Positions 1 to 64,000 of a stretch of 64,000 bases of DNA are shown in pieces. The stretch covers positions 1 through 64,000 of the forward strand of contig NZ_PPDK01000004.1 of the NCBI RefSeq assembly GCF_003074135.1, in the 5' to 3' direction. Origin of the DNA: Euzebya tangerina (GTDB lineage: Bacteria > Actinomycetota > Nitriliruptoria > Euzebyales > Euzebyaceae). Below the pieces are notes generated by a model. The model did no database searches. It was given only the letters and a program-made list of their open reading frames with translations, and was not told the origin of the DNA. The number at the start of each line of letters is the position of its first letter. Within the stretch, counting starts at the first letter, position 1. The position numbers and the translations under genes are program-made.

Positions 1-100
1 GTGGGGAACCTGACCGACCCGTGGGGAACCTGACCGACCCGTGGGGAACCTGACCGACCCGTGGGGAACCTGACCCACCCGTGGGGAACCCGACCGTCAG
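1..100. repeat. 20-bp tandem repeat at the window edge
   Basis: The unit GTGGGGAACCTGACCGACCC occurs three times exactly (1-60), a fourth time with one change (61-80), and decays in a fifth copy (81-100). The array may extend left of the window. It lies just downstream of the modA stop codon. No gene is visible in 1-174. The copies abut without spacers, so this is not a CRISPR array. Confidence 0.9.
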
Positions 101-174
101 ATACCACAGCAGACCTCCCCACCCCCACGCAGGAGCCTGGCCACCGTGAGCGCCATGAGGCTGCCCGCGCCGGC

Positions 175-960
175 TCACCCGGGGCCGCCGAAGCCGTGGT
201 CGCGCAGGATCTGCTGCCCCTGATCAGAGAGCAGCAGGGCCACGAAGTCGTCCGCCCCGCGTGGGTTGGCCGCACCCTCGAGCCGCGCCACCGGGTACGT
301 CACGGTGGTGTTCGGAGGGTCCGGGATCATCACGCCCTCGATGCCATCGGACGACGTCACGAGGTCGGAGGCGTAGACGACGGCCGCGTCCGCCTCTCCC
401 AGTTCAACCTTCGAGAGGGCGGCCCGGACATCGGGTTCGAGCGAGGCCGGCGTGAGCTGCACCCCAGCGCGGTCGAGCACGTCAGTGGCCGCGGCGCCGG
501 CCGGCACGTCCGGGTTGGCCAGGACCATGACGAGGTCCGGGTCGGCCAGGTCGGCTAGACCCCGAACGCCGAGGGGGTTGCCGTCCGCGACAGCGATGGC
601 CAAGCGGTTGGTGGCGAACGGAACGGCGTCAGCGGCCAACCCCTCCTCCAGCACGACGTCCATCTGCGTCTGGTTGGCGCTGGCGAAGACATCGACGGGG
701 GCACCCTGCACGATCTGCGCCGCGAGGACCTGGGAGCCCGCCAGGTTCAGCGTCACCTCCGCCGCGGGGTGCTCCTCCTCGAAGACGTCCGCGAGTTCCC
801 CGAAGGCCTCGGTCAGGGACGCGGCGGCAGAGATGACCACCTCACCGGTGACCGTATCGGCGCTCGCCGGCGGGCGGTTGGCCTCGCTCGCGCCACCGGT
901 CCCGCACCCACCGAGGAGGACCACGGCGACCACAAGAGCCCCCAGTTGGCGAACCTTCAT
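175..960 (-). CDS. modA: Molybdate ABC transporter substrate-binding lipoprotein (ModA)
   Basis: This 261-residue protein is the extracytoplasmic molybdate/tungstate receptor of an ABC importer. The N-terminus has a hydrophobic stretch ending in the lipobox LLGGC, so the mature protein should be lipid-anchored. ModA-type sequence follows, with AAASLTEAFGELADVFE near residue 45, a NLAGSQVLAAQIVQGAPVDV segment near 75-93 and FASANQTQMD after it; the length is normal. The start overlaps the stop of the upstream regulator by 4 bp, so the two are probably co-translated. No modB permease or modC ATPase follows in the 174 bp left in the window. They may lie further left or elsewhere. Confidence 0.92.
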   Translation of the reverse strand: MKVRQLGALVVAVVLLGGCGTGGASEANRPPASADTVTGEVVISAAASLTEAFGELADVFEEEHPAAEVTLNLAGSQVLAAQIVQGAPVDVFASANQTQMDVVLEEGLAADAVPFATNRLAIAVADGNPLGVRGLADLADPDLVMVLANPDVPAGAAATDVLDRAGVQLTPASLEPDVRAALSKVELGEADAAVVYASDLVTSSDGIEGVMIPDPPNTTVTYPVARLEGAANPRGADDFVALLLSDQGQQILRDHGFGGPG

Positions 961-1364
961 CCGGGGAGGCCGATCACGACGTTGGTCGACTTGACCGACG
1001 CGATCACCTGGGAGCCGGGGGCCAACTGGAGCTCCTGGACGCTCTCCGCAGTCATCAGGCTGACCAGGCGAAACGGGCCGGCCTGAACCTCCACCGTGGC
1101 CGCCGCCGCCCCGACGGTCACGCCGGTCACCACCCCCGGCATCTGGTTCCGGGCGGAGGACGCCACGATCGGCGGGCGCCGCTCCCCCGGGTCCCGCTCC
1201 GCGATCAGCCGGGTGACCTCGGCCACGGGGACCCGCCGCTGCCCGCCAGCCGTGCGCTCGACGGCCAGTGCCCCCTCCTCATCCCAGCGCCGGAGCGTGT
1301 CCACGCTGACGCCGAGCACCGCCGCCGCCTGCCCGATCCGGAGGAAACCGTCGCCGTCCGCCAC
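957..1364 (-). CDS. MerR-type helix-turn-helix regulator with TOBE/Mop domain
   Basis: This 135-residue protein probably senses molybdate and regulates the transport gene behind it. Residues 8-55 form a MerR-like winged helix (LRIGQAAAVLGVSVDTLRRW), as in excisionase/MerR proteins. Residues 68-135 form a single Mop/TOBE molybdate-binding domain, starting SARNQMPGVVTGVTVG and containing ASVKSTNVVIGL. The start is GTG. The gene overlaps modA by 4 bp. HTH-TOBE proteins beside modA are a known alternative to ModE in high-GC Gram-positives. The paired AACCTAGG sites just upstream are its likely operator, which is inference. Confidence 0.85.
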   Translation of the reverse strand: MADGDGFLRIGQAAAVLGVSVDTLRRWDEEGALAVERTAGGQRRVPVAEVTRLIAERDPGERRPPIVASSARNQMPGVVTGVTVGAAAATVEVQAGPFRLVSLMTAESVQELQLAPGSQVIASVKSTNVVIGLPG

Positions 1365-1376
1365 GAACCCACAGTA

Positions 1377-1405
1377 AACCTAGGCAAACTGCCCAACAAC
1401 CTAGG
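1377..1405 (-). promoter_or_regulatory. Paired AACCTAGG motifs upstream of the mod regulator
   Basis: AACCTAGG occurs at 1377-1384 and again at 1398-1405, with start points 21 bp apart (two helical turns). Each contains the palindrome CCTAGG. The pair lies 12-41 bp upstream of the GTG start at 1364, where an operator/promoter for the regulator-modA unit would be expected. Binding by the HTH-TOBE protein is inferred only. Confidence 0.5.
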
Positions 1406-1424
1406 TTCACCGCCGTCGCTCCCC

Positions 1425-3194
1425 TCAGAGCGGCCACACCGCCGGGACCAGCCAGGCCACCGCCACCAGCACACTCATCGTGATCGGCGCACCCAGCCGT
1501 GCGAAGTCCGTGAATCGGTACCCCCCCAGTGAGTAGACCATCAGGTTCGTCTGATACCCGATCGGACTGAGGAAGCTCAATGAGGCACCCAACGCGACCG
1601 TGATCGCAAAGGCCCGCGGCTCCGCCCCCACCTGCGCCGCGGCCGCCAAGCCGACGGGGAACACCAGGACCGCGGCCGCGTTGTTGGTGAGCAGCTCGGT
1701 CAGGACCATCGTCACCAGCAGGACCCCGACCAAGGCGCCGACCTGCCCGAACGGTCCGGTCAGCTGCAACAACCCGTCGGCCACGACATCAGCCAGGCCA
1801 CTGGCCTGGACGGCGGCACCCAACCCGAAGGAACTCGCGATGACGATCAGCACCTGCAGGTCGATCGCATCCCGCGCCTGCCGCACGCTTATCACCCGGG
1901 TCGCAAACAGGACCATCGCGGCCACCAGGGACGCCTCGAGGATCGGGACCACTCCGGTCCCGGCCAGCAGCACCAGCAGGAGCGCCACCACTCCGGTGAT
2001 CTGCGCCTTCCGGCCGATCAACGGCCGCGACGTCCCGGTACCGGCCACCAGCACGAAGTCTCCGGTGGACCGCCAGCGCCCGCCGAAGGCCGGTGCGGCC
2101 AGGACCAATAGGGCGTCACCGGCACGGATCTCCACCTCCCCGAGCTTCGCGTCCACCCGCTGACCGGCCCGGTGGATGGCCAGCACGGCGGCGTTGTGCC
2201 GCTGCCGGAACCCGATGGCCTTGAGCGTCGTCCCGACCAGCGGCGATCCCGGCCCGACGACCGCCTCGAAGAAGCCGGCGTGGGTCCCGCCGACGCGGTC
2301 CAGATGCCGGTCCTCCGCTGATCGCAGACCGCGGTTGCGCTGCAGGTCCAGGATCCGGTCGACCTTCCCGACGAACAGCAGCTCGTCACCTCCGCGCAGA
2401 CCCTGATCGGGCCGCACCGGCGAGATCGTCCTGTCCCCGCGCAGGATCTGGGCGCAGTACACCCCCTGGAGGGCACGTAGCCCGGCCGTCTCCATGGTCT
2501 GACCGTCGAGGGCCCCCTCCCCCACCACGGTCATCGCGACGGTGAACTCGCGGAGCACCTCGTCCGCCTCGCCCAGCACCGCACCTCGGTCGGGCAGCAC
2601 GATCGGCGCCAGCAGCACGATGAGCCCGCCCCCGATCAACGCCAGGGGCAGGCCGACGGCTGCCAGCTCGAACAGGCCCAGGGCCGGCATCTCCGCCTCG
2701 ACCAGCAGCCCGGACACCACCAGGTTGGTGGAGGTGCCGATGGCCGTGATCGTCCCACCCAGGATGGCGGCGAAGCTGACGGGCATGAGGAAGCGGGAGG
2801 CCGGGAAGCTCCGACTCTCTGCCCAGTTGGCCACCGCAGGCGCCACCATGGCGACGATCGGCGTGTTGTTGAGCACGGCGGAGGAGATGATCGTGGGGCC
2901 GACCACCCTGGCCAGAAGTCCACGTTGCCCACCGGCCCGGCCCAGCACCCGGCCGATGACGGTCTCGAGGACCCCGGTCAGCTCGACCGCTCCGGCCAGC
3001 ACGTAGAGCGCCGCCACGGTGATGGGCGCTGGGTTCGAGAAGCCGGAGAAGGCCTGCTCAGGCGTGAGGACGCCGAGGACCAGCAGGCCCACGACCGCGC
3101 CGAGCACGGTCACCGCAGCCGGTGCAAGCCCCCGACCGAGCACCACCAGCACGCTGATGACCGCGGCCAGCGTGACCCACGCCTCCAGTCCCAT
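1425..3194 (-). CDS. SLC13/DASS-family anion permease with two TrkA-C domains
   Basis: This 589-residue membrane protein is probably a sulfate or other divalent-anion transporter. Two hydrophobic halves, roughly residues 1-185 and 385-589, flank a soluble middle with two RCK/TrkA-C-like modules (about 200-370). Motifs include [18 protein letters not shown] in the first half and [20 protein letters not shown] in the second, the re-entrant N-N-T/A signatures of the family. I chose ATG at 3194 because the frame upstream runs into the divergent cysD leader. It is divergent from cysD across about 90 bp, which supports sulfate as the substrate; that assignment is inference. Confidence 0.82.
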
Positions 3195-3283
3195 GGCGGG
3201 TGAGGGTAGCCCCACCCTCCCCCGCGTACCCTCGTTCGCGTGAGCGCAGCACCGTCCGTCGACCAACCACCCCCGCCGCAACG

Positions 3284-4240
3284 ATGACCCAAGCACCTGC
3301 CCCCGCACCCGCGACCGCCTCCGACCCGCTGATCAGCCCGGAGAAGATGACGCACCTCGCGCGTCTGGAGGCCGAGAGCATCCACATCATGCGTGAGGTG
3401 GTCGCCCAGTTCGAGCGGCCGGTGATGATGTACTCGATCGGCAAGGACAGCTCGGTGATGCTGCACCTGGCCCGCAAGGCGTTCCACCCCGGGACTCTGC
3501 CGTTTCCCCTGCTGCACGTGGACACCACGTGGAAGTTCAGTGACATGATCACCTTCCGGGACAACACCGCCGAGGAGCTCGGCCTGGACCTGATCGTGCA
3601 CACCAATGCCGAGGGGAAGGCCAGCGGGATCAACCCGTTCGACCACGGCTCGAAGAACTACACCGACGTGATGAAGACCCAGGCGCTGAAGCAGGCCCTG
3701 TCGGCGGGGCGCTTCGACGCGGCCTTCGGCGGGGCCCGACGGGACGAGGAGAAGTCACGGGCCAAGGAGCGGGTCTTCAGCTTCCGGGACGCCAACCACC
3801 GCTGGGACCCCAAGAACCAGCGGCCGGAGCTGTGGAACACCTACAACGGCCGGGTGGGCAAGGGCGAGTCCATCCGCGTGTTCCCGCTGTCCAACTGGAC
3901 CGAACTCGACATCTGGCAGTACATCTACCTCAAGGACATCCCGATCGTCCCGCTGTACTACTCCGCCCCACGGCCGGTGGTCGAGCGCGACGGTGTGGTG
4001 ATCATGGTCGACGACGACCGCTTCCAGTTCGAGCCGGGTGAGGAGCCGGAGGAGCGGTGGGTCCGCTTCCGCACCCTGGGCTGCTACCCGCTGTCGGGCG
4101 CGGTCGAGTCGAGGGCGACGACCCTGCCGCAGATCATCCAGGAGATGCTGCTGGCCACGCGCTCCGAGCGGGAGGGTCGCGTGATCGACTACGACCAGTC
4201 CGGGTCCATGGAGGAGAAGAAGCGCGAGGGGTACTTCTAG
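3284..4240 (+). CDS. cysD: Sulfate adenylyltransferase subunit 2 (CysD)
   Basis: This is the catalytic subunit of GTP-driven ATP sulfurylase, which makes adenylyl sulfate (APS) from ATP and sulfate. The 318-residue product shows [13 protein letters not shown], the PP-loop-like [38 protein letters not shown] and [20 protein letters not shown], all diagnostic. The predicted start is ATG at 3284. ATG at 3347 ([11 protein letters not shown]) aligns better with the usual N-terminus and is a real alternative, giving 297 residues. cysNC starts 2 bp after this stop codon, so the two form an operon. Confidence 0.95.
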
Positions 4241-4242
4241 CC

Positions 4243-6210
4243 ATGAGTCATCAATCCGACCTCATCGCCTCCGACATCGAGGGGTATCTGGCCGAGCACG
4301 AGCGCAAGGACCTGTTGCGCTTCCTGACCTGCGGGTCGGTCGACGACGGCAAGTCGACCTTGATCGGACGGCTGCTGCACGACTCCCACATGGTCTACGA
4401 GGACCAGCTGGCGGCCTTGGAGTCCGACTCCGTCGTCAGCGGCACCACCGGCGACGCCCCCGACCTGGCCCTGCTGACCGACGGGCTCAAGGCCGAGCGC
4501 GAGCAGGGCATCACCATCGACGTCGCGTACCGCTACTTCTCCACGGCCAAGCGGAAATTCATCATCGCCGACACCCCCGGCCACGAGCAGTACACGCGCA
4601 ACATGGTCACGGGCGCCTCGACCGCTGACCTCGCCATCCTGATGATCGACGCCCGGCACGGTGTGCTGGACCAGACCAAGCGCCACGCCACCATCGCCCA
4701 CCTCCTCGGGATCGCCCACGTCGCCGTCGCCGTCAACAAGATGGACCTGGTCGACTGGTCCAAGGAGCGGTTCGAGGAGATCCGCAAGGACTTCGAGGTC
4801 TTCGCCGGGAGCCTCGCCGACCGGACCGACACCGAGCAGGAGATCCTCCCCTACTTCCTGCCGATGTCCGCGCTGACCGGCGACAACGTCGTCAACCGCA
4901 GCGAGCACATGGACTGGTTCGAGGGCCCGCCGCTGATGGAGTTCCTGGAGACCGTCGACACCACCGTCGGTGAGGACACCACCAACGTCCGCCTCCCCGT
5001 CCAGCTCGTCGTCCGACCCAACCTCGACTTCCGCGGGTTCGCCGGAACCCTGGCCTCCGGGACCCTCCGCCCCGGCGACCCGGTCACGTCGCTGCCCTCC
5101 GGTGTCTCCTCCACCGTGGAGCGGATCGTGACCTTCGACGGCGACCTGACCGAGGCCCGTCCGGGCCAGGCCATCACGGTGACCCTGGCCGACGAGATCG
5201 ACGTGTCCCGCGGTGATGTGCTGGTCTCCGCAGCTGCCACGGGCAGCCGGGCTGAGGCCGGTATGACGTCGATGTCGCGGAGCCACCGCGTCGACGCCGA
5301 CGTGGTGTGGATGTCGGAGGCACCACTGACCATCGGCAAGCAGTACCTGCTGCAGGGAGCGGCCGGCAGCTCAAACGCCCAGGTCTCACGGATCCGCTAC
5401 GCGCTCGACATCAACTCCCTCGACCACCTCGAGGCCAGCCGGCTCGGGCTCAACGACATCGCCCGCTGTGTGGTCACCGTCGACAAGGAGCTGCTGTTCG
5501 ACCCCTACTCGAGCAATCGGACGACGGGCTCGTTCATCCTGGTCGACCGCCTGACCAACGCCACGGTGGCGGGTGGCATGATCGCCGGGCCCTCGTCCAA
5601 CTGGGATCGCCAAGCCGTCGAGACGCTGACCGAGCGGCCGTCCGCCGTGACCCTGCAGGAGCGGGTCACGCGGTACGCCCAGATGCCGGTGACGATCCTG
5701 CTCACCGGGCTGACCGGCGCCGGGAAGGCCGCGATCGCGGCGGCGCTCGAGCGCCAGCTGTTCGAGGCGGGGCAGACCACACTTCGCCTGGACGGCACCA
5801 ACGTCCGGCAGGGCTTCAGCCGCGACCTGGGGTTCACGGCGCCAGAGCGCTCCGAGAACGTCCGTCGCGTCGCCGAGGTCGCCAAGCTGGTCAACAACCA
5901 GGGGATCATCGCCATCGCGGTGCTCCTCGCACCCGACGCCGAAGACCGAGAACGAGCCCGGCAGCTGGTCGGACCCGAGAGCTTCATCGAGGTCTTCGTC
6001 GACACACCCCTGGACGTCTGCAAGCAGCGTGATCCTGGCGGTCTGTACTCGGCGCTCGATGCCGGGACGGCCATCGACATCCCGGGTGTGACATCGCCCT
6101 ACGAGGCGCCCACCAACCCGGATCTGGTCGTCACCGACCACAACTCCACGCCCGCGGCTGCCGCCCAGGCCATCGTGGAGGTATTGCGCGAGCGCAACAT
6201 CCTGCGCTAG
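4243..6210 (+). CDS. cysNC: CysN GTPase subunit fused to a degenerate CysC (APS kinase) domain
   Basis: The 655-residue protein has an N-terminal EF-Tu-like CysN part (about 1-460), the regulatory GTPase of ATP sulfurylase. GTPase motifs are intact: GSVDDGKST near 31, [12 protein letters not shown] near 109 and NKMD near 164. Residues 478-655 are an APS-kinase-like domain. Its P-loop reads GLTGAGKA, with Ala where the family has Ser/Thr. The conserved DGDN motif reads DGTN, and the usual NVRHGL reads NVRQGF. These losses suggest little or no APS kinase activity. CysNC fusions are common in actinobacteria and normally keep these residues. PAPS for the sulfotransferases in this window would then need another CysC. 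Confidence 0.93.
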
Positions 6211-6312
6211 CGGTCTGTCCGCGAAGTGGCTGGCGTCTGCCCAGGGCCTCCGCGCGCCGCTGACCGACGATCACGCGTGTCCTATGGGATCAGTCCGGAC
6301 CCGGGCCTGCGC

Positions 6313-6990
6313 TCATCCGGGCTGATGGGTGAGGGTCCGAACCCGGACGCGCGGCGGGTTCGCTTGGCCCGCCAGGTGGGCGGACTCCTCCAGCACGCGA
6401 CACCACATGTCGGCCTGGACCCACTGCCCGACCTTGGCGAGGACGTGCAGTGCCCAGAAGGCCGGATCGCCCGCCCGTGCGGCTGAGACGATCACGAAGC
6501 GCACGCGCTGGTGCGTCGCGTCGGGCTCGAGGTCGGTGGCGCTGAACCGGATCCACCCAGCCTCCATGTGTCCCTCACGGGTGCCCAGCAGCAGGGTTCG
6601 CGCGCCGAGCTCCCGCACCTCCACCGGGCCGTCCCAGGGGCCTGCGAGCGAGACGGTCAGGTGCTGCCCGACGCGGGTGATCGGCTCGCTGAAGACGGCG
6701 TAGCTCTCGGGCGCCAACTCGTTGGGGTCGCCGAGCAGCCGGCCGATGACCGCTTCACTCGCCGCCGCCTCCGCGGTGATGACCAACTCGTACCGGCGGC
6801 TGACCACAGCGCCGACACCCTCCTCTTGGGTCTGCCGCTCCTGCCGGATCTCGGGGTCGACGCCCTCCGGCAGGTCACGGACCGGCTGGTCGGTGGTGTC
6901 GGTGTGCTCGATCCACCACCGACCCCGCAGCCGACGTCGAAGGAGTGCAAGCGGCGGAGCCAGGACGTTGAGTTGAACCAGGTTCCTCAT
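6313..6990 (-). CDS. DUF1990-like protein
   Basis: This 225-residue soluble protein has no signal peptide. The C-terminal half (LLGTREGHMEAGWIRFS, then VRFVIVSAARAGDPAFWALH) resembles the DUF1990 pattern of a 'GT-GHPE-GE..F' element followed by a 'SRPA' strand. I recognise this by eye only. The start codon overlaps the stop of the SRPBCC gene by 4 bp, so the two are translationally coupled. DUF1990 and SRPBCC proteins share a hydrophobic-cavity fold idea, but the ligand is unknown. It is convergent with cysNC; 6211-6312 holds no clear terminator. Confidence 0.6.
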   Translation of the reverse strand: MRNLVQLNVLAPPLALLRRRLRGRWWIEHTDTTDQPVRDLPEGVDPEIRQERQTQEEGVGAVVSRRYELVITAEAAASEAVIGRLLGDPNELAPESYAVFSEPITRVGQHLTVSLAGPWDGPVEVRELGARTLLLGTREGHMEAGWIRFSATDLEPDATHQRVRFVIVSAARAGDPAFWALHVLAKVGQWVQADMWCRVLEESAHLAGQANPPRVRVRTLTHQPG

Positions 6991-7445
6991 CCGCTGCGCT
7001 CCAGGTGGCTAACCAGGGCACGGTTTCGTGTGGCGATCAGCTGCTTCATGTAGCGCGCCAGCACGACCTTCTCGGCCACCACGCCGAGTGGGCCGAATGG
7101 AGCGGTGAACTCGACGACGTCGCGCATCCGCGTCCCCTCCCCCTCCGGCTCGAAGTGGTGCTCGTGCCTGAACGCCGTGAACGGGCCCTGATGCTGTTGG
7201 TCGACGAAGAACGTCGGCGGGTCGTACTCGCTGATGATCGAGGTCATGTGCCACCAGATGCCGAAGTGCCGGGCGCGCCAGGTCACCGTGTCGCCGTCGG
7301 CCATGATCCCACCCTCGACGCCGCTGACGATCTCCTCACCGGTGTGGGCCAGGGACTCGAGGTGGACATCGACGCTCAGTGAGGCGTCGAACGTCTGCTG
7401 CACCGACGCTGGCACGAGTGTGGTCTGGGTGAAGTGGACGGTCAT
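6987..7445 (-). CDS. SRPBCC (START-like) family protein
   Basis: The 152-residue protein matches the polyketide-cyclase/START-like SRPBCC pattern. It has a beta start (TVHFTQTTLVPASVQQTFDA), a WRARHFGIWWHMTSII strand, the FRHEHHFEPEGEGTRMRD hairpin and a long C-terminal helix (VVLARYMKQLIATRNRALV). Such proteins bind small hydrophobic ligands in a cavity; the ligand cannot be told from sequence. It is first in a two-gene unit with the DUF1990-like gene. It is divergent from the thioredoxin-like gene, sharing the 7446-7591 promoter region. Confidence 0.8.
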   Translation of the reverse strand: MTVHFTQTTLVPASVQQTFDASLSVDVHLESLAHTGEEIVSGVEGGIMADGDTVTWRARHFGIWWHMTSIISEYDPPTFFVDQQHQGPFTAFRHEHHFEPEGEGTRMRDVVEFTAPFGPLGVVAEKVVLARYMKQLIATRNRALVSHLERSG

Positions 7446-7524
7446 GGTCTGGTTCTTCCCGGCGGGGCGGGCGCGAACCGCTGACCGCGTTCTCCCGGTC
7501 GTGGTTGGTCCTCCGGATCGGTTC

Positions 7525-7542
7525 CTTACGGAGTTCTTACGG
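7525..7542. promoter_or_regulatory. CTTACGG direct repeat, 11-bp spacing
   Basis: CTTACGG occurs at 7525-7531 and 7536-7542, one helical turn apart. This spacing is typical of OmpR/PhoB-type response-regulator boxes. It sits between the divergent SRPBCC and thioredoxin-like genes, 50-67 bp upstream of the latter. The regulator is not in the window. Confidence 0.35.
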
Positions 7543-7591
7543 GCGCCGGTGGTCGTCGAAGGCCCGTCTGGACGGTCCTAGCGTTGATCGC

Positions 7592-8311
7592 ATGACACGT
7601 CTGCTGGCGTTCGCCGTTCTGCTGCTCGTGGTCGCCGCTGGCGTGGTGGCCTTCACCCGGTCTGACGGGTCCGACGTGGCACTGGCCGACGGCGCGGGAG
7701 GGGCCGATCCGATCGACCCGCTCGCGGAGGCGGCGGAGCCCGAGGCGACGCCGGCACCGGGCCAGGGCGCGGCGACTGCAGAGGCAGCAGCGACGCCGGG
7801 GACGCCCCCCAGCGACGCCGAACCGACCCCGCCGGCCATCGAGATCCCGAACGAGGGGCCGGCCATGACCTTGGAGAACCTCGACGGCTGGTTGCAGACG
7901 GACCTGACCTCGTTGGAGGACACCCGCGGCAAGGTCACCGTGGTCCAGTTCTGGACCTTCGACTGCTACAACTGCCGCAACACGCTGGCGAACCTGGCCG
8001 AGTTGTACGCCCGGCATGGCTCCGGCGACGGGGAGTTCGAGGTGGTCGGTGTCCACGCCCCGGAGTTCGACTACGAGCGCGACCCCGACGCCATCCTGGC
8101 GGCCGCCCAGGAGCTCGACGTCACCTGGCCGATCGCACTGGACACCGACAAGCGGAACTTCCACGGGTGGCAGCCGGGCAATCGGGGCTTCTGGCCTCGG
8201 ACCTACGTCCTGGACCGGGACGGCAACATCCGGTTCGACCACATCGGCGAGGGGGCCTATGACGAGCTCAACGAGACCGTTGCGGCACTGATCGCCGACC
8301 CGGCGCTCTAG
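7592..8311 (+). CDS. Secreted/anchored thioredoxin-like (redoxin) protein
   Basis: The 239-residue protein has an N-terminal membrane segment (LLAFAVLLLVVAAGVVAF), an Ala/Pro/Glu-rich linker to about residue 90, then a TlpA/DipZ-like thioredoxin fold. The active site is VVQFWTFDCYNCRNTLANL, a CxxC (C-Y-N-C) in the WTF-C--C setting seen in DipZ-type proteins. It should act outside the membrane in disulfide exchange. The ATG at 7592 immediately precedes the signal sequence; the upstream in-frame extension is unlikely. The next gene encodes a CcdA-like membrane protein that could supply electrons to it. Confidence 0.85.
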   Translation: MTRLLAFAVLLLVVAAGVVAFTRSDGSDVALADGAGGADPIDPLAEAAEPEATPAPGQGAATAEAAATPGTPPSDAEPTPPAIEIPNEGPAMTLENLDGWLQTDLTSLEDTRGKVTVVQFWTFDCYNCRNTLANLAELYARHGSGDGEFEVVGVHAPEFDYERDPDAILAAAQELDVTWPIALDTDKRNFHGWQPGNRGFWPRTYVLDRDGNIRFDHIGEGAYDELNETVAALIADPAL

Positions 8312-8374
8312 GCTCTGCGGTTCCTGGCTGCCCCATGTCGCAGCAGAGCCCGGCGCTCTCAGGCACCTGGCCAT

Positions 8375-8419
8375 GGTGGGTGGACTCCCCGCCCCCCAGG
8401 CGTGGGAAGTCCACCCACC
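8375..8419. repeat. Long perfect hairpin between the redoxin and ccdA-like genes
   Basis: GGTGGGTGGACT (8375-8386) pairs with AGTCCACCCACC (8408-8419): a 12-bp perfect stem with a 21-base C/G-rich loop. It lies in the 151-bp gap between two co-directional genes. There is no U-tract, so it could be a factor-independent terminator variant, a processing site or a control element for the second gene. Confidence 0.6.
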
Positions 8420-8462
8420 TGGTCAGGCCCCGACCCGACCGGACCACACCTCACGCGATCTG

Positions 8463-9092
8463 ATGGACATCTTTCTCGAAGGCATCCGCGCGGCCGTCGA
8501 GCCCTGCTCGCTGGCGCTGGTCCTGCCGGCCATGGGTGCCGTGGTCCTGGGTGCTCGACGAGCCTGGGCCGTTGCCCTCGGGTTCTGGCTGGCGGCCGTC
8601 GTGCTGGCCTGGGCGCAGGCATCGGTGCTGCTCGATGTCGGGCAGGGCCCCGTCACCGGCGTCGTCCTGGGTGTCCTCGCCCTCGCCGGCCTCGGGCTGC
8701 TGTGGCTGGCCCGGGACGTGACGAGGGCCGACCAGCCTGAGGAGTGGGGCCAGACGTCGCTTCGGTTGCTGGCCGGCCTGGTGATCGGGACGTCGGCCGG
8801 GCTGCTGTGGCAGCCATGTGTCGGGCCGGAGCTCGGTGTCATCCTGACGGCGGCGCCGCGGGACCCGGGCGCCCAACTGGGTCCACTGGCCGTCTACCTG
8901 GCTGGGGTTCTCCTGGTCACTGCGTCGCTGGCAACGTTCCCGTTCCTGCATGACCGGGCGCCGGCGCTCATGGAGACTGCGCCCGCCCGGCTGGTGGCGC
9001 TGATCCCGGTGGTCGGCCTGGCAGTGGTGCTGGTCACCGGTCAGTACGAGGAGATCATCGGCGCCTTGGTCCGGGCCAGCAGCATCTCCTGA
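8463..9092 (+). CDS. CcdA/DsbD-like transmembrane thiol-disulfide transporter
   Basis: This 209-residue protein has about six hydrophobic segments. Two proline-cysteine motifs, AVEPCSLALVLPAMG near residue 13 and LLWQPCVGPELG near 118, are where CcdA-type carriers keep the cysteine pair that moves reducing equivalents across the membrane. The start is ATG at 8463; an in-frame extension back to 8373 runs through the hairpin. Its position behind a membrane-anchored CxxC thioredoxin supports a two-component redox relay. No cytochrome c maturation genes are near, so the target is open. Confidence 0.75.
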   Translation: MDIFLEGIRAAVEPCSLALVLPAMGAVVLGARRAWAVALGFWLAAVVLAWAQASVLLDVGQGPVTGVVLGVLALAGLGLLWLARDVTRADQPEEWGQTSLRLLAGLVIGTSAGLLWQPCVGPELGVILTAAPRDPGAQLGPLAVYLAGVLLVTASLATFPFLHDRAPALMETAPARLVALIPVVGLAVVLVTGQYEEIIGALVRASSIS

Positions 9093-9177
9093 CCTGACCG
9101 GGCCGGACCTCACCGGGGTGCGCGGTGGACGCGCCGTCGTTACAAGCCCGTCAACAAACCGTGGCACCCTTTGGGGC

Positions 9178-9720
9178 GTGGAGGTCTTCATCCGCTGTGA
9201 GATCCCAGACGTGCCCGGCGCGCTGGCCACGCTGGCAGGGGCGATCGCCGAGGCCGGTGGAGACATCCTCGCGGTCGAGGTTGCGGAGACCGGACCTGAG
9301 ACGGTCATCGACGACCTGTGGGTCACGACGCAGGACATCGCGACCCTCAAGGACACCATCGAGCACATGGCTGATGCCACGCTGATCCACGCCAGCCCCT
9401 CGCGGGGGCTGCCCGGCGACGCCACGGCCCGTCTGGCGGCCGGGATCGATGCCCTGCTGACGGGGGCGATGAGCCCGGAGGACGGCCTGCCCACGCTGAT
9501 CGGGGGGCTGCTCCGCGCACAGTCGGCGGAGATGAGCGTGGTCGGACCGGAGAAGAAAAACCGCCGCATGCTCGCACTCCCGGTCTCCAACGGGGTGCTG
9601 GTGCTCGAACGGGAGTACCGCTTCCTCGACTCCGAGAGCCAGCGGGCCCGTCAGATCATCACGGTCTGCGAGCACGCCACGCGTCTGGCCGAGGATCTCG
9701 TGGACCAGTCCGGTCGCTAG
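9178..9720 (+). CDS. ACT-domain protein
   Basis: The 180-residue protein begins with an ACT fold (MEVFIRCEIPDVPGALATLA, then IAEAGGDILAVEV), a small-molecule-binding regulatory domain often sensing amino acids. Residues about 90-180 are a second region (LALPVSNGVLVLEREYRF, then ITVCEHATRLAEDL) that looks GAF-like but is not firmly assignable. The start is GTG at 9178, directly before the first ACT strand. No Shine-Dalgarno is visible. No enzyme domain is present, so it is probably a sensor or regulator. It stands alone between the ccdA-like gene and a convergent Uma2 gene. Confidence 0.7.
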   Translation: MEVFIRCEIPDVPGALATLAGAIAEAGGDILAVEVAETGPETVIDDLWVTTQDIATLKDTIEHMADATLIHASPSRGLPGDATARLAAGIDALLTGAMSPEDGLPTLIGGLLRAQSAEMSVVGPEKKNRRMLALPVSNGVLVLEREYRFLDSESQRARQIITVCEHATRLAEDLVDQSGR

Positions 9721-9745
9721 CGACTGGCGCTGGTCACGGGGGACC

Positions 9746-10276
9746 TCAGACCAGCGGAGGCCACTCGAGCAAGGCCTCGAACTCGCTGGCGCTCAGGCCG
9801 AGCAGCTCGCTGGACGGGGCACGCACCATGGTCGACTCGCCACGCCGTAAGAAGGTGACCCGTTGCGCTTCTGGATCAACGACGATCATCTCCTGGACCC
9901 CATGCTCGACGTAGTGGTCCAGCTTGTGCCAGGTCTGATCCGAGGGTGACAGGACCTCGACCACGAGTGCCGCGGTCGAGACGAACAGTTCGCTGGTGAG
10001 TTGCTCGAGGACCGCGCCGTCAGGGACCCGGTAGTTGGTCTTGGTACCGACGTTGATGTCGCCGACGACTCGGTACCGCCTTTTGTCCAATCGTCCGCGT
10101 GTGACGTGCAACGACTGGAACTGCAGATCAGCGTGCTGTGGTGTGGGAGCAGGGGCCACGTGATACACCCCGTCCCACATCTCGTCGTGGGTGTCAGCAC
10201 CGATCCGGCGACGCTCCCGCAGCCACTCCTCCACCACCGGCGGGGTCTGGTGCAGCACGGTCTTCATGATCGTCAA
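9746..10276 (-). CDS. Uma2-family (DUF820) PD-(D/E)XK nuclease-like protein
   Basis: The 176-residue protein fits Uma2, a restriction-endonuclease-fold family of unknown biological role. Visible signatures are YRVPDGAVL (catalytic Asp strand), LVVEVLSPSDQTWHKLDHY (E-x-L-S-P-S with downstream Lys) and VQEMIVVDPEAQRVTFLRRG. ATG at 10276 or 10267 could be used. A decayed C-terminal piece of a second Uma2 gene lies at 57333-57494. Confidence 0.88.
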   Translation of the reverse strand: MTIMKTVLHQTPPVVEEWLRERRRIGADTHDEMWDGVYHVAPAPTPQHADLQFQSLHVTRGRLDKRRYRVVGDINVGTKTNYRVPDGAVLEQLTSELFVSTAALVVEVLSPSDQTWHKLDHYVEHGVQEMIVVDPEAQRVTFLRRGESTMVRAPSSELLGLSASEFEALLEWPPLV

Positions 10277-10328
10277 GGGTAACTACCACGCGTCACCGTA
10301 ACCAACAGTGGACCGGCTGGAGCAACGG

Positions 10329-10337
10329 TTATCCACA
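10329..10337. other. Consensus DnaA-box sequence
   Basis: TTATCCACA matches the DnaA-box consensus exactly and is followed by a TGTCCACA half-match. It lies in the short gap between the Uma2 gene and the CWB2/dehydrogenase gene. A second exact match is at 47185-47193. Single boxes occur by chance, and nothing else here resembles an origin. Confidence 0.3.
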
Positions 10338-10351
10338 GCCTGTCCACAGGG

Positions 10352-12610
10352 CTACGAGGTCCCGACCAGTCGGCTGATCCCGCCGCCGGACTCGACGACC
10401 CAGAGCTCGCCGTCGGGACCCTCGGCGAAGCTGATCGGGCCACTCGCGCTCACCTCCAGATCTGCCGAGCGGGTCTCGCCATCCTCGACCGCGATGGCCA
10501 TCAGATCGCCGGCGCACCAGTCCGCGAAGACGTAGGCACCCCGGAGCGCTGGGATGGCCGACCCGCTGTAGACGGCCCCTCCGGTGATGGCGCAGTTGCC
10601 CGGCGCGCGGGTGCGGTACTGGTGGACCGGGTCGACCCGATCGGGCAGCGCAGGCCCCTGGTACAGCTCGCTGCCCTCGTAGTTGGGCCAGCCGAAGTTG
10701 GCGCCGTGGTCATCCAGGCCGATCAGGTTCACCTCCTCCCAGCCCCCCTGGCCGACGTCGCCGACCCACACCTCGTCCGTGTACGGGTCGAGCGAGATCC
10801 GGAACGGGTTGCGGAGGCCGTAGGTCCACAGCTCGGGTGCCGCTGCGAACGGGTTGGACCCGGGGACCTGGTACCCACCCTCGCCATCGGGCGTGATGCG
10901 GAGCAGTCCGGCCAGCAACGTCGTGGTGTCCTGTCCGTTGTTGAACCGGTCGTCACCACCACCGCCGTCGCCCAGGGCCCAGAGCAAGTCACCCTCGTCG
11001 GTCAGCACCACGTCACCGCCATTGTGGTTTGTCGCGGGCTGCGGGACCGTGAGCAGGGTCTGGCCCCCGGTCGGGTCGATGGTGCCGTCCGGCGCGACCG
11101 GGAACTCCTGCAGACGCGAGGTGCCGCCCTGCTCCCCCTCGATCGCGTCGTCGTCGGTGCTGGACAGGTACAGCCGAGACCCGTCGGCGTTGAAGACCAG
11201 GCCGAGCAGTCCGCCCTCACCCTCCACTCCGACCTGCTGGGACAGGTCCACCGCCAGCTCGGGGTCGCCGGTCGTGGCAGCACCATCGCGCAGGACGACC
11301 ACCTCGCCCTCACGCTGGGCGATCCAGACCTCGTCGGTCCCAGGACGCACGGTCAGGTCCAGCGCCCCGTCGGCGAAGGCGATCGGCTCCAGGCCGAGCT
11401 GACCGAGCGCGTCGAGGTCCGGGCTGGGCCGCGCCTGCGGCTGCTCGGTCGGCGTTGGCATGGGGCTTGGCGCTGGCGTCGGGGTCGGCGAGCCACTTGG
11501 CGCTGGTGATGGAGCGGGGTCGACGAGGTCCGGCCCGGAGATCTCCGGCGGGCCGATCTGCTGGACCTCCCACTCGGGGTTGCTGTCCAGCAGCGTGCTC
11601 GTGGCCGCTGAGACGCCCTGCTCGGAGGCCAGCAGGATCGGCGCGTCGTTGCGTGCGGCGTAGGGCGCGAGGCCGAACAGCCACACCCAGGCATCCTCGG
11701 CGAACCCGCCGGTTACCAGCACCCGCTCGACCGGCGGATCGTCGGTCCACAGCTCCTCGAGGATCGCGATGGCCGTCACGTCGCGGGACGGGCCGGCAAC
11801 CCTCGTCGTCGGCGCGATCTGCTCGAGTGCCGTCTCCACCTGCTCGGTCAGGGCCGCGACGCCACCGATGATGACGATCTCCGTTGGGGCGAGATCCTGG
11901 AGCGTGGTCTGAGCCGCCGGGTGGAGGTCGTCGGGGCCGGTCAGGACGATCGGCGTGGCGCGGTCGCTGGCGTAGGCCGCGACGGCTCCGGAGTCGGGCC
12001 AGTCGACAGCGGTTGCGACGATGACCTGGCCGCTCTCCGGCAGGCCGACGGCGGCTGCCACGGCCGCTGCGGTCTCCACCCGTGTGGGACCGGCGACCCG
12101 CTCGACACAGCCGGCGAGCTCCCCCAGTGCGTCGGACGCTGCCTCGTTGATGGCCGCGGTCCCTCCGACGATGACTACGCCGCCGCGGTTGCGCAGGCCG
12201 GGGGTACCGGCGGCACCGAGCCCCTCCACACACGCCTCGTCGCCGAGCACGCGTTGGATCTCCTCGGCAACGACCGCGGGGACCTCTCCGCGGGTGCCTC
12301 CGGGGATGAACAGCACCGGCCCGTCCTCGCCCGAAAGGGATGAGCCGACGAGCGTGTCGGCGAAGACACCCAGTCGGCCCACGACCACGCGGGTGGCCTC
12401 GCCGTCATCGAACGTCGCTTCGGAGATCTGCACCGCTGCGGTTGCCGGATCCGGGCTGTCGGCCAGCCGCTCCGCGGGAGTGTCGTCCTGCGCGTGGACG
12501 ACGCGGGTTGCCGGGACCAGCGCGGCCGTCATCGCCACGGCCAGGCAGACGGCCAGCCAGAGGGCCCGGCGCGGACGCGATCGGCCAGAGTGCTGGAGCA
12601 GAGACCACAT
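10352..12610 (-). CDS. Secreted CWB2 cell-wall-binding protein fused to a glucose/sorbosone dehydrogenase-like propeller
   Basis: This 752-residue exported protein has a signal peptide ending near VVHAQ (residue 41). Residues about 55-350 hold three CWB2 repeats, seen as the VVIVGGTAAIN and VIIGGVAALTEQV strands and RVAGPTRVETA motifs, which attach proteins non-covalently to wall polymers. A Pro/Ser/Thr linker (about 365-395) follows. Residues about 395-752 form a PQQ-type sugar-dehydrogenase beta-propeller, with ATNHNGGDVVL (likely catalytic His), ALGDGGGGDDRFNNGQDT, YGLRNPFRISLDP, GDVGQGGWEEVNLI and NFGWPNYEG. It probably oxidises a sugar or glycan at the wall. Substrate and cofactor are inferred. 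Confidence 0.88.
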   Translation of the reverse strand: MWSLLQHSGRSRPRRALWLAVCLAVAMTAALVPATRVVHAQDDTPAERLADSPDPATAAVQISEATFDDGEATRVVVGRLGVFADTLVGSSLSGEDGPVLFIPGGTRGEVPAVVAEEIQRVLGDEACVEGLGAAGTPGLRNRGGVVIVGGTAAINEAASDALGELAGCVERVAGPTRVETAAAVAAAVGLPESGQVIVATAVDWPDSGAVAAYASDRATPIVLTGPDDLHPAAQTTLQDLAPTEIVIIGGVAALTEQVETALEQIAPTTRVAGPSRDVTAIAILEELWTDDPPVERVLVTGGFAEDAWVWLFGLAPYAARNDAPILLASEQGVSAATSTLLDSNPEWEVQQIGPPEISGPDLVDPAPSPAPSGSPTPTPAPSPMPTPTEQPQARPSPDLDALGQLGLEPIAFADGALDLTVRPGTDEVWIAQREGEVVVLRDGAATTGDPELAVDLSQQVGVEGEGGLLGLVFNADGSRLYLSSTDDDAIEGEQGGTSRLQEFPVAPDGTIDPTGGQTLLTVPQPATNHNGGDVVLTDEGDLLWALGDGGGGDDRFNNGQDTTTLLAGLLRITPDGEGGYQVPGSNPFAAAPELWTYGLRNPFRISLDPYTDEVWVGDVGQGGWEEVNLIGLDDHGANFGWPNYEGSELYQGPALPDRVDPVHQYRTRAPGNCAITGGAVYSGSAIPALRGAYVFADWCAGDLMAIAVEDGETRSADLEVSASGPISFAEGPDGELWVVESGGGISRLVGTS

Positions 12611-12704
12611 GACCGCACAGCGTAGGACGAGGCTGTGACAGCAGACCTCCGCACGATCGCTGCTGCACCGGACGCGTCGCTCGGCCCGGTACGCTCAGCG
12701 CGAA

Positions 12705-14447
12705 ATGGCCGTGACGGACGGGTTGGCGATGCGAGAGCTGACCCGGCTGCGTGAGCTCCTGGCCGGGCTGGACCTGGACGACCGCACGCCCGCCGGGGCG
12801 GCTGCGATGGCGGCGCGGCAGGACCTCGTCGACCGGATCGACCGGCTGTTCGCGGCCGAGCCCATGGCAGATCGCCCCGATCGGCTGCCCGTCACCGTTG
12901 CGCTGCTGGGTCCCTCGGGGGCGGGCAAGTCGACGCTGCTGAACAAGCTGGTGGGTCATGAGGTGACGACGGTCGGCGCCCGTCGTCCCACCACAACCCG
13001 GGCGGTGTGGGTGGCCTCGCCCGCAGATCAGGCCGTGCTGCGGCGGCAGGTCGGTGCGGCCGTGCACACCACGTTGGCCGTCCCGGCGGGGCTGGCGCTG
13101 GTCGAGCACCCCGACACCGGGGTCTTCGACGCACTCCCGACGACCGCTCCTGGCCAGCGGTGGTCCGCCAGAGGCAAGTCGGTGCCGGCCGCGGACGTCT
13201 ACCTGGTGGTCGTCTCTCCCACGCGCTACGCCGACCGTCGTGTCTGGGACCTGCTCGCCCGACTGCCGGTCGATCCAGGTAGCGAGCGGGTCGCCCTCGT
13301 CCTCAACCGGTTCCCCAACGACTCGCGGGCGGTGACGGGGGACCTGAGCCGCCGTCTGGGAGACGCCGGCCTGCGTGACGTCATGGTCGTCGCGGTGCCG
13401 GATGACCTCGCGGCGCTGCAGGCCGTCCGGGCCTCTCTGTGGACCTACGCCGGATACCCCGAGCCAGCCTCGGCCGAGCAGTTGGAGCAAGCCGTCAGCG
13501 AGGAGGCCGTGGCGAGCTTCGCCAGGACACTGGAGGAGGATCTGCGCCCGCTGCTGCGTCTGGACCCGACGCTTCTCGCCCCGGAGCACGATCGGCCTCT
13601 GAACTCAGACCTCGGCGGCGAGTTGCTTGGGGCGGCCGACCTGGAGCCCGATCCAGCTCGCGACCGGATTGCCCTCGCACACCAGTTGACCGGCCAGGTC
13701 CGGCCAGAGGAGACCGCGGAGCACTGGGCTCGGCTGGCGTGGCGGGCCAGTGCCGGCACTCCGGCCGTCGTGCGCATCGGAGAGCTGGGCGAGCTGGGCA
13801 CGACCCGTCAAGCCGGGGGCGGCGCCCTGGGCACCGACCCGGTCAGCGACGGTGCAACCAACCTCGCTGCGGATCTTGCTGACGACCTCGCCACCAACCC
13901 GGCCGCCGAAGTGGCCGACGAGCTGGCCGAGGCCGCCTGGTCCGGCCTGCATGACGCACTTCTGGTGGCCACGCGCCGCCAGACACGTGGCATCCAGCAA
14001 TTGGCCGGCTCCGGGAGTGAGCCGACTGGCCTGGTGCGCGCCGGCCGAGCCAGCAGGCACATCACCGAGCTCGACTGGCAGGTGCGTGATTGGCTGCGGC
14101 GCATCCTGGCCGAGCTCGACGACGTCATCGGCGTGGACCGGGGTGCTTCCGTCGAGGCGGTCGCCGTCGGCGTTGCCTTGGCTGCGGTGGCGCGCACGGC
14201 AGGTCTGCACGAGGAGGCGGAGGCGCTGGGGAGGTGGCGTGTCCTCCAGCGGTCGGGTGTGCCGCTCGCGCCTCCCGCCGTCGTCCAGCGTGCCCAGGCC
14301 GACCTCGCGGAGCTGCTGGACGCCGCACTGCACCGCTTCACGGGCCGGGTGTCCTCCCCCGCGCCTTCCGGCCTGCGCGCGGTGCGCGATGCGGCCCACT
14401 CACTCCTTCAGGTCAGCGACCTCGGCGGGGGAGGCGAGTTGCGGTGA
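12705..14447 (+). CDS. Dynamin-like GTPase (first of pair)
   Basis: This 580-residue GTPase has a complete P-loop (LLGPSGAGKSTLLNKLVG, near 68-84), a G2 region RRPTTTRAVW near 92 and a G4-like LNRFPND near 200. The middle and C-terminal parts are helical and Ala/Leu-rich, as in bacterial dynamin-like proteins. It has no membrane segment. The next gene overlaps it by 4 bp and encodes a partner with two membrane helices. This matches the paired dynamin-like genes of Streptomyces, which act in sporulation septation; a membrane-remodelling or division role here is by analogy. Confidence 0.82.
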   Translation: MAVTDGLAMRELTRLRELLAGLDLDDRTPAGAAAMAARQDLVDRIDRLFAAEPMADRPDRLPVTVALLGPSGAGKSTLLNKLVGHEVTTVGARRPTTTRAVWVASPADQAVLRRQVGAAVHTTLAVPAGLALVEHPDTGVFDALPTTAPGQRWSARGKSVPAADVYLVVVSPTRYADRRVWDLLARLPVDPGSERVALVLNRFPNDSRAVTGDLSRRLGDAGLRDVMVVAVPDDLAALQAVRASLWTYAGYPEPASAEQLEQAVSEEAVASFARTLEEDLRPLLRLDPTLLAPEHDRPLNSDLGGELLGAADLEPDPARDRIALAHQLTGQVRPEETAEHWARLAWRASAGTPAVVRIGELGELGTTRQAGGGALGTDPVSDGATNLAADLADDLATNPAAEVADELAEAAWSGLHDALLVATRRQTRGIQQLAGSGSEPTGLVRAGRASRHITELDWQVRDWLRRILAELDDVIGVDRGASVEAVAVGVALAAVARTAGLHEEAEALGRWRVLQRSGVPLAPPAVVQRAQADLAELLDAALHRFTGRVSSPAPSGLRAVRDAAHSLLQVSDLGGGGELR

Positions 14448-16597
14448 CGGTCGTCGGGCCCGAGGCGATCGACCATGAGGAGGACCTGGCTCCACGCCTC
14501 GTCGCGCTGGCCAAGGCTGCGCACCTCTCGCGGGAGGTGGCGGATCATCCCCAGAGCGAGTCGATACTGGCTGAGCTCGAGCGCATACGGGAGGTGGTCA
14601 CCGAGCCGCACGGAACCCTCACCGTGGCGTTGGTCGGTCCGTCGGGAAGCGGCAGGTCCAGCCTGGTCAACGCGCTGCTCGGCAGGAGGGTTGCGGCAAC
14701 CGGTCTGGTCAGGCCAACCACGACACGCCCGGTCGCCTACTCGGTCGGCCGCGCTGCCGCCGTCGCGGCGGCGGCCATGTCCGGTGTGGCCGACGTCCAG
14801 GTGACCGCGGTTGACATGTCCGAGATCGGGGCGACCGGTGCTCCTGTGGCAGAGTTTCCGCTGGCAGAGTTTCCGCTGGCAGAGTTTCCGCTGGCAGAGT
14901 TTCCGCTGGCAGAGTTTCCGGTGGCAGAGTCTCCGGGGGCAGAGTCTCCGGTGACCGAGGTTTCGGGCACCCAGGCTCCGGTGACCGCCGGACAGATGAT
15001 CGACGCTCGAGCCGACGTGGCGCTTGAGGGGGTGGTCCTGGTTGATCTGCCGGGCAGCGGGCTTGCGGAGGGGCCGACGGTGGGGACGTCCGGTCGGCTT
15101 GGGGATGCGTCCACCGCTCGGGATGGCTTGGACCGTCTGGCCGACGTCCTCGACCTCGCTGTGTGGGTGGTCGACCCGGAGACGTACGCCGATCGTGACC
15201 TGCTCGAGCTCGGCCTCCTACCGCTCCTGCGATCACCGCTCGATGTGGCGGTGGTGGTGACGAGGGCCGACACGATCACGGCGGCGGAGGGGACGGAGCT
15301 GTCGAGCCACCTGCGGCAGATCATCGGCCGTCTGCTGGGGCGGAGCGGTGGTGGCTCCGTTGGGTCGGAGCGGTGGGCGGGGTCTGAGCGGTCAGCGGGG
15401 TCAGAGCGGTCAGCGGGGTCGGAGCGGTCGGCGGGGTCAGAGCGGTCGGCGAGGTCGGCGGGGTCGGAGCGGTCGGGCGGATCGGAGCGGTCGATCCGGC
15501 CCGACCCTGGGGCTGCTGCGACCGACGGTCTGCCGAACCCGTTGCTGGTCTCTGCCGTCTCCGGAAAGGGGGTGGATGACCTTCGACGGCTGCTGGCTGG
15601 GCGTCGTGTGCGGTCGGCTGGCCGGATCCCTGGCGTGCGATTTCAACTGGTCAACGCGGCGCGGCAGCTAAGGCCGGGGCCCTTGCCCGGTCTGGAGCGG
15701 GCCGAGGATGGAACCCAGGCCCGCGAGCTGCTTCCCACCGAGCCAGTCCACCAACTGATCGGTGAGGAGTTGGCTGTGAGTGCTCGGGCGGCAGCAGTGG
15801 GCGACGCGCGTGCGGCGGAACTTCATCGGGCGACGGCCTGGCCGCCGTTGCGCTGGACGGGGCAGGTCTCCGAGCCGGCTGTTGCGCCGGATGAGGTACC
15901 GATTCCTAGGGTCCCGGCCTCTCACGCGGGTCGAGTCGACCTAGCGGATCAGGCCGCCTCGGGTGACGGGCCCGGCTCGTCGGCGTCACGGCGAGGTGGT
16001 CCAACTGGTGCCGTCGTGGCTGCGCTGGCGACCTACGCCGAGGCGCTGGTCAGCGGGGATGAGCGGGCGGGGGCCTTGGTGGAGGACTCCTCCGACGAGG
16101 ACCCTGCCGATCCCTGGGCTGTCGCCCTGATCCGCCAGGTCGAGGCTGGGGCACCCCGGATCGCTCCGGCCGTGGACCGCGTGGAGCGGAAGAGGCGGGT
16201 ATCGGCGGAGATAGTGCCCAGCTGGGCGCGGTCGGTGTGGGTGATGCAGGGTCTGCTGCTGGCGGGGTTCGTGGTCGCTGTTGTGCTGGTCGGGTGGGCC
16301 TTGGTGCCCGGCTCGGGTGCAATCACCATAGGCGGTAGCGGGTGGGTGCCGCCCTCCCTCGCGACGGGTGGTGCGCTGGCTGCTGTCTGTCTGTTGTCCG
16401 GTGTTGTGCTCCACATCATCGGCCGAGGTGTGGCGATCCAGGCCGGCCGACAGCAGGGGCTGATGACCAAGGAGGCACTCTTGCGCGCAGTGGCGACTGA
16501 GAGTGATCGCGTGCTGGACACGGCGATCGCCGAGGTGATGGGGCCGCGGCGTCGGGTTCGGTTGCTGTTGGACCAGGTGACCCCCTCGCCGACGTAG
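14444..16597 (+). CDS. Dynamin-like membrane GTPase with altered P-loop (second of pair)
   Basis: The 717-residue partner starts at GTG 14444, overlapping the previous stop (GTGA). Its P-loop reads GPSGSGRSSLVNALLG (near 64): the nearly invariant Lys is Arg. G2 (RPTTTRPV, near 90), G3 (VLVDLPGSG, near 198) and a G4-like VVVTRADT (near 270) remain. Two in-frame 15-bp repeat arrays interrupt the domain, one before G3 (AEFPL-type repeats) and one after G4 (GSERSA-type repeats). Near the C-terminus are two membrane helices (about 600-622 and 636-660) joined by a short Gly-rich loop. It probably anchors the pair to the membrane and may bind nucleotide weakly. Confidence 0.82.
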   Translation: MTVVGPEAIDHEEDLAPRLVALAKAAHLSREVADHPQSESILAELERIREVVTEPHGTLTVALVGPSGSGRSSLVNALLGRRVAATGLVRPTTTRPVAYSVGRAAAVAAAAMSGVADVQVTAVDMSEIGATGAPVAEFPLAEFPLAEFPLAEFPLAEFPVAESPGAESPVTEVSGTQAPVTAGQMIDARADVALEGVVLVDLPGSGLAEGPTVGTSGRLGDASTARDGLDRLADVLDLAVWVVDPETYADRDLLELGLLPLLRSPLDVAVVVTRADTITAAEGTELSSHLRQIIGRLLGRSGGGSVGSERWAGSERSAGSERSAGSERSAGSERSARSAGSERSGGSERSIRPDPGAAATDGLPNPLLVSAVSGKGVDDLRRLLAGRRVRSAGRIPGVRFQLVNAARQLRPGPLPGLERAEDGTQARELLPTEPVHQLIGEELAVSARAAAVGDARAAELHRATAWPPLRWTGQVSEPAVAPDEVPIPRVPASHAGRVDLADQAASGDGPGSSASRRGGPTGAVVAALATYAEALVSGDERAGALVEDSSDEDPADPWAVALIRQVEAGAPRIAPAVDRVERKRRVSAEIVPSWARSVWVMQGLLLAGFVVAVVLVGWALVPGSGAITIGGSGWVPPSLATGGALAAVCLLSGVVLHIIGRGVAIQAGRQQGLMTKEALLRAVATESDRVLDTAIAEVMGPRRRVRLLLDQVTPSPT
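14846..14950 (+). repeat. 15-bp in-frame minisatellite (7 units)
   Basis: Seven tandem units of CTGGCAGAGTTTCCG or close variants lie end to end. Five central copies (14846-14920) differ only in the first base, and the last two carry small changes. A decayed eighth unit follows (14951-14965). The frame encodes A-E-F-P-L/V. The near identity indicates recent expansion. Confidence 0.95.
15362..15492 (+). repeat. 15-bp in-frame minisatellite encoding G-S-E-R-S
   Basis: About eight near-identical units of the type GGGTCAGAGCGGTCG encode repeated GSERSA/GSERSG. One 9-bp offset (ARSAG) interrupts the phase around 15448-15460. It sits after the G4-like motif of the GTPase and is highly charged and Ser-rich, so probably disordered. 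Confidence 0.92.
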
Positions 16598-16685
16598 TTC
16601 GGGCGACGTTCAGCCCGCTGCCGTCCGGCTGCCCCGTCACGGTCCTTCCGGACGTGCCGAGTCGGTGCGTTCCGGCAACCCCCGG

Positions 16686-18467
16686 TCAGATCGGGAGGGG
16701 CATCGGACCAGCTCGGGAGGCGTGTCGTGTCGGGTCAGCCGAACGGGCAGCGCCGACGATGGGTTGGCCCGCCTGGTCCACCCATCGCCGCGCTCCCGGA
16801 CTGCCGCGAAGGTGGTAGCCGCGGTCGGTCTTCTGGGAGTGATGGAAGCTGCACAGCCACGCCAGGTCGTCGAGCTGGGTGGTTCGGTTGATGGCCCAGC
16901 CGGTGACGTGGTCGATCTCAAGGAGGTGGTCGCTCGTGCAGTGTGGCACTTCGCACTGGTAGCCCCGAGCTTCCATGGCGGTGCGCTGGCGGGCAGTCAC
17001 CTGCCGACCGAGGTGGGCCACGGCGACATCCTCCGCGTCCTGGATGACGTAGGCCACATGCGCTTCCGGGATCTGCTGCTTCACAGCGGACAGGGACACC
17101 CGGCCGATGCCGGCGATCTCGCAGACCTCGTCGGCGGTGGCCCAGCCACGTCGGAGTGCCGAGGCGTCCACCCGGACGATGACCTTGGCCTGCCGAGCAG
17201 ATCGTCGGGCGGGGGTGCAGCCGCCATGAGGTGCTCGCCCTGGATCCTGCGGAACCTGCTCCTCCGCTTGGGAGCCGGGCGCACTCCTCGGAGGGCCGCC
17301 TTCATCCGCGGGTCGACGGACACCCGCAGACATCTGGTCCGGTGAAGCTCTCTGGTCAGGTGCCGTCGCTCCTGGTATGGATGCCGGCTCTGGTTCAGGT
17401 GCCGTCTCGTGCGCCGAGGTGGCTTCCTGAGCTGAGGTCACGTCCGGACCGGACGACGACCTTCGTGCGGCCGTCGACTCTCCTGCAGGCGCGGACCGTT
17501 GTCCTGGCGCGGACTCCTGCGCAGGTGTGCACGTTCGTGCTGGCGCGGAGTGTTCTGCCGGCGTGGACGATCGTGCTGGCGTGGACTCTTGTGAAGGCGT
17601 GGACTGTCTGGCGGTCGTCAACTCTCCTGCGGGCGTGGACGGCCGTGCCGGCGTGGACCGTTGTGCGGGCGTCGTCTCTGGTGGCGAGGCCACTGCACGT
17701 GGGCCGGCGCGAACATGGCCAGAGCCGGCGGAGTCACCCGCACACGCGGCACCGCGTTCGGTAACCGCGAGGAGGGCATCCAACCGGTAGGCAGCGTCAT
17801 CTTCCCGCCGGCCGGCCCTGTACGCGCTCTTGAAGATCCGGTCGTGGTCGCGACGCAGGGCTGCCTCGATCCGGGCGCCGATGTCCGCTGGCGCGCTCAT
17901 GAACGCCTGCCACTCGCCGTCGATGTGCGAGCTAGACCGGAACGACCGTCGCAGGTAGTGACGTCGCCGAGTCTGATCCGGATTGGGGTCGGCGCGGCGC
18001 GCCCGCTCCCGACAGGTGCTCTGCAGGTCGCCAAGCGATTGAGAGCGGGCAGCATCGAGGAGGTCCCCCGCTGCGCTCGGGTCGACTTCTGCGGCCTGCG
18101 AGACCGCACTCGTCTGCTCGTCGGACAACTGGCCATCCCGGACCGCGTTGGCCACATCCGGTTGGTTGGCAAGCCGTTCGGAGTCCTTCAACTGCCGCTT
18201 GGCGGCCGCCCTCGAGCGACCGGTGACCTTGGCAAGGACTCCCGCAACCTCGTTCTGGGATCGGCCGGACTCGCGCCCGACCTCTTCGACGCGACGCGCC
18301 ATCAGCGTGAGCGCACCCTCCAGCAACTTCTTGCCAGCGGCCAACTGCTCCACCACTGGCGTGACGTCGTCGTCGGCGACGAGGCTGGGCTCCAGGTGGC
18401 GGAGCTGACGCCGCAGATCGGCCACCAGGTCGTGGACCTGCCTCCCGCTCAGCGCCCTCTGCGTCAT
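16686..18467 (-). CDS. DUF222 / HNH endonuclease with low-complexity insertion
   Basis: The 593-residue protein has an N-terminal DUF222 helical region (about 1-235) and a C-terminal HNH nuclease motif: CEVPHC, then LEIDHVTGWAI and LAWLCSFHHSQKTDRGYHL. Between them, about residues 255-400, is a Ser/Thr/Pro/Ala-rich stretch of short repeats (STPAR, STPAE, SAPAR and similar), which is unusual for the family. DUF222-HNH proteins are abundant and repeated in actinobacterial genomes (REP13E12-like), with unknown targets. A promoter with a very short leader lies just upstream. A second DUF222-HNH gene is at 58942-60561. Confidence 0.9.
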   Translation of the reverse strand: MTQRALSGRQVHDLVADLRRQLRHLEPSLVADDDVTPVVEQLAAGKKLLEGALTLMARRVEEVGRESGRSQNEVAGVLAKVTGRSRAAAKRQLKDSERLANQPDVANAVRDGQLSDEQTSAVSQAAEVDPSAAGDLLDAARSQSLGDLQSTCRERARRADPNPDQTRRRHYLRRSFRSSSHIDGEWQAFMSAPADIGARIEAALRRDHDRIFKSAYRAGRREDDAAYRLDALLAVTERGAACAGDSAGSGHVRAGPRAVASPPETTPAQRSTPARPSTPAGELTTARQSTPSQESTPARSSTPAEHSAPARTCTPAQESAPGQRSAPAGESTAARRSSSGPDVTSAQEATSAHETAPEPEPASIPGATAPDQRASPDQMSAGVRRPADEGGPPRSAPGSQAEEQVPQDPGRAPHGGCTPARRSARQAKVIVRVDASALRRGWATADEVCEIAGIGRVSLSAVKQQIPEAHVAYVIQDAEDVAVAHLGRQVTARQRTAMEARGYQCEVPHCTSDHLLEIDHVTGWAINRTTQLDDLAWLCSFHHSQKTDRGYHLRGSPGARRWVDQAGQPIVGAARSADPTRHASRAGPMPLPI

Positions 18468-18481
18468 ACGAACAAGTGTAC

Positions 18482-18509
18482 GTTATATGGCTCTGAAACA
18501 GGACATCAA
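18482..18509 (-). promoter_or_regulatory. Sigma70-like promoter for the DUF222/HNH gene
   Basis: Read on the minus strand: TTGATG (18509-18504), 16-bp spacer, TATAAC (18487-18482). The predicted start point is only about 8 nt upstream of the ATG at 18467, so the leader would be too short for a normal ribosome-binding site. It is clearly more AT-rich than its surroundings. Confidence 0.55.
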
Positions 18510-18552
18510 CGTCTGATTCGGACGAATCGTCAGGTGAGTCATCTTCTGGTGG

Positions 18553-18571
18553 GACTCCTGTGGCAGGAGTC
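18553..18571. repeat. 8-bp perfect hairpin in the 18468-18762 gap
   Basis: GACTCCTG, loop TGG, CAGGAGTC. It lies between the 3' end of the secreted-protein gene (18763) and the HNH promoter on the same strand. It could terminate transcription of the upstream pair, although no U-tract follows. The rest of the 295-bp gap shows no gene. Confidence 0.5.
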
Positions 18572-18762
18572 GCACACTGACCAGCCATGTGGGGGCGACG
18601 ACGGTATGTGGGACGACGTGGTGGTCGATCCGACCGCGGCCCGGATCATTGGTCAGAGGGCCAGGACCGGCGCCGCGCAGGCTGGATCCCACGACGGCGC
18701 CCGCGGCGACTCACCGACTGGCACCAGCAAGCCCGCTGCAGTGGCCCTCAGCGGGGAGGTCA

Positions 18763-19560
18763 CTACTGATCGGCAGGGTTGGGGACCGTGCCGATCACAA
18801 TCTCCCGAACCTCATAGGGCCGGGTCGCACGTCGCACGACTCTGGGGTCCACATCAACCGAGGTCTCGCGTCGCCACTCCACGGTCAGGCCGATCGGGTA
18901 GGTGCCCTTGGTCGACCACATGTGGCGCACCGGCGTGTCCTCGTGTTCCCCGCCCGCGGCCGTGGCTTCGTACTCCTCCTGGTGGCCGTACGTCTCGGCC
19001 GTCGGCTCATTGACGTCGAACGTCCAGCGGTACGGAGTGATCGCACAGGACACCGGGTATCCGCGGATCACCCCATCGTCCTGGTCGGAGCGGGAGCTCG
19101 AGTCCCACAGCCAGGTCTCGACACCGGTCACACCCCACTCCCGAGGGTTCACGCCGATGGCTGGCTGCGGGATCGATGGGCACACCTGGGTGACGATCTC
19201 CGAGTGAGTCGGAGGCGGCGGAGGGGGCGGTGGCGCAGGAGGGCTCCCACCGGCCCCACCGCCAGCAGCAGCAGCCGAAGCGCCTCCATCCGATGGGGCC
19301 GTGATCACGCACGCCCCACTCCCGCTGTCGCACGGGATCCCGCCCAGCGACACATCGACGTTGGGATTGAGGTCGAGGATCCCGGCATCGTTGGCCCCGA
19401 CCCGGTCGATGTCGGACGCGGTGTTTCCCGAGTGGATGTTGGGAGGCGGTGGCTCCTGCCCACCAGAACCGCCGTTGTTCTGGGCGATCGCGGGTGAAGA
19501 CGCGCTCCAGGAGAACCCCGCAAGGATCGAGATCACGAGAAGGCTCAGACCGCGGGACAT
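18763..19560 (-). CDS. Secreted protein of a duplicated two-gene module (copy 1, gene A)
   Basis: The 265-residue protein has a signal peptide (LSLLVISILAGFSWSASSPA, cleavage near AIAQ). It is followed by a variable Gly/Pro region ending in a polyproline tract near 115, and a conserved C-terminal domain. Shared with the paralogue at 60696-61541 are NPREWGVTGVETWLWD, IRGYPVSC, WTFDVNEPTAETYGHQ, TPVRHMWSTKGTY and YEVREIVIG. The fold looks like an extracellular beta-sandwich, and I know no function. ATG at 19560 overlaps the previous stop by 1 base (TGATG), so it is translationally coupled to gene B. A 284-residue upstream start is less likely because it precedes the signal peptide. Confidence 0.75.
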   Translation of the reverse strand: MSRGLSLLVISILAGFSWSASSPAIAQNNGGSGGQEPPPPNIHSGNTASDIDRVGANDAGILDLNPNVDVSLGGIPCDSGSGACVITAPSDGGASAAAAGGGAGGSPPAPPPPPPPPTHSEIVTQVCPSIPQPAIGVNPREWGVTGVETWLWDSSSRSDQDDGVIRGYPVSCAITPYRWTFDVNEPTAETYGHQEEYEATAAGGEHEDTPVRHMWSTKGTYPIGLTVEWRRETSVDVDPRVVRRATRPYEVREIVIGTVPNPADQ

Positions 19561-20462
19561 CAGCACGGCCTCGGGGGATCCATAGGCGGATTGATCGGTT
19601 CTTGGTCGAAGAGCCAATCAAGATGGTGTTCGTTGAACTGCTCGTTGGCGCCGGGATACGTGGGCGGTACGTCCGCCACAGAGAGATCTTGGACGGGGCC
19701 TACATCGCGCAGGAAGGCCGCCGTGGATTGACTCGGATCTATCCCATGACCAACAAGGACGGGCCACTGTCGCACACGAGGCTCTCCTTCGGCCGTTTGG
19801 TATGCAGCGACCGCAATGAACATGCTTCCCCGACCTTGTGAGCCGCCCTCCCCATTGGTCCACCAGCCAAGCACTCCGGAGAGGAAGTCGTCTTGGATAG
19901 GTAGGCCCCGGTACCGGACTGACTCGGGCTGAATGCCCTCCTCAATCACCATTCGAAGAAGATCATCTCGAAGTTGTGGGGCGAAGTCGTTCCACACCTC
20001 TTGCTCGTTGGAATACGGTCCGTACTGACAGTTCGGATCCGATGACGTACTTCCCCAGAGAAAGTCGACTCGGGATCTAGTCGGGACCCGGTCCCACTCC
20101 GCCAGGCCGAGCCACATGTCCGAGGCCCGCAACTCCTCCAACTGCTCTTCGAGCGTGGGTTCGGTCTCGGTTGGCTCCGGCGTCGCCGAGGGTGCCGCCG
20201 AGGGAGTTGGCTCGGACGAGTTCGCGTTATCACTGACGCCCGGCGACGGCGACGCGGTGGGGACCTCCGATACCACGTCCTCCGTCCCCTCGTCAGCCTG
20301 AGAGTCCTCCGACACCACGAGCCCCTCCGACGCCATGACCTCTTCCCCGGAACCCTCCCTGCCACGGTCCAGCGCTCGCGCTCCGAGCACGCCCAACCCG
20401 AGCGCCAGCAACAAGCCCGACACGATCCAGACGGTCAGCTCCGTCCGTCGTGTCCGGTCCAT
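19560..20462 (-). CDS. Membrane-anchored protein of the duplicated module (copy 1, gene B)
   Basis: The 300-residue protein has an N-terminal anchor (TELTVWIVSGLLLALGLGVL, then GARALDRG), a long acidic Ser/Thr/Pro linker to about residue 115, and an extracellular domain with many Trp residues ending in PPRPC at the C-terminus. The paralogue at 61517-62374 shares the anchor pattern TEL-VW-V-GLL---G-GVLGAR-LD-G and also ends in Cys, but its outer domain has diverged strongly. The start is ATG at 20462, just before the anchor. No known domain is recognised. It is first in the pair with the secreted gene. Confidence 0.72.
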   Translation of the reverse strand: MDRTRRTELTVWIVSGLLLALGLGVLGARALDRGREGSGEEVMASEGLVVSEDSQADEGTEDVVSEVPTASPSPGVSDNANSSEPTPSAAPSATPEPTETEPTLEEQLEELRASDMWLGLAEWDRVPTRSRVDFLWGSTSSDPNCQYGPYSNEQEVWNDFAPQLRDDLLRMVIEEGIQPESVRYRGLPIQDDFLSGVLGWWTNGEGGSQGRGSMFIAVAAYQTAEGEPRVRQWPVLVGHGIDPSQSTAAFLRDVGPVQDLSVADVPPTYPGANEQFNEHHLDWLFDQEPINPPMDPPRPC

Positions 20463-20828
20463 CGGCTCCCGTCCCGCTGATGCCACTACGTTCCCGTACC
20501 TCCCACGACCCGTATCAAGCCGCCAGACTATCGCCAGCCCGTGCTCCACCTGGACCGTTGTCCACAAGTCCGGCCTCGTCCGCCCCCTGACCGGTCAGCG
20601 CAAGAAGTCGAAACAACTGCAAGGGCGCCTTTCCGGGCCGCCCATGCCAGACGTCCACCTGAGCGCAAGGCGCCTCGAACGGGCCTGGCCTCCGCAGGCA
20701 CTCCGGAGATTCCTGCACACGCTCGACGTGATCGAAGCAGGCTGAACGGTCCCGATCGACGGGCCAGGCCGGACCCGACCACCCGTGGTCACGCGTTGCG
20801 ACTCGGCCGCCCCCTATCCTCACGAGCA
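20463..20828. other. Intergenic region between divergent genes
   Basis: This 366-bp gap separates the anchored-protein gene (leftward) from the large DUF4012 gene (rightward). An open frame continues upstream of 20829 back to 20541, but its Arg-rich composition looks like a shadow. A TTGTCCACA sequence near 20566 resembles a DnaA box. No clear promoter hexamers are seen. Confidence 0.4.
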
Positions 20829-23800
20829 GTGGAGCAGTCCCCCCGCAACTCCGGCGAGATCGACCAGGACGATGGCGCCTGGCCGTGGGATACGCCCGAA
20901 GACGGCGATCTGGAGCAACGGCTGGACGCGCTCCGAGCGCGCCTACCAGGCAAACCCCTGGGCCAGGACGACGAGCCCAACCCGGCGGTGGAGGCCTGGC
21001 TGCAGCGCGGATGGGGACGCCGGACGGAGTCTGACGACGACCCGGACTCATCTTCCACGGACCAGCCGCCGGACCACGCCACTGGCGACCTCGACCTCCT
21101 CCCCGTCGATGAGCCCGATGTGCCGACACTGCGCGCGACCGCACACCCCGAATCACACGCTGCGGACGGCCCGGCCAGCGATCAGGACCCAACGACCACC
21201 GAGGACCAGTGGGGCGCGCAGACCTGGCACCACACCCGGATGGAGCCCGCACCCGACCACGTCTTCCCAGTCGATGCCGCCGTCCCGGTCGATGCCGCTG
21301 TCCCCGTTGATGACGCCGCTCCTGCCAACGCTGACCCAGAGGAGTCCACCGGCAACACGATCCCGGCTGACCCCGATCCTGCTCAGGAAAAGACCGACCC
21401 GCCCTCGTATGGCGAGGCTGACAGCGACCGCTCCCCGATGGTCGCCACCGCCGCCAACAGCAAAGTGGTCGCGGACGTGGAGGGTGAGGAGGAGGGCCCC
21501 ACGGCTCCGCCGCTGCCGCGAGCGGACCAGGACGAGCCGGCGTCAACGCCCGATCCGCCAAACGCAGCACCCCCGACCCATCAGGTCGTGGCAACCGGCG
21601 ACACCACCGCTCGCGAGCACGACGGACCACCCGACCACGTGGACGAGCTCACGCAGACGCGCAACCTGCCGCCGACCCACGACGCCCACCACTCACCCGA
21701 ACGACGCGCACCCGAACCACGCGCACCCGACCTGAACCCACCCGACGGCGCTGGTCTGAGCGCCCACGCGTCATCCCGGTCCCCCGAGCAGGGCGAGGCA
21801 ACCTCCCACCGGACGCCCACCGAAGCCGAACCTCCCGCCGGCGAGGTAATCCTCCCCACCAGTGCGAACAACCCCGACACCGGCACGGCAACCTTCCCCG
21901 CGGAGCCGCCGGAACCCGACAACGCCACCAACCTCAGCGCGCCGGACGAGGACGACGCCGGCGACGCCATTGACCCCACCACGCCCGACACCTTCGACAT
22001 CGTCGAGGCAGCCCACACTGCAGAGCCCCCACAGCCTGACGCCGACGAGGCCAACGACCACACCACGCCCGTCGAACCCGACACCGAGGACCCCAAGCGT
22101 CCAAGCACACCCACCGACCCCGGCCGGGCCCCCAACAACGCAACTCTCCCCACCACGCCCAACCACTTCGACATCGCCGACGCAGCCCTCACGGCGGAGC
22201 CCCAGCAGCCTGACGCCGACGAGGCGATCGGCCACACGACGGCCGTCCAACCCCACACCGAGGACACCCCGCTCCCGAGCACACCCACCAACCCTGGCCG
22301 GGGCCCGACCAACGCAAATTTCCCCACCACGCCTAACGACTTCGACATCGCCGAGGCAGCCCCCACTGCAGAGCCCCAGCAGCCTGACGCCGACGAGGCC
22401 ATCGGCCACACCACGCCCGTCGAACCCGACACCGAGGACCCCAAGCGTCCAAGCACACCCACCAACCTCGGCCCCGCCCCCACCAAGGCAACTCTCCCCA
22501 GCACGCCCGACGATTTCGACGTCGGCGACCCACCCTCGCCAGCCACTCCGACGAGCGACAAAGCGCAGGACAGACCCGCGGGCTCGGCCCCAGCCTCGCC
22601 CACGACCACCGGACCCCAGGCCGCCATCCCCACCACCGTTGGTGAGCTGATCGGCCGCCCCACCCGCTCGACCGGGCCCCGCCCCGACGGGCCCCCGAGG
22701 CCCGCCGACCCCACCAGACCCGACGACCTGAGCAGCGCTGCCGGTCCATCACAACCCGAGAACCCCACTGCCTCCGCATTCCGCCCAAGAGAACGAGACC
22801 GCATCACCAGCCGACACACAACCAGCCCACACTTAACCAGCCCGGGCAAGACCCGCGACAGCAAGACCAGCCGCTACACAACCAGCCCAAGCACGACCAG
22901 CCGCCGCACAACCAGCCCACCCAAGGCCCACAGACCGTCCGGCACCACCCCCGACCACAACCACGACCACAACAGCCACGAACCAGAAGCCACCCCGACC
23001 CCCACCCCTGAGCAGCTCAAGCGCCGCCGCCTCACCCGAACCCTGGCCGCCGCCGCCCTCACCGTTGTCCTCGCCACTGTCGGACTGGCCGCTCTGGCCG
23101 CCTTCTCCGCCCGAGACGACCTCACCATCGCCCGCCAGGGAGCCAGCCAGGCCGTCACCGCCCTCTCCCGCGGCGACCTGCCCGCCACCCGCCAGGCCGT
23201 CGACGACGCCCGTGCCGCCACCGACCGCGCCCAGAGCAGCCTAGACAACCGTGCCCTGACCGTCCTCGGCGCCGTCCCCCTTGCCGGCAACGCCGTCGAC
23301 ACCGTCCGTGCGGTCGGCAACGCCGTCGACGATGTGGTCACCATCGCCGACGACCTGGTCGCGGCGCTCGAGGATCTCCCTGAGGGCCTCGAGTCCCTCC
23401 GACCAGCCGACGGCCGGATCCCAGTCGACACCATCGCCGCCATCGCACCCACCCTCGACGGTGCCGCCGACATCGCCGGACAGGCCCACGCCGACGTCCA
23501 GGCCTCCCCGACCACCGCCCTCCCCGAGCTGGTCCAAGACGCACGAACCGAGGCCCTCGCCCTCCTCCGCGACCTCGACGCCGAACTCTCGACCGCCGCG
23601 ACGCTCGCACAGACCCTCCCCGCCTTCCTGGGTGCCGACGGCCCTCGCGAGTACTTCGTCGCTGCCCAGAACCCCGCCGAGATCCGCGGCGCCGGAGGAT
23701 TCCTGGGCGTCTGGTCCACCCTCCGCGTGGACGACGGGGTCATCGAACTCCAGGAGTTCACCGAGATCCGCCAGCTCACGGACCTCGACGTGGCCGAGAT

Positions 23801-24905
23801 CGACCCGCCCACCGAGGACTTCGCCACCCGCTACGACCAGTTCGGCGGCGCCGGCTTCTGGCGCAACATCAACATGAGCCCGGACGTGCCCGTCGTCGCC
23901 GAGGCGATCGTCAACCTGTTCGAGGCCACCGAGGGCCGCCGGCTGGACGGTGTCCTGTTCGTCGATCCGCACGTCTTGGGTGAGGCGATGGACCTCACCG
24001 GCCCTGTCGAGGTCCCCGACTTCGGCCAGGTCACCGCCGACGATGTGGTCCAGACCGTCGTCATCGACGCCTACCGGGTCCTGCAGGACACCGTTGGATC
24101 GGACGCCCGCCGGGACGTCCTCGGCGACGTCGCCGCCCCGGTCATCGACCAACTGCTCACCGGCAGCGCCTCCGGCAACACGCGCGCGGTCCTCGAGGTC
24201 TTCGCCGCCTCGGCCACCAACCGCCACCTCTTCCTCTACTCCGAGGACGAGGCCGAGCAGGCCGCCTTCGTCGAGGCCGGGCTGGCCGGGCAGCTCCCCC
24301 AGCCGGACGGCGACTTCCTCATGGTCACCCTGAACAACGCCGCCGCCAACAAGATCGACACCTTCATCGACAGCCGCCTGACCTATGAGGTCGCCCTCCA
24401 GGCCGACGGCGCCGCCGAGGCCCTGCTCACCACGACCCTGGAGAACAACGCCTTCGCCCGCGCCGAGCCGGAGTACATCATCGGGCCCAACGTCGACTAC
24501 CTGAACGCGGGCGACAGCTTGCTGTACGTCTCCACCTACTGCGCCCAGAGCTGCCAGATGGCCGAGTTCGACCAGCCGCACGTCCTCCAGTCCGAGGCCG
24601 GCCACCCGGTCAACAGCCGTCCCGAGCGCCTGCGCAGTGGTGCGATCGAGGAGGTGGAGATGCGCTGGACCGTCGCCGATGCCTGGACCCCCGACGGCTC
24701 TCGGGGCACCTACACGTTCACCTACCGCCCCCAGCCGCTGTTCATCCCGACCAGCCTCGACATGACCGTCCTCCTCCCACCCGACGTGGAGGTCACGGCG
24801 GTCTCCAACCCCGCATTCCAGCTCTCGGAGGATGGCGCGTCCCTCCGGTTCCGCGGCGACCCTCGCCACACGGTGAGAGTCGAGATCACCTTCCAGCCGA
24901 TGTGA
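20829..24905 (+). CDS. Giant DUF4012-family protein with repetitive disordered N-terminus
   Basis: The 1358-residue protein has a DUF4012 C-terminal half (about 760-1358), with TLPAFLGADGPREYFVAAQN, RGAGGFLGVWSTL, FWRNINMSPDVPVVAE and YLNAGDSLLYVSTYCAQSC. One membrane segment (LAAAALTVVLATVGLAALA, near 738-757) precedes it. The first 730 residues are Pro/Thr/Asp/Glu-rich and include three 58-residue tandem repeats plus a tail rich in T-S-R/P. By the positive-inside rule this tail would be cytoplasmic. DUF4012 genes often accompany actinobacterial polysaccharide loci; their role is unknown. I chose GTG 20829 (MEQSPRNSG), where sequence becomes protein-like; ATG 20541 is possible. Confidence 0.85.
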   Translation: MEQSPRNSGEIDQDDGAWPWDTPEDGDLEQRLDALRARLPGKPLGQDDEPNPAVEAWLQRGWGRRTESDDDPDSSSTDQPPDHATGDLDLLPVDEPDVPTLRATAHPESHAADGPASDQDPTTTEDQWGAQTWHHTRMEPAPDHVFPVDAAVPVDAAVPVDDAAPANADPEESTGNTIPADPDPAQEKTDPPSYGEADSDRSPMVATAANSKVVADVEGEEEGPTAPPLPRADQDEPASTPDPPNAAPPTHQVVATGDTTAREHDGPPDHVDELTQTRNLPPTHDAHHSPERRAPEPRAPDLNPPDGAGLSAHASSRSPEQGEATSHRTPTEAEPPAGEVILPTSANNPDTGTATFPAEPPEPDNATNLSAPDEDDAGDAIDPTTPDTFDIVEAAHTAEPPQPDADEANDHTTPVEPDTEDPKRPSTPTDPGRAPNNATLPTTPNHFDIADAALTAEPQQPDADEAIGHTTAVQPHTEDTPLPSTPTNPGRGPTNANFPTTPNDFDIAEAAPTAEPQQPDADEAIGHTTPVEPDTEDPKRPSTPTNLGPAPTKATLPSTPDDFDVGDPPSPATPTSDKAQDRPAGSAPASPTTTGPQAAIPTTVGELIGRPTRSTGPRPDGPPRPADPTRPDDLSSAAGPSQPENPTASAFRPRERDRITSRHTTSPHLTSPGKTRDSKTSRYTTSPSTTSRRTTSPPKAHRPSGTTPDHNHDHNSHEPEATPTPTPEQLKRRRLTRTLAAAALTVVLATVGLAALAAFSARDDLTIARQGASQAVTALSRGDLPATRQAVDDARAATDRAQSSLDNRALTVLGAVPLAGNAVDTVRAVGNAVDDVVTIADDLVAALEDLPEGLESLRPADGRIPVDTIAAIAPTLDGAADIAGQAHADVQASPTTALPELVQDARTEALALLRDLDAELSTAATLAQTLPAFLGADGPREYFVAAQNPAEIRGAGGFLGVWSTLRVDDGVIELQEFTEIRQLTDLDVAEIDPPTEDFATRYDQFGGAGFWRNINMSPDVPVVAEAIVNLFEATEGRRLDGVLFVDPHVLGEAMDLTGPVEVPDFGQVTADDVVQTVVIDAYRVLQDTVGSDARRDVLGDVAAPVIDQLLTGSASGNTRAVLEVFAASATNRHLFLYSEDEAEQAAFVEAGLAGQLPQPDGDFLMVTLNNAAANKIDTFIDSRLTYEVALQADGAAEALLTTTLENNAFARAEPEYIIGPNVDYLNAGDSLLYVSTYCAQSCQMAEFDQPHVLQSEAGHPVNSRPERLRSGAIEEVEMRWTVADAWTPDGSRGTYTFTYRPQPLFIPTSLDMTVLLPPDVEVTAVSNPAFQLSEDGASLRFRGDPRHTVRVEITFQPM
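21975..22496 (+). repeat. Three 174-bp in-frame tandem repeats
   Basis: Units 21975-22148, 22149-22322 and 22323-22496 each encode 58 residues starting PTTP and containing FDI, TAEP-QPDADEA, TED and PSTPT. A partial fourth copy starts at 22497 (PSTPDDFDV). Units 1 and 3 are most alike in their second halves, which suggests unequal exchange. Confidence 0.93.
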
Positions 24906-24931
24906 TGCGTTGATGCTGTAAGCTGGGAATC

Positions 24932-25168
24932 ATGGCACAGCGAACGACGATGACGTTGCAGGATGACGTCTACGAGCAGCTTCTGGCCAGGGCACGGGCC
25001 AGCGGCCGCAGTGTCAAGGACATCGCCAACGAAGCGCTGCGCCGCGGGCTGGCTGAGCAGGATGACGGGAACGCCGCGGAGCTGTCGACCTTCTCCTCGA
25101 AGCTCAAGATCGACGTCACCAGCCTCTCCTCGACGTTGGAGCGGCTGGAGGGTCCAACCGCCCGGTGA
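24932..25168 (+). CDS. VapB-like ribbon-helix-helix antitoxin
   Basis: The 78-residue protein opens with TTMTLQDDVYEQLLARARA and SGRSVKDIANEALRRGL, a ribbon-helix-helix DNA-binding pattern used by VapB/CopG-type antitoxins. The acidic and Leu-rich tail probably covers the toxin. The stop codon overlaps the GTG start of the PIN toxin by 4 bp, the classical antitoxin-toxin layout. The pair is expected to repress its own promoter. It sits between the DUF4012 gene and the leftward end of the polysaccharide locus. Confidence 0.85.
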   Translation: MAQRTTMTLQDDVYEQLLARARASGRSVKDIANEALRRGLAEQDDGNAAELSTFSSKLKIDVTSLSSTLERLEGPTAR

Positions 25169-25590
25169 TCGTCCTCGACGTCAACGTCCTCATCTACGCA
25201 CACAACCGGGAGGCCCCACACCACGAGGCTGACAAGCGTTGGCTGGAGGAGGCCATCGTGTCGTCACGGCCCGTGGGACTTCCGCTCGTGACGTCACTCG
25301 GGTTCCTCCGCATCGTGACCAATCCACGTGCCATGGAGCAGCCGCTGAGCGTTGCCACGGCTACGCAGCTGCTGAGTGCGATCCGGCACGCTCCCGCGGT
25401 GGATGAGATCGGTCCGGCGAGCGGTCACTGGGACCGAGTCGAGAAGACGGCCCAGGAGGCCCAGATGTCAGGCGCGGAGATGACCGACGTCCATCTCGCG
25501 GTGTTGACTCTCGAGCGCGGCGCGGCGCTGGCCACACATGATCGCGGATTCCGGCGGATCCCTGAGCTGGACATCCTCGAGCCGGGCTGA
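25165..25590 (+). CDS. VapC-like PIN-domain ribonuclease toxin
   Basis: The 141-residue PIN protein begins MIVLDVNVLIYAHNREAP (first catalytic Asp and Asn). It has a central helical part and closes with MTDVHLAVLTLE and THDRGFRRIPEL, the later acidic residues. VapC toxins cleave tRNA or rRNA and are neutralised by the cognate VapB, here the gene just upstream. The start is GTG within a GTGA overlap. All expected acidic positions are present, so it looks intact. Confidence 0.88.
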   Translation: MIVLDVNVLIYAHNREAPHHEADKRWLEEAIVSSRPVGLPLVTSLGFLRIVTNPRAMEQPLSVATATQLLSAIRHAPAVDEIGPASGHWDRVEKTAQEAQMSGAEMTDVHLAVLTLERGAALATHDRGFRRIPELDILEPG

Positions 25591-25610
25591 GCCTCCCCGG
25601 CCGTACGTCG

Positions 25611-27605
25611 CTACCGACGTCCCGAGGGCTCGCGTGGCAGGGAGACCGTCACGGTCGGGCCGGAGGAGGTGTGCTCCCCGTCTGTGCCAGTGTCCTCACT
25701 ACGAGGCCCGTCATCCGTCACGAACTCGGGCACCAGCGCCGGCAGTCCCTCCCGCACCCGACCGAGGTCGAACGTGTCGATCGCCCCGTCCAGCACCTCC
25801 GGTCTGACCTCCGCAGCCTCTCCGGTCCAGCGGAATACCTTGCTGTGGCCCGTCGGGGTCATCTGCTCACTGCCGAGCCCCAACTCCTCGAACATCTTCT
25901 CGCCCGGCCGAAGGCCGACGAACTGGATCTCGATGTCCTCGCCGACCCGCTTGCCGGACAGGCGGATGAGGTCCCGGGCCATGTCGACGATCTTGATCTG
26001 CTCGCCCATGTCGAGGACGAAGATGTCGCCCCCCTCCCCCATGATGGAGGCCTGCAGCACCAGTTCGACCGCCTCGGGGATGGTCATGAAGTAGCGGCGC
26101 ATGTCCGGGTGGGTGACGGTCACCGGCCCGCCCTGCTCGATCTGCTGCCGGAACAGCGGCACCACACTGCCGTTCGAGCCCAGCACGTTGCCGAACCGGA
26201 CGGCGGAGTAGGCCAGTCCGTGTGCCGCTGCGTGTGCCACGACGACCCGTTCGGCCACCCGCTTGGTCGCCCCCATGATCGAGGTGGGGTTGACGGCCTT
26301 GTCGGTGGAGATCAAGACGAACCGGTCGACCCCCAGGCGGCTGCACGTGCGCACCAGGGTCCGCGTCCCGAGCACGTTGTTCTTGAACGCCTCCGCCGGG
26401 TTGGCCTCCATCATCGGCACGTGCTTATGCGCAGCGGCGTGGAACACGAAGGTCGGCCGGTGCCTGGCGATCACCGACTCGATGCGGGACTGGTCGGTCA
26501 CATCACCGATGGCGGCAACCAACTCGGTGTCGCCGGCGGGGGCATAGAGCTCTCGGTGGATCTCGTACAGGGCGTTCTCGGCCTGCTCGACCAGGATCAG
26601 CTTGGCGGGCTGCAGGGTGAGGAGCTGCCGGCACAGCTCACTGCCGATGCTCCCACCCGCGCCGGTGACCAGGACGGTCTGGCCGGTCACATGGGCAGCC
26701 AGGCCTTCGCGGTCGGTGGAGACGGCCTCGCGCCGCAGCAGGTCCTCCAGTTGGATCGGGCGGGGCCGGAGTGCCATCCGCCCCGCCACCACGTCCATCA
26801 GGCCCGAGACCTTGCGGACCGACACGCCGTACTCGCTGGCGATGGCGTCCAGCCGCCGGACCATCTCGCCGGTCACGTCGTGGATGGTGATCAGCAGGTT
26901 CTTCGGCTGGTGCGCCTCGATCAGCCCGGGCAGGTCGGCGACCCCTCCGAGGACCGGCAGCCCATGGATGCGCTGGCCGACCTTGTTCCGATCGTCGTCG
27001 ATGAAGCCGACGGCGTGGATGCCGAGGTCGGGCCGCATGCGGATCTGTCGGGCCACGGCGACGCCACCCTCGCCCGCGCCGATCAGCAACGTCCGGTCGG
27101 GGGTGTCCTCGGCCCGGCGGCCGGGGTGGACCTCGCGTCGCTGCCGTCCCTCGCTCATCGACCGGCGCACGGCCCGGGCCCCTCCGAGGGCGATGATCGC
27201 GGTCATGAAGTTGATCGCGGTGACGCCCAGCGGGATCGTCGTGAGCGCGCCGAGGAGCCCGTCGTACTCCTGCGGGGCACCGAGCAGCCGGGCGACGGCG
27301 ATCAGGGCGGCCGCGATGTACAGCGCCCGGATCAGCAGGCCCAGATCGTTGATGGTGACGTAGCGCCAACTCGACTTGGTGACGCGGTAGGCCGACAGCA
27401 GCCCGTACTGCAGCCCGACGACGAACGGGGCGACCAACAGCAGCTGGCGGAAGGACCGCTCGGGGATCATCCAGTCGAAGCGCACCAGGTACGCCACGAC
27501 GATCGCGGCCAGCAGCAGTCCGATGTCGAGCGCACGACGGACAGACCGCCGGGCCACGGTGCTGGCCGTGTTCCGAGTGGTCTGTCCGTTCAGTGCTGTG
27601 CCCAT
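25611..27605 (-). CDS. CapD/WbpM/FlaA1-type nucleotide-sugar 4,6-dehydratase (membrane)
   Basis: The 664-residue protein has about four N-terminal membrane helices, a CoA-binding-like Rossmann region (TLLIGAGEGGVAVARQIRM) and a C-terminal SDR dehydratase (VLVTGAGGSIGSELCRQLL, FHAAAHKHVPMMEANP, STDKAVNPTSIMGATKRVAE). Family members convert UDP-GlcNAc to 4-keto-6-deoxy intermediates for deoxy-amino sugars, which the DegT aminotransferases here could use. The start is ATG at 27605, since the longer frame overlaps the upstream CWB2 gene. It is the last gene of a leftward unit. Confidence 0.9.
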   Translation of the reverse strand: MGTALNGQTTRNTASTVARRSVRRALDIGLLLAAIVVAYLVRFDWMIPERSFRQLLLVAPFVVGLQYGLLSAYRVTKSSWRYVTINDLGLLIRALYIAAALIAVARLLGAPQEYDGLLGALTTIPLGVTAINFMTAIIALGGARAVRRSMSEGRQRREVHPGRRAEDTPDRTLLIGAGEGGVAVARQIRMRPDLGIHAVGFIDDDRNKVGQRIHGLPVLGGVADLPGLIEAHQPKNLLITIHDVTGEMVRRLDAIASEYGVSVRKVSGLMDVVAGRMALRPRPIQLEDLLRREAVSTDREGLAAHVTGQTVLVTGAGGSIGSELCRQLLTLQPAKLILVEQAENALYEIHRELYAPAGDTELVAAIGDVTDQSRIESVIARHRPTFVFHAAAHKHVPMMEANPAEAFKNNVLGTRTLVRTCSRLGVDRFVLISTDKAVNPTSIMGATKRVAERVVVAHAAAHGLAYSAVRFGNVLGSNGSVVPLFRQQIEQGGPVTVTHPDMRRYFMTIPEAVELVLQASIMGEGGDIFVLDMGEQIKIVDMARDLIRLSGKRVGEDIEIQFVGLRPGEKMFEELGLGSEQMTPTGHSKVFRWTGEAAEVRPEVLDGAIDTFDLGRVREGLPALVPEFVTDDGPRSEDTGTDGEHTSSGPTVTVSLPREPSGRR

Positions 27606-27654
27606 GTGCGGTGCTTCCAGGATGGACCCTGGGTACCTGGTCCCCCCGCAGGCG

Positions 27655-29271
27655 CTACTGGATGGCGGTCTGGACCTCCGCCGCGACGTCGTCGCTGACG
27701 GCGAGGTTGCCACCGAAGACGACGGCAGCGTCGATGCTGTCGCTGTTGGCTGCGAGGTACTCCTCGACCACCTGCGGCAATGAGTCGGTCTGGACCAGCA
27801 GCAGCGGGCCAGGGCCCGTCGAGGGTGAGCCGATCAGCGCCCCACCGGTGAGCGCATCGGCGAAGACGTCGTCACGGGCGATGCCGGTGACGGTAGGGCT
27901 GTCGTAGTAGGCCTGGGCCACCAGGACCGAGGTGTCGGAGTCGGTGTCAGCCGCGATCGAGTCCTCGTCCGGCAGTGCCGTCTCGGCCGTGCGGCCGATC
28001 ACGGTCACCTCCGCGTCGCCGTTGGCGTCCAGGTAGGCCTGGGTCTCGGGCGGCACCCGGTCGTCGGAGGTCAGCAGCACCGCGGCGCCACCCACCCCGT
28101 TGACCGCCGCGGCCGCAGCGTTCCCAGCCACGATCGGGTCTTGGAAGTCGCCGCCGTCGGCCACCAGCAGCTCCTCAGGGCTGCCCAGGCCTTCGCCGGC
28201 GATGATGGCTGCGGTCTCGAACCGGTTGAGGCCGCCGTAGCGGATGGTGCCGTAGCCCAGCGCCTCGACGTCGGCGTTGACCTGGGCGGACAGGGCAACC
28301 TCGCCGCCGAGCAGGATGACGGTGCCCGAGTCGCCGAGTACGCGCTGGACCTCGATGGCCGTCTCAGGTGTGAGGGCGTCGGTCCGGCTGAGCAGGATCG
28401 GAGCGCCGTTGTCCACAGCCAGCGGGGTGCCGGCCAGGGCGTCGGGGAAGAGGTTGTCGCGGGCGATCAGCACGGTGTCCGCGCTCGAGTCCGCCCACCC
28501 CTGCTGGGAGATGTCGATCGCGGTGGTGATGCGCTCCGGCCCCTCGAGGCGGGTGACGGTGTCGCCGCCGGGGACGGTGCCGGAACCGAGCACGTCGGTG
28601 AAGGGCTCGTCGTCGCCGCCATTGACCTCGTCTTGGGTGGCGACGCCGTCGGGGTCGGTTACGACCTGGTCGTAGATGAGACCCGGGTTGGTCGCGATGC
28701 CATCGGGGCTGCCGATGCAGCCACTGTCGAAGCTGATCGAGAGCACCCCACGGCGGTAGTCCGGTGTGCCGTCGCAGACCACGGGGGCCGGGGTCTCGCC
28801 GGAAGCGATGTCGAACACCTGACCGACCAGGGTGCCGTCTTCGTCTTGGGCAACGGAGGCGAAGTACTCGCCCTCGCCATCATCGTCGGTGTCGATGAAC
28901 CAGCCAGCCAGGCTCGAGGCCCAGTTGTCGTCGACCGCCGGGTCCGTGGGCTCCGCGACCTCGATCGACAGCGTCGTGGCACCGGGGCCGTAGTCGGTGC
29001 ATGCCTCGACGATGTCGCCGCGCGGCTCATCGACGCCCGGGTCGCTGTCATCGCCCGCATCAACAGCGTCACCGGTTGCGTCCGCAACGCACTGGTTGGC
29101 GAGGAAGGAGTTGGCAGCGACGGCGTCGCCGAATGACGTGCCGAAGCCCGCGGCCCGGAACGCCTCGGGGGCGCTGGTTGCCGAGGCGGCACCTGCAGCG
29201 GCTGGAAGCAGGGCCAAGCCCAGGGCCGCGACGGCCAGGACGGCGAGAGTCTTGATTCGTGAAGTCGTCAT
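27655..29271 (-). CDS. Secreted CWB2 cell-wall-binding protein
   Basis: The 538-residue exported protein has a signal peptide (LAVLAVAALGLALLPAAAGA). The N-terminal region, about 30-200, has an acidic calcium-site-like FIDTDDDGEGEY and conserved Cys. Three C-terminal CWB2 repeats, about 205-538, are seen as RLEGPERITTAIDISQQGW, VILLGGEVALSAQVNADV, RYGGLNRFETAAIIAGEG and AAVVFGGNLAVSDDVAAEV. The order (cargo first, wall-binding last) is opposite to the CWB2/dehydrogenase protein. It lies between a small anchored protein and the CapD-like gene, so it may be made with the polysaccharide it binds. Confidence 0.85.
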   Translation of the reverse strand: MTTSRIKTLAVLAVAALGLALLPAAAGAASATSAPEAFRAAGFGTSFGDAVAANSFLANQCVADATGDAVDAGDDSDPGVDEPRGDIVEACTDYGPGATTLSIEVAEPTDPAVDDNWASSLAGWFIDTDDDGEGEYFASVAQDEDGTLVGQVFDIASGETPAPVVCDGTPDYRRGVLSISFDSGCIGSPDGIATNPGLIYDQVVTDPDGVATQDEVNGGDDEPFTDVLGSGTVPGGDTVTRLEGPERITTAIDISQQGWADSSADTVLIARDNLFPDALAGTPLAVDNGAPILLSRTDALTPETAIEVQRVLGDSGTVILLGGEVALSAQVNADVEALGYGTIRYGGLNRFETAAIIAGEGLGSPEELLVADGGDFQDPIVAGNAAAAAVNGVGGAAVLLTSDDRVPPETQAYLDANGDAEVTVIGRTAETALPDEDSIAADTDSDTSVLVAQAYYDSPTVTGIARDDVFADALTGGALIGSPSTGPGPLLLVQTDSLPQVVEEYLAANSDSIDAAVVFGGNLAVSDDVAAEVQTAIQ

Positions 29272-29287
29272 GAGAGTCTCCGTCTCT

Positions 29288-29306
29288 TCGTCGCGACTAG
29301 CGACGA
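29288..29306. repeat. 7-bp GC hairpin before the CWB2 gene
   Basis: TCGTCGC, loop GACTA, GCGACGA. On the minus strand it begins inside the last codons of the 29297-29935 gene and ends 16 bp before the CWB2 start. It may act as an intercistronic processing or attenuation element. Confidence 0.4.
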
Positions 29307-29935
29307 ACCCGCCGCATGATCGGGGACCAGTTCAGACCGACCAGAAGAACCGAGGCCAGCAGCAACGCGACGACCGCGTAGGTGGTCCGGTTGTCGTCGG
29401 CCGGGGTGAGGTCCGGGGTGAAGAGTGACGCTGGCGTCACGCTGTACTCCACCACCTGCTCCTTGGCTTGACCGTCCAGGTCCTGTCCCGTGACCGTGAC
29501 CTCATAGGTCGAGGTGTCCACATCGGCCGGGACCTGCAGGACGGCCCGGAAGCTGCCGTCATCGTTGACCGCTACTTGCAGCTGCTCCGCAGTTGATGGG
29601 GAGCCCGCGAAGCCATCGCTGTCGTCGTCATCGGTGCCGGGCGCGTTGCCGTTCTCATCGGTGTCGCCCTCGATCACGTCCGGTGGTTCCGGGTCGTCGC
29701 TCCCAGGGCAGTTGTCGCCACCGAACTCACGGTCGATCGTGACCTCGGAGCCGCCCCAGTTGTCGCCCTGCACGATGATGGTGCTGCACGCGGTGGTCAC
29801 CCGGACTTGATCCTCGGCCTCCTCCGGTGTGTCAGGATTGCCGCCATAGACCGTTGGCTCATCCTGCGCCCAAGCGGGCACAGCCATGAGTACCGCGACA
29901 GCAGCAAACGCCGCCGCCAGTGTGAACCTGCGCAT
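29297..29935 (-). CDS. Exported protein with C-terminal membrane anchor
   Basis: The 212-residue protein has a signal peptide (LAAAFAAVAVLMAVPAWAQ), an extracellular part rich in Asp/Asn/Gly and a C-terminal helix (YAVVALLLASVLLVGL) followed by a basic tail (RRVRR). There is no LPxTG, so it is a type I membrane protein and not a sortase substrate. A beta-sandwich-like portion (SFRAVLQVPADVDTSTYEVT) resembles bacterial Ig-like domains. I do not recognise a family. It is 25 bp upstream of the CWB2 gene on the same strand. The start is ATG at 29935, at the signal peptide. Confidence 0.75.
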   Translation of the reverse strand: MRRFTLAAAFAAVAVLMAVPAWAQDEPTVYGGNPDTPEEAEDQVRVTTACSTIIVQGDNWGGSEVTIDREFGGDNCPGSDDPEPPDVIEGDTDENGNAPGTDDDDSDGFAGSPSTAEQLQVAVNDDGSFRAVLQVPADVDTSTYEVTVTGQDLDGQAKEQVVEYSVTPASLFTPDLTPADDNRTTYAVVALLLASVLLVGLNWSPIMRRVRR

Positions 29936-30095
29936 TACCTGTCTCCCAAAGATGTTCGCTATCCGATGCAGTGGTCGGCGTTGCCCCCCGAAGTACTGTC
30001 GGGCGTGGCCGCGGGAAGTGTCCCATACATCGACGAGCGTAACAAGGCGTAAAACCTCCACTACCCTGTGCTGGCCCGCCTACCTAGGAGTGATG

Positions 30096-30407
30096 ATGAG
30101 CTTACGGGTCGTCTGTGACATCTGCGGTTCAACTGTCCCCCTGGACGAGGCGACCTCCGACGCCGGCTGGCGCTTCCTCGTGGTGCCCGAGCGCACGGTC
30201 GCCAACCAGATCGAGGCACACCTCTGCTCGCCGACCTGTGTGACCCGCTGGGGGCTGGCCAATGGGGCGAAGGTCCGCACCGGCGCGTCCGCGCAGACGG
30301 GCGAGCAGCGGCTGAAGCTGCGCGACATCCTGCAGGCCTCGAGCAACGAGGGGATCGACCTTCGCGAGATCGACGGCGAACTCGGATCCGAGCCGCGCTC
30401 AGCCTGA
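30096..30407 (+). CDS. Small zinc-ribbon-like protein
   Basis: The 103-residue protein carries CDICGS near the N-terminus and LCSPTCVTRW near residue 46, four cysteines that could bind zinc. The tail is acidic (SSNEGIDLREIDGELG). AGGAG at 30086-30090 favours ATG 30096 over ATG 30093. No family is recognised. Its 3' end overlaps the convergent DUF4012 gene by 9 bp. It lies alone on the plus strand within the leftward polysaccharide block. Confidence 0.65.
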   Translation: MSLRVVCDICGSTVPLDEATSDAGWRFLVVPERTVANQIEAHLCSPTCVTRWGLANGAKVRTGASAQTGEQRLKLRDILQASSNEGIDLREIDGELGSEPRSA

Positions 30408-32315
30408 GGGGGGCGGGATCAGCTCCACCTCGTAGGTCGTGGTCCGGGTGATCCGACCGTCCCAGGTCGCGGCCCGGACCGGGGTCCCCTCCTGGACCAT
30501 CCCCAGTCCGGCCGGCGGGTTGATGCGCAGGTCGAAGGTGGTCGGGTTGATGGTGGGCTGGTGCCACATCTGGGTGTCGAACGTCGGGGTGGGGTCTCCG
30601 GGATCCCAGGCGTCGGGCCACTGGAGGTTGAACGAGACGGTCTGCTCGGCCATCGACTCGACGTGCTCGATGGTCGAGATGATGGTGTGGCCGAGCTCGC
30701 CATCGAACGCCGCGCCGTAGCCCCAGTCGTCGGCCGTGCGGGTGTCCAGCACCTGGCAGGTGCCGCAGTACAGCGAGAGGTAGGTGGCGTTGTCCCCCAC
30801 CGCCAGCCGCGGGTTCGCCTCGTTGTTCGGTCCGATGAAGTAGGCGGGGACGCCTTCGGTCGGGGCCCGGTTGCCCAGGGTCACATCGACCGTGGCCGTC
30901 GCCGAGCCGTCGGGGTTGAGGAAGATCTCGACTGACTGGTGCCGGGTGGCGAAGAAGTCGATGTGGGCTTCGTTGAGGTTGAACCCGACGACGCCCACGA
31001 AGCCAGCGGCGGGCTCGGGCAGGCGCCCACTGGCCCCGACGCTGTCCAGTTGGGCCTGGATGTCCGGGTCGGCGCTGTGGATCAGCAGGTGGCCGTCGCG
31101 GACCATCTCGGCCAGGGCGCTCAGCCGAGTTAGGGGGTCGATGTCGGTGGTGAGGAAGGCCCGGAGAACCGACCCGGCGGCGATCCCGACCTCGGCCTTG
31201 CGGTCCTGCTGGTTGGTGAACGTCTCGGGCGCCTCACGAACGACCTGATTGATGACGGTGTCGGGGGCCAGCAGGCCGATGTCGGTCTGGACCGGTCCGG
31301 TCGCGTCCAGCATGATCTGCAGGGCGGCCGGGTCCAGGACGATGACCCCGTCGACGGACTGGCCGATGGCTGCAGGGGCGAACGCCTCGATGGTGCGGGC
31401 GACGGAGGGGAAGTCGGGCGAGGCGTTGATGTTGGACCAGGTGCCTTGCCCGGTCAGGAAGCCCTCGTAGCGGTCCAGGTACTCGGTGCTGGGGGCGGTG
31501 GTGCTGTCCAGCAGGTCGTCGGGCAGCGGGCTGACCGACTGGAAGGGCGTGAACGTGAGAGCGCCGGCGTCGGCGGTCAGGACCGCGTAGGCCCCGATGA
31601 TCCCACCGGTCCCACGGGCCTCGGCCGGGTTCTGGGCACCGACGTAGTACTCCAGCGGTTCGTCGGCGCCCAGCAGCTCGGGTAGCAGGTCGGTGAGGGT
31701 GACGGCGGCCTGGGCGAGACCCGCGACCTCGGTGACCTCCTCTGCCAGGGTGGTGTGGGCCTGGTCGACGGCGGCGGAGAGCGACTGGCCTTGCGTTGCC
31801 TCCAGCGAATCTTGGACATCGCTGAGGGTGCGGCTGACCTGGCTGATCGGCTCGCTGAGCTGGGAGACGGTGGCCAGCCAGGCCGGGTCGGTGGTGTCCA
31901 GGGTGAGGGCGTCCAGCGCGCCGTCCTGGTTGAGCAGCAGGTCGGTGATCTGGGTGCCCGAGGCGGCGATCCGCTCGGTCGCCTGAGCGACGGCGACGGC
32001 CTTGCGGGTGGTGGTGCCGACGTACGGGAGGGGTTGGGTGGCCTGGATGGGCAGGACGGCGAGGGCGTCGAGGGCGGCTTCGGCGTGGGTGCGGGCCTCG
32101 GTCAGGGCGCGGTCGGCGCCGGCGATGTCGGCGGCCTGGACGGCGTTGGCAGCTGCTTGGAAGTCGTCCCGGGCGGCGGTGAGCTCGTCGCGGGCCTCGG
32201 TCAGGCCCCGGTAGCCGATGGCGGCGGCGACGGCGAGGATGGCCAGGATCGCGAAGGCGACGGCGACGATGACGGCGCGCCGCCGGGCACGTCGGCGGCT
32301 GGGAGAGGCGGACAT
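30399..32315 (-). CDS. DUF4012-family membrane protein
   Basis: The 638-residue protein has a basic N-terminus (SRRRARRRAV), one membrane helix (AVAFAILAILAVAAAIGY) and a large outer domain of the DUF4012 type: LLPELLGADEPLEYYVGAQN, RGTGGIIGAYAVL, WSNINASPDFPSVARTIEAF and YLSLYCGTCQ. The equivalent motifs occur in the same order in the giant DUF4012 protein at 20829-24905, without that protein's disordered N-terminus. It follows the BY-kinase gene by 27 bp in a leftward operon. This supports a role in assembly or attachment of the surface polymer; the biochemical function is unknown. Confidence 0.85.
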   Translation of the reverse strand: MSASPSRRRARRRAVIVAVAFAILAILAVAAAIGYRGLTEARDELTAARDDFQAAANAVQAADIAGADRALTEARTHAEAALDALAVLPIQATQPLPYVGTTTRKAVAVAQATERIAASGTQITDLLLNQDGALDALTLDTTDPAWLATVSQLSEPISQVSRTLSDVQDSLEATQGQSLSAAVDQAHTTLAEEVTEVAGLAQAAVTLTDLLPELLGADEPLEYYVGAQNPAEARGTGGIIGAYAVLTADAGALTFTPFQSVSPLPDDLLDSTTAPSTEYLDRYEGFLTGQGTWSNINASPDFPSVARTIEAFAPAAIGQSVDGVIVLDPAALQIMLDATGPVQTDIGLLAPDTVINQVVREAPETFTNQQDRKAEVGIAAGSVLRAFLTTDIDPLTRLSALAEMVRDGHLLIHSADPDIQAQLDSVGASGRLPEPAAGFVGVVGFNLNEAHIDFFATRHQSVEIFLNPDGSATATVDVTLGNRAPTEGVPAYFIGPNNEANPRLAVGDNATYLSLYCGTCQVLDTRTADDWGYGAAFDGELGHTIISTIEHVESMAEQTVSFNLQWPDAWDPGDPTPTFDTQMWHQPTINPTTFDLRINPPAGLGMVQEGTPVRAATWDGRITRTTTYEVELIPPPSG

Positions 32316-32342
32316 CGACGGCCGAGAGTACGGCCGGCCATC

Positions 32343-34025
32343 TCAGCCGACCAGTTCGGAGTCCTCCGTCTGACGGTCGCCGCGCCTGGCCCGGCGGCGA
32401 TCGCGGCGGGACTTGCCGTTCGAACGCCGGTCGTCCTCGGTCTCGCCGTAGCCGTAGGAGTAGTTGTAGCGGTAGGCGTAGTCGCCGTAGCCGGCGCCGG
32501 AGAGCTTGGCCTTGGTGTAGATGTAGCCGAGGACCGGGGTGCCGATGCGGTCCAGGCGTTCGCGCATCTCGGCCAGGACCTTGAGGGGGGTGCCGCGGCT
32601 GACCACGACGACGATGCCGTCGACGTTGGTGGCGATGGCCGAGGCGTCGGAGGCCAGCAGGAGGGGCGGAGAGTCGATGATGATGAGGTCGGTCAGCTCG
32701 GAGAGGCGGTGCATCGCCCGGCGGAAGGCCGGGGTGCGGAAGAAGGCGGCCGTGTCATCGCCCAGCGGGCGGGCGGGGATGAACGGGACGGCCTGGCCGT
32801 CGCCCAGCTGGAGGGGGACGAGGACGTCGGTGATCTTGGTCGTCTCGTCGGCCAGGCCGGGCAGGCCGAGGGTTGACTCGGCCTTGAGGCGGCGGGTGAG
32901 GCCGCGGACCCGGGTGTCGGCGTCGACCAGCAGGACGTCCCGGCCGTCCTGGGCGGCGGAGAGAGCCAGGTTGAGGCAGCTCACGGTCTTGCCGTCGACC
33001 GGTGAGGCACTCGTGAGCACGACCGAGCGGCCGTCGGTCTCTTCGAGAGCGAAGGCCAGGGCGCCGACGAGGAACTGGTAGGCCTCTCCGGCCGGGGATT
33101 TGGGGGCTTCGACGACCGGGATCGATCCCGTCAGGCCGACGTCTTCGAAGCTCGGGACGGTGCCGAGGAGGGGGGCGTGGAGGACTCGGGCGGGGTCGTT
33201 GCGCCCGTCGGCCGTGGCGGTCTCGTCGGCGCGCCACCAGGCCCATGCGGTGGCGGCCATCGCGCCGAGGAGTCCGGCGAGGATGGCGTTGCGGATCGGG
33301 GTGGGGGCGGAGGGGGCGTCGGGGGGCTCGGCGGGCTCGAAGAGCTCGACGCCGGAGCCGAAGAGGGCGGCGTCGACGGTGATCTGGTCGATCCGGCCGT
33401 CGACGGTGATGAGCTGCTGGATGGCGGCGTCGCGTTGGGCTTGGAGGGCGTCGGAGTTGCTGTTGTCCTCGAGTTCCTGCTGGACGCTGGCGAGTTCCTC
33501 TTGGAGTTGCTCGCGCTGGGCGGTCAACTCGTCCAGGGAGGATTGGGTGGCGACTTCGGCCTGTTCGCGCACGACGGCCTGATAGGCCTCACCGATGGCA
33601 TTGGCGATCTGGGCTGCCCCTCCGGCGGTCCCGTCCGTCGCGCGAATGGTGAGGAGGTCGAGGTCACCGGAGGGCCGGATGGTGGTCTGCTCGACAATCT
33701 CATCGGCGTCGAGTCGTGCGTCTAGAAGTGTGGAGGCGCGCTGGATGACTGTGCGGGACTGCGCAAATTCGGCTTGGTTGCGGACGTAGCGGGAGGGGTC
33801 GAGGAAGTTGACCCCGGACTCGCCAAAGACACCCGAGTTCCGGGGGTCGGCGAGCAGGAGGTCGGCCTCGGCGGAGTACTCGACCGGTTGGAGCGAAGAG
33901 ACTCCGAAGCCCAGGAGGGACGTGGCCGCCGCGACAATGACGATCGTGCGCCACCGGGCGAGCAGAACCGGGATCAGATCTTCGCCGGATGACAGCGCCT
34001 GCGTTGAGGTGTCGATCGTGCTCAT
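32343..34025 (-). CDS. Wzz/BY-kinase: polysaccharide co-polymerase tyrosine autokinase
   Basis: The 560-residue protein has an N-terminal chain-length-determinant (Wzz) region with membrane helices near residues 28-46 and 240-260, and a C-terminal bacterial tyrosine kinase. Walker A is TSASPVDGKTVSCLNLALS (near 338), Walker A' is LLVDADTRVRG (near 368) and Walker B is LIIIDSPPLLLAS (near 448). A Tyr cluster, YGDYAYRYNYSYGYGE, follows near 518. Such fused kinases control Wzy-dependent polymerisation through phosphorylation of the Tyr tail. The start is ATG at 34025. It lies in an operon between the initiating transferase and DUF4012. Confidence 0.92.
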   Translation of the reverse strand: MSTIDTSTQALSSGEDLIPVLLARWRTIVIVAAATSLLGFGVSSLQPVEYSAEADLLLADPRNSGVFGESGVNFLDPSRYVRNQAEFAQSRTVIQRASTLLDARLDADEIVEQTTIRPSGDLDLLTIRATDGTAGGAAQIANAIGEAYQAVVREQAEVATQSSLDELTAQREQLQEELASVQQELEDNSNSDALQAQRDAAIQQLITVDGRIDQITVDAALFGSGVELFEPAEPPDAPSAPTPIRNAILAGLLGAMAATAWAWWRADETATADGRNDPARVLHAPLLGTVPSFEDVGLTGSIPVVEAPKSPAGEAYQFLVGALAFALEETDGRSVVLTSASPVDGKTVSCLNLALSAAQDGRDVLLVDADTRVRGLTRRLKAESTLGLPGLADETTKITDVLVPLQLGDGQAVPFIPARPLGDDTAAFFRTPAFRRAMHRLSELTDLIIIDSPPLLLASDASAIATNVDGIVVVVSRGTPLKVLAEMRERLDRIGTPVLGYIYTKAKLSGAGYGDYAYRYNYSYGYGETEDDRRSNGKSRRDRRRARRGDRQTEDSELVG

Positions 34026-34105
34026 CGGGTCTCTCGGGGTGGTCTGCGGTCCCGAGCCATGCTGCCACGGCCGGGCTGGTCGTGGTCGGTGACCCAACGG
34101 CGTGC

Positions 34106-34693
34106 TCAGCGCAGCAGGGAGCGCAGCGTCTCGCCGATGATGCGCAGATCGCCAGTCCAGGACGCCTCGCGGACGTAGGCGGTAGAGAGCGCCAGCTTGC
34201 GGGGCAGCACGACCTCCCGGTAGGTCTGCTCGCCGTCCTCGCTGGCGGCGAGCAGCTCGGCCTCGTGCCGGAAGGCCAGCGAGGCGGGGTCGGTGATGCC
34301 CGGTCGGACCGTCAGGACCGGGGCGAAGGCCTCGGGGAACAGCTCGACATACCGGCGGACCTCCGGGCGGGGGCCGACCAGACTCATGTCGCCCCGGACG
34401 ACGTTCCACAGCTGCGGCAACTCGTCCAGCTTGAAGCGTCGCAGGACCGCGCCGAGCCGGGTGATGCGCACGTCACCGCCGACGGTGACTTCCGCACCCG
34501 GCTGACCGGTCCGCATCGTCCGGAACTTGAGGATGGTGAAGTCGCGACCGTGCCGACCGACCCGCTGCTGACGAAACAGAACAGGGCTCCCGTCGAGCAG
34601 GCGGACGAGGGCCGCGACGACCAGCATTGGAACCGCTGCCACCGCCAGTGCCGGGATCCCGACCAGCAGGTCGAACAAGCGCTTGCCCTGCAC
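34106..34693 (-). CDS. Undecaprenyl-phosphate sugar phosphotransferase (initiating enzyme)
   Basis: The 195-residue protein is the short form of the polyprenyl-phosphate hexose-1-phosphate transferases (PglC/WcaJ C-terminal domain). It has one N-terminal re-entrant or membrane helix, then PVLFRQQRVGRHGRDFTILK, FRTM, RRFKLDELPQLWNVVRGDMS (with catalytic DE) and LVGPRPEVRRYVELF. It loads the first sugar phosphate onto the lipid carrier at the inner membrane face. It lies 1 bp after the DegT aminotransferase gene. The larger homologue at 63011 offers a second initiation route. Confidence 0.93.
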   Translation of the reverse strand: MQGKRLFDLLVGIPALAVAAVPMLVVAALVRLLDGSPVLFRQQRVGRHGRDFTILKFRTMRTGQPGAEVTVGGDVRITRLGAVLRRFKLDELPQLWNVVRGDMSLVGPRPEVRRYVELFPEAFAPVLTVRPGITDPASLAFRHEAELLAASEDGEQTYREVVLPRKLALSTAYVREASWTGDLRIIGETLRSLLR

Positions 34694-34694
34694 G

Positions 34695-35840
34695 TCAGGC
34701 CGCGAGCTCCGCCAGCACCGCTACGACCCGGTCGACCTGCTCGCCCGTCATCGTCGGGAACAGTGGCAGGGAGAGGATCTGGTCCCCGGCGCTCGAGGCG
34801 ACGGGGAAGTCCTCGTCGGTCAGCTGGTACGTGTCGCGGTAGTAGGAGTGCCGGTGCAGCGGTCGGTAGTGGATGCTGGTGCTGATCCCCCGGTCGTTCA
34901 GCGCCGCGGCCACAGCGTCCCGCTCCATCCCGAAGGTCTCACGGTCGATGGCGACGACCAGCAGGTGCCAAGCATGGGAGCGGTCCGGCCGTCGGGCCAG
35001 GGTCCGTACACCAGGGACGTGTGCAAGCGCCGTGACGTACTGCTCCGCGTGGCCCGCCCGCTGCGCCGCCAAGTCAGCGGCCTTATCGAGCTGGGCCAGG
35101 CCGATCGCCGCCGCCAGATCGGTCATGTTGTACTTGAAGCCGGGCTGGGCCACGTCGTAGGTGGAGGGACCGCTGGCGAACCGGCGCCAGGCGTCCTTGG
35201 ACATGCCGTGGAGGCGCATCACGCGCGCGCGCTCGGCCAGCTCGGCGTCATCGGTGGTGAGCATGCCGCCCTCGCCCGTGGTTATGGTCTTGTTGGCGTA
35301 GAAGGAGAAGCACGTGGCTCGGCTGAGGGAGCCGATGGTGTGCTCGCGGTAGGTTCCGGGGAAGCAGTGCGCGGAGTCCTCCACGACCGCGGCGCCGACT
35401 GACTCGGCGGCGGAGGTGATGCGGTCCATCTCCGCCGGCTGGCCCGCGTAGTGGACGGGCACGACGGCCTTGGTCCGCTCGGAAAGGACGTCGACGAGTT
35501 GGTCGGGGTCCATTCCGAGCGTGTCGGCCTCGACGTCGACCAGGACCGGGTCGGCGCCGAGGTGGCGGACGACCGCCGCGGTGGCGGTGAAGGTCATGGC
35601 CGGCACGACGACCTGGTCGCCGGTGCCGACGCCCAGTCCTTCGAGCGCCAGGTGGAGGGCGGCGGTGCACGAGTTGACCGAGACGGCGTGCTCGGCACCG
35701 ACGGCCTCGGCAAACCGGCTCTCGAACGCCGCACACTGCGGCCCGGTGGTCAGCCAGCCGCTCTCCAGGCTGCTGACGGCCCCGTGGAGCTCAGCCTGGT
35801 CGAACGCGGGCCGGTGGAACGGGATCGGGTCGGCGCTCAC
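34695..35840 (-). CDS. DegT/DnrJ/EryC1-type sugar aminotransferase
   Basis: The 381-residue PLP enzyme has the family start PIPFHRPAFDQAELHGAVSS, the VNSCTAALHLALEGLG cofactor-phosphate loop, EDSAHCFPG (Asp for the pyridinium) and SFYANKTITTGEGGMLTTDD with the catalytic Lys. It transfers an amino group to a keto sugar nucleotide, probably the product of the CapD-like dehydratase. The start is GTG at 35840, overlapping the sulfotransferase stop by 4 bp; the frame continues upstream only as a shadow of that gene. Confidence 0.92.
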   Translation of the reverse strand: MSADPIPFHRPAFDQAELHGAVSSLESGWLTTGPQCAAFESRFAEAVGAEHAVSVNSCTAALHLALEGLGVGTGDQVVVPAMTFTATAAVVRHLGADPVLVDVEADTLGMDPDQLVDVLSERTKAVVPVHYAGQPAEMDRITSAAESVGAAVVEDSAHCFPGTYREHTIGSLSRATCFSFYANKTITTGEGGMLTTDDAELAERARVMRLHGMSKDAWRRFASGPSTYDVAQPGFKYNMTDLAAAIGLAQLDKAADLAAQRAGHAEQYVTALAHVPGVRTLARRPDRSHAWHLLVVAIDRETFGMERDAVAAALNDRGISTSIHYRPLHRHSYYRDTYQLTDEDFPVASSAGDQILSLPLFPTMTGEQVDRVVAVLAELAA

Positions 35841-36676
35841 GAGTCCGCAAGGTAGCCGAGGGCCTGGAGTTGGGGCCGCAGGATGGCCATGACCTCCTTC
35901 TGCTCCCCGAGGCCGGACCCCTGGTGCTTGCCGACGTTGGCCGTCGTGATGCGGGATGCGGCCGTGACCACACCATCGACGTCCCGGACCTCTAACTGCT
36001 CGGCCAACTCGGTGAGTCGGGCGGCCGGATTCTCCACGAGATCCTCGTACCGGACCTCGACCGTGTTCGGGGGAAGCAGGTGCCGATGGTCCAGGTACGC
36101 CTGGACGGTGCGGGCCCACTGCTGTGCGCACACATGGGCCAGGGGGAGCGACGCGACGTCCTGCGCCATCCCCCGGTAGGCCGGTCCCCAGCTGGACGTG
36201 TGCGTCCGCGAGAGCCGCTGACGGACGATGCGGGACAGGTACTTGCCGAGGTACTGCGGGTTCTCGCGAACCGGGAAGCCGACCAGCTTCGGCCAAAGGT
36301 CCCGTGCTGCTGAGGGGGTGGTCCAACTCCGCATGGCCGACTCCGTCACGTCCCTCCCATCCCGGAACAGCCAGATGTACTGGGCGTTCGGGAGGACCCT
36401 GCGGACGAACGGGATGCGTAATGGGTTCGAGACCGTCTTCTCCACCACTCGAGCGTCGCCGTCAGCCATCCGCTGGATCTGCGATCTAATGAACGGTGCC
36501 GCCTGGTCGGCGGAGTCTTCAGGGAGTTCATCGTGCGGCAGTGACTCATTCCCTGCGCGCCAGACGTAATTGATGTCGAAGGGCACCACGGAGAGGTCCT
36601 TCGCGCCTCCCAGTACGTCTCGCAGCACCTTCGTGCCGGATCGGGCAGCCCCGAGCAAAACGACGGTGTCCTTCAT
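35837..36676 (-). CDS. Sulfotransferase family protein (1 of 3)
   Basis: The 279-residue soluble protein has the 5'-phosphosulfate-binding loop at its N-terminus (VVLLGAARSGTKVLRDVLGG) and an RDGRDVTESAMRSW segment near residue 110, equivalent to the 3'-phosphate-binding motif. It would transfer sulfate from PAPS to a glycan or lipid. ATG at 36676 lies directly before the first strand; GTG at 36700 would add eight residues. It is first in the leftward unit sulfotransferase, DegT, sugar transferase, BY-kinase, DUF4012. Confidence 0.85.
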   Translation of the reverse strand: MKDTVVLLGAARSGTKVLRDVLGGAKDLSVVPFDINYVWRAGNESLPHDELPEDSADQAAPFIRSQIQRMADGDARVVEKTVSNPLRIPFVRRVLPNAQYIWLFRDGRDVTESAMRSWTTPSAARDLWPKLVGFPVRENPQYLGKYLSRIVRQRLSRTHTSSWGPAYRGMAQDVASLPLAHVCAQQWARTVQAYLDHRHLLPPNTVEVRYEDLVENPAARLTELAEQLEVRDVDGVVTAASRITTANVGKHQGSGLGEQKEVMAILRPQLQALGYLADS

Positions 36677-36793
36677 CGCGGGGAGCGTAGCGGTCGCCAC
36701 CTGCTGATCAGCCCGGCTTGAGCGTCAGCCGAGACATGCGCGCACCGTCCGTCCTGGGCTGCATTCCCGCAAGCCGACCCTACTCTGCGGGCC

Positions 36794-37537
36794 ATGCATG
36801 CGAACGCCGATCGGACGCCCCTGCGATACCGATGGTCCCACCATCATCCCGTTCACCGCGCCGCAGTGCGAACCGCGAATGGTGTCCTCTCGCGCATCCC
36901 CGCTGAGACCAAGTACTCGATGAGCGGCCTGTTCCGCCGGAACAAGCTGCCGTACAGCCTCATCAATCCCGACAGCATCGTGATCCAGATCGGGGCGCCC
37001 TCGGACACGCTGCACGCCGGCCGGGCACGCTCCATGCACTTCGCTCGTCTCACCTCGCCGCGGGGCCATGCCGTCGTCATGGAGCCGGATCCCGCCAGCG
37101 CGGCAGCCTTCACCATGATGGCTTCGGAGTTCGGGCTGACCCACTGCGACGTGGTGGAGGCCGGGGCTTGGTCACGTCCCGAGCGACTTCGCTTCCGCAT
37201 CGACCCCGCCCACCCGGCGACGAACTTCACCGAGGGCCGCGTGCAGTACGACGCAGAGGAGCTCACACGCTATGAGGTCGTCGAAATAGAAGCCCGCCCG
37301 GTGGACGAGGTCGTAGCTGAGCTCGGCTTGCCCCGAGTCGACCTGGTCAGCATCACCACCAACGGCGCAGAGTCGGAGATTCTGGCCGGCATGGCAGAGA
37401 CGATGGCCATGGGCTTGCGGTACGTCTCACTGGCGCGGACGGACGACGGCTACATCGAGCTGATGCGTGAGTACGGCTTCGCGTTCCTCGGCCACGACGA
37501 CAGAGGGTTCACCTTCTGCCGGGACAGCGGTCAGTGA
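36794..37537 (+). CDS. FkbM-family methyltransferase
   Basis: The 247-residue protein fits FkbM SAM-dependent methyltransferases. It has a SAM-binding start (SIVIQIGAPSDTLHAGRARS), the acidic end of the second strand (AVVMEPDPASAAAF), VDLVSITTNGAESEILAGM and a C-terminal YGFAFLGHDD. These enzymes O-methylate sugars. It opens a rightward four-gene operon with 4-bp overlaps (methyltransferase, acyltransferase, glycosyltransferase, polymerase). It is divergent from the first sulfotransferase, so both promoters lie in about 117 bp. Confidence 0.85.
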   Translation: MHANADRTPLRYRWSHHHPVHRAAVRTANGVLSRIPAETKYSMSGLFRRNKLPYSLINPDSIVIQIGAPSDTLHAGRARSMHFARLTSPRGHAVVMEPDPASAAAFTMMASEFGLTHCDVVEAGAWSRPERLRFRIDPAHPATNFTEGRVQYDAEELTRYEVVEIEARPVDEVVAELGLPRVDLVSITTNGAESEILAGMAETMAMGLRYVSLARTDDGYIELMREYGFAFLGHDDRGFTFCRDSGQ

Positions 37538-38175
37538 CGAACCGTTTCTCGGTCGGCGTCGCCAGGGAGCGGGCCCTGGCCGCGCCCTGGAAGGTCGCGA
37601 CGGAGGTGCGCCGGCTGCTGTTCGGCGGGTTCTTCGGCCTCTACCTGCGCCTGTGGCAGGTCGAGCGGGGCAAGCAGGTCCGACTCTACGGTCGCCCGGT
37701 CATCCGACGCCATGAGGGCAGTCAGATCGTACTCGGGAACCGGGTGACCCTTCGGAGCTGGTTCACCTCCAACCCGCTCGGTATCCGACGACCGTGCCTG
37801 CTCTCGACTTGGACAGCCGACGCCCAGATCCGGCTCGCGGATGACGTCAAGGCCAGCGGGGTGACGATCGTCGCCTGGGAGCGCGTAGAGATCGGGCAGC
37901 GAGTCCGAATCGGGGCCAACTGCACAATCGTGGACGCCGACTTCCATCCGCTGCGACCAGATGAGCGCTCCGTCGACCCCCGCCAGTCGCGGACGGCCCC
38001 GACGATCGTGGGCGACGACGTCTTCATCGGCATGGGATCGATCGTGTTGAAAGGCGTGACGATAGGAGTTGGTGCGGTCGTGGGTGCCGGCTCTGTGGTG
38101 GCGGGTGACGTACCAGCCGGGGCGATCGTGGCGGGGAACCCGGCCCGAACCATCTCCCGAGACGAACTGACATGA
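37534..38175 (+). CDS. Left-handed beta-helix acyltransferase
   Basis: The 213-residue protein carries hexapeptide repeats (VRIGANCTIVDADFHPL, VGDDVFIGMGSIVLKGVTIG, VGAVVGAGSVVAGDVPAGAI), diagnostic of trimeric sugar O- or N-acyltransferases. The DADFHP motif is typical of the maltose/galactoside acetyltransferase branch. It probably acetylates a sugar of the repeating unit. It starts at GTG within a GTGA overlap with the methyltransferase, and its stop overlaps the glycosyltransferase start (ATGA). Confidence 0.9.
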   Translation: MTNRFSVGVARERALAAPWKVATEVRRLLFGGFFGLYLRLWQVERGKQVRLYGRPVIRRHEGSQIVLGNRVTLRSWFTSNPLGIRRPCLLSTWTADAQIRLADDVKASGVTIVAWERVEIGQRVRIGANCTIVDADFHPLRPDERSVDPRQSRTAPTIVGDDVFIGMGSIVLKGVTIGVGAVVGAGSVVAGDVPAGAIVAGNPARTISRDELT

Positions 38176-39380
38176 CCCCGGCGCCGCTCGTCCGCTTCAT
38201 AAGCACCTACGAGAACCCGACTTCGTACTACCGCGACCTGATCCCGAGTCTTGCGGAGCATGGCTTCGCCGTGGATGTTCTGATGAGCCGGACCGAGTAC
38301 CGCGGCGGCCGGGGACCGCTGGAGGAAGCGATTGCTCACGATCGCGTCAGCGTCTCTCGGGTGTGGTCCCCGGCCCGGATGGCGTCCTCTCCGATCCGCA
38401 AGGTCATGGCCATGATCACGTTCATGCTGGGCGCCGTCCGTCGGACACTGCAGGGGCCCCCGGCGGCCGTCAACATCTTCTTCACTACGCCGCCGTTGTT
38501 CGCGCTGTGGGGGATCGTCCTGCAGTCCCTCGGCCGCGGGACGTGCTGCGCGATGATCATGGACATCTACCCCGACGTGTTGGTGGCCGATGGGCGGCTC
38601 CCGCACGACGGCGTCATGACCCGTGTGCTGTCCGCGGCCGCCCGTCTGGTGTGGCGGCGAGCCAGCGCCGTCGTCGTAATCGGCCGCGATATGGAACAGC
38701 TGGTGCTCGGTTCAGGGGCTCCCCCCGAACGAGTTCACGTCATCAGAAACTGGGCTCACGAGGCGACACGGGAGGCGCCGCCTACCGAGTCGAACGGGCT
38801 ACGCGAAGAGCTCGGCCTGACCGAAGAGTTCGTCGTGTCCTACGTCGGCAACTTCGGGGTCTCCCACACGTTCGACGAGGTGCTGGAGGTCGCGGAGCAA
38901 CTCTGTGATCGCGACGACCTCACCTTCGTCTTCGTCGGTGAGGGCGCTCGACGGCCACAACTCGCTGACGCTGCCGCGCGGCTGCGCAACGTCTACCTCC
39001 TGCCGTTCCAGCCAGAATCGCGGCTGATCGAGGCGCTTCGCCTCGGGAACGTGAACCTGGTCACGCTGCGGCCGGAGTTCGCCGGCCTGGTTGTCCCGTC
39101 AAAGGCGTACGGGGCCCTCGCAGCTGGCCGGCCGCTGCTGTACGTGGGACCGCGCGACTCCGAACTGGCACTGGTGGTCACCGACCTGGCCGTCGGTGTG
39201 CAGACCGAGCCGGGCCACAGCGACGGCCTTCTTTCGGCGGTCGAACGTCTTCGAGACGAACCGTCGATGGCTGCGGCGATGGGCGAACGCGCGGCCTTCG
39301 TCGCCAGGGAGGACTTCGGGGTCGAGCGAGCACTTCGATCGTGGAGCGAGTTGCTCGGTACCTTGGCTGCTTCAGGATGA
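38172..39380 (+). CDS. Glycosyltransferase family 4, WbuB-like
   Basis: The 402-residue cytoplasmic GT-B glycosyltransferase begins TPAPLVRFISTYENPTSYYR, has a central acceptor-binding region with MIMDIYPDVLVADGRLP, and a donor domain with VVSYVGNFGVSHTFDEVLEV and LVVPSKAYGALAAGRPLLYV. This is the layout of WbuB-type enzymes that add amino sugars during O-antigen or capsule synthesis. It lies between the acyltransferase and the polymerase with 4-bp overlaps at both ends. Confidence 0.9.
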   Translation: MTPAPLVRFISTYENPTSYYRDLIPSLAEHGFAVDVLMSRTEYRGGRGPLEEAIAHDRVSVSRVWSPARMASSPIRKVMAMITFMLGAVRRTLQGPPAAVNIFFTTPPLFALWGIVLQSLGRGTCCAMIMDIYPDVLVADGRLPHDGVMTRVLSAAARLVWRRASAVVVIGRDMEQLVLGSGAPPERVHVIRNWAHEATREAPPTESNGLREELGLTEEFVVSYVGNFGVSHTFDEVLEVAEQLCDRDDLTFVFVGEGARRPQLADAAARLRNVYLLPFQPESRLIEALRLGNVNLVTLRPEFAGLVVPSKAYGALAAGRPLLYVGPRDSELALVVTDLAVGVQTEPGHSDGLLSAVERLRDEPSMAAAMGERAAFVAREDFGVERALRSWSELLGTLAASG

Positions 39381-40882
39381 GTTCTACCGTCCCGCCCAGC
39401 AGCCGAGACTTCACGAAAGCGCGTCTCAACGGTCTGGGCATTGCCCTGGGCAGCATCGTGCTGGGTGCCATGAGCCTCCTGGCTGCCCCGTGGCAGGAGT
39501 GGAGCGTCGTAGTCACGATCGGCGCCCTGTGCCTGGCCGGGATCGCCCTCACCCTCGGGCCGAACGCAGACCCGTTCTCCCCCTGGAGCATGGTCTTCTA
39601 CTCTGCCGCAGTGGGGATCGGTATCCGATCCGTGTACGTCGCCGAGCAGGGTGAGGCTGCGCGGAGCCTCTTCGTCCTAGACTCAATCGGCCAGGAGTGG
39701 GTCTATCCCGGTCTGCTGCTGTGCCTCGGCCTCTTCCTGACCGGCCTTGCCTACCGGGCCTCGAGCGGCCAGGTCAGACGGAAGTTTGTGGTGCCTTCTG
39801 CGTTCTCCCCGCGCCCTCAGCAGGTGTACCTGGCCGTCGCCATCTTCTCAATCATCGGTCTGGGTGGCTTCCTCGCGTACGTCGACGCGACCACCGGCTT
39901 CAACTTCACGTTGATCAGTGGCAAGCGGTCAACGATCGAGACCAGTTTGGTCGGGGTCGAAACATCCTTTCAGAGTTACGAGCACTTGCGCTTCGTGCAC
40001 TTCGCTGCCGTCGCTGCGTTCGTGGTCCTCCTCGCGTTCTGGACCGAACCCGGCCAACGGTGGACTCCAGCACGGCGATTCGCAGTCGGGCTCACAGCAC
40101 TCAATGCGCTGAGCTTCCCGTTCTTCGCCAGCCAACGCTCCGGCTTTCTGGCCGTCCCATTGATGGGCTTCGCCATCCTGCACATGCGTGGCAGATCCAT
40201 CTCTTGGATTCGACTCACTGCGGCGGGCATGGCCGCGGTCGTCACCATCGGCATCCTCACGGGCTTCCGCTCAACACGCGCGGAGTCCGTGGAATCGGCG
40301 CTCACCACCATCACGTCCCCTGCAGCACTAGACGCGTTGATCCTCAATCGCAACTTCCTCGACCTGTCCAAGACGGTCCACGTAATAAACTCTGTGGGCG
40401 TCCAACTCGAACCGGCCAATGGAACGACATACCTAAGTTATCTCTACGCCCCTATTCCGCGAGCTATCTGGCCAGGCAAGCCGAGCATCGCGCCAGGACC
40501 GATCATCGGCCGCGAGATCTACGGGCTTCGCAGGAGCGGCGTGCCGCCCGGCTACTACGCGGAGGCCTACTGGAACTTCGGCCTGCTCGGTCTACTAATC
40601 GGATCTCCGATCCTCGGCTGGGCACTGCGCCGAGGGGAGTTGGCCTTCCGCGCCGGGGGCAACGAATCCATTCCGGGCGTGTGCCTATACGTGGTGGTGG
40701 TGCTCCAGTTCGGCGAGTTAGCCGTTGGCGCTGGACTCGGACCGGCCGTCTTCGGCGCCGCAAGCGATGTCGTCATGCTGCTCGCACTTCTGTTCGTGGC
40801 GAACAGCCTATCCGCACCGATCGGGAGGCCAGTCGTCTTGGCCAGGGCCCTGGGTCGGAGAGAGGACTTCGCGACTAGCTGA
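39377..40882 (+). CDS. Probable oligosaccharide repeat-unit polymerase (Wzy-like)
   Basis: The 501-residue protein has about ten membrane helices and a long loop near 335-400 (FLDLSKTVHVINSVGVQLEP, PIPRAIWPGKPSIAPG, PGYYAEAYWNFGLLGLLIG). The R-x-x-x-P-K and 'W-N-F-G-x-x-G' elements occur in O-antigen polymerases. It would join lipid-linked repeat units outside the membrane, under control of the BY-kinase/Wzz protein. It starts at ATG 39377 within an ATGA overlap. Base composition is slightly more AT-rich than the neighbours, as usual for polymerase genes. Confidence 0.82.
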   Translation: MSSTVPPSSRDFTKARLNGLGIALGSIVLGAMSLLAAPWQEWSVVVTIGALCLAGIALTLGPNADPFSPWSMVFYSAAVGIGIRSVYVAEQGEAARSLFVLDSIGQEWVYPGLLLCLGLFLTGLAYRASSGQVRRKFVVPSAFSPRPQQVYLAVAIFSIIGLGGFLAYVDATTGFNFTLISGKRSTIETSLVGVETSFQSYEHLRFVHFAAVAAFVVLLAFWTEPGQRWTPARRFAVGLTALNALSFPFFASQRSGFLAVPLMGFAILHMRGRSISWIRLTAAGMAAVVTIGILTGFRSTRAESVESALTTITSPAALDALILNRNFLDLSKTVHVINSVGVQLEPANGTTYLSYLYAPIPRAIWPGKPSIAPGPIIGREIYGLRRSGVPPGYYAEAYWNFGLLGLLIGSPILGWALRRGELAFRAGGNESIPGVCLYVVVVLQFGELAVGAGLGPAVFGAASDVVMLLALLFVANSLSAPIGRPVVLARALGRREDFATS

Positions 40883-40905
40883 TCGGCATCGCTCCTCCCA
40901 TGGAG

Positions 40906-41688
40906 CTACGGCTCGGGCGGGTAGTCCGCTATCCCGTACTCCTCAGCCAGACGGGCGTAGGTCTCTCGCTCTGTCGAACCGAAGACCACACGCCAATCAC
41001 GGCCCCTCGACGAGCCGACCGCCACATATCCCGGACCGAACCGATCCCCATCCAGACCCTCCTCAGCCTCGACCTTTCGAATGCGGTCGATCCTCGCGTA
41101 CTCGACCGCGGACCGGACCCGGTCGGTCGTCACGTCGATGTCGAGCGACTGCATGGTGGCTGCCAGCGTTTCTTGTGGAGTTGCGCGCAGTTCCTCGTAC
41201 CGCACGATCACGCTCGCCCGGCCCTGCCACGATCGGCGGTGCCGACTCCAGGCCGGTACACCCCGCTGCACGTCCTGAAGGAAGGCGTTGAAGCTTCCGG
41301 CGTACGGCCGGACGGTGGACTTGCTCGCCATCTCGTAGTACGAAAGCGCCGCATTCCGCGGGTCCCGAACCAGGAGAACGGTCCGACCAGGCCTCGCCAT
41401 GACGATCCGTCGGTACGGCAAGTGCGTCTTCACGAATCGCGGAATCTGACGGTGTGTCCAGGGCTCTGACAGGTCAGAGAGCCCCAAGCTCGGCATGAGG
41501 TCAGGAAGGTCGCGCAAGACGCCATGGTGATCACGCGGATCCAGCAGTCCCAGCAGCAGCAGCCTGAACCAGGTGTTGCCTGAACGGGGGTAGGAGGTGA
41601 GGAAGATATCGTTGCGGCGGAGATGTGCGACACCTTGCGCATGGCGAAGGAGGCTGCTGACTCGCCGACGGACCGGTACCCCGCTCAT
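40906..41688 (-). CDS. Sulfotransferase family protein (2 of 3)
   Basis: The 260-residue protein shows the PAPS loop IFLTSYPRSGNTWFRLLLLG near residue 28 and VLLVRDPRNAALSYYEMAS near 110, the two classical cofactor motifs of Sulfotransfer_1. FVKTHLPYRRIV is also typical. The C-terminus is basic (SSRGRDWRVVF), as in the RKG-x-x-G-x-W loop. ATG at 41688 overlaps the upstream sulfotransferase stop by 4 bp; the longer frame is a shadow of that gene. It is last in the leftward operon from 46089. Confidence 0.9.
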   Translation of the reverse strand: MSGVPVRRRVSSLLRHAQGVAHLRRNDIFLTSYPRSGNTWFRLLLLGLLDPRDHHGVLRDLPDLMPSLGLSDLSEPWTHRQIPRFVKTHLPYRRIVMARPGRTVLLVRDPRNAALSYYEMASKSTVRPYAGSFNAFLQDVQRGVPAWSRHRRSWQGRASVIVRYEELRATPQETLAATMQSLDIDVTTDRVRSAVEYARIDRIRKVEAEEGLDGDRFGPGYVAVGSSRGRDWRVVFGSTERETYARLAEEYGIADYPPEP

Positions 41689-42524
41689 GATCCCTGCAGG
41701 GTCGGCCAACACGAGCTGGTGATCCCCTGCTCGTCGGCGAAGGCTGTCGTGGAATCCAGAAGGGTCGAGCGAAGGTCGTCGCGTAGTCGCTGGGGCATCT
41801 CCGGCCTCGCGCTTCCGTCGCGCAGTATCACTCGCTTCATCCCACGGCGTACGGCGCCCGGAATCAGCCGTCTTCCGAACTCGGCGTAGAGGGGATGGCG
41901 AAGGGTGGCCCCCAACCGCCCCGCGGCGACCCTGTTGCCTCCACCTTGGTTGTAGATCTGGTCGGGCTCCGTTGTGGAAACCCCGTGATGGTCGACACCC
42001 AAGAACGCGCAAAGGTCGGCCACGACGCCTAGGCGATTGCGCACGTACTCCTCGAAGACGACTACACGAATGTTGTCCGACGAGAAGACCGCCTGCCACG
42101 CGGCGAGTTGGCGGCCGTACTCGGAGGCGCCGACGATCTCGGGGTGTTCTCGCAGTGCGTCTTTCAAGCTAGAGGCGCAAAGACCCCGGACCGCCCAGTG
42201 ATGGTGGTGGGATAGCGCTCTGTCGATCGGGTCACGCACCAAGTAGATGATGCGCAGGTCGGAACCGAAGACATCGCGCCCACGAGTCGGCACACCCGGA
42301 TGGAGCTCCTCGATCGAGTACATCGTGCTGAAGTCGCGGAGCAAGGTGCTCTCGTCCGGCTGATTTCGGGTGTACTGCTCCCTCAGCCGTACCGTCGACC
42401 GATCGTGCAGCAGGAATCCAGGCTCCTTGGTCGGGCTGCGACCGATGGCGGGAACTCGACCCAGATCCTCGTACAGACTGGTGGTGCCCGCCTTCATGGC
42501 ACCGATCACCAAGAAGTCAGTCAC
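41685..42524 (-). CDS. Sulfotransferase family protein (3 of 3)
   Basis: The 279-residue protein has FLVIGAMKAGTTSLYEDLGR at the N-terminus and IIYLVRDPIDRALSHHHHWA near residue 95, the heparan-sulfate-type sulfotransferase signatures for PAPS. SPTKEPGFLLHD fits the same branch. GTG at 42524 overlaps the flippase end by 8 bp; TTG at 42530 is an alternative. It is likely to sulfate the polysaccharide exported by the adjacent flippase, or its lipid-linked precursor. Confidence 0.9.
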   Translation of the reverse strand: MTDFLVIGAMKAGTTSLYEDLGRVPAIGRSPTKEPGFLLHDRSTVRLREQYTRNQPDESTLLRDFSTMYSIEELHPGVPTRGRDVFGSDLRIIYLVRDPIDRALSHHHHWAVRGLCASSLKDALREHPEIVGASEYGRQLAAWQAVFSSDNIRVVVFEEYVRNRLGVVADLCAFLGVDHHGVSTTEPDQIYNQGGGNRVAAGRLGATLRHPLYAEFGRRLIPGAVRRGMKRVILRDGSARPEMPQRLRDDLRSTLLDSTTAFADEQGITSSCWPTLQGS

Positions 42525-43812
42525 TCCCAACCGCCTCGCTCGTGGATGCGCGAACAGAGCGCAGAGTGAGAGGAATCGTCACGACCAGTCGGGCCAAGCC
42601 TCCAAGCGCCACCGCCACTGCCCCTCCGACTGCTCCGCTCCTCGTGACCAACCACCACGCGGTCAAACCGGTGGTGGCGGCCGCCACGGTGTCGATGGTC
42701 AGGTACACCTCGAAGCGCCGAGCCGCCTGCAACGGCTTGGCGAAGAACTGACCCACGATGTTAAGGCTGACGCCCAAGGCGAAGGCGACGAGCAGGTCAC
42801 GATCGGCGTACTCCGGCCCGATCAGGGAGAGCAGCGGTGGCCCGATCGTGATCGAGAACACCAGCAGGCCACCCGCGATGACCACACCCGTCGCGACCAA
42901 GAGTCGGAGATCACGCATGACGTCTCCTGCTCGACCATCGGCGAGTGCTTTGGACATCCTCGCCACCACGATGGCCGACACCGCACCGGCCACGATCGAA
43001 ACGCCGTTCATCAGCGTCCCAACCGTGGCGTACACCCCGAGAGCCGAGAGCCCCACGATCTGCTCGACCGCGAACCGCGGGATGTTGAAGTGCAGCGAGG
43101 TCACAAACCCGTCGGCCCCGAGGGACCAGGTCCGCTTGACGAGCCCTCTGATGGCTCCCCACGACAGGGGATCGGTGGATAGCAGTGGTCCGACGCCGAA
43201 TCGGTTCCACTCACGGACAGCGAGCGTCAACCAGATCGCTGCGACGCCACCGACTGCTACGGCCGCCGACGCGCCGGCAGCCAACAGCACGAGCGACGCC
43301 ACGACGCCGAGAAGGCCGCGGATGGCCAGCGCCCGTCCGACAGCGTCCCCGTTCTGCGACCGTAGACCGAAGCCGTAGGCGAGGTTGCTGAGCGAGTCCG
43401 CCGCTCGGTAAGCGACGACCATCAAGCCGACCAAGAACGCCGAACCCTCGGTCTGAAGCCGCAACACCACGATCAGCGCAACCGCGGTGATGACCACGCT
43501 CCCCCTCCGGAACGCCCGGTACCGCACCGTCGGAACCTCGTGCTGTGCGTCGGTCGCGACCGAGATACGGAGATTGAGGTCGGTGAGCAGGTACAGCGGC
43601 GTCGCGAGGGCAAGGGCGTACGCCACCTCCCCGACGTCGCTCGGCGTCAGGAACGTCGCGAGGGCGGCGAGCAGAAGGAACTGTGCTGCTCCGTACACGA
43701 TGTTGCCGCCGGCCAGCCAGGTCGATTGCCGTTGCAAGGTGGGCCTGCCGCTTCTGCTGGATTGCACGCGAGCCGGAGGATCGGGCTGCTCGTCAGGGTC
43801 GTGAGATCGCAC
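42517..43812 (-). CDS. Oligosaccharide flippase (Wzx-like)
   Basis: The 431-residue membrane protein has about twelve hydrophobic helices and the MOP-superfamily start WLAGGNIVYGAAQFLLLAAL, followed by LATFLTPSDVGEVAYALA. Other family features are GLSALGVYATVGTLMNGVSI and the C-terminal VGGAVAVALGGLARLVV. It would move lipid-linked repeat units to the outer face. GTG 43812 lies 20 bp inside the end of the upstream glycosyltransferase gene, so translation is coupled. Confidence 0.88.
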   Translation of the reverse strand: MRSHDPDEQPDPPARVQSSRSGRPTLQRQSTWLAGGNIVYGAAQFLLLAALATFLTPSDVGEVAYALALATPLYLLTDLNLRISVATDAQHEVPTVRYRAFRRGSVVITAVALIVVLRLQTEGSAFLVGLMVVAYRAADSLSNLAYGFGLRSQNGDAVGRALAIRGLLGVVASLVLLAAGASAAVAVGGVAAIWLTLAVREWNRFGVGPLLSTDPLSWGAIRGLVKRTWSLGADGFVTSLHFNIPRFAVEQIVGLSALGVYATVGTLMNGVSIVAGAVSAIVVARMSKALADGRAGDVMRDLRLLVATGVVIAGGLLVFSITIGPPLLSLIGPEYADRDLLVAFALGVSLNIVGQFFAKPLQAARRFEVYLTIDTVAAATTGLTAWWLVTRSGAVGGAVAVALGGLARLVVTIPLTLRSVRASTSEAVGSD

Positions 43813-44893
43813 TCGTAACCCGATCCAGGAGCTGGGCGGTCATTTCCGATACACCGCTATTGCTCGACACGGCCTTCGCGTTATGAGCGGCCAACTCGGC
43901 GCGCTCTGCCGTGGCCATCCGGTGTGCCGTCGCCAGGTGCCTTGACCATGCAGGCGCGTCGTCCGGGTCCGCAGGCCAGTACCGAACATCCCATCGGTCC
44001 TGCGCGCTGCGGTAGGCCGCAAGGTCGGAGACGATCGGTATGCAGCCGTACAACATCCCCTCCAGCAGCGAGTTGGAGAGCATGTCCTCGCGAGCAGCGG
44101 AGGCGAAGACATCGGATGTGCGCATGCGCTCGCAGAGGGTCGCGTGGTCCAAAGGACCGACGTCGCGGACGTTGACGTCCGCAGTCTCTGCCTCTCGGAG
44201 GAGTGCGGACAGGTGGTCTCTCTCCTCGGATGTAGGGGCCGGATAGATCAGGTCCAGGCGGAAGCGGGCATCCCCAGCCTCCTGCGCCAATGCGACCGCA
44301 TGGATCAGGTGCGAGATGCGCCAGTGAGGATCCACCCGCCGGGGATGGATGATGACGGTCTCCTCCCCTCCACTCCCCGGCGCCGATCGCAGGACGTCGT
44401 CGTACACGGGCACGCCCCAGGGGAGGGAGATGAACCGGCCGTGCAGTGACCGCTTCGCCACCGACTCTGCGAGCGGCTGGATATCAGCCGTCGACCCGTA
44501 GACCACGTCGGCGCGACGAAGCGCGATCCTGGCGAGTTGGGTCAGTACCGCTGAGCCCCTCGCGTGCGCGTACAGATCACTTCCGTACAGCGTGAGGAGC
44601 ATGGGCGCGTCAACCGTGACGAGGGCTGAGGCGAAGCCGTAGGAGGTTGCGCCGTGTGCGTCCACGAGGTCCGGATCGAGGCGTCGGAACAGCTGTCTCA
44701 ACCGCCAGGCGGCACCGAGGTAGGTCAGTCCCCCAGCGCCGGCGCTGGGCAGACACACTTGTTCGTACTCGCTGGGGGGAGACGTGTCCGGGTGCATCGT
44801 CGCGACGATGACCTCGTGACCCATCTTCGCCATCGCGGTCGCGCGATGTCTCACCAGGGGATAGTTGCCCCGGGCGGCGACGAGGATCTTCAC
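43793..44893 (-). CDS. Glycosyltransferase family 4 (GT-B)
   Basis: The 366-residue protein starts MKILVAARGNYPLVRHRATA and has a Rossmann acceptor domain with LVDAHGATSYGFASALV and LTLYGSDLYAHARG. Its donor domain contains ETVIIHPRRVDPHWRISHLI and the retaining-GT motif SAAREDMLSNSLLEGMLYGC, followed by IPIVSD. It probably adds one sugar to the repeat unit. It starts with GTG in a 4-bp overlap with the upstream aminotransferase, in the leftward operon 46089-40906. Confidence 0.9.
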   Translation of the reverse strand: MKILVAARGNYPLVRHRATAMAKMGHEVIVATMHPDTSPPSEYEQVCLPSAGAGGLTYLGAAWRLRQLFRRLDPDLVDAHGATSYGFASALVTVDAPMLLTLYGSDLYAHARGSAVLTQLARIALRRADVVYGSTADIQPLAESVAKRSLHGRFISLPWGVPVYDDVLRSAPGSGGEETVIIHPRRVDPHWRISHLIHAVALAQEAGDARFRLDLIYPAPTSEERDHLSALLREAETADVNVRDVGPLDHATLCERMRTSDVFASAAREDMLSNSLLEGMLYGCIPIVSDLAAYRSAQDRWDVRYWPADPDDAPAWSRHLATAHRMATAERAELAAHNAKAVSSNSGVSEMTAQLLDRVTSAISRP

Positions 44894-46089
44894 GGTGCGC
44901 GCAGGGCCCGGCCGATCGCAGGAGCCCGATCGTGCGCGCGGGCGATGAGGTCACAGACCACGGTGACATCCGCCAACGTCATGGCGGTGCCGGTGGGCAG
45001 GACCATGACCTGCTTGGCCACTCGCTCCGTGGCCTGTAGCGAATCCGCGACGTCGGATCCCCGCTCGCGGTAGGGGCTCATCCGGTGACAGCCGGGGTAG
45101 AAGTACCGCCGCGCGCGCACGTTGTCCGCCCATAGTGCGTCGACCAGTTCATCCCGGCTCAGCCCGAATTCCTCGGCATCGACCTGCGTGACGACGTACT
45201 GCCCGTTGGTGCGGGTCGCCCCAGGGTCCCAGAGGGTGATCCCCGGGACCTGCGCGAGGCGGTTGCGGTACCGCTCGAGCACCGCGTGGTTGTGCTCCAC
45301 GATGTGCTGCATCACCGCGAGCATCGAGAGCCCCTGTGCCGCAGACACCTCGTTCAGCTTGGCGTTGGTGCCGAGTCTCGTGACCTCGTCGTACCCGGCG
45401 AAGCCGAAGTTTCGCCGCAGCCGCAGTTCGGCTGCCAGCGCATCGTCGTCGGTAAGTACCGCGCCCCCCTCGAAGGTGTTGATGAACTTGGTGGCGTGGA
45501 ACGAGAGCGTCGACGCCACGCCGTGAGCCCCTATGCCGCGGCCGTGCAGGGTGCTGCCGAAGGCGTGGGCCGCGTCATAGACGAGGGGGATGCCGTCGAG
45601 CTCCGAGATGTCCAGGCTCTTGGCGTCGAGGATGCCGCCCCACAGATGCACCCCGACCACGACCGCGGTCTCAGGGGTAAGGGCCGAAGTCACAGAGGAC
45701 TGGTAGAGGTGATGGGTGTCCTCTTCGATGTCGGCAAAAACGGCATCCAAGCCCGCCCACTCGGCGGCGTGCGGTGTCGCGATGAAGGTGAAGCTCGGAA
45801 CGACAGCCGAGCCGCGGAGCCCCATGGTGTCCAAGAGCAGCGTCGCGGCCAGGGTGCCGTTAGCGACGGCAATGCAGTGACGTGCCTCTGAGATCGAGGC
45901 CACCTGCTCTTCGAACTCGCGGACGAGCGGCCCGTCGTTGGTGAGCCACCGCCGGTCCAAGACGTCCTCAACCATCCGGGTGAACGCGGCCCGGTCACCC
46001 AGGTTTGGGCGCCCCACGTGGAGGGGCTCCGCGAAGGCCCGCGCGCCGCCCAGGACCGCCAGATCCTGAGCTTGGTCAGCGGTGGTCAT
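44890..46089 (-). CDS. DegT/DnrJ/EryC1/StrS-type aminotransferase
   Basis: The 399-residue PLP enzyme has the family start FAEPLHVGRPNLGDRAAFTR, cofactor loop CIAVANGTLAATLLLDTM, PLVYDAAHAFGSTLHG (cofactor Asp) and LSFHATKFINTFEGGAVLTD with the catalytic Lys. It is only distantly similar to the aminotransferase at 34695-35840, so it probably acts on a different sugar. It opens the leftward operon. The divergent acyltransferase begins only about 25 bp away, so its promoter must overlap that gene's start. Confidence 0.92.
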   Translation of the reverse strand: MTTADQAQDLAVLGGARAFAEPLHVGRPNLGDRAAFTRMVEDVLDRRWLTNDGPLVREFEEQVASISEARHCIAVANGTLAATLLLDTMGLRGSAVVPSFTFIATPHAAEWAGLDAVFADIEEDTHHLYQSSVTSALTPETAVVVGVHLWGGILDAKSLDISELDGIPLVYDAAHAFGSTLHGRGIGAHGVASTLSFHATKFINTFEGGAVLTDDDALAAELRLRRNFGFAGYDEVTRLGTNAKLNEVSAAQGLSMLAVMQHIVEHNHAVLERYRNRLAQVPGITLWDPGATRTNGQYVVTQVDAEEFGLSRDELVDALWADNVRARRYFYPGCHRMSPYRERGSDVADSLQATERVAKQVMVLPTGTAMTLADVTVVCDLIARAHDRAPAIGRALRAP

Positions 46090-46114
46090 GGGGCAGCGGG
46101 ATACGTTGCGGGAT

Positions 46115-46708
46115 ATGAACGGCGATCAGCACGGTGAACGATGGGTCCTTTTGGGAGGCGGTGGCCACGCCCTCGATGTGCTTTGGGCCGTACACGGTAG
46201 CCGCCGAGCACTCGGTTTCGTGGCAGACACCGCACCGACCGAGGAAGGCCTGAGGCGACTCGGACTCCGGTATCTCGGACCGCCAGCTGAGGTTCCCACC
46301 TTGGACGCGCGGGTGGTCCCGGCGATCGGCTATCCCGTGCCCCGGTGGACCGTAATCACCAGAGATGGCCTTGAATCGTATCTCGCCCGTCCCGTGGTGA
46401 GCCCGGATGCGCGGGTTCACCCGACGGCGGAGTTGGCAGAAGGCGTCGTGGTCATGGCGGGCGCGAAGGTATGTGCAGGCGTTCGGCTGGGCCCGGCCAC
46501 CCTGGTGTCCTACAACGGCTTCGTGGGACACGGCAGCACGCTCGGCACGTCGGTCAGCGTTATGCCGAACGCCTCGGTTTGTGGAGATGTCATCGTGGGC
46601 GACCTCTCCCTTGTCGGGGCGAACGGATGCGTGCTGGAGGAACGCGTTCTGGCCGCAAGATCCGTCGTTCCGGCAGGAAGCACCTTTCGTTCCGCAAATT
46701 CCGAGTAG
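46115..46708 (+). CDS. NeuD/PglD-like sugar O- or N-acyltransferase
   Basis: The 197-residue protein has an N-terminal Rossmann-like part (WVLLGGGGHALDVLWAV) and a C-terminal left-handed beta-helix (VSPDARVHPTAELAEGVVVM, VGHGSTLGTSVSVMPNASVC, VLEERVLAARSVVPAGSTF). This is the PglD/NeuD architecture, which acetylates UDP-amino sugars or sialic-type sugars made by a DegT aminotransferase, here the divergent neighbour. ATG at 46115 is preferred to GTG at 46082, which would overlap the divergent gene. The decayed DegT gene just downstream may have been its earlier partner. Confidence 0.85.
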   Translation: MNGDQHGERWVLLGGGGHALDVLWAVHGSRRALGFVADTAPTEEGLRRLGLRYLGPPAEVPTLDARVVPAIGYPVPRWTVITRDGLESYLARPVVSPDARVHPTAELAEGVVVMAGAKVCAGVRLGPATLVSYNGFVGHGSTLGTSVSVMPNASVCGDVIVGDLSLVGANGCVLEERVLAARSVVPAGSTFRSANSE

Positions 46709-46904
46709 TCGTGCCCTTTGCACCTGGACTTCGCTGAACAGTTGACACAAACGCTGGCGAAGACTCAGGCCGGAACTCCAGTAGGCACCTGTTCGGTCGA
46801 CGAACCATCGGACCCCATCCTCGGGGCTCAGGATAGAGGAATGGCGGAGGTGTCCATCAAATGGGGGCAGCGCATTCACAGGCGGCCAACGTCAGCGTCG
46901 ACCT

Positions 46905-47140
46905 CTACACCCCGTCCCCGGCCTTGACCCCCGCCAGCTCGAGCCCCAGATGAAGGGCCGCGGTCCCGCTAGAGAGCGCGACTGCACAGCCCTCTGGCAG
47001 CCCGAGGTAGGGCACATCTCCACCTCCAAGGCATCGAGGTCAGGCCCAACCGGGGCGACCCAGCGGGAGTCGAACGCCGAGAGCAGCGCTTCCCGCTCGG
47101 CGCTCGTCATGTCGGGTGGCGAGAGCCAGATCTTGTCCAC
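46905..47140 (-). pseudogene. Decayed DegT/DnrJ/EryC1 aminotransferase (N-terminal fragment)
   Basis: From GTG 47140 the frame reads DKIWLSPPDMTSAEREALLS and WVAPVGPDLDALEVE, the standard start of a sugar aminotransferase. Near 47010-47022 the reading frame shifts and continues GDVPYLGLPEGCAVALSSG then TAALHLGLELAGVKAGDGV, before a TAG stop near 46905. Only about 75 of some 380 residues remain. The rest of the 46709-47275 gap (567 bp) shows nothing recognisable apart from the DnaA-box match and the promoter below. Confidence 0.85.
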
Positions 47141-47184
47141 CTCGGCACCGTAACCGCCAGTGGACCGAAGCGCCGAGGTCGCGC

Positions 47185-47193
47185 TTATCCACA
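47185..47193. other. Consensus DnaA-box sequence
   Basis: TTATCCACA is followed by GGCTGGCGCACGG, similar to the sequence after the box at 10329 (GCCTGTCCACAGG). Both lie next to CWB2 genes. The significance is unknown. Confidence 0.3.
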
Positions 47194-47211
47194 GGCTGGC
47201 GCACGGCTGGA

Positions 47212-47239
47212 TTGACAGTCAGTCGCGAGCTCGTACCTT
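47212..47239 (+). promoter_or_regulatory. Promoter for the CWB2 gene at 47276
   Basis: A perfect -35 TTGACA (47212-47217), 16-bp spacer and TACCTT (47234-47239) as a weak -10. It is followed by a good ribosome-binding site (GGGGAGA, from about 47263) ahead of ATG 47276. Confidence 0.5.
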
Positions 47240-47275
47240 CAAGTGTTATCGATGTATGACACGGGGAGAAACGAT

Positions 47276-49234
47276 ATGAAGCTAAATAGAATGATCTCCA
47301 TCGGACTTGCAGTGGCGCTCTGCTCGGCGATGGGCGGTCCCGCTCAGGCAGGACCAACGGACCCGTCACCACCCGAGCTTCCGTCGCCGCCAGAACTCCC
47401 CGGCGAGCCAATCGGCACGAACAACGCTGCGTTCTTCGTGGGAGCGCCAAATGGGGATCCGGCCGCGACATCCGTGACGCTCAGTCAGTCGGTGTTCGAG
47501 ACAGCAGAGTCGGTTGTCATCGCTCGGAAGGATGTCTTTGCCGACTCGCTGACATCGGGCAGCGTGCAAGGCCGCAGTCGTCCGCTCTTGCTCACGAGCG
47601 GCGACGGACTCGATCCGGTCGTGGCCGACGAGATCGTGAGGCTCGGTGCGCGGAGTGCGGCGATCCTGGGCGGTGAGGCGGCCCTCTCCGAGCAAGTGGT
47701 CTCCGACCTCAGCCGGCTGAACCTCACCGTCGTGCGGTATGCCGGCCCCAACCGCGTCGAGACGGCGCTGGAGGTCGCCCGGGCGTTCTTCCGGAACCCG
47801 GACGCGCTGATCGTAGCTCGAGCCTTTGGGGACGCCACCGATGAGACGAGAGCGTTCGTCGACTCGATTTCGGCGGGCGCTCTTGCGGCAGACATCAGCG
47901 CGCCCATCCTCCTCACGGACTCCGACAAGCTGAGTCCATCGGTCAAGCAGTACATCGACGGCTTCCGCGGCACCGTCTACGTCGTGGGTGGCGAGGCAGC
48001 CATCTCCGAGCAGGCGTTCAAGACCATCCAGGGCAGCCCCGGCGTGGCGGCCTTCCGGATCGCCGGAAGCGAGCGGGTCGGCACGGCAGCCGCGGTTGCA
48101 CAGCTCCGAGGGTTCAACACGACCTTGAAGCCAACGGCAGCAGAACCGCGGTCCGTCGTGCTCGTCGATGCCGGAAGTCGTCCGGACGCCTGGGTGGGCG
48201 GCTTCGCAGCCGCGGCGTACTCGGCGACATTTGCGGCCCCCATCCTCCTCACGTACCCGGACTTCGTCCCTGGACCGACAGCGGTGACTCTGCTGGAGGG
48301 GGTGGATCCCGTGGTTGTTGCCTGCCTCCCACCGCTCACCGAGAGCGGATGTGCGCTAGCCGCAAGGAACGGTGCGGGACCACAGCCTGTTGAGATGGAC
48401 TTCGGCGCCCCGGGGCTGACGTACATGTATCCACCAGCCGAACTAAGCGACAGTTCCACCGCGAACTGGCAGGGCTTCCGCAGCGGTGGAGGGTGCTCGT
48501 TCCCTGACCCGCCGCCGCTGGAACCACGACCGGGCGAGATGCTGATCGAGCAGTCGTACTCGGCGTCATCGTGTGTCATGGGCATCGAGGTCGGCACGCC
48601 ATCTGGCCTCCTGCGGCAGCGTTACTACTCGCTGAGCGACGGTTTGCCTATCCAAGGCTCCGACACCGCTCCAACCTTCGCGGGCAGCGGCACCAGACGG
48701 AACGAGACGATCAGCGTGTTCGAAGAGCCGCTGCGCTGGTTCTTCTGCCATGGCACAGGAGGAGATCCCACGAGTTCTGCATGCGAACTGATGCTGAGCA
48801 TCAAGCCAGTCAACACGCTCATCGCGGAGATTACGTTCGCACCATCCCCGGAGTGCGCCAACGGGAGCCTGGCAACATGGTCCAGGGACAACGTCGGTCT
48901 GACCCGGTGGACCTACGGCGCCTTCGACTTCGATAGCATCTTCGACTGCAACCAAGCCTCCTCACTAGCGTTCCAGGAGTTCTCCAACGATGTCTTCTGT
49001 GAAGCGGTCATTCGCGCGACGCAGGAGGTTCAGGCCTCTGATGGGGTCCTCAACCTCATGGCGATCGGAGGGCTGGATGCAATCGACACAGAATCACCCA
49101 CGCGAACGACGATTCAGTCGATCGCAGCTGGCCGGCCGGGTGGCGAGACGTACAACACGTCGCGACCGTTCAAAGAGGGCGCATGTGCACACTTTCTCCG
49201 CTTCAGCTCGATCGCTCGGCAGACTGATCTTTAG
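47276..49234 (+). CDS. Secreted CWB2 cell-wall-binding protein with Cys-rich C-terminal domain
   Basis: The 652-residue protein has a signal peptide (MISIGLAVALCSAMGGPAQA), a short Pro-rich spacer and three CWB2 repeats (about 55-360; AAILGGEAALSEQVVSDLSR, RYAGPNRVETALEVARAFF, VYVVGGEAAISEQAFK, RIAGSERVGTAAAVAQL). The C-terminal region of about 280 residues has at least nine cysteines, and I do not recognise it. ATG 47276 has a clear ribosome-binding site and the start at 47243 does not. Its 3' end overlaps the following lipoprotein gene by 50 bp, so the two are probably expressed together. Confidence 0.85.
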   Translation: MKLNRMISIGLAVALCSAMGGPAQAGPTDPSPPELPSPPELPGEPIGTNNAAFFVGAPNGDPAATSVTLSQSVFETAESVVIARKDVFADSLTSGSVQGRSRPLLLTSGDGLDPVVADEIVRLGARSAAILGGEAALSEQVVSDLSRLNLTVVRYAGPNRVETALEVARAFFRNPDALIVARAFGDATDETRAFVDSISAGALAADISAPILLTDSDKLSPSVKQYIDGFRGTVYVVGGEAAISEQAFKTIQGSPGVAAFRIAGSERVGTAAAVAQLRGFNTTLKPTAAEPRSVVLVDAGSRPDAWVGGFAAAAYSATFAAPILLTYPDFVPGPTAVTLLEGVDPVVVACLPPLTESGCALAARNGAGPQPVEMDFGAPGLTYMYPPAELSDSSTANWQGFRSGGGCSFPDPPPLEPRPGEMLIEQSYSASSCVMGIEVGTPSGLLRQRYYSLSDGLPIQGSDTAPTFAGSGTRRNETISVFEEPLRWFFCHGTGGDPTSSACELMLSIKPVNTLIAEITFAPSPECANGSLATWSRDNVGLTRWTYGAFDFDSIFDCNQASSLAFQEFSNDVFCEAVIRATQEVQASDGVLNLMAIGGLDAIDTESPTRTTIQSIAAGRPGGETYNTSRPFKEGACAHFLRFSSIARQTDL

Positions 49235-49658
49235 GCAGGTTGCGACGTGCTTGACGGTCATCCTCGTGGTGGCGGGTTGCACCCCGATCGACGTCGACCC
49301 GACTCCGTCGCCAAGCCCCGCACCGACGCCTGTCACTGCTTCCGAGGATCCCGACTGCGATGCGATCGTCAACTCCCTGCTTGAGGAGTTGCGCCTCGTG
49401 ACGGACCTGACCCTGGCTGGCGAACAGAGCTTCGAGGACGGGTTCTCCGAGATTGACTTCGAGGGACTGGAGGGATGCCCACCCATCTCGACGACGGAGC
49501 AGGAGGAGCTAGTCGCGGGCGTCCGAAGGCTGGCCGATGAGGTGGCCGACAACGCCGAGGTCGGGGCTGACGGCAACCCCAGCCCAGAGGTGCTCGAGGT
49601 GTTGACCGGTCTGGCCAACTTCGGCGCCATCCTGACCGTGACCGAGCCTCCCGAGTGA
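49185..49658 (+). CDS. Small lipoprotein, paralogue of the next gene's C-terminal domain
   Basis: The 157-residue product starts at GTG 49185 with AGAGGG 6 bp upstream. It has a hydrophobic segment ending in a lipobox (ILVVAGC), a Pro/Ser spacer, and a domain with VTDLTLAGEQSFEDGFSEID, EGCPP, EELVAGVRRLADEVAD and the ending ANFGAILTVTEPPE. This domain is nearly the same as the last 110 residues of the next gene, pointing to a recent duplication. It overlaps the end of the CWB2 gene in another frame. Function unknown; it should be membrane-anchored and extracytoplasmic. Confidence 0.72.
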   Translation: MHTFSASARSLGRLIFRQVATCLTVILVVAGCTPIDVDPTPSPSPAPTPVTASEDPDCDAIVNSLLEELRLVTDLTLAGEQSFEDGFSEIDFEGLEGCPPISTTEQEELVAGVRRLADEVADNAEVGADGNPSPEVLEVLTGLANFGAILTVTEPPE

Positions 49659-49736
49659 TTCGTCGACGACGTCTTGTGATCGTGCGAGCCCACCTCGAAG
49701 GCGACCCATTCACCCAACCGAGCCGGAGAAGCACCG

Positions 49737-50930
49737 GTGACCCGGGGCCTTGACACGAGTCGCTCAATACCTAGCGTGAGCCCTATCGAGTCGGTACATA
49801 GGACCACCGTGCTCGCACTCATCTGCGTGATAGCAGCTGCCGTCCTCTCGTCCTGCGTCTCCGGCACTGACGATGGTCCGTCGCCAAGTCCCCTTGGCCG
49901 GCCGAGCGAGATCAGCGACGAGCCGGAGCTCGCCTGCGACGAGGTCATCGACACGATCCTGACTGAGATGCAGACGGTCGTCGACAGTGCGCTTGCTGGC
50001 AGCGGGACGTTCCAGGATGACTTTGCAGCTATCGACATCCAGTCGCCCGACGGCTGCCCGTCGAATCCCGACGGGCGCGAAGAACTCGTCGCCGGGATGA
50101 TGGACATCGTCGGCGGGGTCTATGAGCAATCGAGCCTCTCGGAAGACGGCCAGCTGACCGATCTCGAGTTCGAGATCGCGAACATCCTCGCCGGGATCAG
50201 CGTGACACTCGAAATGACTGAGTTGCCGGTCGAGACGCCAGGTCCAGCGGACGCTACGGAGCTCCCGGGTGTTGTTGCGTGCGAGGACCTGGGAGATGCC
50301 TACATCTCCGCCCTTAGCGTCACGATCCAGTCAGCCCTTGCCGATAGAGCAGACGTGGATGCCGCAGATCTGGCCGGAGTGAGCGTGCTGACCGAGTCGG
50401 AGTGTCCCGACGACCAGACCGACCGCCCCGAAGTCGTCCTTGACATCGGCAACCTTGCCTTCGAGATCGAACTGGGTGAGGGGCCGTTCGCCGACGCAGA
50501 TGAATCGGCACGCGCTCGTGCCGCCGACACGCTGTGGGGCGCTGCCCTGGATCTCACCTTGAACGGCATCCCATCAGAGCCAGTCGCACCTTCCACCCCC
50601 GCGGCGGTCACCGAGACGGAGCGCGTCGATTGTGATGACTTCGCAGAGTCAGCGCTCGGACAGCTGCAGGTTGTGACCGACCTGGCGCTCGAGGGAGAGC
50701 AGAGCTTCCAGGACGGCTTCGCCGAGATCGACTTCGAGCCACCGGAGGGGTGCCCACCCTCGCCTGACGAGCAGGAGGAACTCGTGGACGGCGTCCGGGA
50801 ACTTGCCGACGAGGTTGCGACCCGGGCCGACGTCGGGCCTGACGGCACTCCGGCGCCGGAGGTACTCGAGGTGCTCGAAGGTCTGGCCAACTTTGGAGCC
50901 ATCCTCACCGTCACCGAGCCGCCGGAGTGA
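49737..50930 (+). CDS. Lipoprotein with three related domains
   Basis: The 397-residue protein has a signal ending in a lipobox (AAAVLSSC, Cys near residue 40) followed by three homologous units. Each begins with Cys-Asp/Glu plus a helix (CDEVIDTILTEMQTVVDSAL; CEDLGDAYISALSVTIQSAL; CDDFAESALGQLQVVTDLAL) and carries a second Cys about 45 residues later (DGCPSNPD; SECPDDQ; EGCPPSPD), so each unit probably has one disulfide. The third unit nearly matches the preceding lipoprotein. GTG 49737 has GGAG 8 bp upstream; GTG 49776 lacks one. Family unknown. Confidence 0.75.
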   Translation: MTRGLDTSRSIPSVSPIESVHRTTVLALICVIAAAVLSSCVSGTDDGPSPSPLGRPSEISDEPELACDEVIDTILTEMQTVVDSALAGSGTFQDDFAAIDIQSPDGCPSNPDGREELVAGMMDIVGGVYEQSSLSEDGQLTDLEFEIANILAGISVTLEMTELPVETPGPADATELPGVVACEDLGDAYISALSVTIQSALADRADVDAADLAGVSVLTESECPDDQTDRPEVVLDIGNLAFEIELGEGPFADADESARARAADTLWGAALDLTLNGIPSEPVAPSTPAAVTETERVDCDDFAESALGQLQVVTDLALEGEQSFQDGFAEIDFEPPEGCPPSPDEQEELVDGVRELADEVATRADVGPDGTPAPEVLEVLEGLANFGAILTVTEPPE

Positions 50931-50956
50931 CCGGGCTTCGGTAGGCTGCGCCGCGA

Positions 50957-51597
50957 TGCAGTCGCTACCAGCACCCCGCGGATCCTGATCACCGGTCAAC
51001 CGGGCTCGGGCACGTCCACCGTCGCCCCTCTTGTCGCCGAGGCCTTTGATCGCAGTGCCCACGTCGAGGGCGACATCACCCGCGCGTCCATCGTCGGCGG
51101 CTTCGTCCAGCCGGCTCACCCTCCCCCACGAGCAACTGGCGCAGTTCGCCCTGGGACGCCGCATCGTCGTCGACTGGGCAACCACCCTGGCCGAGGCCGA
51201 CTCCGTCCCGGTGATCACCGACGGCCCCGTCCCGCCCGCACCTCAGTTCGTTGAGCAGTTCGGCCCCCTCCTCCACCCCGACACCGTCCCGCTCGTCTTC
51301 CTCATTGACGCCGGAGTGGTCAAGCCGCGACTGGCCGCACGAGCCGGACCCTTCGACGGGTTCCTGGCCACCCTGATGGACCCCGCCTACGCCCTGATCG
51401 CCGAGTGGGACCTGACCGGTTGGACCGTCATCGACTCCACCACCCAGTCGCCGGAGGAGACCGCCCGGGAGATCGTGGCCGCGCCCGTCATCAGACCTGA
51501 ACGGCGTCGCTACCTCGAACGGATGGCGCCGGTCGGTCTCGGGGTCGGGACCGTAGGGAACATGAGGTCGCCCACCCCAACCAGGTCCGCAACCTGA
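50957..51597 (+). pseudogene. Broken P-loop kinase-like gene
   Basis: One frame encodes RILITGQPGSGTSTVAPLVA and AFDRSAHVEGDITRASIVGG, a zeta-toxin/adenylate-kinase-like start. It has no start codon in frame before the previous gene's stop. Near 51110-51130 the sequence shifts into another frame: LTLPHEQLAQFALGRRIVVD, VPLVFLIDAGVVKPRLAARA, LIAEWDLTGWTVIDSTTQSP. The P-loop reads GSGTST, with Thr replacing the essential Lys, so the gene was probably already inactive or diverged. An intact frame from 51031 (188 residues) covers only the C-terminal part. Confidence 0.75.
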
Positions 51598-51600
51598 ACC

Positions 51601-52044
51601 TCAGGTCTCCAGGTGCTCTAAGACCTCTGGGATGCTGAGCACGCCGATCTCCCGCGACCTGAGCCACTCCCGAACGCGGTCATCCTCCAAGAAGTCATGG
51701 TCCCCGGTCACGATCACCGACGCGTTGCCAATCAGCGCCGCCGAGACCACGTGGAGGTCCTGCTCGTCGCGCAGGGGGACGTCGACTCCAGAGACCCACG
51801 CGTCTGCATCAACGGACGGCACGTAGGGCCGAAGCAGCTCGAGCACGGCGGCGACATCGGTCTCGGTGACGCCGTACTCGGCGATCTTCGGCCGCCTGAG
51901 AACATCCACGATCTCGCGAACCAGGTGCCACGTGCAAACCGGTTCGAGGCGGCGATCCCGCACCGCCCGGACGACCTTGCCGGCCTTCGACGAGGGCTGA
52001 ATGAGCCCGGACACCCAGACGTTGGTGTCGATGACGGCTCGCAT
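51601..52044 (-). CDS. PIN-domain toxin (COG1569-like)
   Basis: The 147-residue PIN ribonuclease-like protein begins MRAVIDTNVWVSGLIQPSSK. It has REIVDVLRRPKIAEYGVTE, the acidic DEQDLHVVSAALI and VIVTGDHDFLEDDRV, the expected acidic active-site set. It forms a toxin-antitoxin pair with the gene just upstream; start and stop overlap by 1 base (TGATG). A decayed relative of its C-terminal part lies at 55685-55800 in the same orientation. Confidence 0.88.
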   Translation of the reverse strand: MRAVIDTNVWVSGLIQPSSKAGKVVRAVRDRRLEPVCTWHLVREIVDVLRRPKIAEYGVTETDVAAVLELLRPYVPSVDADAWVSGVDVPLRDEQDLHVVSAALIGNASVIVTGDHDFLEDDRVREWLRSREIGVLSIPEVLEHLET

Positions 52045-52328
52045 CAGCTCGCCGGTCGGTCCCGCACCTCCCTCACGGCTTCCAGAACGTCGCTCGTGAC
52101 CTCCGCCTCAGTGAAGTCCTCTTGCCCAGCGATGCGGTCACGACGCACCAACAGCTCATCGAAGCGACGCTCCCACTCGTCTGGCTCGATTGCCACGACA
52201 CCCTGTCGCTCGAGCCAGTCGTCCAAGGCGTGGCGCACCAGCGCCGCCACCGACTCATCGCGCCGATCGCTCAGACGACGGAGCAGGTCCAACTGTCGGT
52301 CTTCCAGGTAGATGTTGGTGCGCCGCAT
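52044..52328 (-). CDS. Ribbon-helix-helix antitoxin
   Basis: The 94-residue protein starts MRRTNIYLEDRQLDLLRRLS and SDRRDESVAALVRHALDDWL, a ribbon-helix-helix DNA-binding domain, followed by an acidic tail for toxin binding. ATG 52328 is preferred to 52349, which adds a non-conserved seven-residue extension. It is the first gene of the pair with the PIN toxin, and the complex probably autorepresses. Confidence 0.85.
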   Translation of the reverse strand: MRRTNIYLEDRQLDLLRRLSDRRDESVAALVRHALDDWLERQGVVAIEPDEWERRFDELLVRRDRIAGQEDFTEAEVTSDVLEAVREVRDRPAS

Positions 52329-52535
52329 ACATACACCATACATCGGCACTCAGAACAGTCGAGGTCACACGACCTTCTCGTGAACCCCTGACCCGCTGGA
52401 CGGTCTACCGGTCAGCCGCCGAGTGGGCCGTGGCTGGACACCACGCTGCCGAGTGATCCCCAGAGTCGTGGGTGTAGGCCCTCCGCTCGATCACGATTGC
52501 AGTCATGCCGAGTCGTCCCGATGACGGAGAGGTGG

Positions 52536-53684
52536 TCACAGGAGGGTGCCCGTGACGAACGCCTCGAGCGGTCGGGCTACGACGGTGTAGAGCGGCCCGC
52601 GTCGGATCAGACCCCGCACCTCGAGCCGTCGCGCGGCCGCGCCAAGCTGCGATCCGGTTCGCCCCAGCCGCTCCGCTGATGCTGAGAGCGTGCGTTTGGT
52701 CTGGGGGGAGGGCAACGATGGCCTCGAAGAGGTGCTGTTCCTGGGGTGGGAGGCGGAGCCAGGCTCGTTCGACATGCGCCACCACCTCGTCGGCACTGCT
52801 GGCCCAGCCAGCCTCGACGTGGTCGGCGGTGATGACCGCCCCGCCATCAGCGCTCCACGCGGCCGCGCCGAGCAACTTGAAGAGGAACGGGTCACCCAGA
52901 GCCCGGGCCACGATGGCGTCCACTGCCTCGGCTGTCATGGTTACAGCCAGCGGGCCGGCATCGGTCAGCACCGGCCAGCCCTCGGTGGTGAAGGGAACCA
53001 GTGCAGCCCGAATCTCGATGTCATCCAGGTGCGTGAGATACAGCGGCTTGAAGCGCCGCGCGAACGTTGCCCCGGCTTCGCTGGTCGCACGATCCGTGAA
53101 GTCGCGCAGCCCGGTCAGGTAGACGGGCAGCGGGAGGACGCGCTCATGCGGGTTGCCTGCGCTGTCGACGGCTGGTGCCACGGCGACAAGGGCATCCCCG
53201 ATTGCGACGAGCAGTTGGCTGAGCGCATCGGCGTCCAGGACGTTCTGCACCTCGTCGATGTGCAGCACCACCGCGCTGCCATCATCGCCGGCCAGCATGG
53301 CCAGGTCCACGACGGCCTCTCTCAGGACGACGTGTGCCTGGGGCCTCGAGCCCGTGTCAAGATCGAGCGTGACACCGGCCCTGATCTGTGACACATGGCC
53401 GGCAAGGTCGGCTGCGGCACGGCCGAGACGCTCGTCGACCGAGCGGCTGCTCACCGCCTCTTGGATGCTGCTTGCCAGGACCGATGCGTCTGGCCAGTAC
53501 GGACTTGCCGATTCCCGGCTCGCCAAGGATCGCTCGCCCCCGCTCGTACAACCCCCGCGCTCCGCCGCGGCCGAACGACATCGCGCCAGTCGGCCAACTC
53601 AGCTGCTCGACCGGCCCACACATCGGGCGCAACGTCACTGCCGGGGGCGAACGGGCTGTTGCTTGCCGTACGGATCATGGTCAT
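52536..53684 (-). pseudogene. Frameshifted AAA-family ATPase
   Basis: Read on the minus strand, three shifts separate four homologous blocks. Block 1: FAPGSDVAPDVWAGRAAELA (from ATG 53684). Block 2: GLYERGRAILGEPGIGKSVL with an intact Walker A. Block 3: the long frame with VVLHIDEVQNVLDADALSQL (Walker B) and LPLPVYLTGLRDF. Block 4: TLSASAERLGRTGSQLGAAA and RRLEVRGLIRRG, a C-terminal winged helix, ending at 52536. The parent resembles the AAA_16/Orc-like ATPases common in actinobacteria. A 373-codon frame (52405-53526) survives but lacks both ends of the protein. Confidence 0.82.
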
Positions 53685-53840
53685 GACAACATTGGCATCT
53701 GACAACTTTGGCAAATAGCAAGATTGTCAGAGCCCGAGGCTGCTCTGCTCGGCCTGCGCTTGGAATACCTCGCCCGGCCAGCACCAGGAGTACCGAATGA
53801 AATACGCTCCACCCCTTGACGACAGGCAGGGGAGGTTCGA

Positions 53841-55667
53841 GTGAAGCAGTCAGCGGTTCTGGTCACGAGCCTGTTGCTGTTGTTGGCCATGCAACCAGCC
53901 ATAACGGCGCAGACGGGGATCGCCCAGGAGTTGGTCGACGGCGACCGGGCCACGACGGAACGTTTGAGTGTCTCTGACCCGATCGGTGGGGCGGTGGCGA
54001 TCAGCCAGGCCCGCTTCCCCTCCGGCGCACCGGCCAGCGTGGTGCTGGCCACCACCAACGGGTTCGCCGACGCGCTGGCTGCCGCTCCCCTACTCGGGCA
54101 GTCACCGCTGCTGTTGACCCCAACCGACGTACTCGCCCTCCCGGTAGTCAACGAGATCCGACGGCTGCTCCCGGACGGCGGCGAGGTCATCCTCCTCGGC
54201 GGCACCGAAGCGATCAGTGCCACGGTCGAGACGCAGCTCCAGACCGAGGGCTACCAGACCGTTCGGCTGGCCGGTCCCGATCGGATCGGCACCGCCGTCG
54301 AGGTCGCACGCGAACACGCTGCGCGTACGGGCTCCGGGGACCTGGTCGCGGTCGCTCGGGCATTTGGGGAGGGCAGCGCCGGCTGGGCCGACTCCATCAC
54401 CGTCGGCGGCTGGCTGGCCAACACCAACACTCCGCTGGTCCTGACACCGACCGATACGGTCGACCCACGCGTTGCGGCCCTGCTGGCCGAATTGGGCACC
54501 CAGCAGACCCTCATCGTGGGCGGCACTGCCGCACTGTCGGCAGAGGTCCAGGCGACGTTGGGCGGGGTCCGAGTCGCAGGATCGGAGCGGGCAGGAACCG
54601 CAGCCGCCATCGCGGCCGAGCGGTGGGGTTCGGCCGCCGGGTATCTCGTCGTCAACGGCTACCGGGACGACGGCTGGGCCTACGGGCTGGCCGCCGCGGG
54701 CCTGTCCGCCGACCTGAACTATCCCATCCTGGTCGCCGACGCGGACCGAGTCCCAGACGCCACGCTGGGCAGAGTGGGGAGAGGGTGCGGTACCGACCCA
54801 GCGCTCGAGACCCTGCTGATCGGCGACGAGGCCCTTCTGTCTGCCACGGTTGTCTCGGACATCGACCAGCAAGACGGCGGCGCATGTCCACCGCCACCGC
54901 CACCCTCGGAGATGGACCTAGCCTTCGCCCTGCCTGGCAGCCGGATGTACTACTTCGACGATTGCCCACCCCCGCCGGCCAGTCCCCTCATCCCTCCGAC
55001 CGCGACCTGTGTGTCAGTGCTGGCCATCGACCTGGACGGTGACGGAACCGGTCCGGGACAGATCGACCGCGTGATCATGTACCAAGAGCCTGACGAGTTC
55101 CTGACCGTGAGAGGGTTCTCGACCCGGCGAGGGGTACTGCGCCCGTACAGGACCGAGATCTACGTGCCAGGAGGCGACCTCTCAAGCGCCGGCTACGCAC
55201 TGGAATGCGCCGTCGACCTGGACGTGGGGCCCGCGACCGAGATCCTGCTGACCACCAGCGTCGGTGCCAACACCATCTTCGGCGAGATCCTGGAGGTTCG
55301 AGAAGGCGGGATCCAGGCCACGCTGGACGGTGACTCCGGTTTTCCCTTCTACTGGTCCTTCGGGGGTGGTGTGCGGTTTGGCTCGGGGTACGGCGTCGCG
55401 CCCAACAACTTCACGCAGTACATCTATGACGACACGCTGGGGACGCCGTACGGATGGGAGGCGTACGAGTACGTCCTGACCGGGGGCGCCTTCACCTTGC
55501 GAGCCACGGCCTCGGGCACCACCGACGGTGGCGGCCCCTACGGCTGGTCTGGCTGCCCCGGTGGAACCGGCACGTTCCCGCCTGGAATCGGCAGGCAACT
55601 GCCCCCGGAAGCGCGACAGCCCGGGACCGGACTGGACCTGCCGGTGCGCCGTGGCCATCACCGATGA
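53841..55667 (+). CDS. Secreted CWB2 cell-wall-binding protein with C-terminal domain of unknown function
   Basis: The 608-residue protein has a signal peptide (AVLVTSLLLLLAMQPAITAQ) and three CWB2 repeats (about 35-345; VILLGGTEAISATVETQLQ, RLAGPDRIGTAVEVAREHA, TLIVGGTAALSAEVQATLG, RVAGSERAGTAAAIAAERW). After a polyproline spacer comes a C-terminal domain of about 240 residues, with VSVLAIDLDGDGTGPGQID and AGYALECAVDLDVGPATEIL, that looks like a beta-rich extracellular fold. It starts with GTG after a strong AGGGGAGG site. The last 30 residues are Arg/Pro-rich and may be an extension by loss of an earlier stop. Confidence 0.85.
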   Translation: MKQSAVLVTSLLLLLAMQPAITAQTGIAQELVDGDRATTERLSVSDPIGGAVAISQARFPSGAPASVVLATTNGFADALAAAPLLGQSPLLLTPTDVLALPVVNEIRRLLPDGGEVILLGGTEAISATVETQLQTEGYQTVRLAGPDRIGTAVEVAREHAARTGSGDLVAVARAFGEGSAGWADSITVGGWLANTNTPLVLTPTDTVDPRVAALLAELGTQQTLIVGGTAALSAEVQATLGGVRVAGSERAGTAAAIAAERWGSAAGYLVVNGYRDDGWAYGLAAAGLSADLNYPILVADADRVPDATLGRVGRGCGTDPALETLLIGDEALLSATVVSDIDQQDGGACPPPPPPSEMDLAFALPGSRMYYFDDCPPPPASPLIPPTATCVSVLAIDLDGDGTGPGQIDRVIMYQEPDEFLTVRGFSTRRGVLRPYRTEIYVPGGDLSSAGYALECAVDLDVGPATEILLTTSVGANTIFGEILEVREGGIQATLDGDSGFPFYWSFGGGVRFGSGYGVAPNNFTQYIYDDTLGTPYGWEAYEYVLTGGAFTLRATASGTTDGGGPYGWSGCPGGTGTFPPGIGRQLPPEARQPGTGLDLPVRRGHHR

Positions 55668-55684
55668 CCGTGGGTTGGCGCAGG

Positions 55685-55800
55685 TCTCCAGGAGCTGCCA
55701 GAGTTCTGGGGTGCCGATCTCCGCACTTTGCGGCACTCGGGGATGCGGTCATCCTCCACACGTCGTAGTCCCCGGTCATGACGGCCGACGCCTCGACATC
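55685..55800 (-). pseudogene. PIN-toxin relic
   Basis: This 116-bp stretch matches the C-terminal coding end of the intact PIN gene at 51601-52044 by eye, for example CGGTCATCCTCCA and GTCCCCGGTCA in the same order. The translation is broken over three frames: ASAVMTGDYDV, then EDDRIPECRK, then EIGTPELWQLLET. These correspond to ASVIVTGDHDF, EDDRVREWLR and EIGVLSIPEVLEHLET. Nothing of the N-terminal catalytic half remains. Confidence 0.75.
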
Positions 55801-55876
55801 CGGCCCATGCTGATCGGGCCGCCCAGTTGAGCGACATCCTCGGCCCAAACTTGGTTGCGTTTTTGGCTCGATCCCG

Positions 55877-56068
55877 ATGGCGGTTGACCCAGCTCGGTAT
55901 GACCGGGAGGCGTTCGAACGTCGTGAGGCGCAGGCCCGCCGGCTGACGCTGCAGCGCGACGGCCAACGGCCCATCGGCGAGAACGTGGAGGAGGGTGCCC
56001 TGCTCTCCAAGCAGGCCACGACGTTGGTCGGGTTCGTCGTGGCGCGGGCTGATGCCGGCACCACTTGA
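55877..56068 (+). CDS. Small hypothetical protein
   Basis: This is a 63-residue open frame, MAVDPARYDREAFERREAQA with LLSKQATTLVGFVVARADA at the end. It is Arg/Glu-rich with a helical look, could be an antitoxin-like remnant, and has no clear ribosome-binding site. No family is recognised. It lies in the 534-bp stretch 55668-56201, which otherwise holds only the PIN relic and part of a dispersed repeat. Confidence 0.3.
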   Translation: MAVDPARYDREAFERREAQARRLTLQRDGQRPIGENVEEGALLSKQATTLVGFVVARADAGTT

Positions 56069-56103
56069 TGGCGAGGGTTTCCCTGTTCCGGGAGCCCGCT
56101 CAT

Positions 56104-56172
56104 CTGACCCGCACCCACCATCGCCGCTGGGCCATCGGGGGTCGGGAGCGACGGGCTGGGTCAGCTCAACCA
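56104..56172. repeat. Dispersed intergenic repeat, copy 1
   Basis: About 69 bp that align with 60558-60626 at roughly three quarters identity by eye. Both begin CTGA-CCGCACCC and contain ACCAT-GCCG and GCGA-GGGCTGG-TCAG-TC. Both copies lie in gaps on the same strand. No coding sense is apparent. Confidence 0.55.
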
Positions 56173-56201
56173 GTCGGCCGGCTTGGTCTCCGGCGCAGCA
56201 A

Positions 56202-56606
56202 TCAGAAGCCGAAGGTGCCAAGCGCGTCGACGATTGCAGCCACCACAACTCCCGCGGCCGCGAAGTGCCCGACGGCCAGCCAGACCAAGACGCGAAGTGC
56301 GCGGTGGCGAGTGGCCGAGGGGCCGCGGATGATCCACGACAGCACCTCGATCGACCACCGCTCCGCCGTTGGGTCGTAGTCATCGCGGTCCCCAACGGCA
56401 AACACCACCGCGCCGCCGATGATGTAGGAGGCGAGGACAACCCAGGACAGCCAGTCGAACCCGGCCCCCGTGGTCCAGACGACCAGCAGGGCCTCCAAGG
56501 CCATGCCGACCATGACCATCGCTGCAGCCGTCAGGACGGTCATGGTCCGTCGACGCTCTGGGCTCCAGGTGTCACGGCGGCGCGGCGCCGCTTCGACCTC
56601 ACTCAC
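56202..56606 (-). CDS. Small membrane protein
   Basis: The 134-residue protein has a hydrophilic basic N-terminus (RRRDTWSPERRRT), two hydrophobic helices (MTVLTAAAMVMVGMALEALL and LSWVVLASYIIGGAVVFAVG), a loop, and a final helix (LVWLAVGHFAAAGVVVAAIV). GTG 56606 follows a GGAGGG site and is preferred over the longer frame. No family is recognised. It overlaps by 4 bp the end of a possible short gene upstream on the same strand. Confidence 0.7.
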   Translation of the reverse strand: MSEVEAAPRRRDTWSPERRRTMTVLTAAAMVMVGMALEALLVVWTTGAGFDWLSWVVLASYIIGGAVVFAVGDRDDYDPTAERWSIEVLSWIIRGPSATRHRALRVLVWLAVGHFAAAGVVVAAIVDALGTFGF

Positions 56607-56809
56607 GACGTTTCCCTCCTCCAACGAGGTGGCGCCAGACCGAGAAGAAACGCCGTCCAAGCGCGCCACCAGGTGAGAAGCCTATCTGAGACCAAGTGGC
56701 CATCATCCTGTTCCGGCCGCACCCCGCAGCCGGACGGCACCAACTCCTCCAGACGGTCGTGCCAGGTCGACTCGAGCGACGTCACCAGTCGCCAGCTGGC
56801 GTGCACCAA
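56603..56809 (-). CDS. Possible small coupled ORF
   Basis: A 68-residue frame from TTG 56809 includes VHASWRLVTSLESTWHDRLE and ends WWRAWTAFLLGLAPPRWRRE-TS. Its TGA stop overlaps the GTG of the small membrane protein (GTGA), the arrangement used by most true gene pairs here. Against it: the TTG start, no visible ribosome-binding site and no recognised relatives. Otherwise 56607-56937 is empty. Confidence 0.25.
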   Translation of the reverse strand: MVHASWRLVTSLESTWHDRLEELVPSGCGVRPEQDDGHLVSDRLLTWWRAWTAFLLGLAPPRWRRETS

Positions 56810-56937
56810 GTGGAGGTGTCGCCGGATGCGCGCGGCCCAGAGCCGAGCTCAGCCGCAGCGGAGAGCACCGAGAGGATGGCGTGGATGCCACCGGGCGGCG
56901 CGTGTTGAAGGCTGGACATGGGCGGGACCCGTGGTGG

Positions 56938-57243
56938 TCAGACGTCCATGGGGCCGTGGCTGGATACCTCGTACCGCGTCAGCTCCAGCGGACCGGCCAG
57001 GCTGGGACCGATCGTGGTGCCGAACGCTGCGGAGTGGGGGGCGGCCAGGTGGGCGTCCAGGGAGGCCTGGTCCTCCCAGCACTCGAACAGCCTGATCAGG
57101 TGGGGGTCATCGATGTCGACGGAGAAGCGATAGTCGATGCACCCCGCCTCGGCACGGCTGGTCTCGGCGTGGCGGGAAAGGGTGGCTCGCAGGGCCTCCC
57201 ACCCCTCCGGCCTGACGGGCCCTTCGGCAGCGATGACGATCAT
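56938..57243 (-). CDS. Antibiotic-biosynthesis-monooxygenase (ABM) domain protein
   Basis: The 101-residue single-domain protein of the dimeric ferredoxin-like ABM family starts MIVIAAEGPVRPEGWEALRA and has ETSRAEAGCIDYRFSVDIDD and IRLFECWEDQASLDAHLAA, the family's diagnostic pattern. Members include quinol monooxygenases such as YgiN; the substrate cannot be predicted. It is monocistronic by appearance. Confidence 0.88.
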   Translation of the reverse strand: MIVIAAEGPVRPEGWEALRATLSRHAETSRAEAGCIDYRFSVDIDDPHLIRLFECWEDQASLDAHLAAPHSAAFGTTIGPSLAGPLELTRYEVSSHGPMDV

Positions 57244-57332
57244 GAACGGAACAGTATCGAACCCATGGGCGACAGCATTTGTCGCGGCGTGAGCATGCGG
57301 CCCCTCGTGGACAACTCGGACGTGGCGGCGCG

Positions 57333-57494
57333 TGTCTTCGGCACGTCGAGGAGCTCGTGATCGTCGATCCGTCCAGCCGGCGCGTTCACTGGTTTCAGCG
57401 GGGAGATCAGAAGTTCGTCACGACCGAGCGAAGCGCAGTGCTCGAGCTGACCGCCGGTGAGCTGGCCGGGCCGCTCGACTGGCCTCCCACCTGA
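57333..57494 (+). pseudogene. Uma2 C-terminal relic
   Basis: Fifty-odd codons encode RHVEELVIVDPSSRRVHWFQ and AVLELTAGELAGPLDWPPT. They align with VQEMIVVDPEAQRVTFLRRG and the LSASEFEALLEWPPL end of the intact Uma2 protein at 9746-10276. The catalytic N-terminal two thirds are missing. The rest of 57244-57535 shows no gene. Confidence 0.78.
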
Positions 57495-57535
57495 TCCCGG
57501 CACTCCTCTGCTGCGAGAACGCCAGGCCCATCACG

Positions 57536-58567
57536 TCACCTCGCTCCGACGGCCCGGAGTTCACGCCAGAAAGCCTCCTCCCCCTCCGCGATGTCGAGCA
57601 TCGGCCCAGTCGCCTCCTCGAGCAGGACGGCGGGGTCCTTCGCCTCCGCGGCCCGAGCGAAGGTGGCGGCGACCTCCTCCCATTGGTCACCGATCCGCGT
57701 GAGCTGCTGGCCCAGCTCGGCCAGTCGAGGCTCCTCCGTGATCGCTGCCGCCTCCTCCAGGAACCGGCCGTAGAGGTAGCGGAAGATCCCTCCGCCGGTT
57801 CCGCCGCGCCGGTCGATGAACAGCGACACGGTGAAGGCAGCGCGGCGCACCTCCGCCTCGTCCAGCACCGACGGCCACTTCCGGGTCTCCCGGACCGCCT
57901 TGCGGATCCCCTTGACGCCGAGGTTGGCGATCGGTGGCTGGAGCATCGCGTCGCACACCCCCTCGATGGCCTCGTGGATCCCCTCCGCCGTCGGCGGATG
58001 CGCCCCGGAGAAGTCGAACGTCAGCCACGCGTGCTGCGGCGGGAAGGGCTTGAAGGTTGACCCGCGAGCCTCCTCGAGCACCGCCCAGCTGACCCGATGC
58101 AAGTCGGCGTCCCGGTCGGCCACGAGGACGTCGTCGGTGTCCGGGTCATGCCCTGCGATCGTGATGGTGTGCCCGCCGAAGTGGTACTCCTCGGGGAAGT
58201 CGAAGTACGGCAGCAACCCCATGTCGACGTAGAGCAGCACGGGCTGCTGGTCGAGGAGCAGCTCCCGCAGCGTCGCCTGGGCCTTGCGCGCGCTGGTGGT
58301 CTTGTGGGCATCGACAACGACGCCGGTGCGGCGTCCGGCCGTGTGCTCCAGCCCCTTCCGACCGGGTCGGGTGACGTTGCCTCGGCCGCCGTAGAAGGGG
58401 CAGGTGCCCGTGATGTGGAAGTAGGCGAAGGAGATGCCCTCGCCCAGCCCGAGCAGCATCGCCTCCGAGATCGGGTGGCCGCCGATGTCGTAGATGTGCC
58501 GGAGGGACCCGGTCACGCAGTGATCGGTCGGATAGGCCTGGAATCCCGGAATGCGGTCCAGCGGCAT
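57536..58567 (-). CDS. BtrH N-terminal domain / DUF4872-like protein
   Basis: The 343-residue protein resembles the papain-like BtrH family. The N-terminal half has a possible catalytic Cys (YPTDHCVTGSLRHIYDIGGH, near residue 17), GLGEGISFAYFHI, VLLYVDMGLLPYFDFPEEYH and FGGHTITIAGHDPDTDDVLV, which supplies a His and Asp. The C-terminal half (about 195-343) is helical, as in DUF4872. BtrH transfers an acyl group in butirosin synthesis, while most homologues are uncharacterised. It stands alone on the minus strand, divergent from the second DUF222/HNH gene. Confidence 0.82.
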   Translation of the reverse strand: MPLDRIPGFQAYPTDHCVTGSLRHIYDIGGHPISEAMLLGLGEGISFAYFHITGTCPFYGGRGNVTRPGRKGLEHTAGRRTGVVVDAHKTTSARKAQATLRELLLDQQPVLLYVDMGLLPYFDFPEEYHFGGHTITIAGHDPDTDDVLVADRDADLHRVSWAVLEEARGSTFKPFPPQHAWLTFDFSGAHPPTAEGIHEAIEGVCDAMLQPPIANLGVKGIRKAVRETRKWPSVLDEAEVRRAAFTVSLFIDRRGGTGGGIFRYLYGRFLEEAAAITEEPRLAELGQQLTRIGDQWEEVAATFARAAEAKDPAVLLEEATGPMLDIAEGEEAFWRELRAVGAR

Positions 58568-58906
58568 GGGCGTGGTCCTCTCTGTTCGTCGACAGGTGAC
58601 GTCAGCCCCAGTGTCAGATCTCCTCCGGGGGGAGGGTCAAGGCCGCCCCGCAGTCACGTGGTCTGTCAGACGTGGTCGTCCATCGCAGCCAGGCCCGAGG
58701 CCGGCCCCCGGCGACGGCAGCCAACCGACCCGAACGGCTGGCGCTGGTCGGGGCTGCCCATGGCGGCGGGGTCGCGCGGCGTCGTCGAGTCCGCGGCCGA
58801 CGCGGTCAGATGATGCTCGGCCGTGCACTCCCACCGCGAGACGTGCGGGCTCCCGGCGACGGTCGGGCAACCACGTCCCGGGACCTTCGGTTGCTAAAGA
58901 AACCCC

Positions 58907-58935
58907 TTGACAACCCGCTTTTAAGAACGTATATT
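58907..58935 (+). promoter_or_regulatory. Near-consensus promoter with predicted leaderless start
   Basis: TTGACA (58907-58912), 17-bp spacer, TATATT (58930-58935). The ATG at 58942 is 7 bp after the -10 hexamer, where transcription should begin, so the message would have no leader. The rest of 58568-58906 shows no gene. Confidence 0.75.
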
Positions 58936-58941
58936 CGAGCC

Positions 58942-60561
58942 ATGGCAAGAGGGGCGCGGGAGGTCGATCTGGGGGAGACCCCGGCGGATCCGTGGGGCGC
59001 ACTCGGTCGGGTTCTCGATGGCCTGCGGGGCATCAACGCCTGGCTGGACCAGGCCACCTCCGATTCTGGAGATCTGGGCGCACTGCTCTCGGGTCTGGCG
59101 CACGTCGACGCCGCCGTGGCCGCTGCCACGAGCCGGGCCATCGTCTCCGCCGAGGTAGAGGGCGTGCCCGGGTCGGACGGACAGAGCTCCCCCAGCGCCT
59201 GGGTCGCCCAGCAGTTGGGTCTGACGGCGGGCGAGGCCGGACGGCTCTGCCGACTCGCGGCCGATCTCGACGGTGCGCCGACGGTGCTGGACGCCCTGAC
59301 GAGCGGCCAGATCAGCCGGGGACATGCCCAGACGATGGCGCAGGCTGCTCGCCAGGCCAGAAAGGACGCCGACGCCGCTGCGGCGGCACGCCGAGCCGCC
59401 GCCGAGGACGACCGCCGCGCGCGCGAGCGCGCCGACCGCGAAGCCGCCGCTCAGGCCCGCACCATGGCCGAGCGCGCCGCCCACGCCGCTGCCGTCGCCG
59501 AGCGGGAACGCCGCATCACGGCCGAGCAGCAGGCCGAGACCGAGCGTCATCGCATCGCCGCCGAACAGGCGGAGGCTGCCCACCGGGCCGAGCTGCTCCG
59601 CAAGGCAAGCCAGGGCTCCACGCCTGACCAACTGCGGGCCGACGCGAAGGCCCGTCGGGCGCAAGATGCCGAGGCCATGCGCCGCCGTGACGTGGCCCAG
59701 CACAGCCGGCGCGCGGTCTTCTCCAGGATCGACAGCGAAACCGGGATGGGCCACACGTCCATCACGCTGCCGCCTGCCGAGCACGATGCGCTCCACACCG
59801 CCCTCGACGCACTCCAGACCTTCGACCACCCCGACGTCCCCGCTGCCGAGCGGCGGACCTACGAACAGCGCCGCGCCGACGCCGTCATCGACCTGGTCGG
59901 GGGCGCCCTCAAGGCCGGCGACCTGCCGACCGTCCGCGGGGTCAAGCCACACATCACCGCCGTGGTGCCACTGGCCACGCTGACCGGCCTGGCTGACCTG
60001 CCGGGCCGCACCAACCGGGGTACCTGGCTGTCTGCCGATACCGCCCGACGGCTCGGCTGCGATGCCGGCCTCACCCGAGCCGTGCTGGGTGCCAGCTCGC
60101 AGGTCCTCGACATCGGTCGCGAGACCCGGACCTGGACCACCGCGCAGTACCGCCACGCCGAAGTCACCTTCAGTGGCTGCGCCTTCCCCGTGGCCGACGG
60201 GGCCGCGTGTGGCCGCCCGATGAGCTGGTGCGACCTGCACCACGTGACCTACTGGAGGGACGGCGGCAAGACCGACATCGCCAACGGCGTGCCGCTCTGC
60301 CGTCATCATCACACCGCCGTCCACCACGAGGGCTGGCAGCTTGGCTACTCCCCCGAGACCACCACCGTCACCGTCATCCGCGATCGCCGCGGAGTCCGGA
60401 CCCGACGGCAGGTGAAGTTCACCCCCGGGCTACTCGAGGGCGACTGTACGAGCGATCCCCCGGCGCGGCGTGGGGTGTCGGGAGTTGACCCACCGGCCGT
60501 CAGCGACCCGGTCGCGATGCACCATCAACCCGAGCTGCTGCGAGAACCACAACTCGTCTGA
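58942..60561 (+). CDS. DUF222 / HNH endonuclease with coiled-coil insertion
   Basis: The 539-residue protein has an N-terminal DUF222 part and a C-terminal zinc-type HNH motif (CGRPMSWCDLHHVTYWRDGG, then NGVPLCRHHHTAVHHEGWQL). Between about residues 135 and 250 is an Ala/Arg/Glu-rich heptad-like stretch (AERAAHAAAVAERERRITAE and similar), predicted to be a long coiled coil. The catalytic His, Asn and His positions look complete. The paralogue at 16686-18467 carries a Pro/Thr-rich insertion between its domains instead. ATG 58942 fits the promoter directly upstream. Confidence 0.9.
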   Translation: MARGAREVDLGETPADPWGALGRVLDGLRGINAWLDQATSDSGDLGALLSGLAHVDAAVAAATSRAIVSAEVEGVPGSDGQSSPSAWVAQQLGLTAGEAGRLCRLAADLDGAPTVLDALTSGQISRGHAQTMAQAARQARKDADAAAAARRAAAEDDRRARERADREAAAQARTMAERAAHAAAVAERERRITAEQQAETERHRIAAEQAEAAHRAELLRKASQGSTPDQLRADAKARRAQDAEAMRRRDVAQHSRRAVFSRIDSETGMGHTSITLPPAEHDALHTALDALQTFDHPDVPAAERRTYEQRRADAVIDLVGGALKAGDLPTVRGVKPHITAVVPLATLTGLADLPGRTNRGTWLSADTARRLGCDAGLTRAVLGASSQVLDIGRETRTWTTAQYRHAEVTFSGCAFPVADGAACGRPMSWCDLHHVTYWRDGGKTDIANGVPLCRHHHTAVHHEGWQLGYSPETTTVTVIRDRRGVRTRRQVKFTPGLLEGDCTSDPPARRGVSGVDPPAVSDPVAMHHQPELLREPQLV

Positions 60562-60626
60562 GCCGCACCCCACCATTGCCGGTGGGGCGTGGGCTGCTGC
60601 AGCGATGGGCTGGATCAGTTCGGCCA
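60558..60626. repeat. Dispersed intergenic repeat, copy 2
   Basis: This copy aligns with 56104-56172 by eye. It begins at the stop codon of the HNH gene and fills half the gap before the convergent secreted-protein gene. Confidence 0.55.
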
Positions 60627-60695
60627 GGCACTGGTCGAGATCGGGTCGGTCAGCATTGCGGCTCAAACGTCGACAGGACAGCCGCCGGAGAGGGG

Positions 60696-61541
60696 TCAGG
60701 ACGGATTGGGGACGTTGCCGATGACGATCTCGCGGACCTCGTAGGCCCGAGTGGTCTCGGTGACCGGCCAGTCGTCGCCGTAGTTGGTGTCCCGATACCA
60801 GGTCACGTCGAGGGTGACGTCGTAGGTGCCCTTGGTGGACCACATGTGGCGGACGGGCGTGGTCTCGGACTCACTGCCGGCCTCGCGGACGGTGTACTGG
60901 CGCTGGTGGCCGTACTGCTCGGCGGTTGGTTCACCGACATCGAACGTCCAGGTCTGCGGGGTGAGGACACAGGAGACGGGGTAGCCGCGGATGTCGAGCC
61001 CCGGTCCCGATGATCGAGGTTGCGGGTCCGTGGCATCCCACAGCCACGTCTCGACGCCGGTCACGCCCCACTGGTGCGGGTTGTGTCCGATCTCGGGATC
61101 AGGAACATCGGGGCAGATCCGCTGGACGATCTCGTCGTGATCCGGCGGCCGAGGTATGGCCACGCCAGTGCCTGCCACGATGAATCCCGCGGGCAGGTCG
61201 GAGATCCCGTCGCCATCGGCGTCGGGGCAGAACGGCAGGGAGTCGGACTGCGTCTGTCCCGTCCCGGTGGTCACGACACGGTTGGTGAGGCAGCCGGGTG
61301 CCGCGGAGGTCGACCCGGCGTTGCCGAGGGTCGTCTGGCCGGGCAACGGAGTGTTCGCGCCGGCGCAGGCTGCTGGACCACCAATGCAAGAGCCCTCGCT
61401 ACCTCCTGCGGTCCCGCCTGAGCCGCCACCCGGAACGTTCGATGGCTGCGCCTTTGCCGCGGAGGTGAAGGTCAAGAAGATCGCCGATGCCAAGAGCAGA
61501 GCGAAAGGCGCACGCCTCAACAACGCTCGCACTCCGTCCAC
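60696..61541 (-). CDS. Secreted protein of the duplicated two-gene module (copy 2, gene A)
   Basis: The 281-residue paralogue of 18763-19560 has a signal peptide (APFALLLASAIFLTFTSAAK), a Gly/Cys-containing variable region with a DADGDGISD motif, and the conserved C-terminal domain: NPHQWGVTGVETWLWDATDP, IRGYPVSCVLTPQTWTFDVG, TPVRHMWSTKGTYDVTLDV, YEVREIVIGNVPNP. The match to copy 1 is strong over the last 150 residues and absent before. GTG 61541 overlaps the upstream gene by 25 bp; GTG 61532 is equally possible. Function unknown. Confidence 0.75.
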   Translation of the reverse strand: MDGVRALLRRAPFALLLASAIFLTFTSAAKAQPSNVPGGGSGGTAGGSEGSCIGGPAACAGANTPLPGQTTLGNAGSTSAAPGCLTNRVVTTGTGQTQSDSLPFCPDADGDGISDLPAGFIVAGTGVAIPRPPDHDEIVQRICPDVPDPEIGHNPHQWGVTGVETWLWDATDPQPRSSGPGLDIRGYPVSCVLTPQTWTFDVGEPTAEQYGHQRQYTVREAGSESETTPVRHMWSTKGTYDVTLDVTWYRDTNYGDDWPVTETTRAYEVREIVIGNVPNPS

Positions 61542-62374
61542 CCCTCTTCTGCAGCAAGTTCACGAACACGATCTGCGGCGTCCTCAGACACTTGATTGAA
61601 GTCGAGGCCGTCGGCCTCTGCGTAGACAATGGGCTCCCATTCGGCGACCACCTCTTCGGTGAAAGTCACGGCCCTGAAGAAGTACGCCTTCTTGACTCCT
61701 TCCTCGTCTTCGAAGACAGCCGTCCACACGGCGGTGAACAGCTCGTCCTGGAAGTAGACGTCCTGCATTCCGCCGAAGCTGTTGAAAGGCTCCGACCCAT
61801 CGGCGCCACCGAAGACGGGCCGGTCGACGGGTTCCCCGAGATCCTGGACCTGCTCGGCTATAGGGATGACCAGGCGGTCCCAGAGTTCGGGTGGCTGGTT
61901 CTCCTGCTCAGGGTCGGCCCAACCGTTCTCATAGCTGAAGCGAGCCGTGGGCGGGGCGTCCGGGTGGGTGATCTCGGCCACCGTGCCCAGCTGCTGCCAC
62001 GGTCCGGTGGCGGGGCCTCCCTCGAACAGGACCGTCGTGGACCGTGCCTCCGTAGCGGTCGGTGTGGGCGTCGGGCTGCCGGTCGGAGTCGGCGTCGGAG
62101 AGGGATCCTCCGTCGGTGTCGCAGACGCGGTCGGACTTGACGATGGCGTCGCTGCCGGTTCGTCCAACATGGGGTCCACCGGGGCGGGCCTTGGAGCCTC
62201 TGTGATGGCCAAGACCGGGTTTGCCTCGTCCCGGTCAGGCTCCCCACCTCCCCCATCCAGCCACCGCGCGCCCAACACGCCGACACCGGCCAGGAAAAGC
62301 AGACCGCAGACGCCCCAGACCACCAACTCGGTGGGGCGTTCGCGTAGCCGGCGGCCGCCTCCTCCTGATCTCAT
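61517..62374 (-). CDS. Membrane-anchored protein of the duplicated module (copy 2, gene B)
   Basis: The 285-residue protein has an N-terminal anchor (TELVVWGVCGLLFLAGVGVL, then GARWLDGGG), an Ala/Pro/Ser/Thr linker (about 50-105) and an outer domain ending WTECERC. It shares with copy 1 (19560-20462) the anchor sequence, the linker type, the C-terminal Cys and the order before gene A. The outer domains (ENGWADPEQENQPPELWDRL here) show little resemblance. This pattern suggests a common assembly mode with variable specificity, which is inference. Confidence 0.7.
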   Translation of the reverse strand: MRSGGGGRRLRERPTELVVWGVCGLLFLAGVGVLGARWLDGGGGEPDRDEANPVLAITEAPRPAPVDPMLDEPAATPSSSPTASATPTEDPSPTPTPTGSPTPTPTATEARSTTVLFEGGPATGPWQQLGTVAEITHPDAPPTARFSYENGWADPEQENQPPELWDRLVIPIAEQVQDLGEPVDRPVFGGADGSEPFNSFGGMQDVYFQDELFTAVWTAVFEDEEGVKKAYFFRAVTFTEEVVAEWEPIVYAEADGLDFNQVSEDAADRVRELAAEEGWTECERC

Positions 62375-63010
62375 CTGCTGCTGTCCCCGATCCCCAGTCC
62401 CCGACTACCGGCCGCTGAAGCCCAGAGAGTAGTCGCACCCGGACTGCCTCCGTCGAAGATATCCACAGCCGCAGGACGGGAGATCCATGACACAGCAGGC
62501 CCGCAGGATCCGGAGGGCCAGGGCCCACCACAGGCCGGACCTAGCACCCGGCCCGCAGCAGTCAGGTACGGAGTGGGCGGGGCGACTGCAGCCAGCACGG
62601 CTCAGACGCCTCGCTGCCCACCGCCCCGGGACCTGACCGCCCCGAAACCCGCGCTGGGCGTATCACCTCAGCCGTTCCGAGCGTCCCTGGCTCGGGCCTG
62701 CGATGCCGGTCCAGCGAACACGGTTAGATGAATCGAGTTCAGTTGAGTGTTACACAACACTGCGTAAGAACGACCGGCCCGTGCACGGGCGGGCAAACAG
62801 GCCGAACCTAGCCCAAGAACCAGGAAAACACTGCACGATTGGACACCTTGAAGCCCACACAGCCCACACATTCCGTGGTGTTTCAAGTACTACACGTGAG
62901 GCCGAAGCTGTGCGCAGCAATCAGCCGATAGTTGACGCGAGGGTCTACGCAACGTAGTTTTGCCAGGCGTGGTTCTGAGGGGCCCGCACGCAGCTTGAGG
63001 GATTCGGGAA
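62375..63010. other. Long intergenic region upstream of the second initiating transferase
   Basis: This 636-bp gap is AT-richer than its surroundings in its right half. It contains the inverted repeat GTGTT-ACAC-AACAC (62747-62760), a DnaA-box-like TATCCACAG near 62460 and a promoter at 62932-62960. I find no gene or tRNA in it. Confidence 0.5.
62932..62960 (+). promoter_or_regulatory. Promoter for the 63011 gene
   Basis: TTGACG (62932-62937), 17-bp spacer, TAGTTT (62955-62960). Transcription would start near 62967, giving a leader of about 45 nt. The inverted repeat at 62747-62760 lies 170 bp upstream and could be a regulator site. Confidence 0.6.
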
Positions 63011-64000
63011 ATGATGCAGCAAAACGTGAACGACGTCGTGATCGACGTACGCGATGACGCCGGGGCGAAGCCGGCGCAGCAGGATGTCGCGCCGCGAATC
63101 CAGCCCTGGCTGGTTCGTGAGAGCGTCATGGGCGCCAAGATCGTCCTGATGATCGCCGACCTGGTCCTCCTCTTCGCCCTTGTGGCAGTGCTGGGCCAGA
63201 CCCTCTTCGGCCGGCCTCTGGCCGCCGGGAGCGTCGTCGACATGAACCCCGTCGCCGTCCTGGCCGGGGTGCTCGCCATGCCCTTCCTGTGGTCTCGCCT
63301 GGGGCTCTACCGCATCCGTCAGCGGGCCACGGCGTTCCGGCTGATCCGGAAGGGCTTCGTCGGCGGGGCCGGGATGATGCTCTGCCTCTTCACCCTGATG
63401 GTCGTCATGGACACCGCAGGCGTCTCTCGGCTCTTCCTGGCGCTGCTGGGGAGCGGCACCGCGGTGCTGCTGACGGTCAACCGCCTGGTCGTACGCAGCT
63501 ACCTGCGGCACCGCTTCGACCGCGACGCGAAGCAGACCCACGTGCTGCTGGTCGGCGACAACCTGGGAGCCGAGCAGTACCTCTCGACCTTGGAGATCCA
63601 CCCCGAGCTGGGTGTGAAGGCCATCGGGTCGGTCGGTCTCCGTCCGATCACCGGCCAGCCGCACCTCGGCGACATCCACGCGCTCGAGCGGATCCTGCGG
63701 GACAAGGTGGTCGACGAGGTCGTCATCTGCCTCCCCTTCGAGGAGTGGCCGCTGATCCGCGAGTGCGCCCGCACCGCCGAGCTCCAGGGCAAGACCGTCC
63801 GAATCCCCATGCTGCTCACCGAGGAGATGGAGTCGCGCAGCCGCATCGACCAACTCGGTGCCCTGCCGATGTTCTCGCTGATCAACACCCCGGACAGCCT
63901 GGTGATGAAGGGCCTCAAGCGGGCCCTGGACCTGGTCGGCGCCGGCTTCGGACTGCTCGTCACCGCGCCGCTCCTGCTCACCGCGGCGATCGGCATCAAG
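63011..64000 (+). CDS. Polyprenyl glycosylphosphotransferase (WbaP/CpsE-like), truncated by window end
   Basis: 330 codons are visible with no stop. The N-terminus has about four membrane helices (VLMIADLVLLFALVAVLGQT and others). A Rossmann-like CoA-binding domain follows (THVLLVGDNLGAEQYLSTLE, then VDEVVICLPFEEWPL). The last part enters the catalytic domain (GLKRALDLVGAGFGLLVTAP) before the sequence stops. This is the long form of undecaprenyl-phosphate sugar phosphotransferases that start polysaccharide assembly. ATG 63014 is equally possible. It suggests that a second polysaccharide locus begins here. Confidence 0.92.
   Translation, partial: MMQQNVNDVVIDVRDDAGAKPAQQDVAPRIQPWLVRESVMGAKIVLMIADLVLLFALVAVLGQTLFGRPLAAGSVVDMNPVAVLAGVLAMPFLWSRLGLYRIRQRATAFRLIRKGFVGGAGMMLCLFTLMVVMDTAGVSRLFLALLGSGTAVLLTVNRLVVRSYLRHRFDRDAKQTHVLLVGDNLGAEQYLSTLEIHPELGVKAIGSVGLRPITGQPHLGDIHALERILRDKVVDEVVICLPFEEWPLIRECARTAELQGKTVRIPMLLTEEMESRSRIDQLGALPMFSLINTPDSLVMKGLKRALDLVGAGFGLLVTAPLLLTAAIGIK

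Follow-up and report, generated by a model that had tools for sequence, protein, structure and literature searches.

The window, a 64,000-nucleotide stretch of the Euzebya tangerina genome, contains two consecutive genes whose products, P0001 and P0002, resemble dynamin-like GTPases (Table 1). The stop of the first and the start of the second overlap in the four bases GTGA at 14444-14447, and both frames are open. Rereading of the sequence confirmed what the preliminary description had reported, namely an overlapping pair with GPSGAGKST in the first member and GPSGSGRSS in the second. The P-loop Arg of P0002 is encoded by AGG at 14654-14656, one base away from the Lys codon AAG. The GC contents at the three codon positions, 0.77/0.56/0.78 in P0002 and 0.80/0.54/0.85 in P0001, indicate that the coding signal is kept in both genes. 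The neighbours of the pair are a CWB2/glucose-sorbosone dehydrogenase protein and one protein without a Pfam match. No functional hint was obtained from this neighbourhood, and three other pairs each have different flanks.

Table 1. Positions of the genes, motifs, repeats and helices of the dynamin-like pair in the window
Feature	Positions	Strand	Basis and remarks
P0001, 580 aa, first of the two genes	12705..14447	+	Translation; a diverged member of the first-gene subfamily
P-loop GPSGAGKST of P0001	12909..12935	+	Sequence
P0002, 717 aa, second of the two genes, starting with GTG	14444..16597	+	Translation; a diverged member of the second-gene subfamily
Altered P-loop GPSGSGRSS of P0002	14636..14662	+	Sequence
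15-bp unit repeated in tandem, 6.9 copies, 96% matches, (AEFPL)n	14847..14950	+	TRF; G-domain insert lying between G2 and G3
G3 region DLPGSG of P0002	15044..15061	+	Alignment; DLPD[HF]DS in the family
G4 TRAD of P0002	15260..15271	+	N[KRQH]xD in the family wherever the pattern found G4
18-bp tandem repeat, 7.3 copies, (GSERSA)n	15362..15493	+	TRF; between G4 and G5
Pair of membrane helices in P0002, at about residues 595-631 and 637-666	16226..16441	+	Hydropathy, sequence and model

The other G motifs had been described as remaining in P0002. They are indeed present, but G3 and G4 are altered relative to the family, G3 reading DLPGSGL, and WVVDPETYAD replaces the family WVxDPxKYAD. In general GTPase terms, DxxG at G3 and TRxD at G4 are partly or nearly canonical; GTP binding by P0002 may therefore persist. 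The two membrane helices of the earlier account were confirmed by hydropathy and sequence, and the predicted model has helices at residues 593-620 and 637-712. Two hydrophobic segments occur at the same place in all 16 other second genes long enough to include it (three more end at contig ends). Anchoring by two helices characterizes the second proteins of the family and is not peculiar to P0002.

Both tandem repeats of P0002 are in-frame inserts inside the G domain. The (AEFPL)n and (GSERSA)n regions are predicted to be disordered, with pLDDT below 50 at residues 134-184 and 302-360, respectively, and, with as many as 3 mismatches allowed, a 26-base piece of the 15-bp repeat matched nowhere else in the genome. 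The G3 of P0001 is VEHPD, as against LDAPD, LDTPD or similar forms in relatives, so that Glu replaces the G3 Asp. An N/TKxD G4 is absent from P0001 and, by eye, from the other first genes aligned (sets of 25 and 33). The repeat inserts, the altered G3 and the lack of an N/TKxD G4 had been missed in the preliminary description. Judged by its motifs, P0001 is not clearly the intact partner. Hydropathy also revealed at least one weakly hydrophobic segment in 22 of 26 first genes, P0001 included.

Subfamily profiles built without the window and without the 80 named loci described below assigned P0001 to the first genes (104 bits, versus 40 to the second-gene profile) and P0002 to the second genes (118 bits, versus 54 to the first-gene profile). 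Since each protein matches the profile of its own subfamily best, a chance match of an open reading frame is not the explanation. Among the 80 named loci, the best of at least 338 confirmed, second genes scored 383-624 bits and first genes 350-635 bits, with P0002 and P0001 far below. By sequence, the window locus thus belongs, as a diverged member, to a family of tandem dynamin-like GTPase pairs that occurs in many actinobacteria; the subfamily profiles and hydropathy support the earlier view of such a pair with a two-helix second member. P0002 resembles the second genes in its profile match, its position downstream of a first gene and its two helices. It departs from them in lacking the P-loop Lys, the DLPD[HF]DS form of G3 and the Asn of G4, and for these changes we class it as a diverged paralogue rather than an ordinary functional member.

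The P-loop Lys was found in all 38 other second genes recovered from the class by profile search (distinct places, two of them in the same genome, with repeat rows of one place and the window excluded). It was likewise found in 80 of 80 named loci, the best of at least 338 confirmed, giving 118 of 118 other second genes when the two sets, which may overlap, are added together. Three rows without a P-loop (L045, L051 and L084) were excluded, as each was judged to be a neighbouring gene caught via an over-long profile row. One of the two scan patterns for the named loci demands Lys; the motif of the other pattern is present in 73 of the 80, so their detection need not have depended on Lys. The second-gene P-loop of L136 is GSTGSGKSS, an earlier pattern match having lain upstream of the gene. 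Outside the 118, five of the further phylum-scan loci L199-L204 have Lys in every P-loop read, and L201 gave no match. The first genes of the same best 80 of at least 338 loci comprise 76 with Lys and one cut before the P-loop, and three loci have no first gene. Among the second genes examined, the P-loop Arg was found in P0002 only, so that the pair looks like a diverged spare and not a designed partnership.

The preliminary description had proposed to ask whether Arg is fixed among orthologues of the second gene, Lys in most close orthologues counting against its interpretation. The 118 genes with Lys, which are paralogues and homologues, do count against that interpretation; no orthologue of P0002 was found in the scan of GTDB (44 stretches fitted the pattern, none confirmed), in the plasmid collection (E up to 1e-5), in the genomes of 40 relatives (best 41 bits, residues 6-105) or in 99 other genomes of the phylum (best 40.5 bits). 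The phylum set of 100 genomes includes E. tangerina itself and some class genomes and overlaps the 41-genome set of relatives, in which E. tangerina is also counted; any match to P0002 at 1e-6 occurred in 11 of the 100. Similarly, no orthologue of P0001 was found in 65 other genomes of the class, where the best match reached 55 bits. Its best non-self match in the 66 class genomes, its own included, is a counterpart at C1:1.816 Mb of the same genome (79 bits).

The genome carries three dynamin-like pairs: that of the window, an ordinary pair at C1:1.131 Mb, and a pair at C1:1.816 Mb whose first gene is eroded. The ordinary pair (L037; C1:1.131-1.134 Mb) has the same order, layout and 4-base overlap as the window pair, with frames picked for the comparison. 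In contrast to the window pair, it keeps GSTGAGKST and GSTGSGKSS, and its second gene keeps DLPDFDS and NKTD. The erosion of the window pair is broad. P0002 keeps 21 of 37 family-invariant residues (21 of 36 with its one gap set aside), the losses being the gap and 15 substitutions, whereas the C1:1.816 Mb second gene keeps 33 of 37 and 98 reference second genes keep at least 88%. P0001 keeps 27 of 44, and the C1:1.816 Mb first gene 25 of 44 (25 of 40 without gaps), while 90 reference first genes keep at least 89%; gaps counted against the window and C1:1.816 Mb genes but were ignored in the reference members. The Arg of P0002, being one among these 15 substitutions at 37 invariant positions, appears to be no single designed switch.

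Trees were built from quick searches with 26 class and 14 named first genes and with 20 class and 18 named second genes; the named rows were drawn from the best 80 of at least 338 loci, and second genes with a GKSA P-loop, found by profile search, were left out. The C1:1.131 Mb pair clusters on short branches with two of three other genomes of the genus. The end branches of the window and C1:1.816 Mb genes are long, at 2.66 and 3.52 for gene 1 (median 0.34) and 2.88 and 1.86 for gene 2 (median 0.53). In the full trees the window pair and L036, the pair at C1:1.816 Mb, are joined, with the gene 2 join flagged as possibly false. When L036 was removed, P0002 grouped with the family's ordinary pairs (starred set, 5 rows), and P0001 had no supported place. 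Glu at the first-gene G3 is common to P0001 and the C1:1.816 Mb first gene, which speaks for a common origin of the two pairs. In BLASTP, P0001 matched a Nocardiopsis protein (86 bits) and then the C1:1.816 Mb first gene (82 bits), and P0002 matched the C1:1.816 Mb second gene (53.5 bits) and others (53.1 bits). These pairwise scores leave a sister relation between the two pairs unsettled, the join resting on two long branches.

The predicted structure of P0002 has the fold of the dynamin superfamily, a G domain with a flanking helical bundle. It matched IniA (6j72; Z 18.3, rmsd 6.7, 269 aligned) and mitofusin 1 (5gnt; Z 17.1, rmsd 6.4, 292 aligned), and these scores are equalled or exceeded by plain G-domain proteins, for example Era (Z 19.2, 172 aligned). 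The model of P0001 is poor (mean pLDDT 64.9; 189 of 580 residues below 50), and its top rows were mitofusin 1 (Z 15.6, rmsd 5.7, 285 aligned) and IniA (Z 15.6, rmsd 8.6, 274 aligned). The Dynamin_N domain scored 27.4 bits on P0002 and 23.3 bits on P0001, just above and below the cut-off of 27, respectively. IniA was absent among the best 60 of 218 and the best 60 of 130 PDB matches to two window sequence profiles.

Dynamin-like partners are known from other bacteria. Streptomyces has the sporulation divisome pair of DynA and DynB (vnz_12105), termed tandem in the portion of PMC6715688 consulted, and DynB has two transmembrane segments according to an excerpt of PMC8748795. Compared by description only, the window pair differs in its strong divergence and in the Arg of its second P-loop. 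Mycobacterial IniA and IniC are encoded in one operon (PMC6715688, same portion); both window models match IniA, which has the P-loop Lys K49 where P0002 has Arg. The genes for Campylobacter Cj-DLP1/2 also lie side by side, and their products form a heterotypic complex (PMC6104087, in part). No paper combining Euzebya and dynamin was found in the open-licence PMC literature.

We consider it reasonably probable that the window pair is a third, fast-diverged paralogue that no longer runs at the full GTP cycle and serves as an accessory scaffold or modulator. P0001 and P0002 would still fold and meet at the membrane, the GTP-driven cycle of the family would no longer proceed at full rate, and the pair, slow or locked on its nucleotide, would serve as an accessory scaffold or as a modulator of the ordinary pair, which would do the housekeeping work from elsewhere on the chromosome. 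On its residues the pair is probably poor at GTP turnover; it is perhaps kept as a membrane scaffold or modulator, and its eventual loss may be under way. A redundant duplicate under relaxed selection, drifting out of function with the loop repeats expanding as a by-product, is a less likely though serious alternative. The invariant residues lost in both partners and the long branches fit such decay, as do the nearly pure 15-bp repeat, which suggests recent slippage, and the GC3 of P0002 (0.78, versus 0.81-0.93 in seven other window genes checked). However, the frames are intact, the overlap and both helices are kept, the repeats are multiples of three, and each protein still scores clearly to its own subfamily.

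It is improbable that the pair is a still-active heteromeric GTPase in which Arg is tolerated and which works like the ordinary pair for another site or condition. Its G3 DxxG and its TRAD are near the canonical forms. Mutation of K49 in IniA only marginally lowers activity, as reported in part of PMC6715688, but mutating the P-loop Lys of either Cj-DLP1/2 member leaves negligible turnover (PMC6104087, in part), and turnover there needs both Lys, one of which is Arg in the window pair. The many further invariant residues lost also argue against full activity. The preliminary description had favoured an active, soluble motor, P0001, paired with a membrane receptor, P0002, with a weakened G domain. 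This matches the intact P-loop of the first protein and the Arg and helices of the second, and we nevertheless regard it as quite improbable: P0001 is itself eroded at G3 and without an N/TKxD G4, its weak hydrophobic segment makes the assumed solubility uncertain, and Arg occurs in 0 of 118 other second genes, 80 of them the best of at least 338 loci. That interpretation as a whole is partly supported, but its contrast of active and weakened subunits finds no support; with Arg seen in one gene only, the pair is ordinary as a finding on division of labour. A misread base at this codon, AGG for AAG, arising in sequencing or assembly, would account for the Arg and is compatible with a gene present in one assembly only, yet P0002 has substitutions at fourteen further invariant positions and a gap at one more, and we regard an error as exceedingly improbable.

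The favoured reading, a fast-diverged accessory paralogue, implies that one copy of a duplicated actinobacterial dynamin-like pair can depart widely from the consensus for nucleotide binding, in the first partner as well as the second, with its gene order and membrane helices retained. Such a copy, if it is expressed and binds the ordinary pair, would provide a natural test of GTP turnover against mere heteromer assembly. P0001 lost the G3 Asp and keeps the P-loop Lys, while P0002 lost the Lys and keeps the G3 Asp. On these grounds, a highly improbable further reading is that the eroded subunits complement each other. The heterodimer would then share one composite nucleotide site, slow or locked, at the interface of the G domains; surrounding repeat loops of variable length would tune the contact, and the pair would act as a static membrane clamp.

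Translation, hydropathy and structure modelling confirmed what the preliminary description had observed in the tandem pair of dynamin-like GTPases: the P-loop contrast between the first protein, P0001 (GPSGAGKST), and the second, P0002 (GPSGSGRSS), and two membrane helices in P0002, seen as hydrophobic helices close to the C-terminus. The genes overlap by 4 bases (GTGA), and the Arg codon of the P0002 P-loop, AGG, is one base away from AAG. Above the curated Pfam cut-offs, the start of MMR_HSR1 was found in both proteins and the start of Dynamin_N in P0002, with no other domain.

Coordinates of the GTPase genes, repeats and other features
Feature	Position	Strand	Description
P0001	12705-14447	+	580 aa
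P0002	14444-16597	+	717 aa, GTG start
15-bp repeat	14847-14950		nearly pure, encodes AEFPL; P0002, between G2 and G3
18-bp repeat	15362-15493		encodes GSERSA; P0002, between G4 and G5
Further tandem repeats in genes	17463-17672, 21974-22537, 22806-22925
L036 pair	L036:2405-5916 (G000:C1:1.815-1.819 Mb)		first gene eroded, second nearly ordinary
CWB2-dehydrogenase gene	10352-12610	-	CWB2 cell-wall-binding repeats fused with glucose/sorbosone dehydrogenase domain
ORF, first set	18763-19617	-	ends YEVREIVIGxVPNP
ORF, first set	19560-20567		TELxVWxVxGLLxxxGxGVLGAR near start
ORF, second set	60696-61541	-	ends YEVREIVIGxVPNP
ORF, second set	61517-62374		TELxVWxVxGLLxxxGxGVLGAR near start

The family occurs in many actinobacteria. 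P0002 was matched in 26 of 41 relatives' genomes, the host included, and a P0002 search of the host genome revealed two more tandem pairs there (L037, C1:1.131 Mb; L036, C1:1.816 Mb); a first gene was also present in 25 of the 26 fetched class loci with a second gene. A GTDB scan, whose query was an alignment of 16 second-gene proteins excluding the window, confirmed at least 338 of 597 candidate stretches, the best 80 of which were actinobacterial judging by their titles and included an upstream first gene in 77 cases. Against profiles of class members built without the window and these 80 loci, P0001 scored 104 bits with the first-gene and 40 with the second-gene profile, and P0002 scored 118 bits with the second-gene and 54 with the first-gene profile, scores that place P0001 with first genes and P0002 with second genes. 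The 80 loci widely outscored the window pair (first genes 350-635 bits, second genes 383-624, truncated ones counted).

No orthologue of P0002 was found, and fixation of the Arg was therefore readable from homologues only. Lys occupied this position in all 38 other second genes read within the class and in all 80 of the best GTDB loci (of at least 338), where one of the two scan patterns favors Lys and the other motif was present in 73. Every first gene with a P-loop read, including P0001, also kept Lys. This distribution among homologues is the outcome named beforehand as refuting the proposal that P0001 is an active, soluble motor and P0002 a weakened membrane receptor, a reading we consider very unlikely.

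Erosion was scored at positions where at least 97% of the reference members share one residue, with gaps counted as losses for the window and L036 genes only. P0002 retains 21 of 37 invariant residues (15 substitutions, one gap). Among the residues lost are the P-loop Lys, the Ser and two Asp of the family motif DLPDxDS, the G4 Asn and the Lys of WVxDPxKYAD. In L036, the second gene retains 33 of 37, and the 98 reference second genes retain at least 88%. P0001, previously taken as the active subunit, retains 27 of 44, with Glu replacing Asp in G3; its counterpart in L036 retains 25 of 44 (four losses being gaps), and the 90 reference first genes at least 89%. By these counts, the three host pairs form a series: both genes ordinary in L037, the first eroded in L036, and both eroded in the window.

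By eye, the G4 position in aligned first genes reads like LDRVP, LTQVH or NRIPP, not N/TKxD. Therefore, P0001 does not obviously stand out as the partner with a complete GTPase, and the supposed contrast with P0002 breaks down at G4. In aligned first genes such as those of L037, L053 and L097, the P-loop and DxPD are conserved despite the missing N/TKxD. Nor was the solubility of P0001 borne out, as 22 of 26 first genes carry a weakly hydrophobic segment by hydropathy. Membrane anchoring of P0002 is a trait shared by its family. In this layout, P0002 resembles Streptomyces DynB, reported as a dynamin-like protein with two membrane helices and the partner DynA (PMC8748795).

Both P-loop Lys residues of the Campylobacter pair Cj-DLP1/2 are reported to be required for turnover (PMC6104087), whereas mutation of this Lys in mycobacterial IniA reportedly has little effect (PMC6715688). 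Thus, the Arg alone is no proof of lost activity. A normal GTP cycle nevertheless appears unlikely in the window pair, because the erosion is broad. We lean toward an accessory, diverged pair whose proteins would still assemble and anchor to the membrane, with weak or no GTP turnover. The main rival, that the same eroded genes are drifting to loss, seems to us improbable.

AlphaFold models built from family alignments had mean pLDDT values of 64.9 (P0001) and 74.4 (P0002). Mitofusins and IniA matched both models over approximately 255-320 residues distributed along the model, with mostly large rmsd (about 5 to 9) and a poor P0001 model; the P0002 model was matched equally well by plain G-domain proteins, Era for example, across the G domain alone.

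In trees, the end branches were long for the window and L036 proteins and short for L037, with which two of the genus's three other genomes clustered. The sister join of window and L036 was not trusted because both branches are long. With L036 removed, P0002 fell within its own family, among the ordinary pairs; P0001 had no supported place. Duplication within the host's own lineage would be the simplest reading of these sequences.

Both P0002 repeats have periods that are multiples of three and are predicted to be disordered in the model; a 26-base piece of the AEFPL repeat had no second match in the genome with up to three mismatches allowed. Since other window genes carry repeats with similar periods, in-frame repeats are probably a habit of the host genome. 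The periods in window genes are 15, 18, 36 and 174 bp, all multiples of three, and the sole listed array with another period (20) lies at the window's first bases. The CWB2-dehydrogenase query gave 157-183 matches per genome in all four genus genomes, including the host, those listed being mostly in the CWB2 part. The minus-strand ORFs of the two sets are alike and each adjoins the second ORF of its set; the two sets look like a duplicated gene pair.
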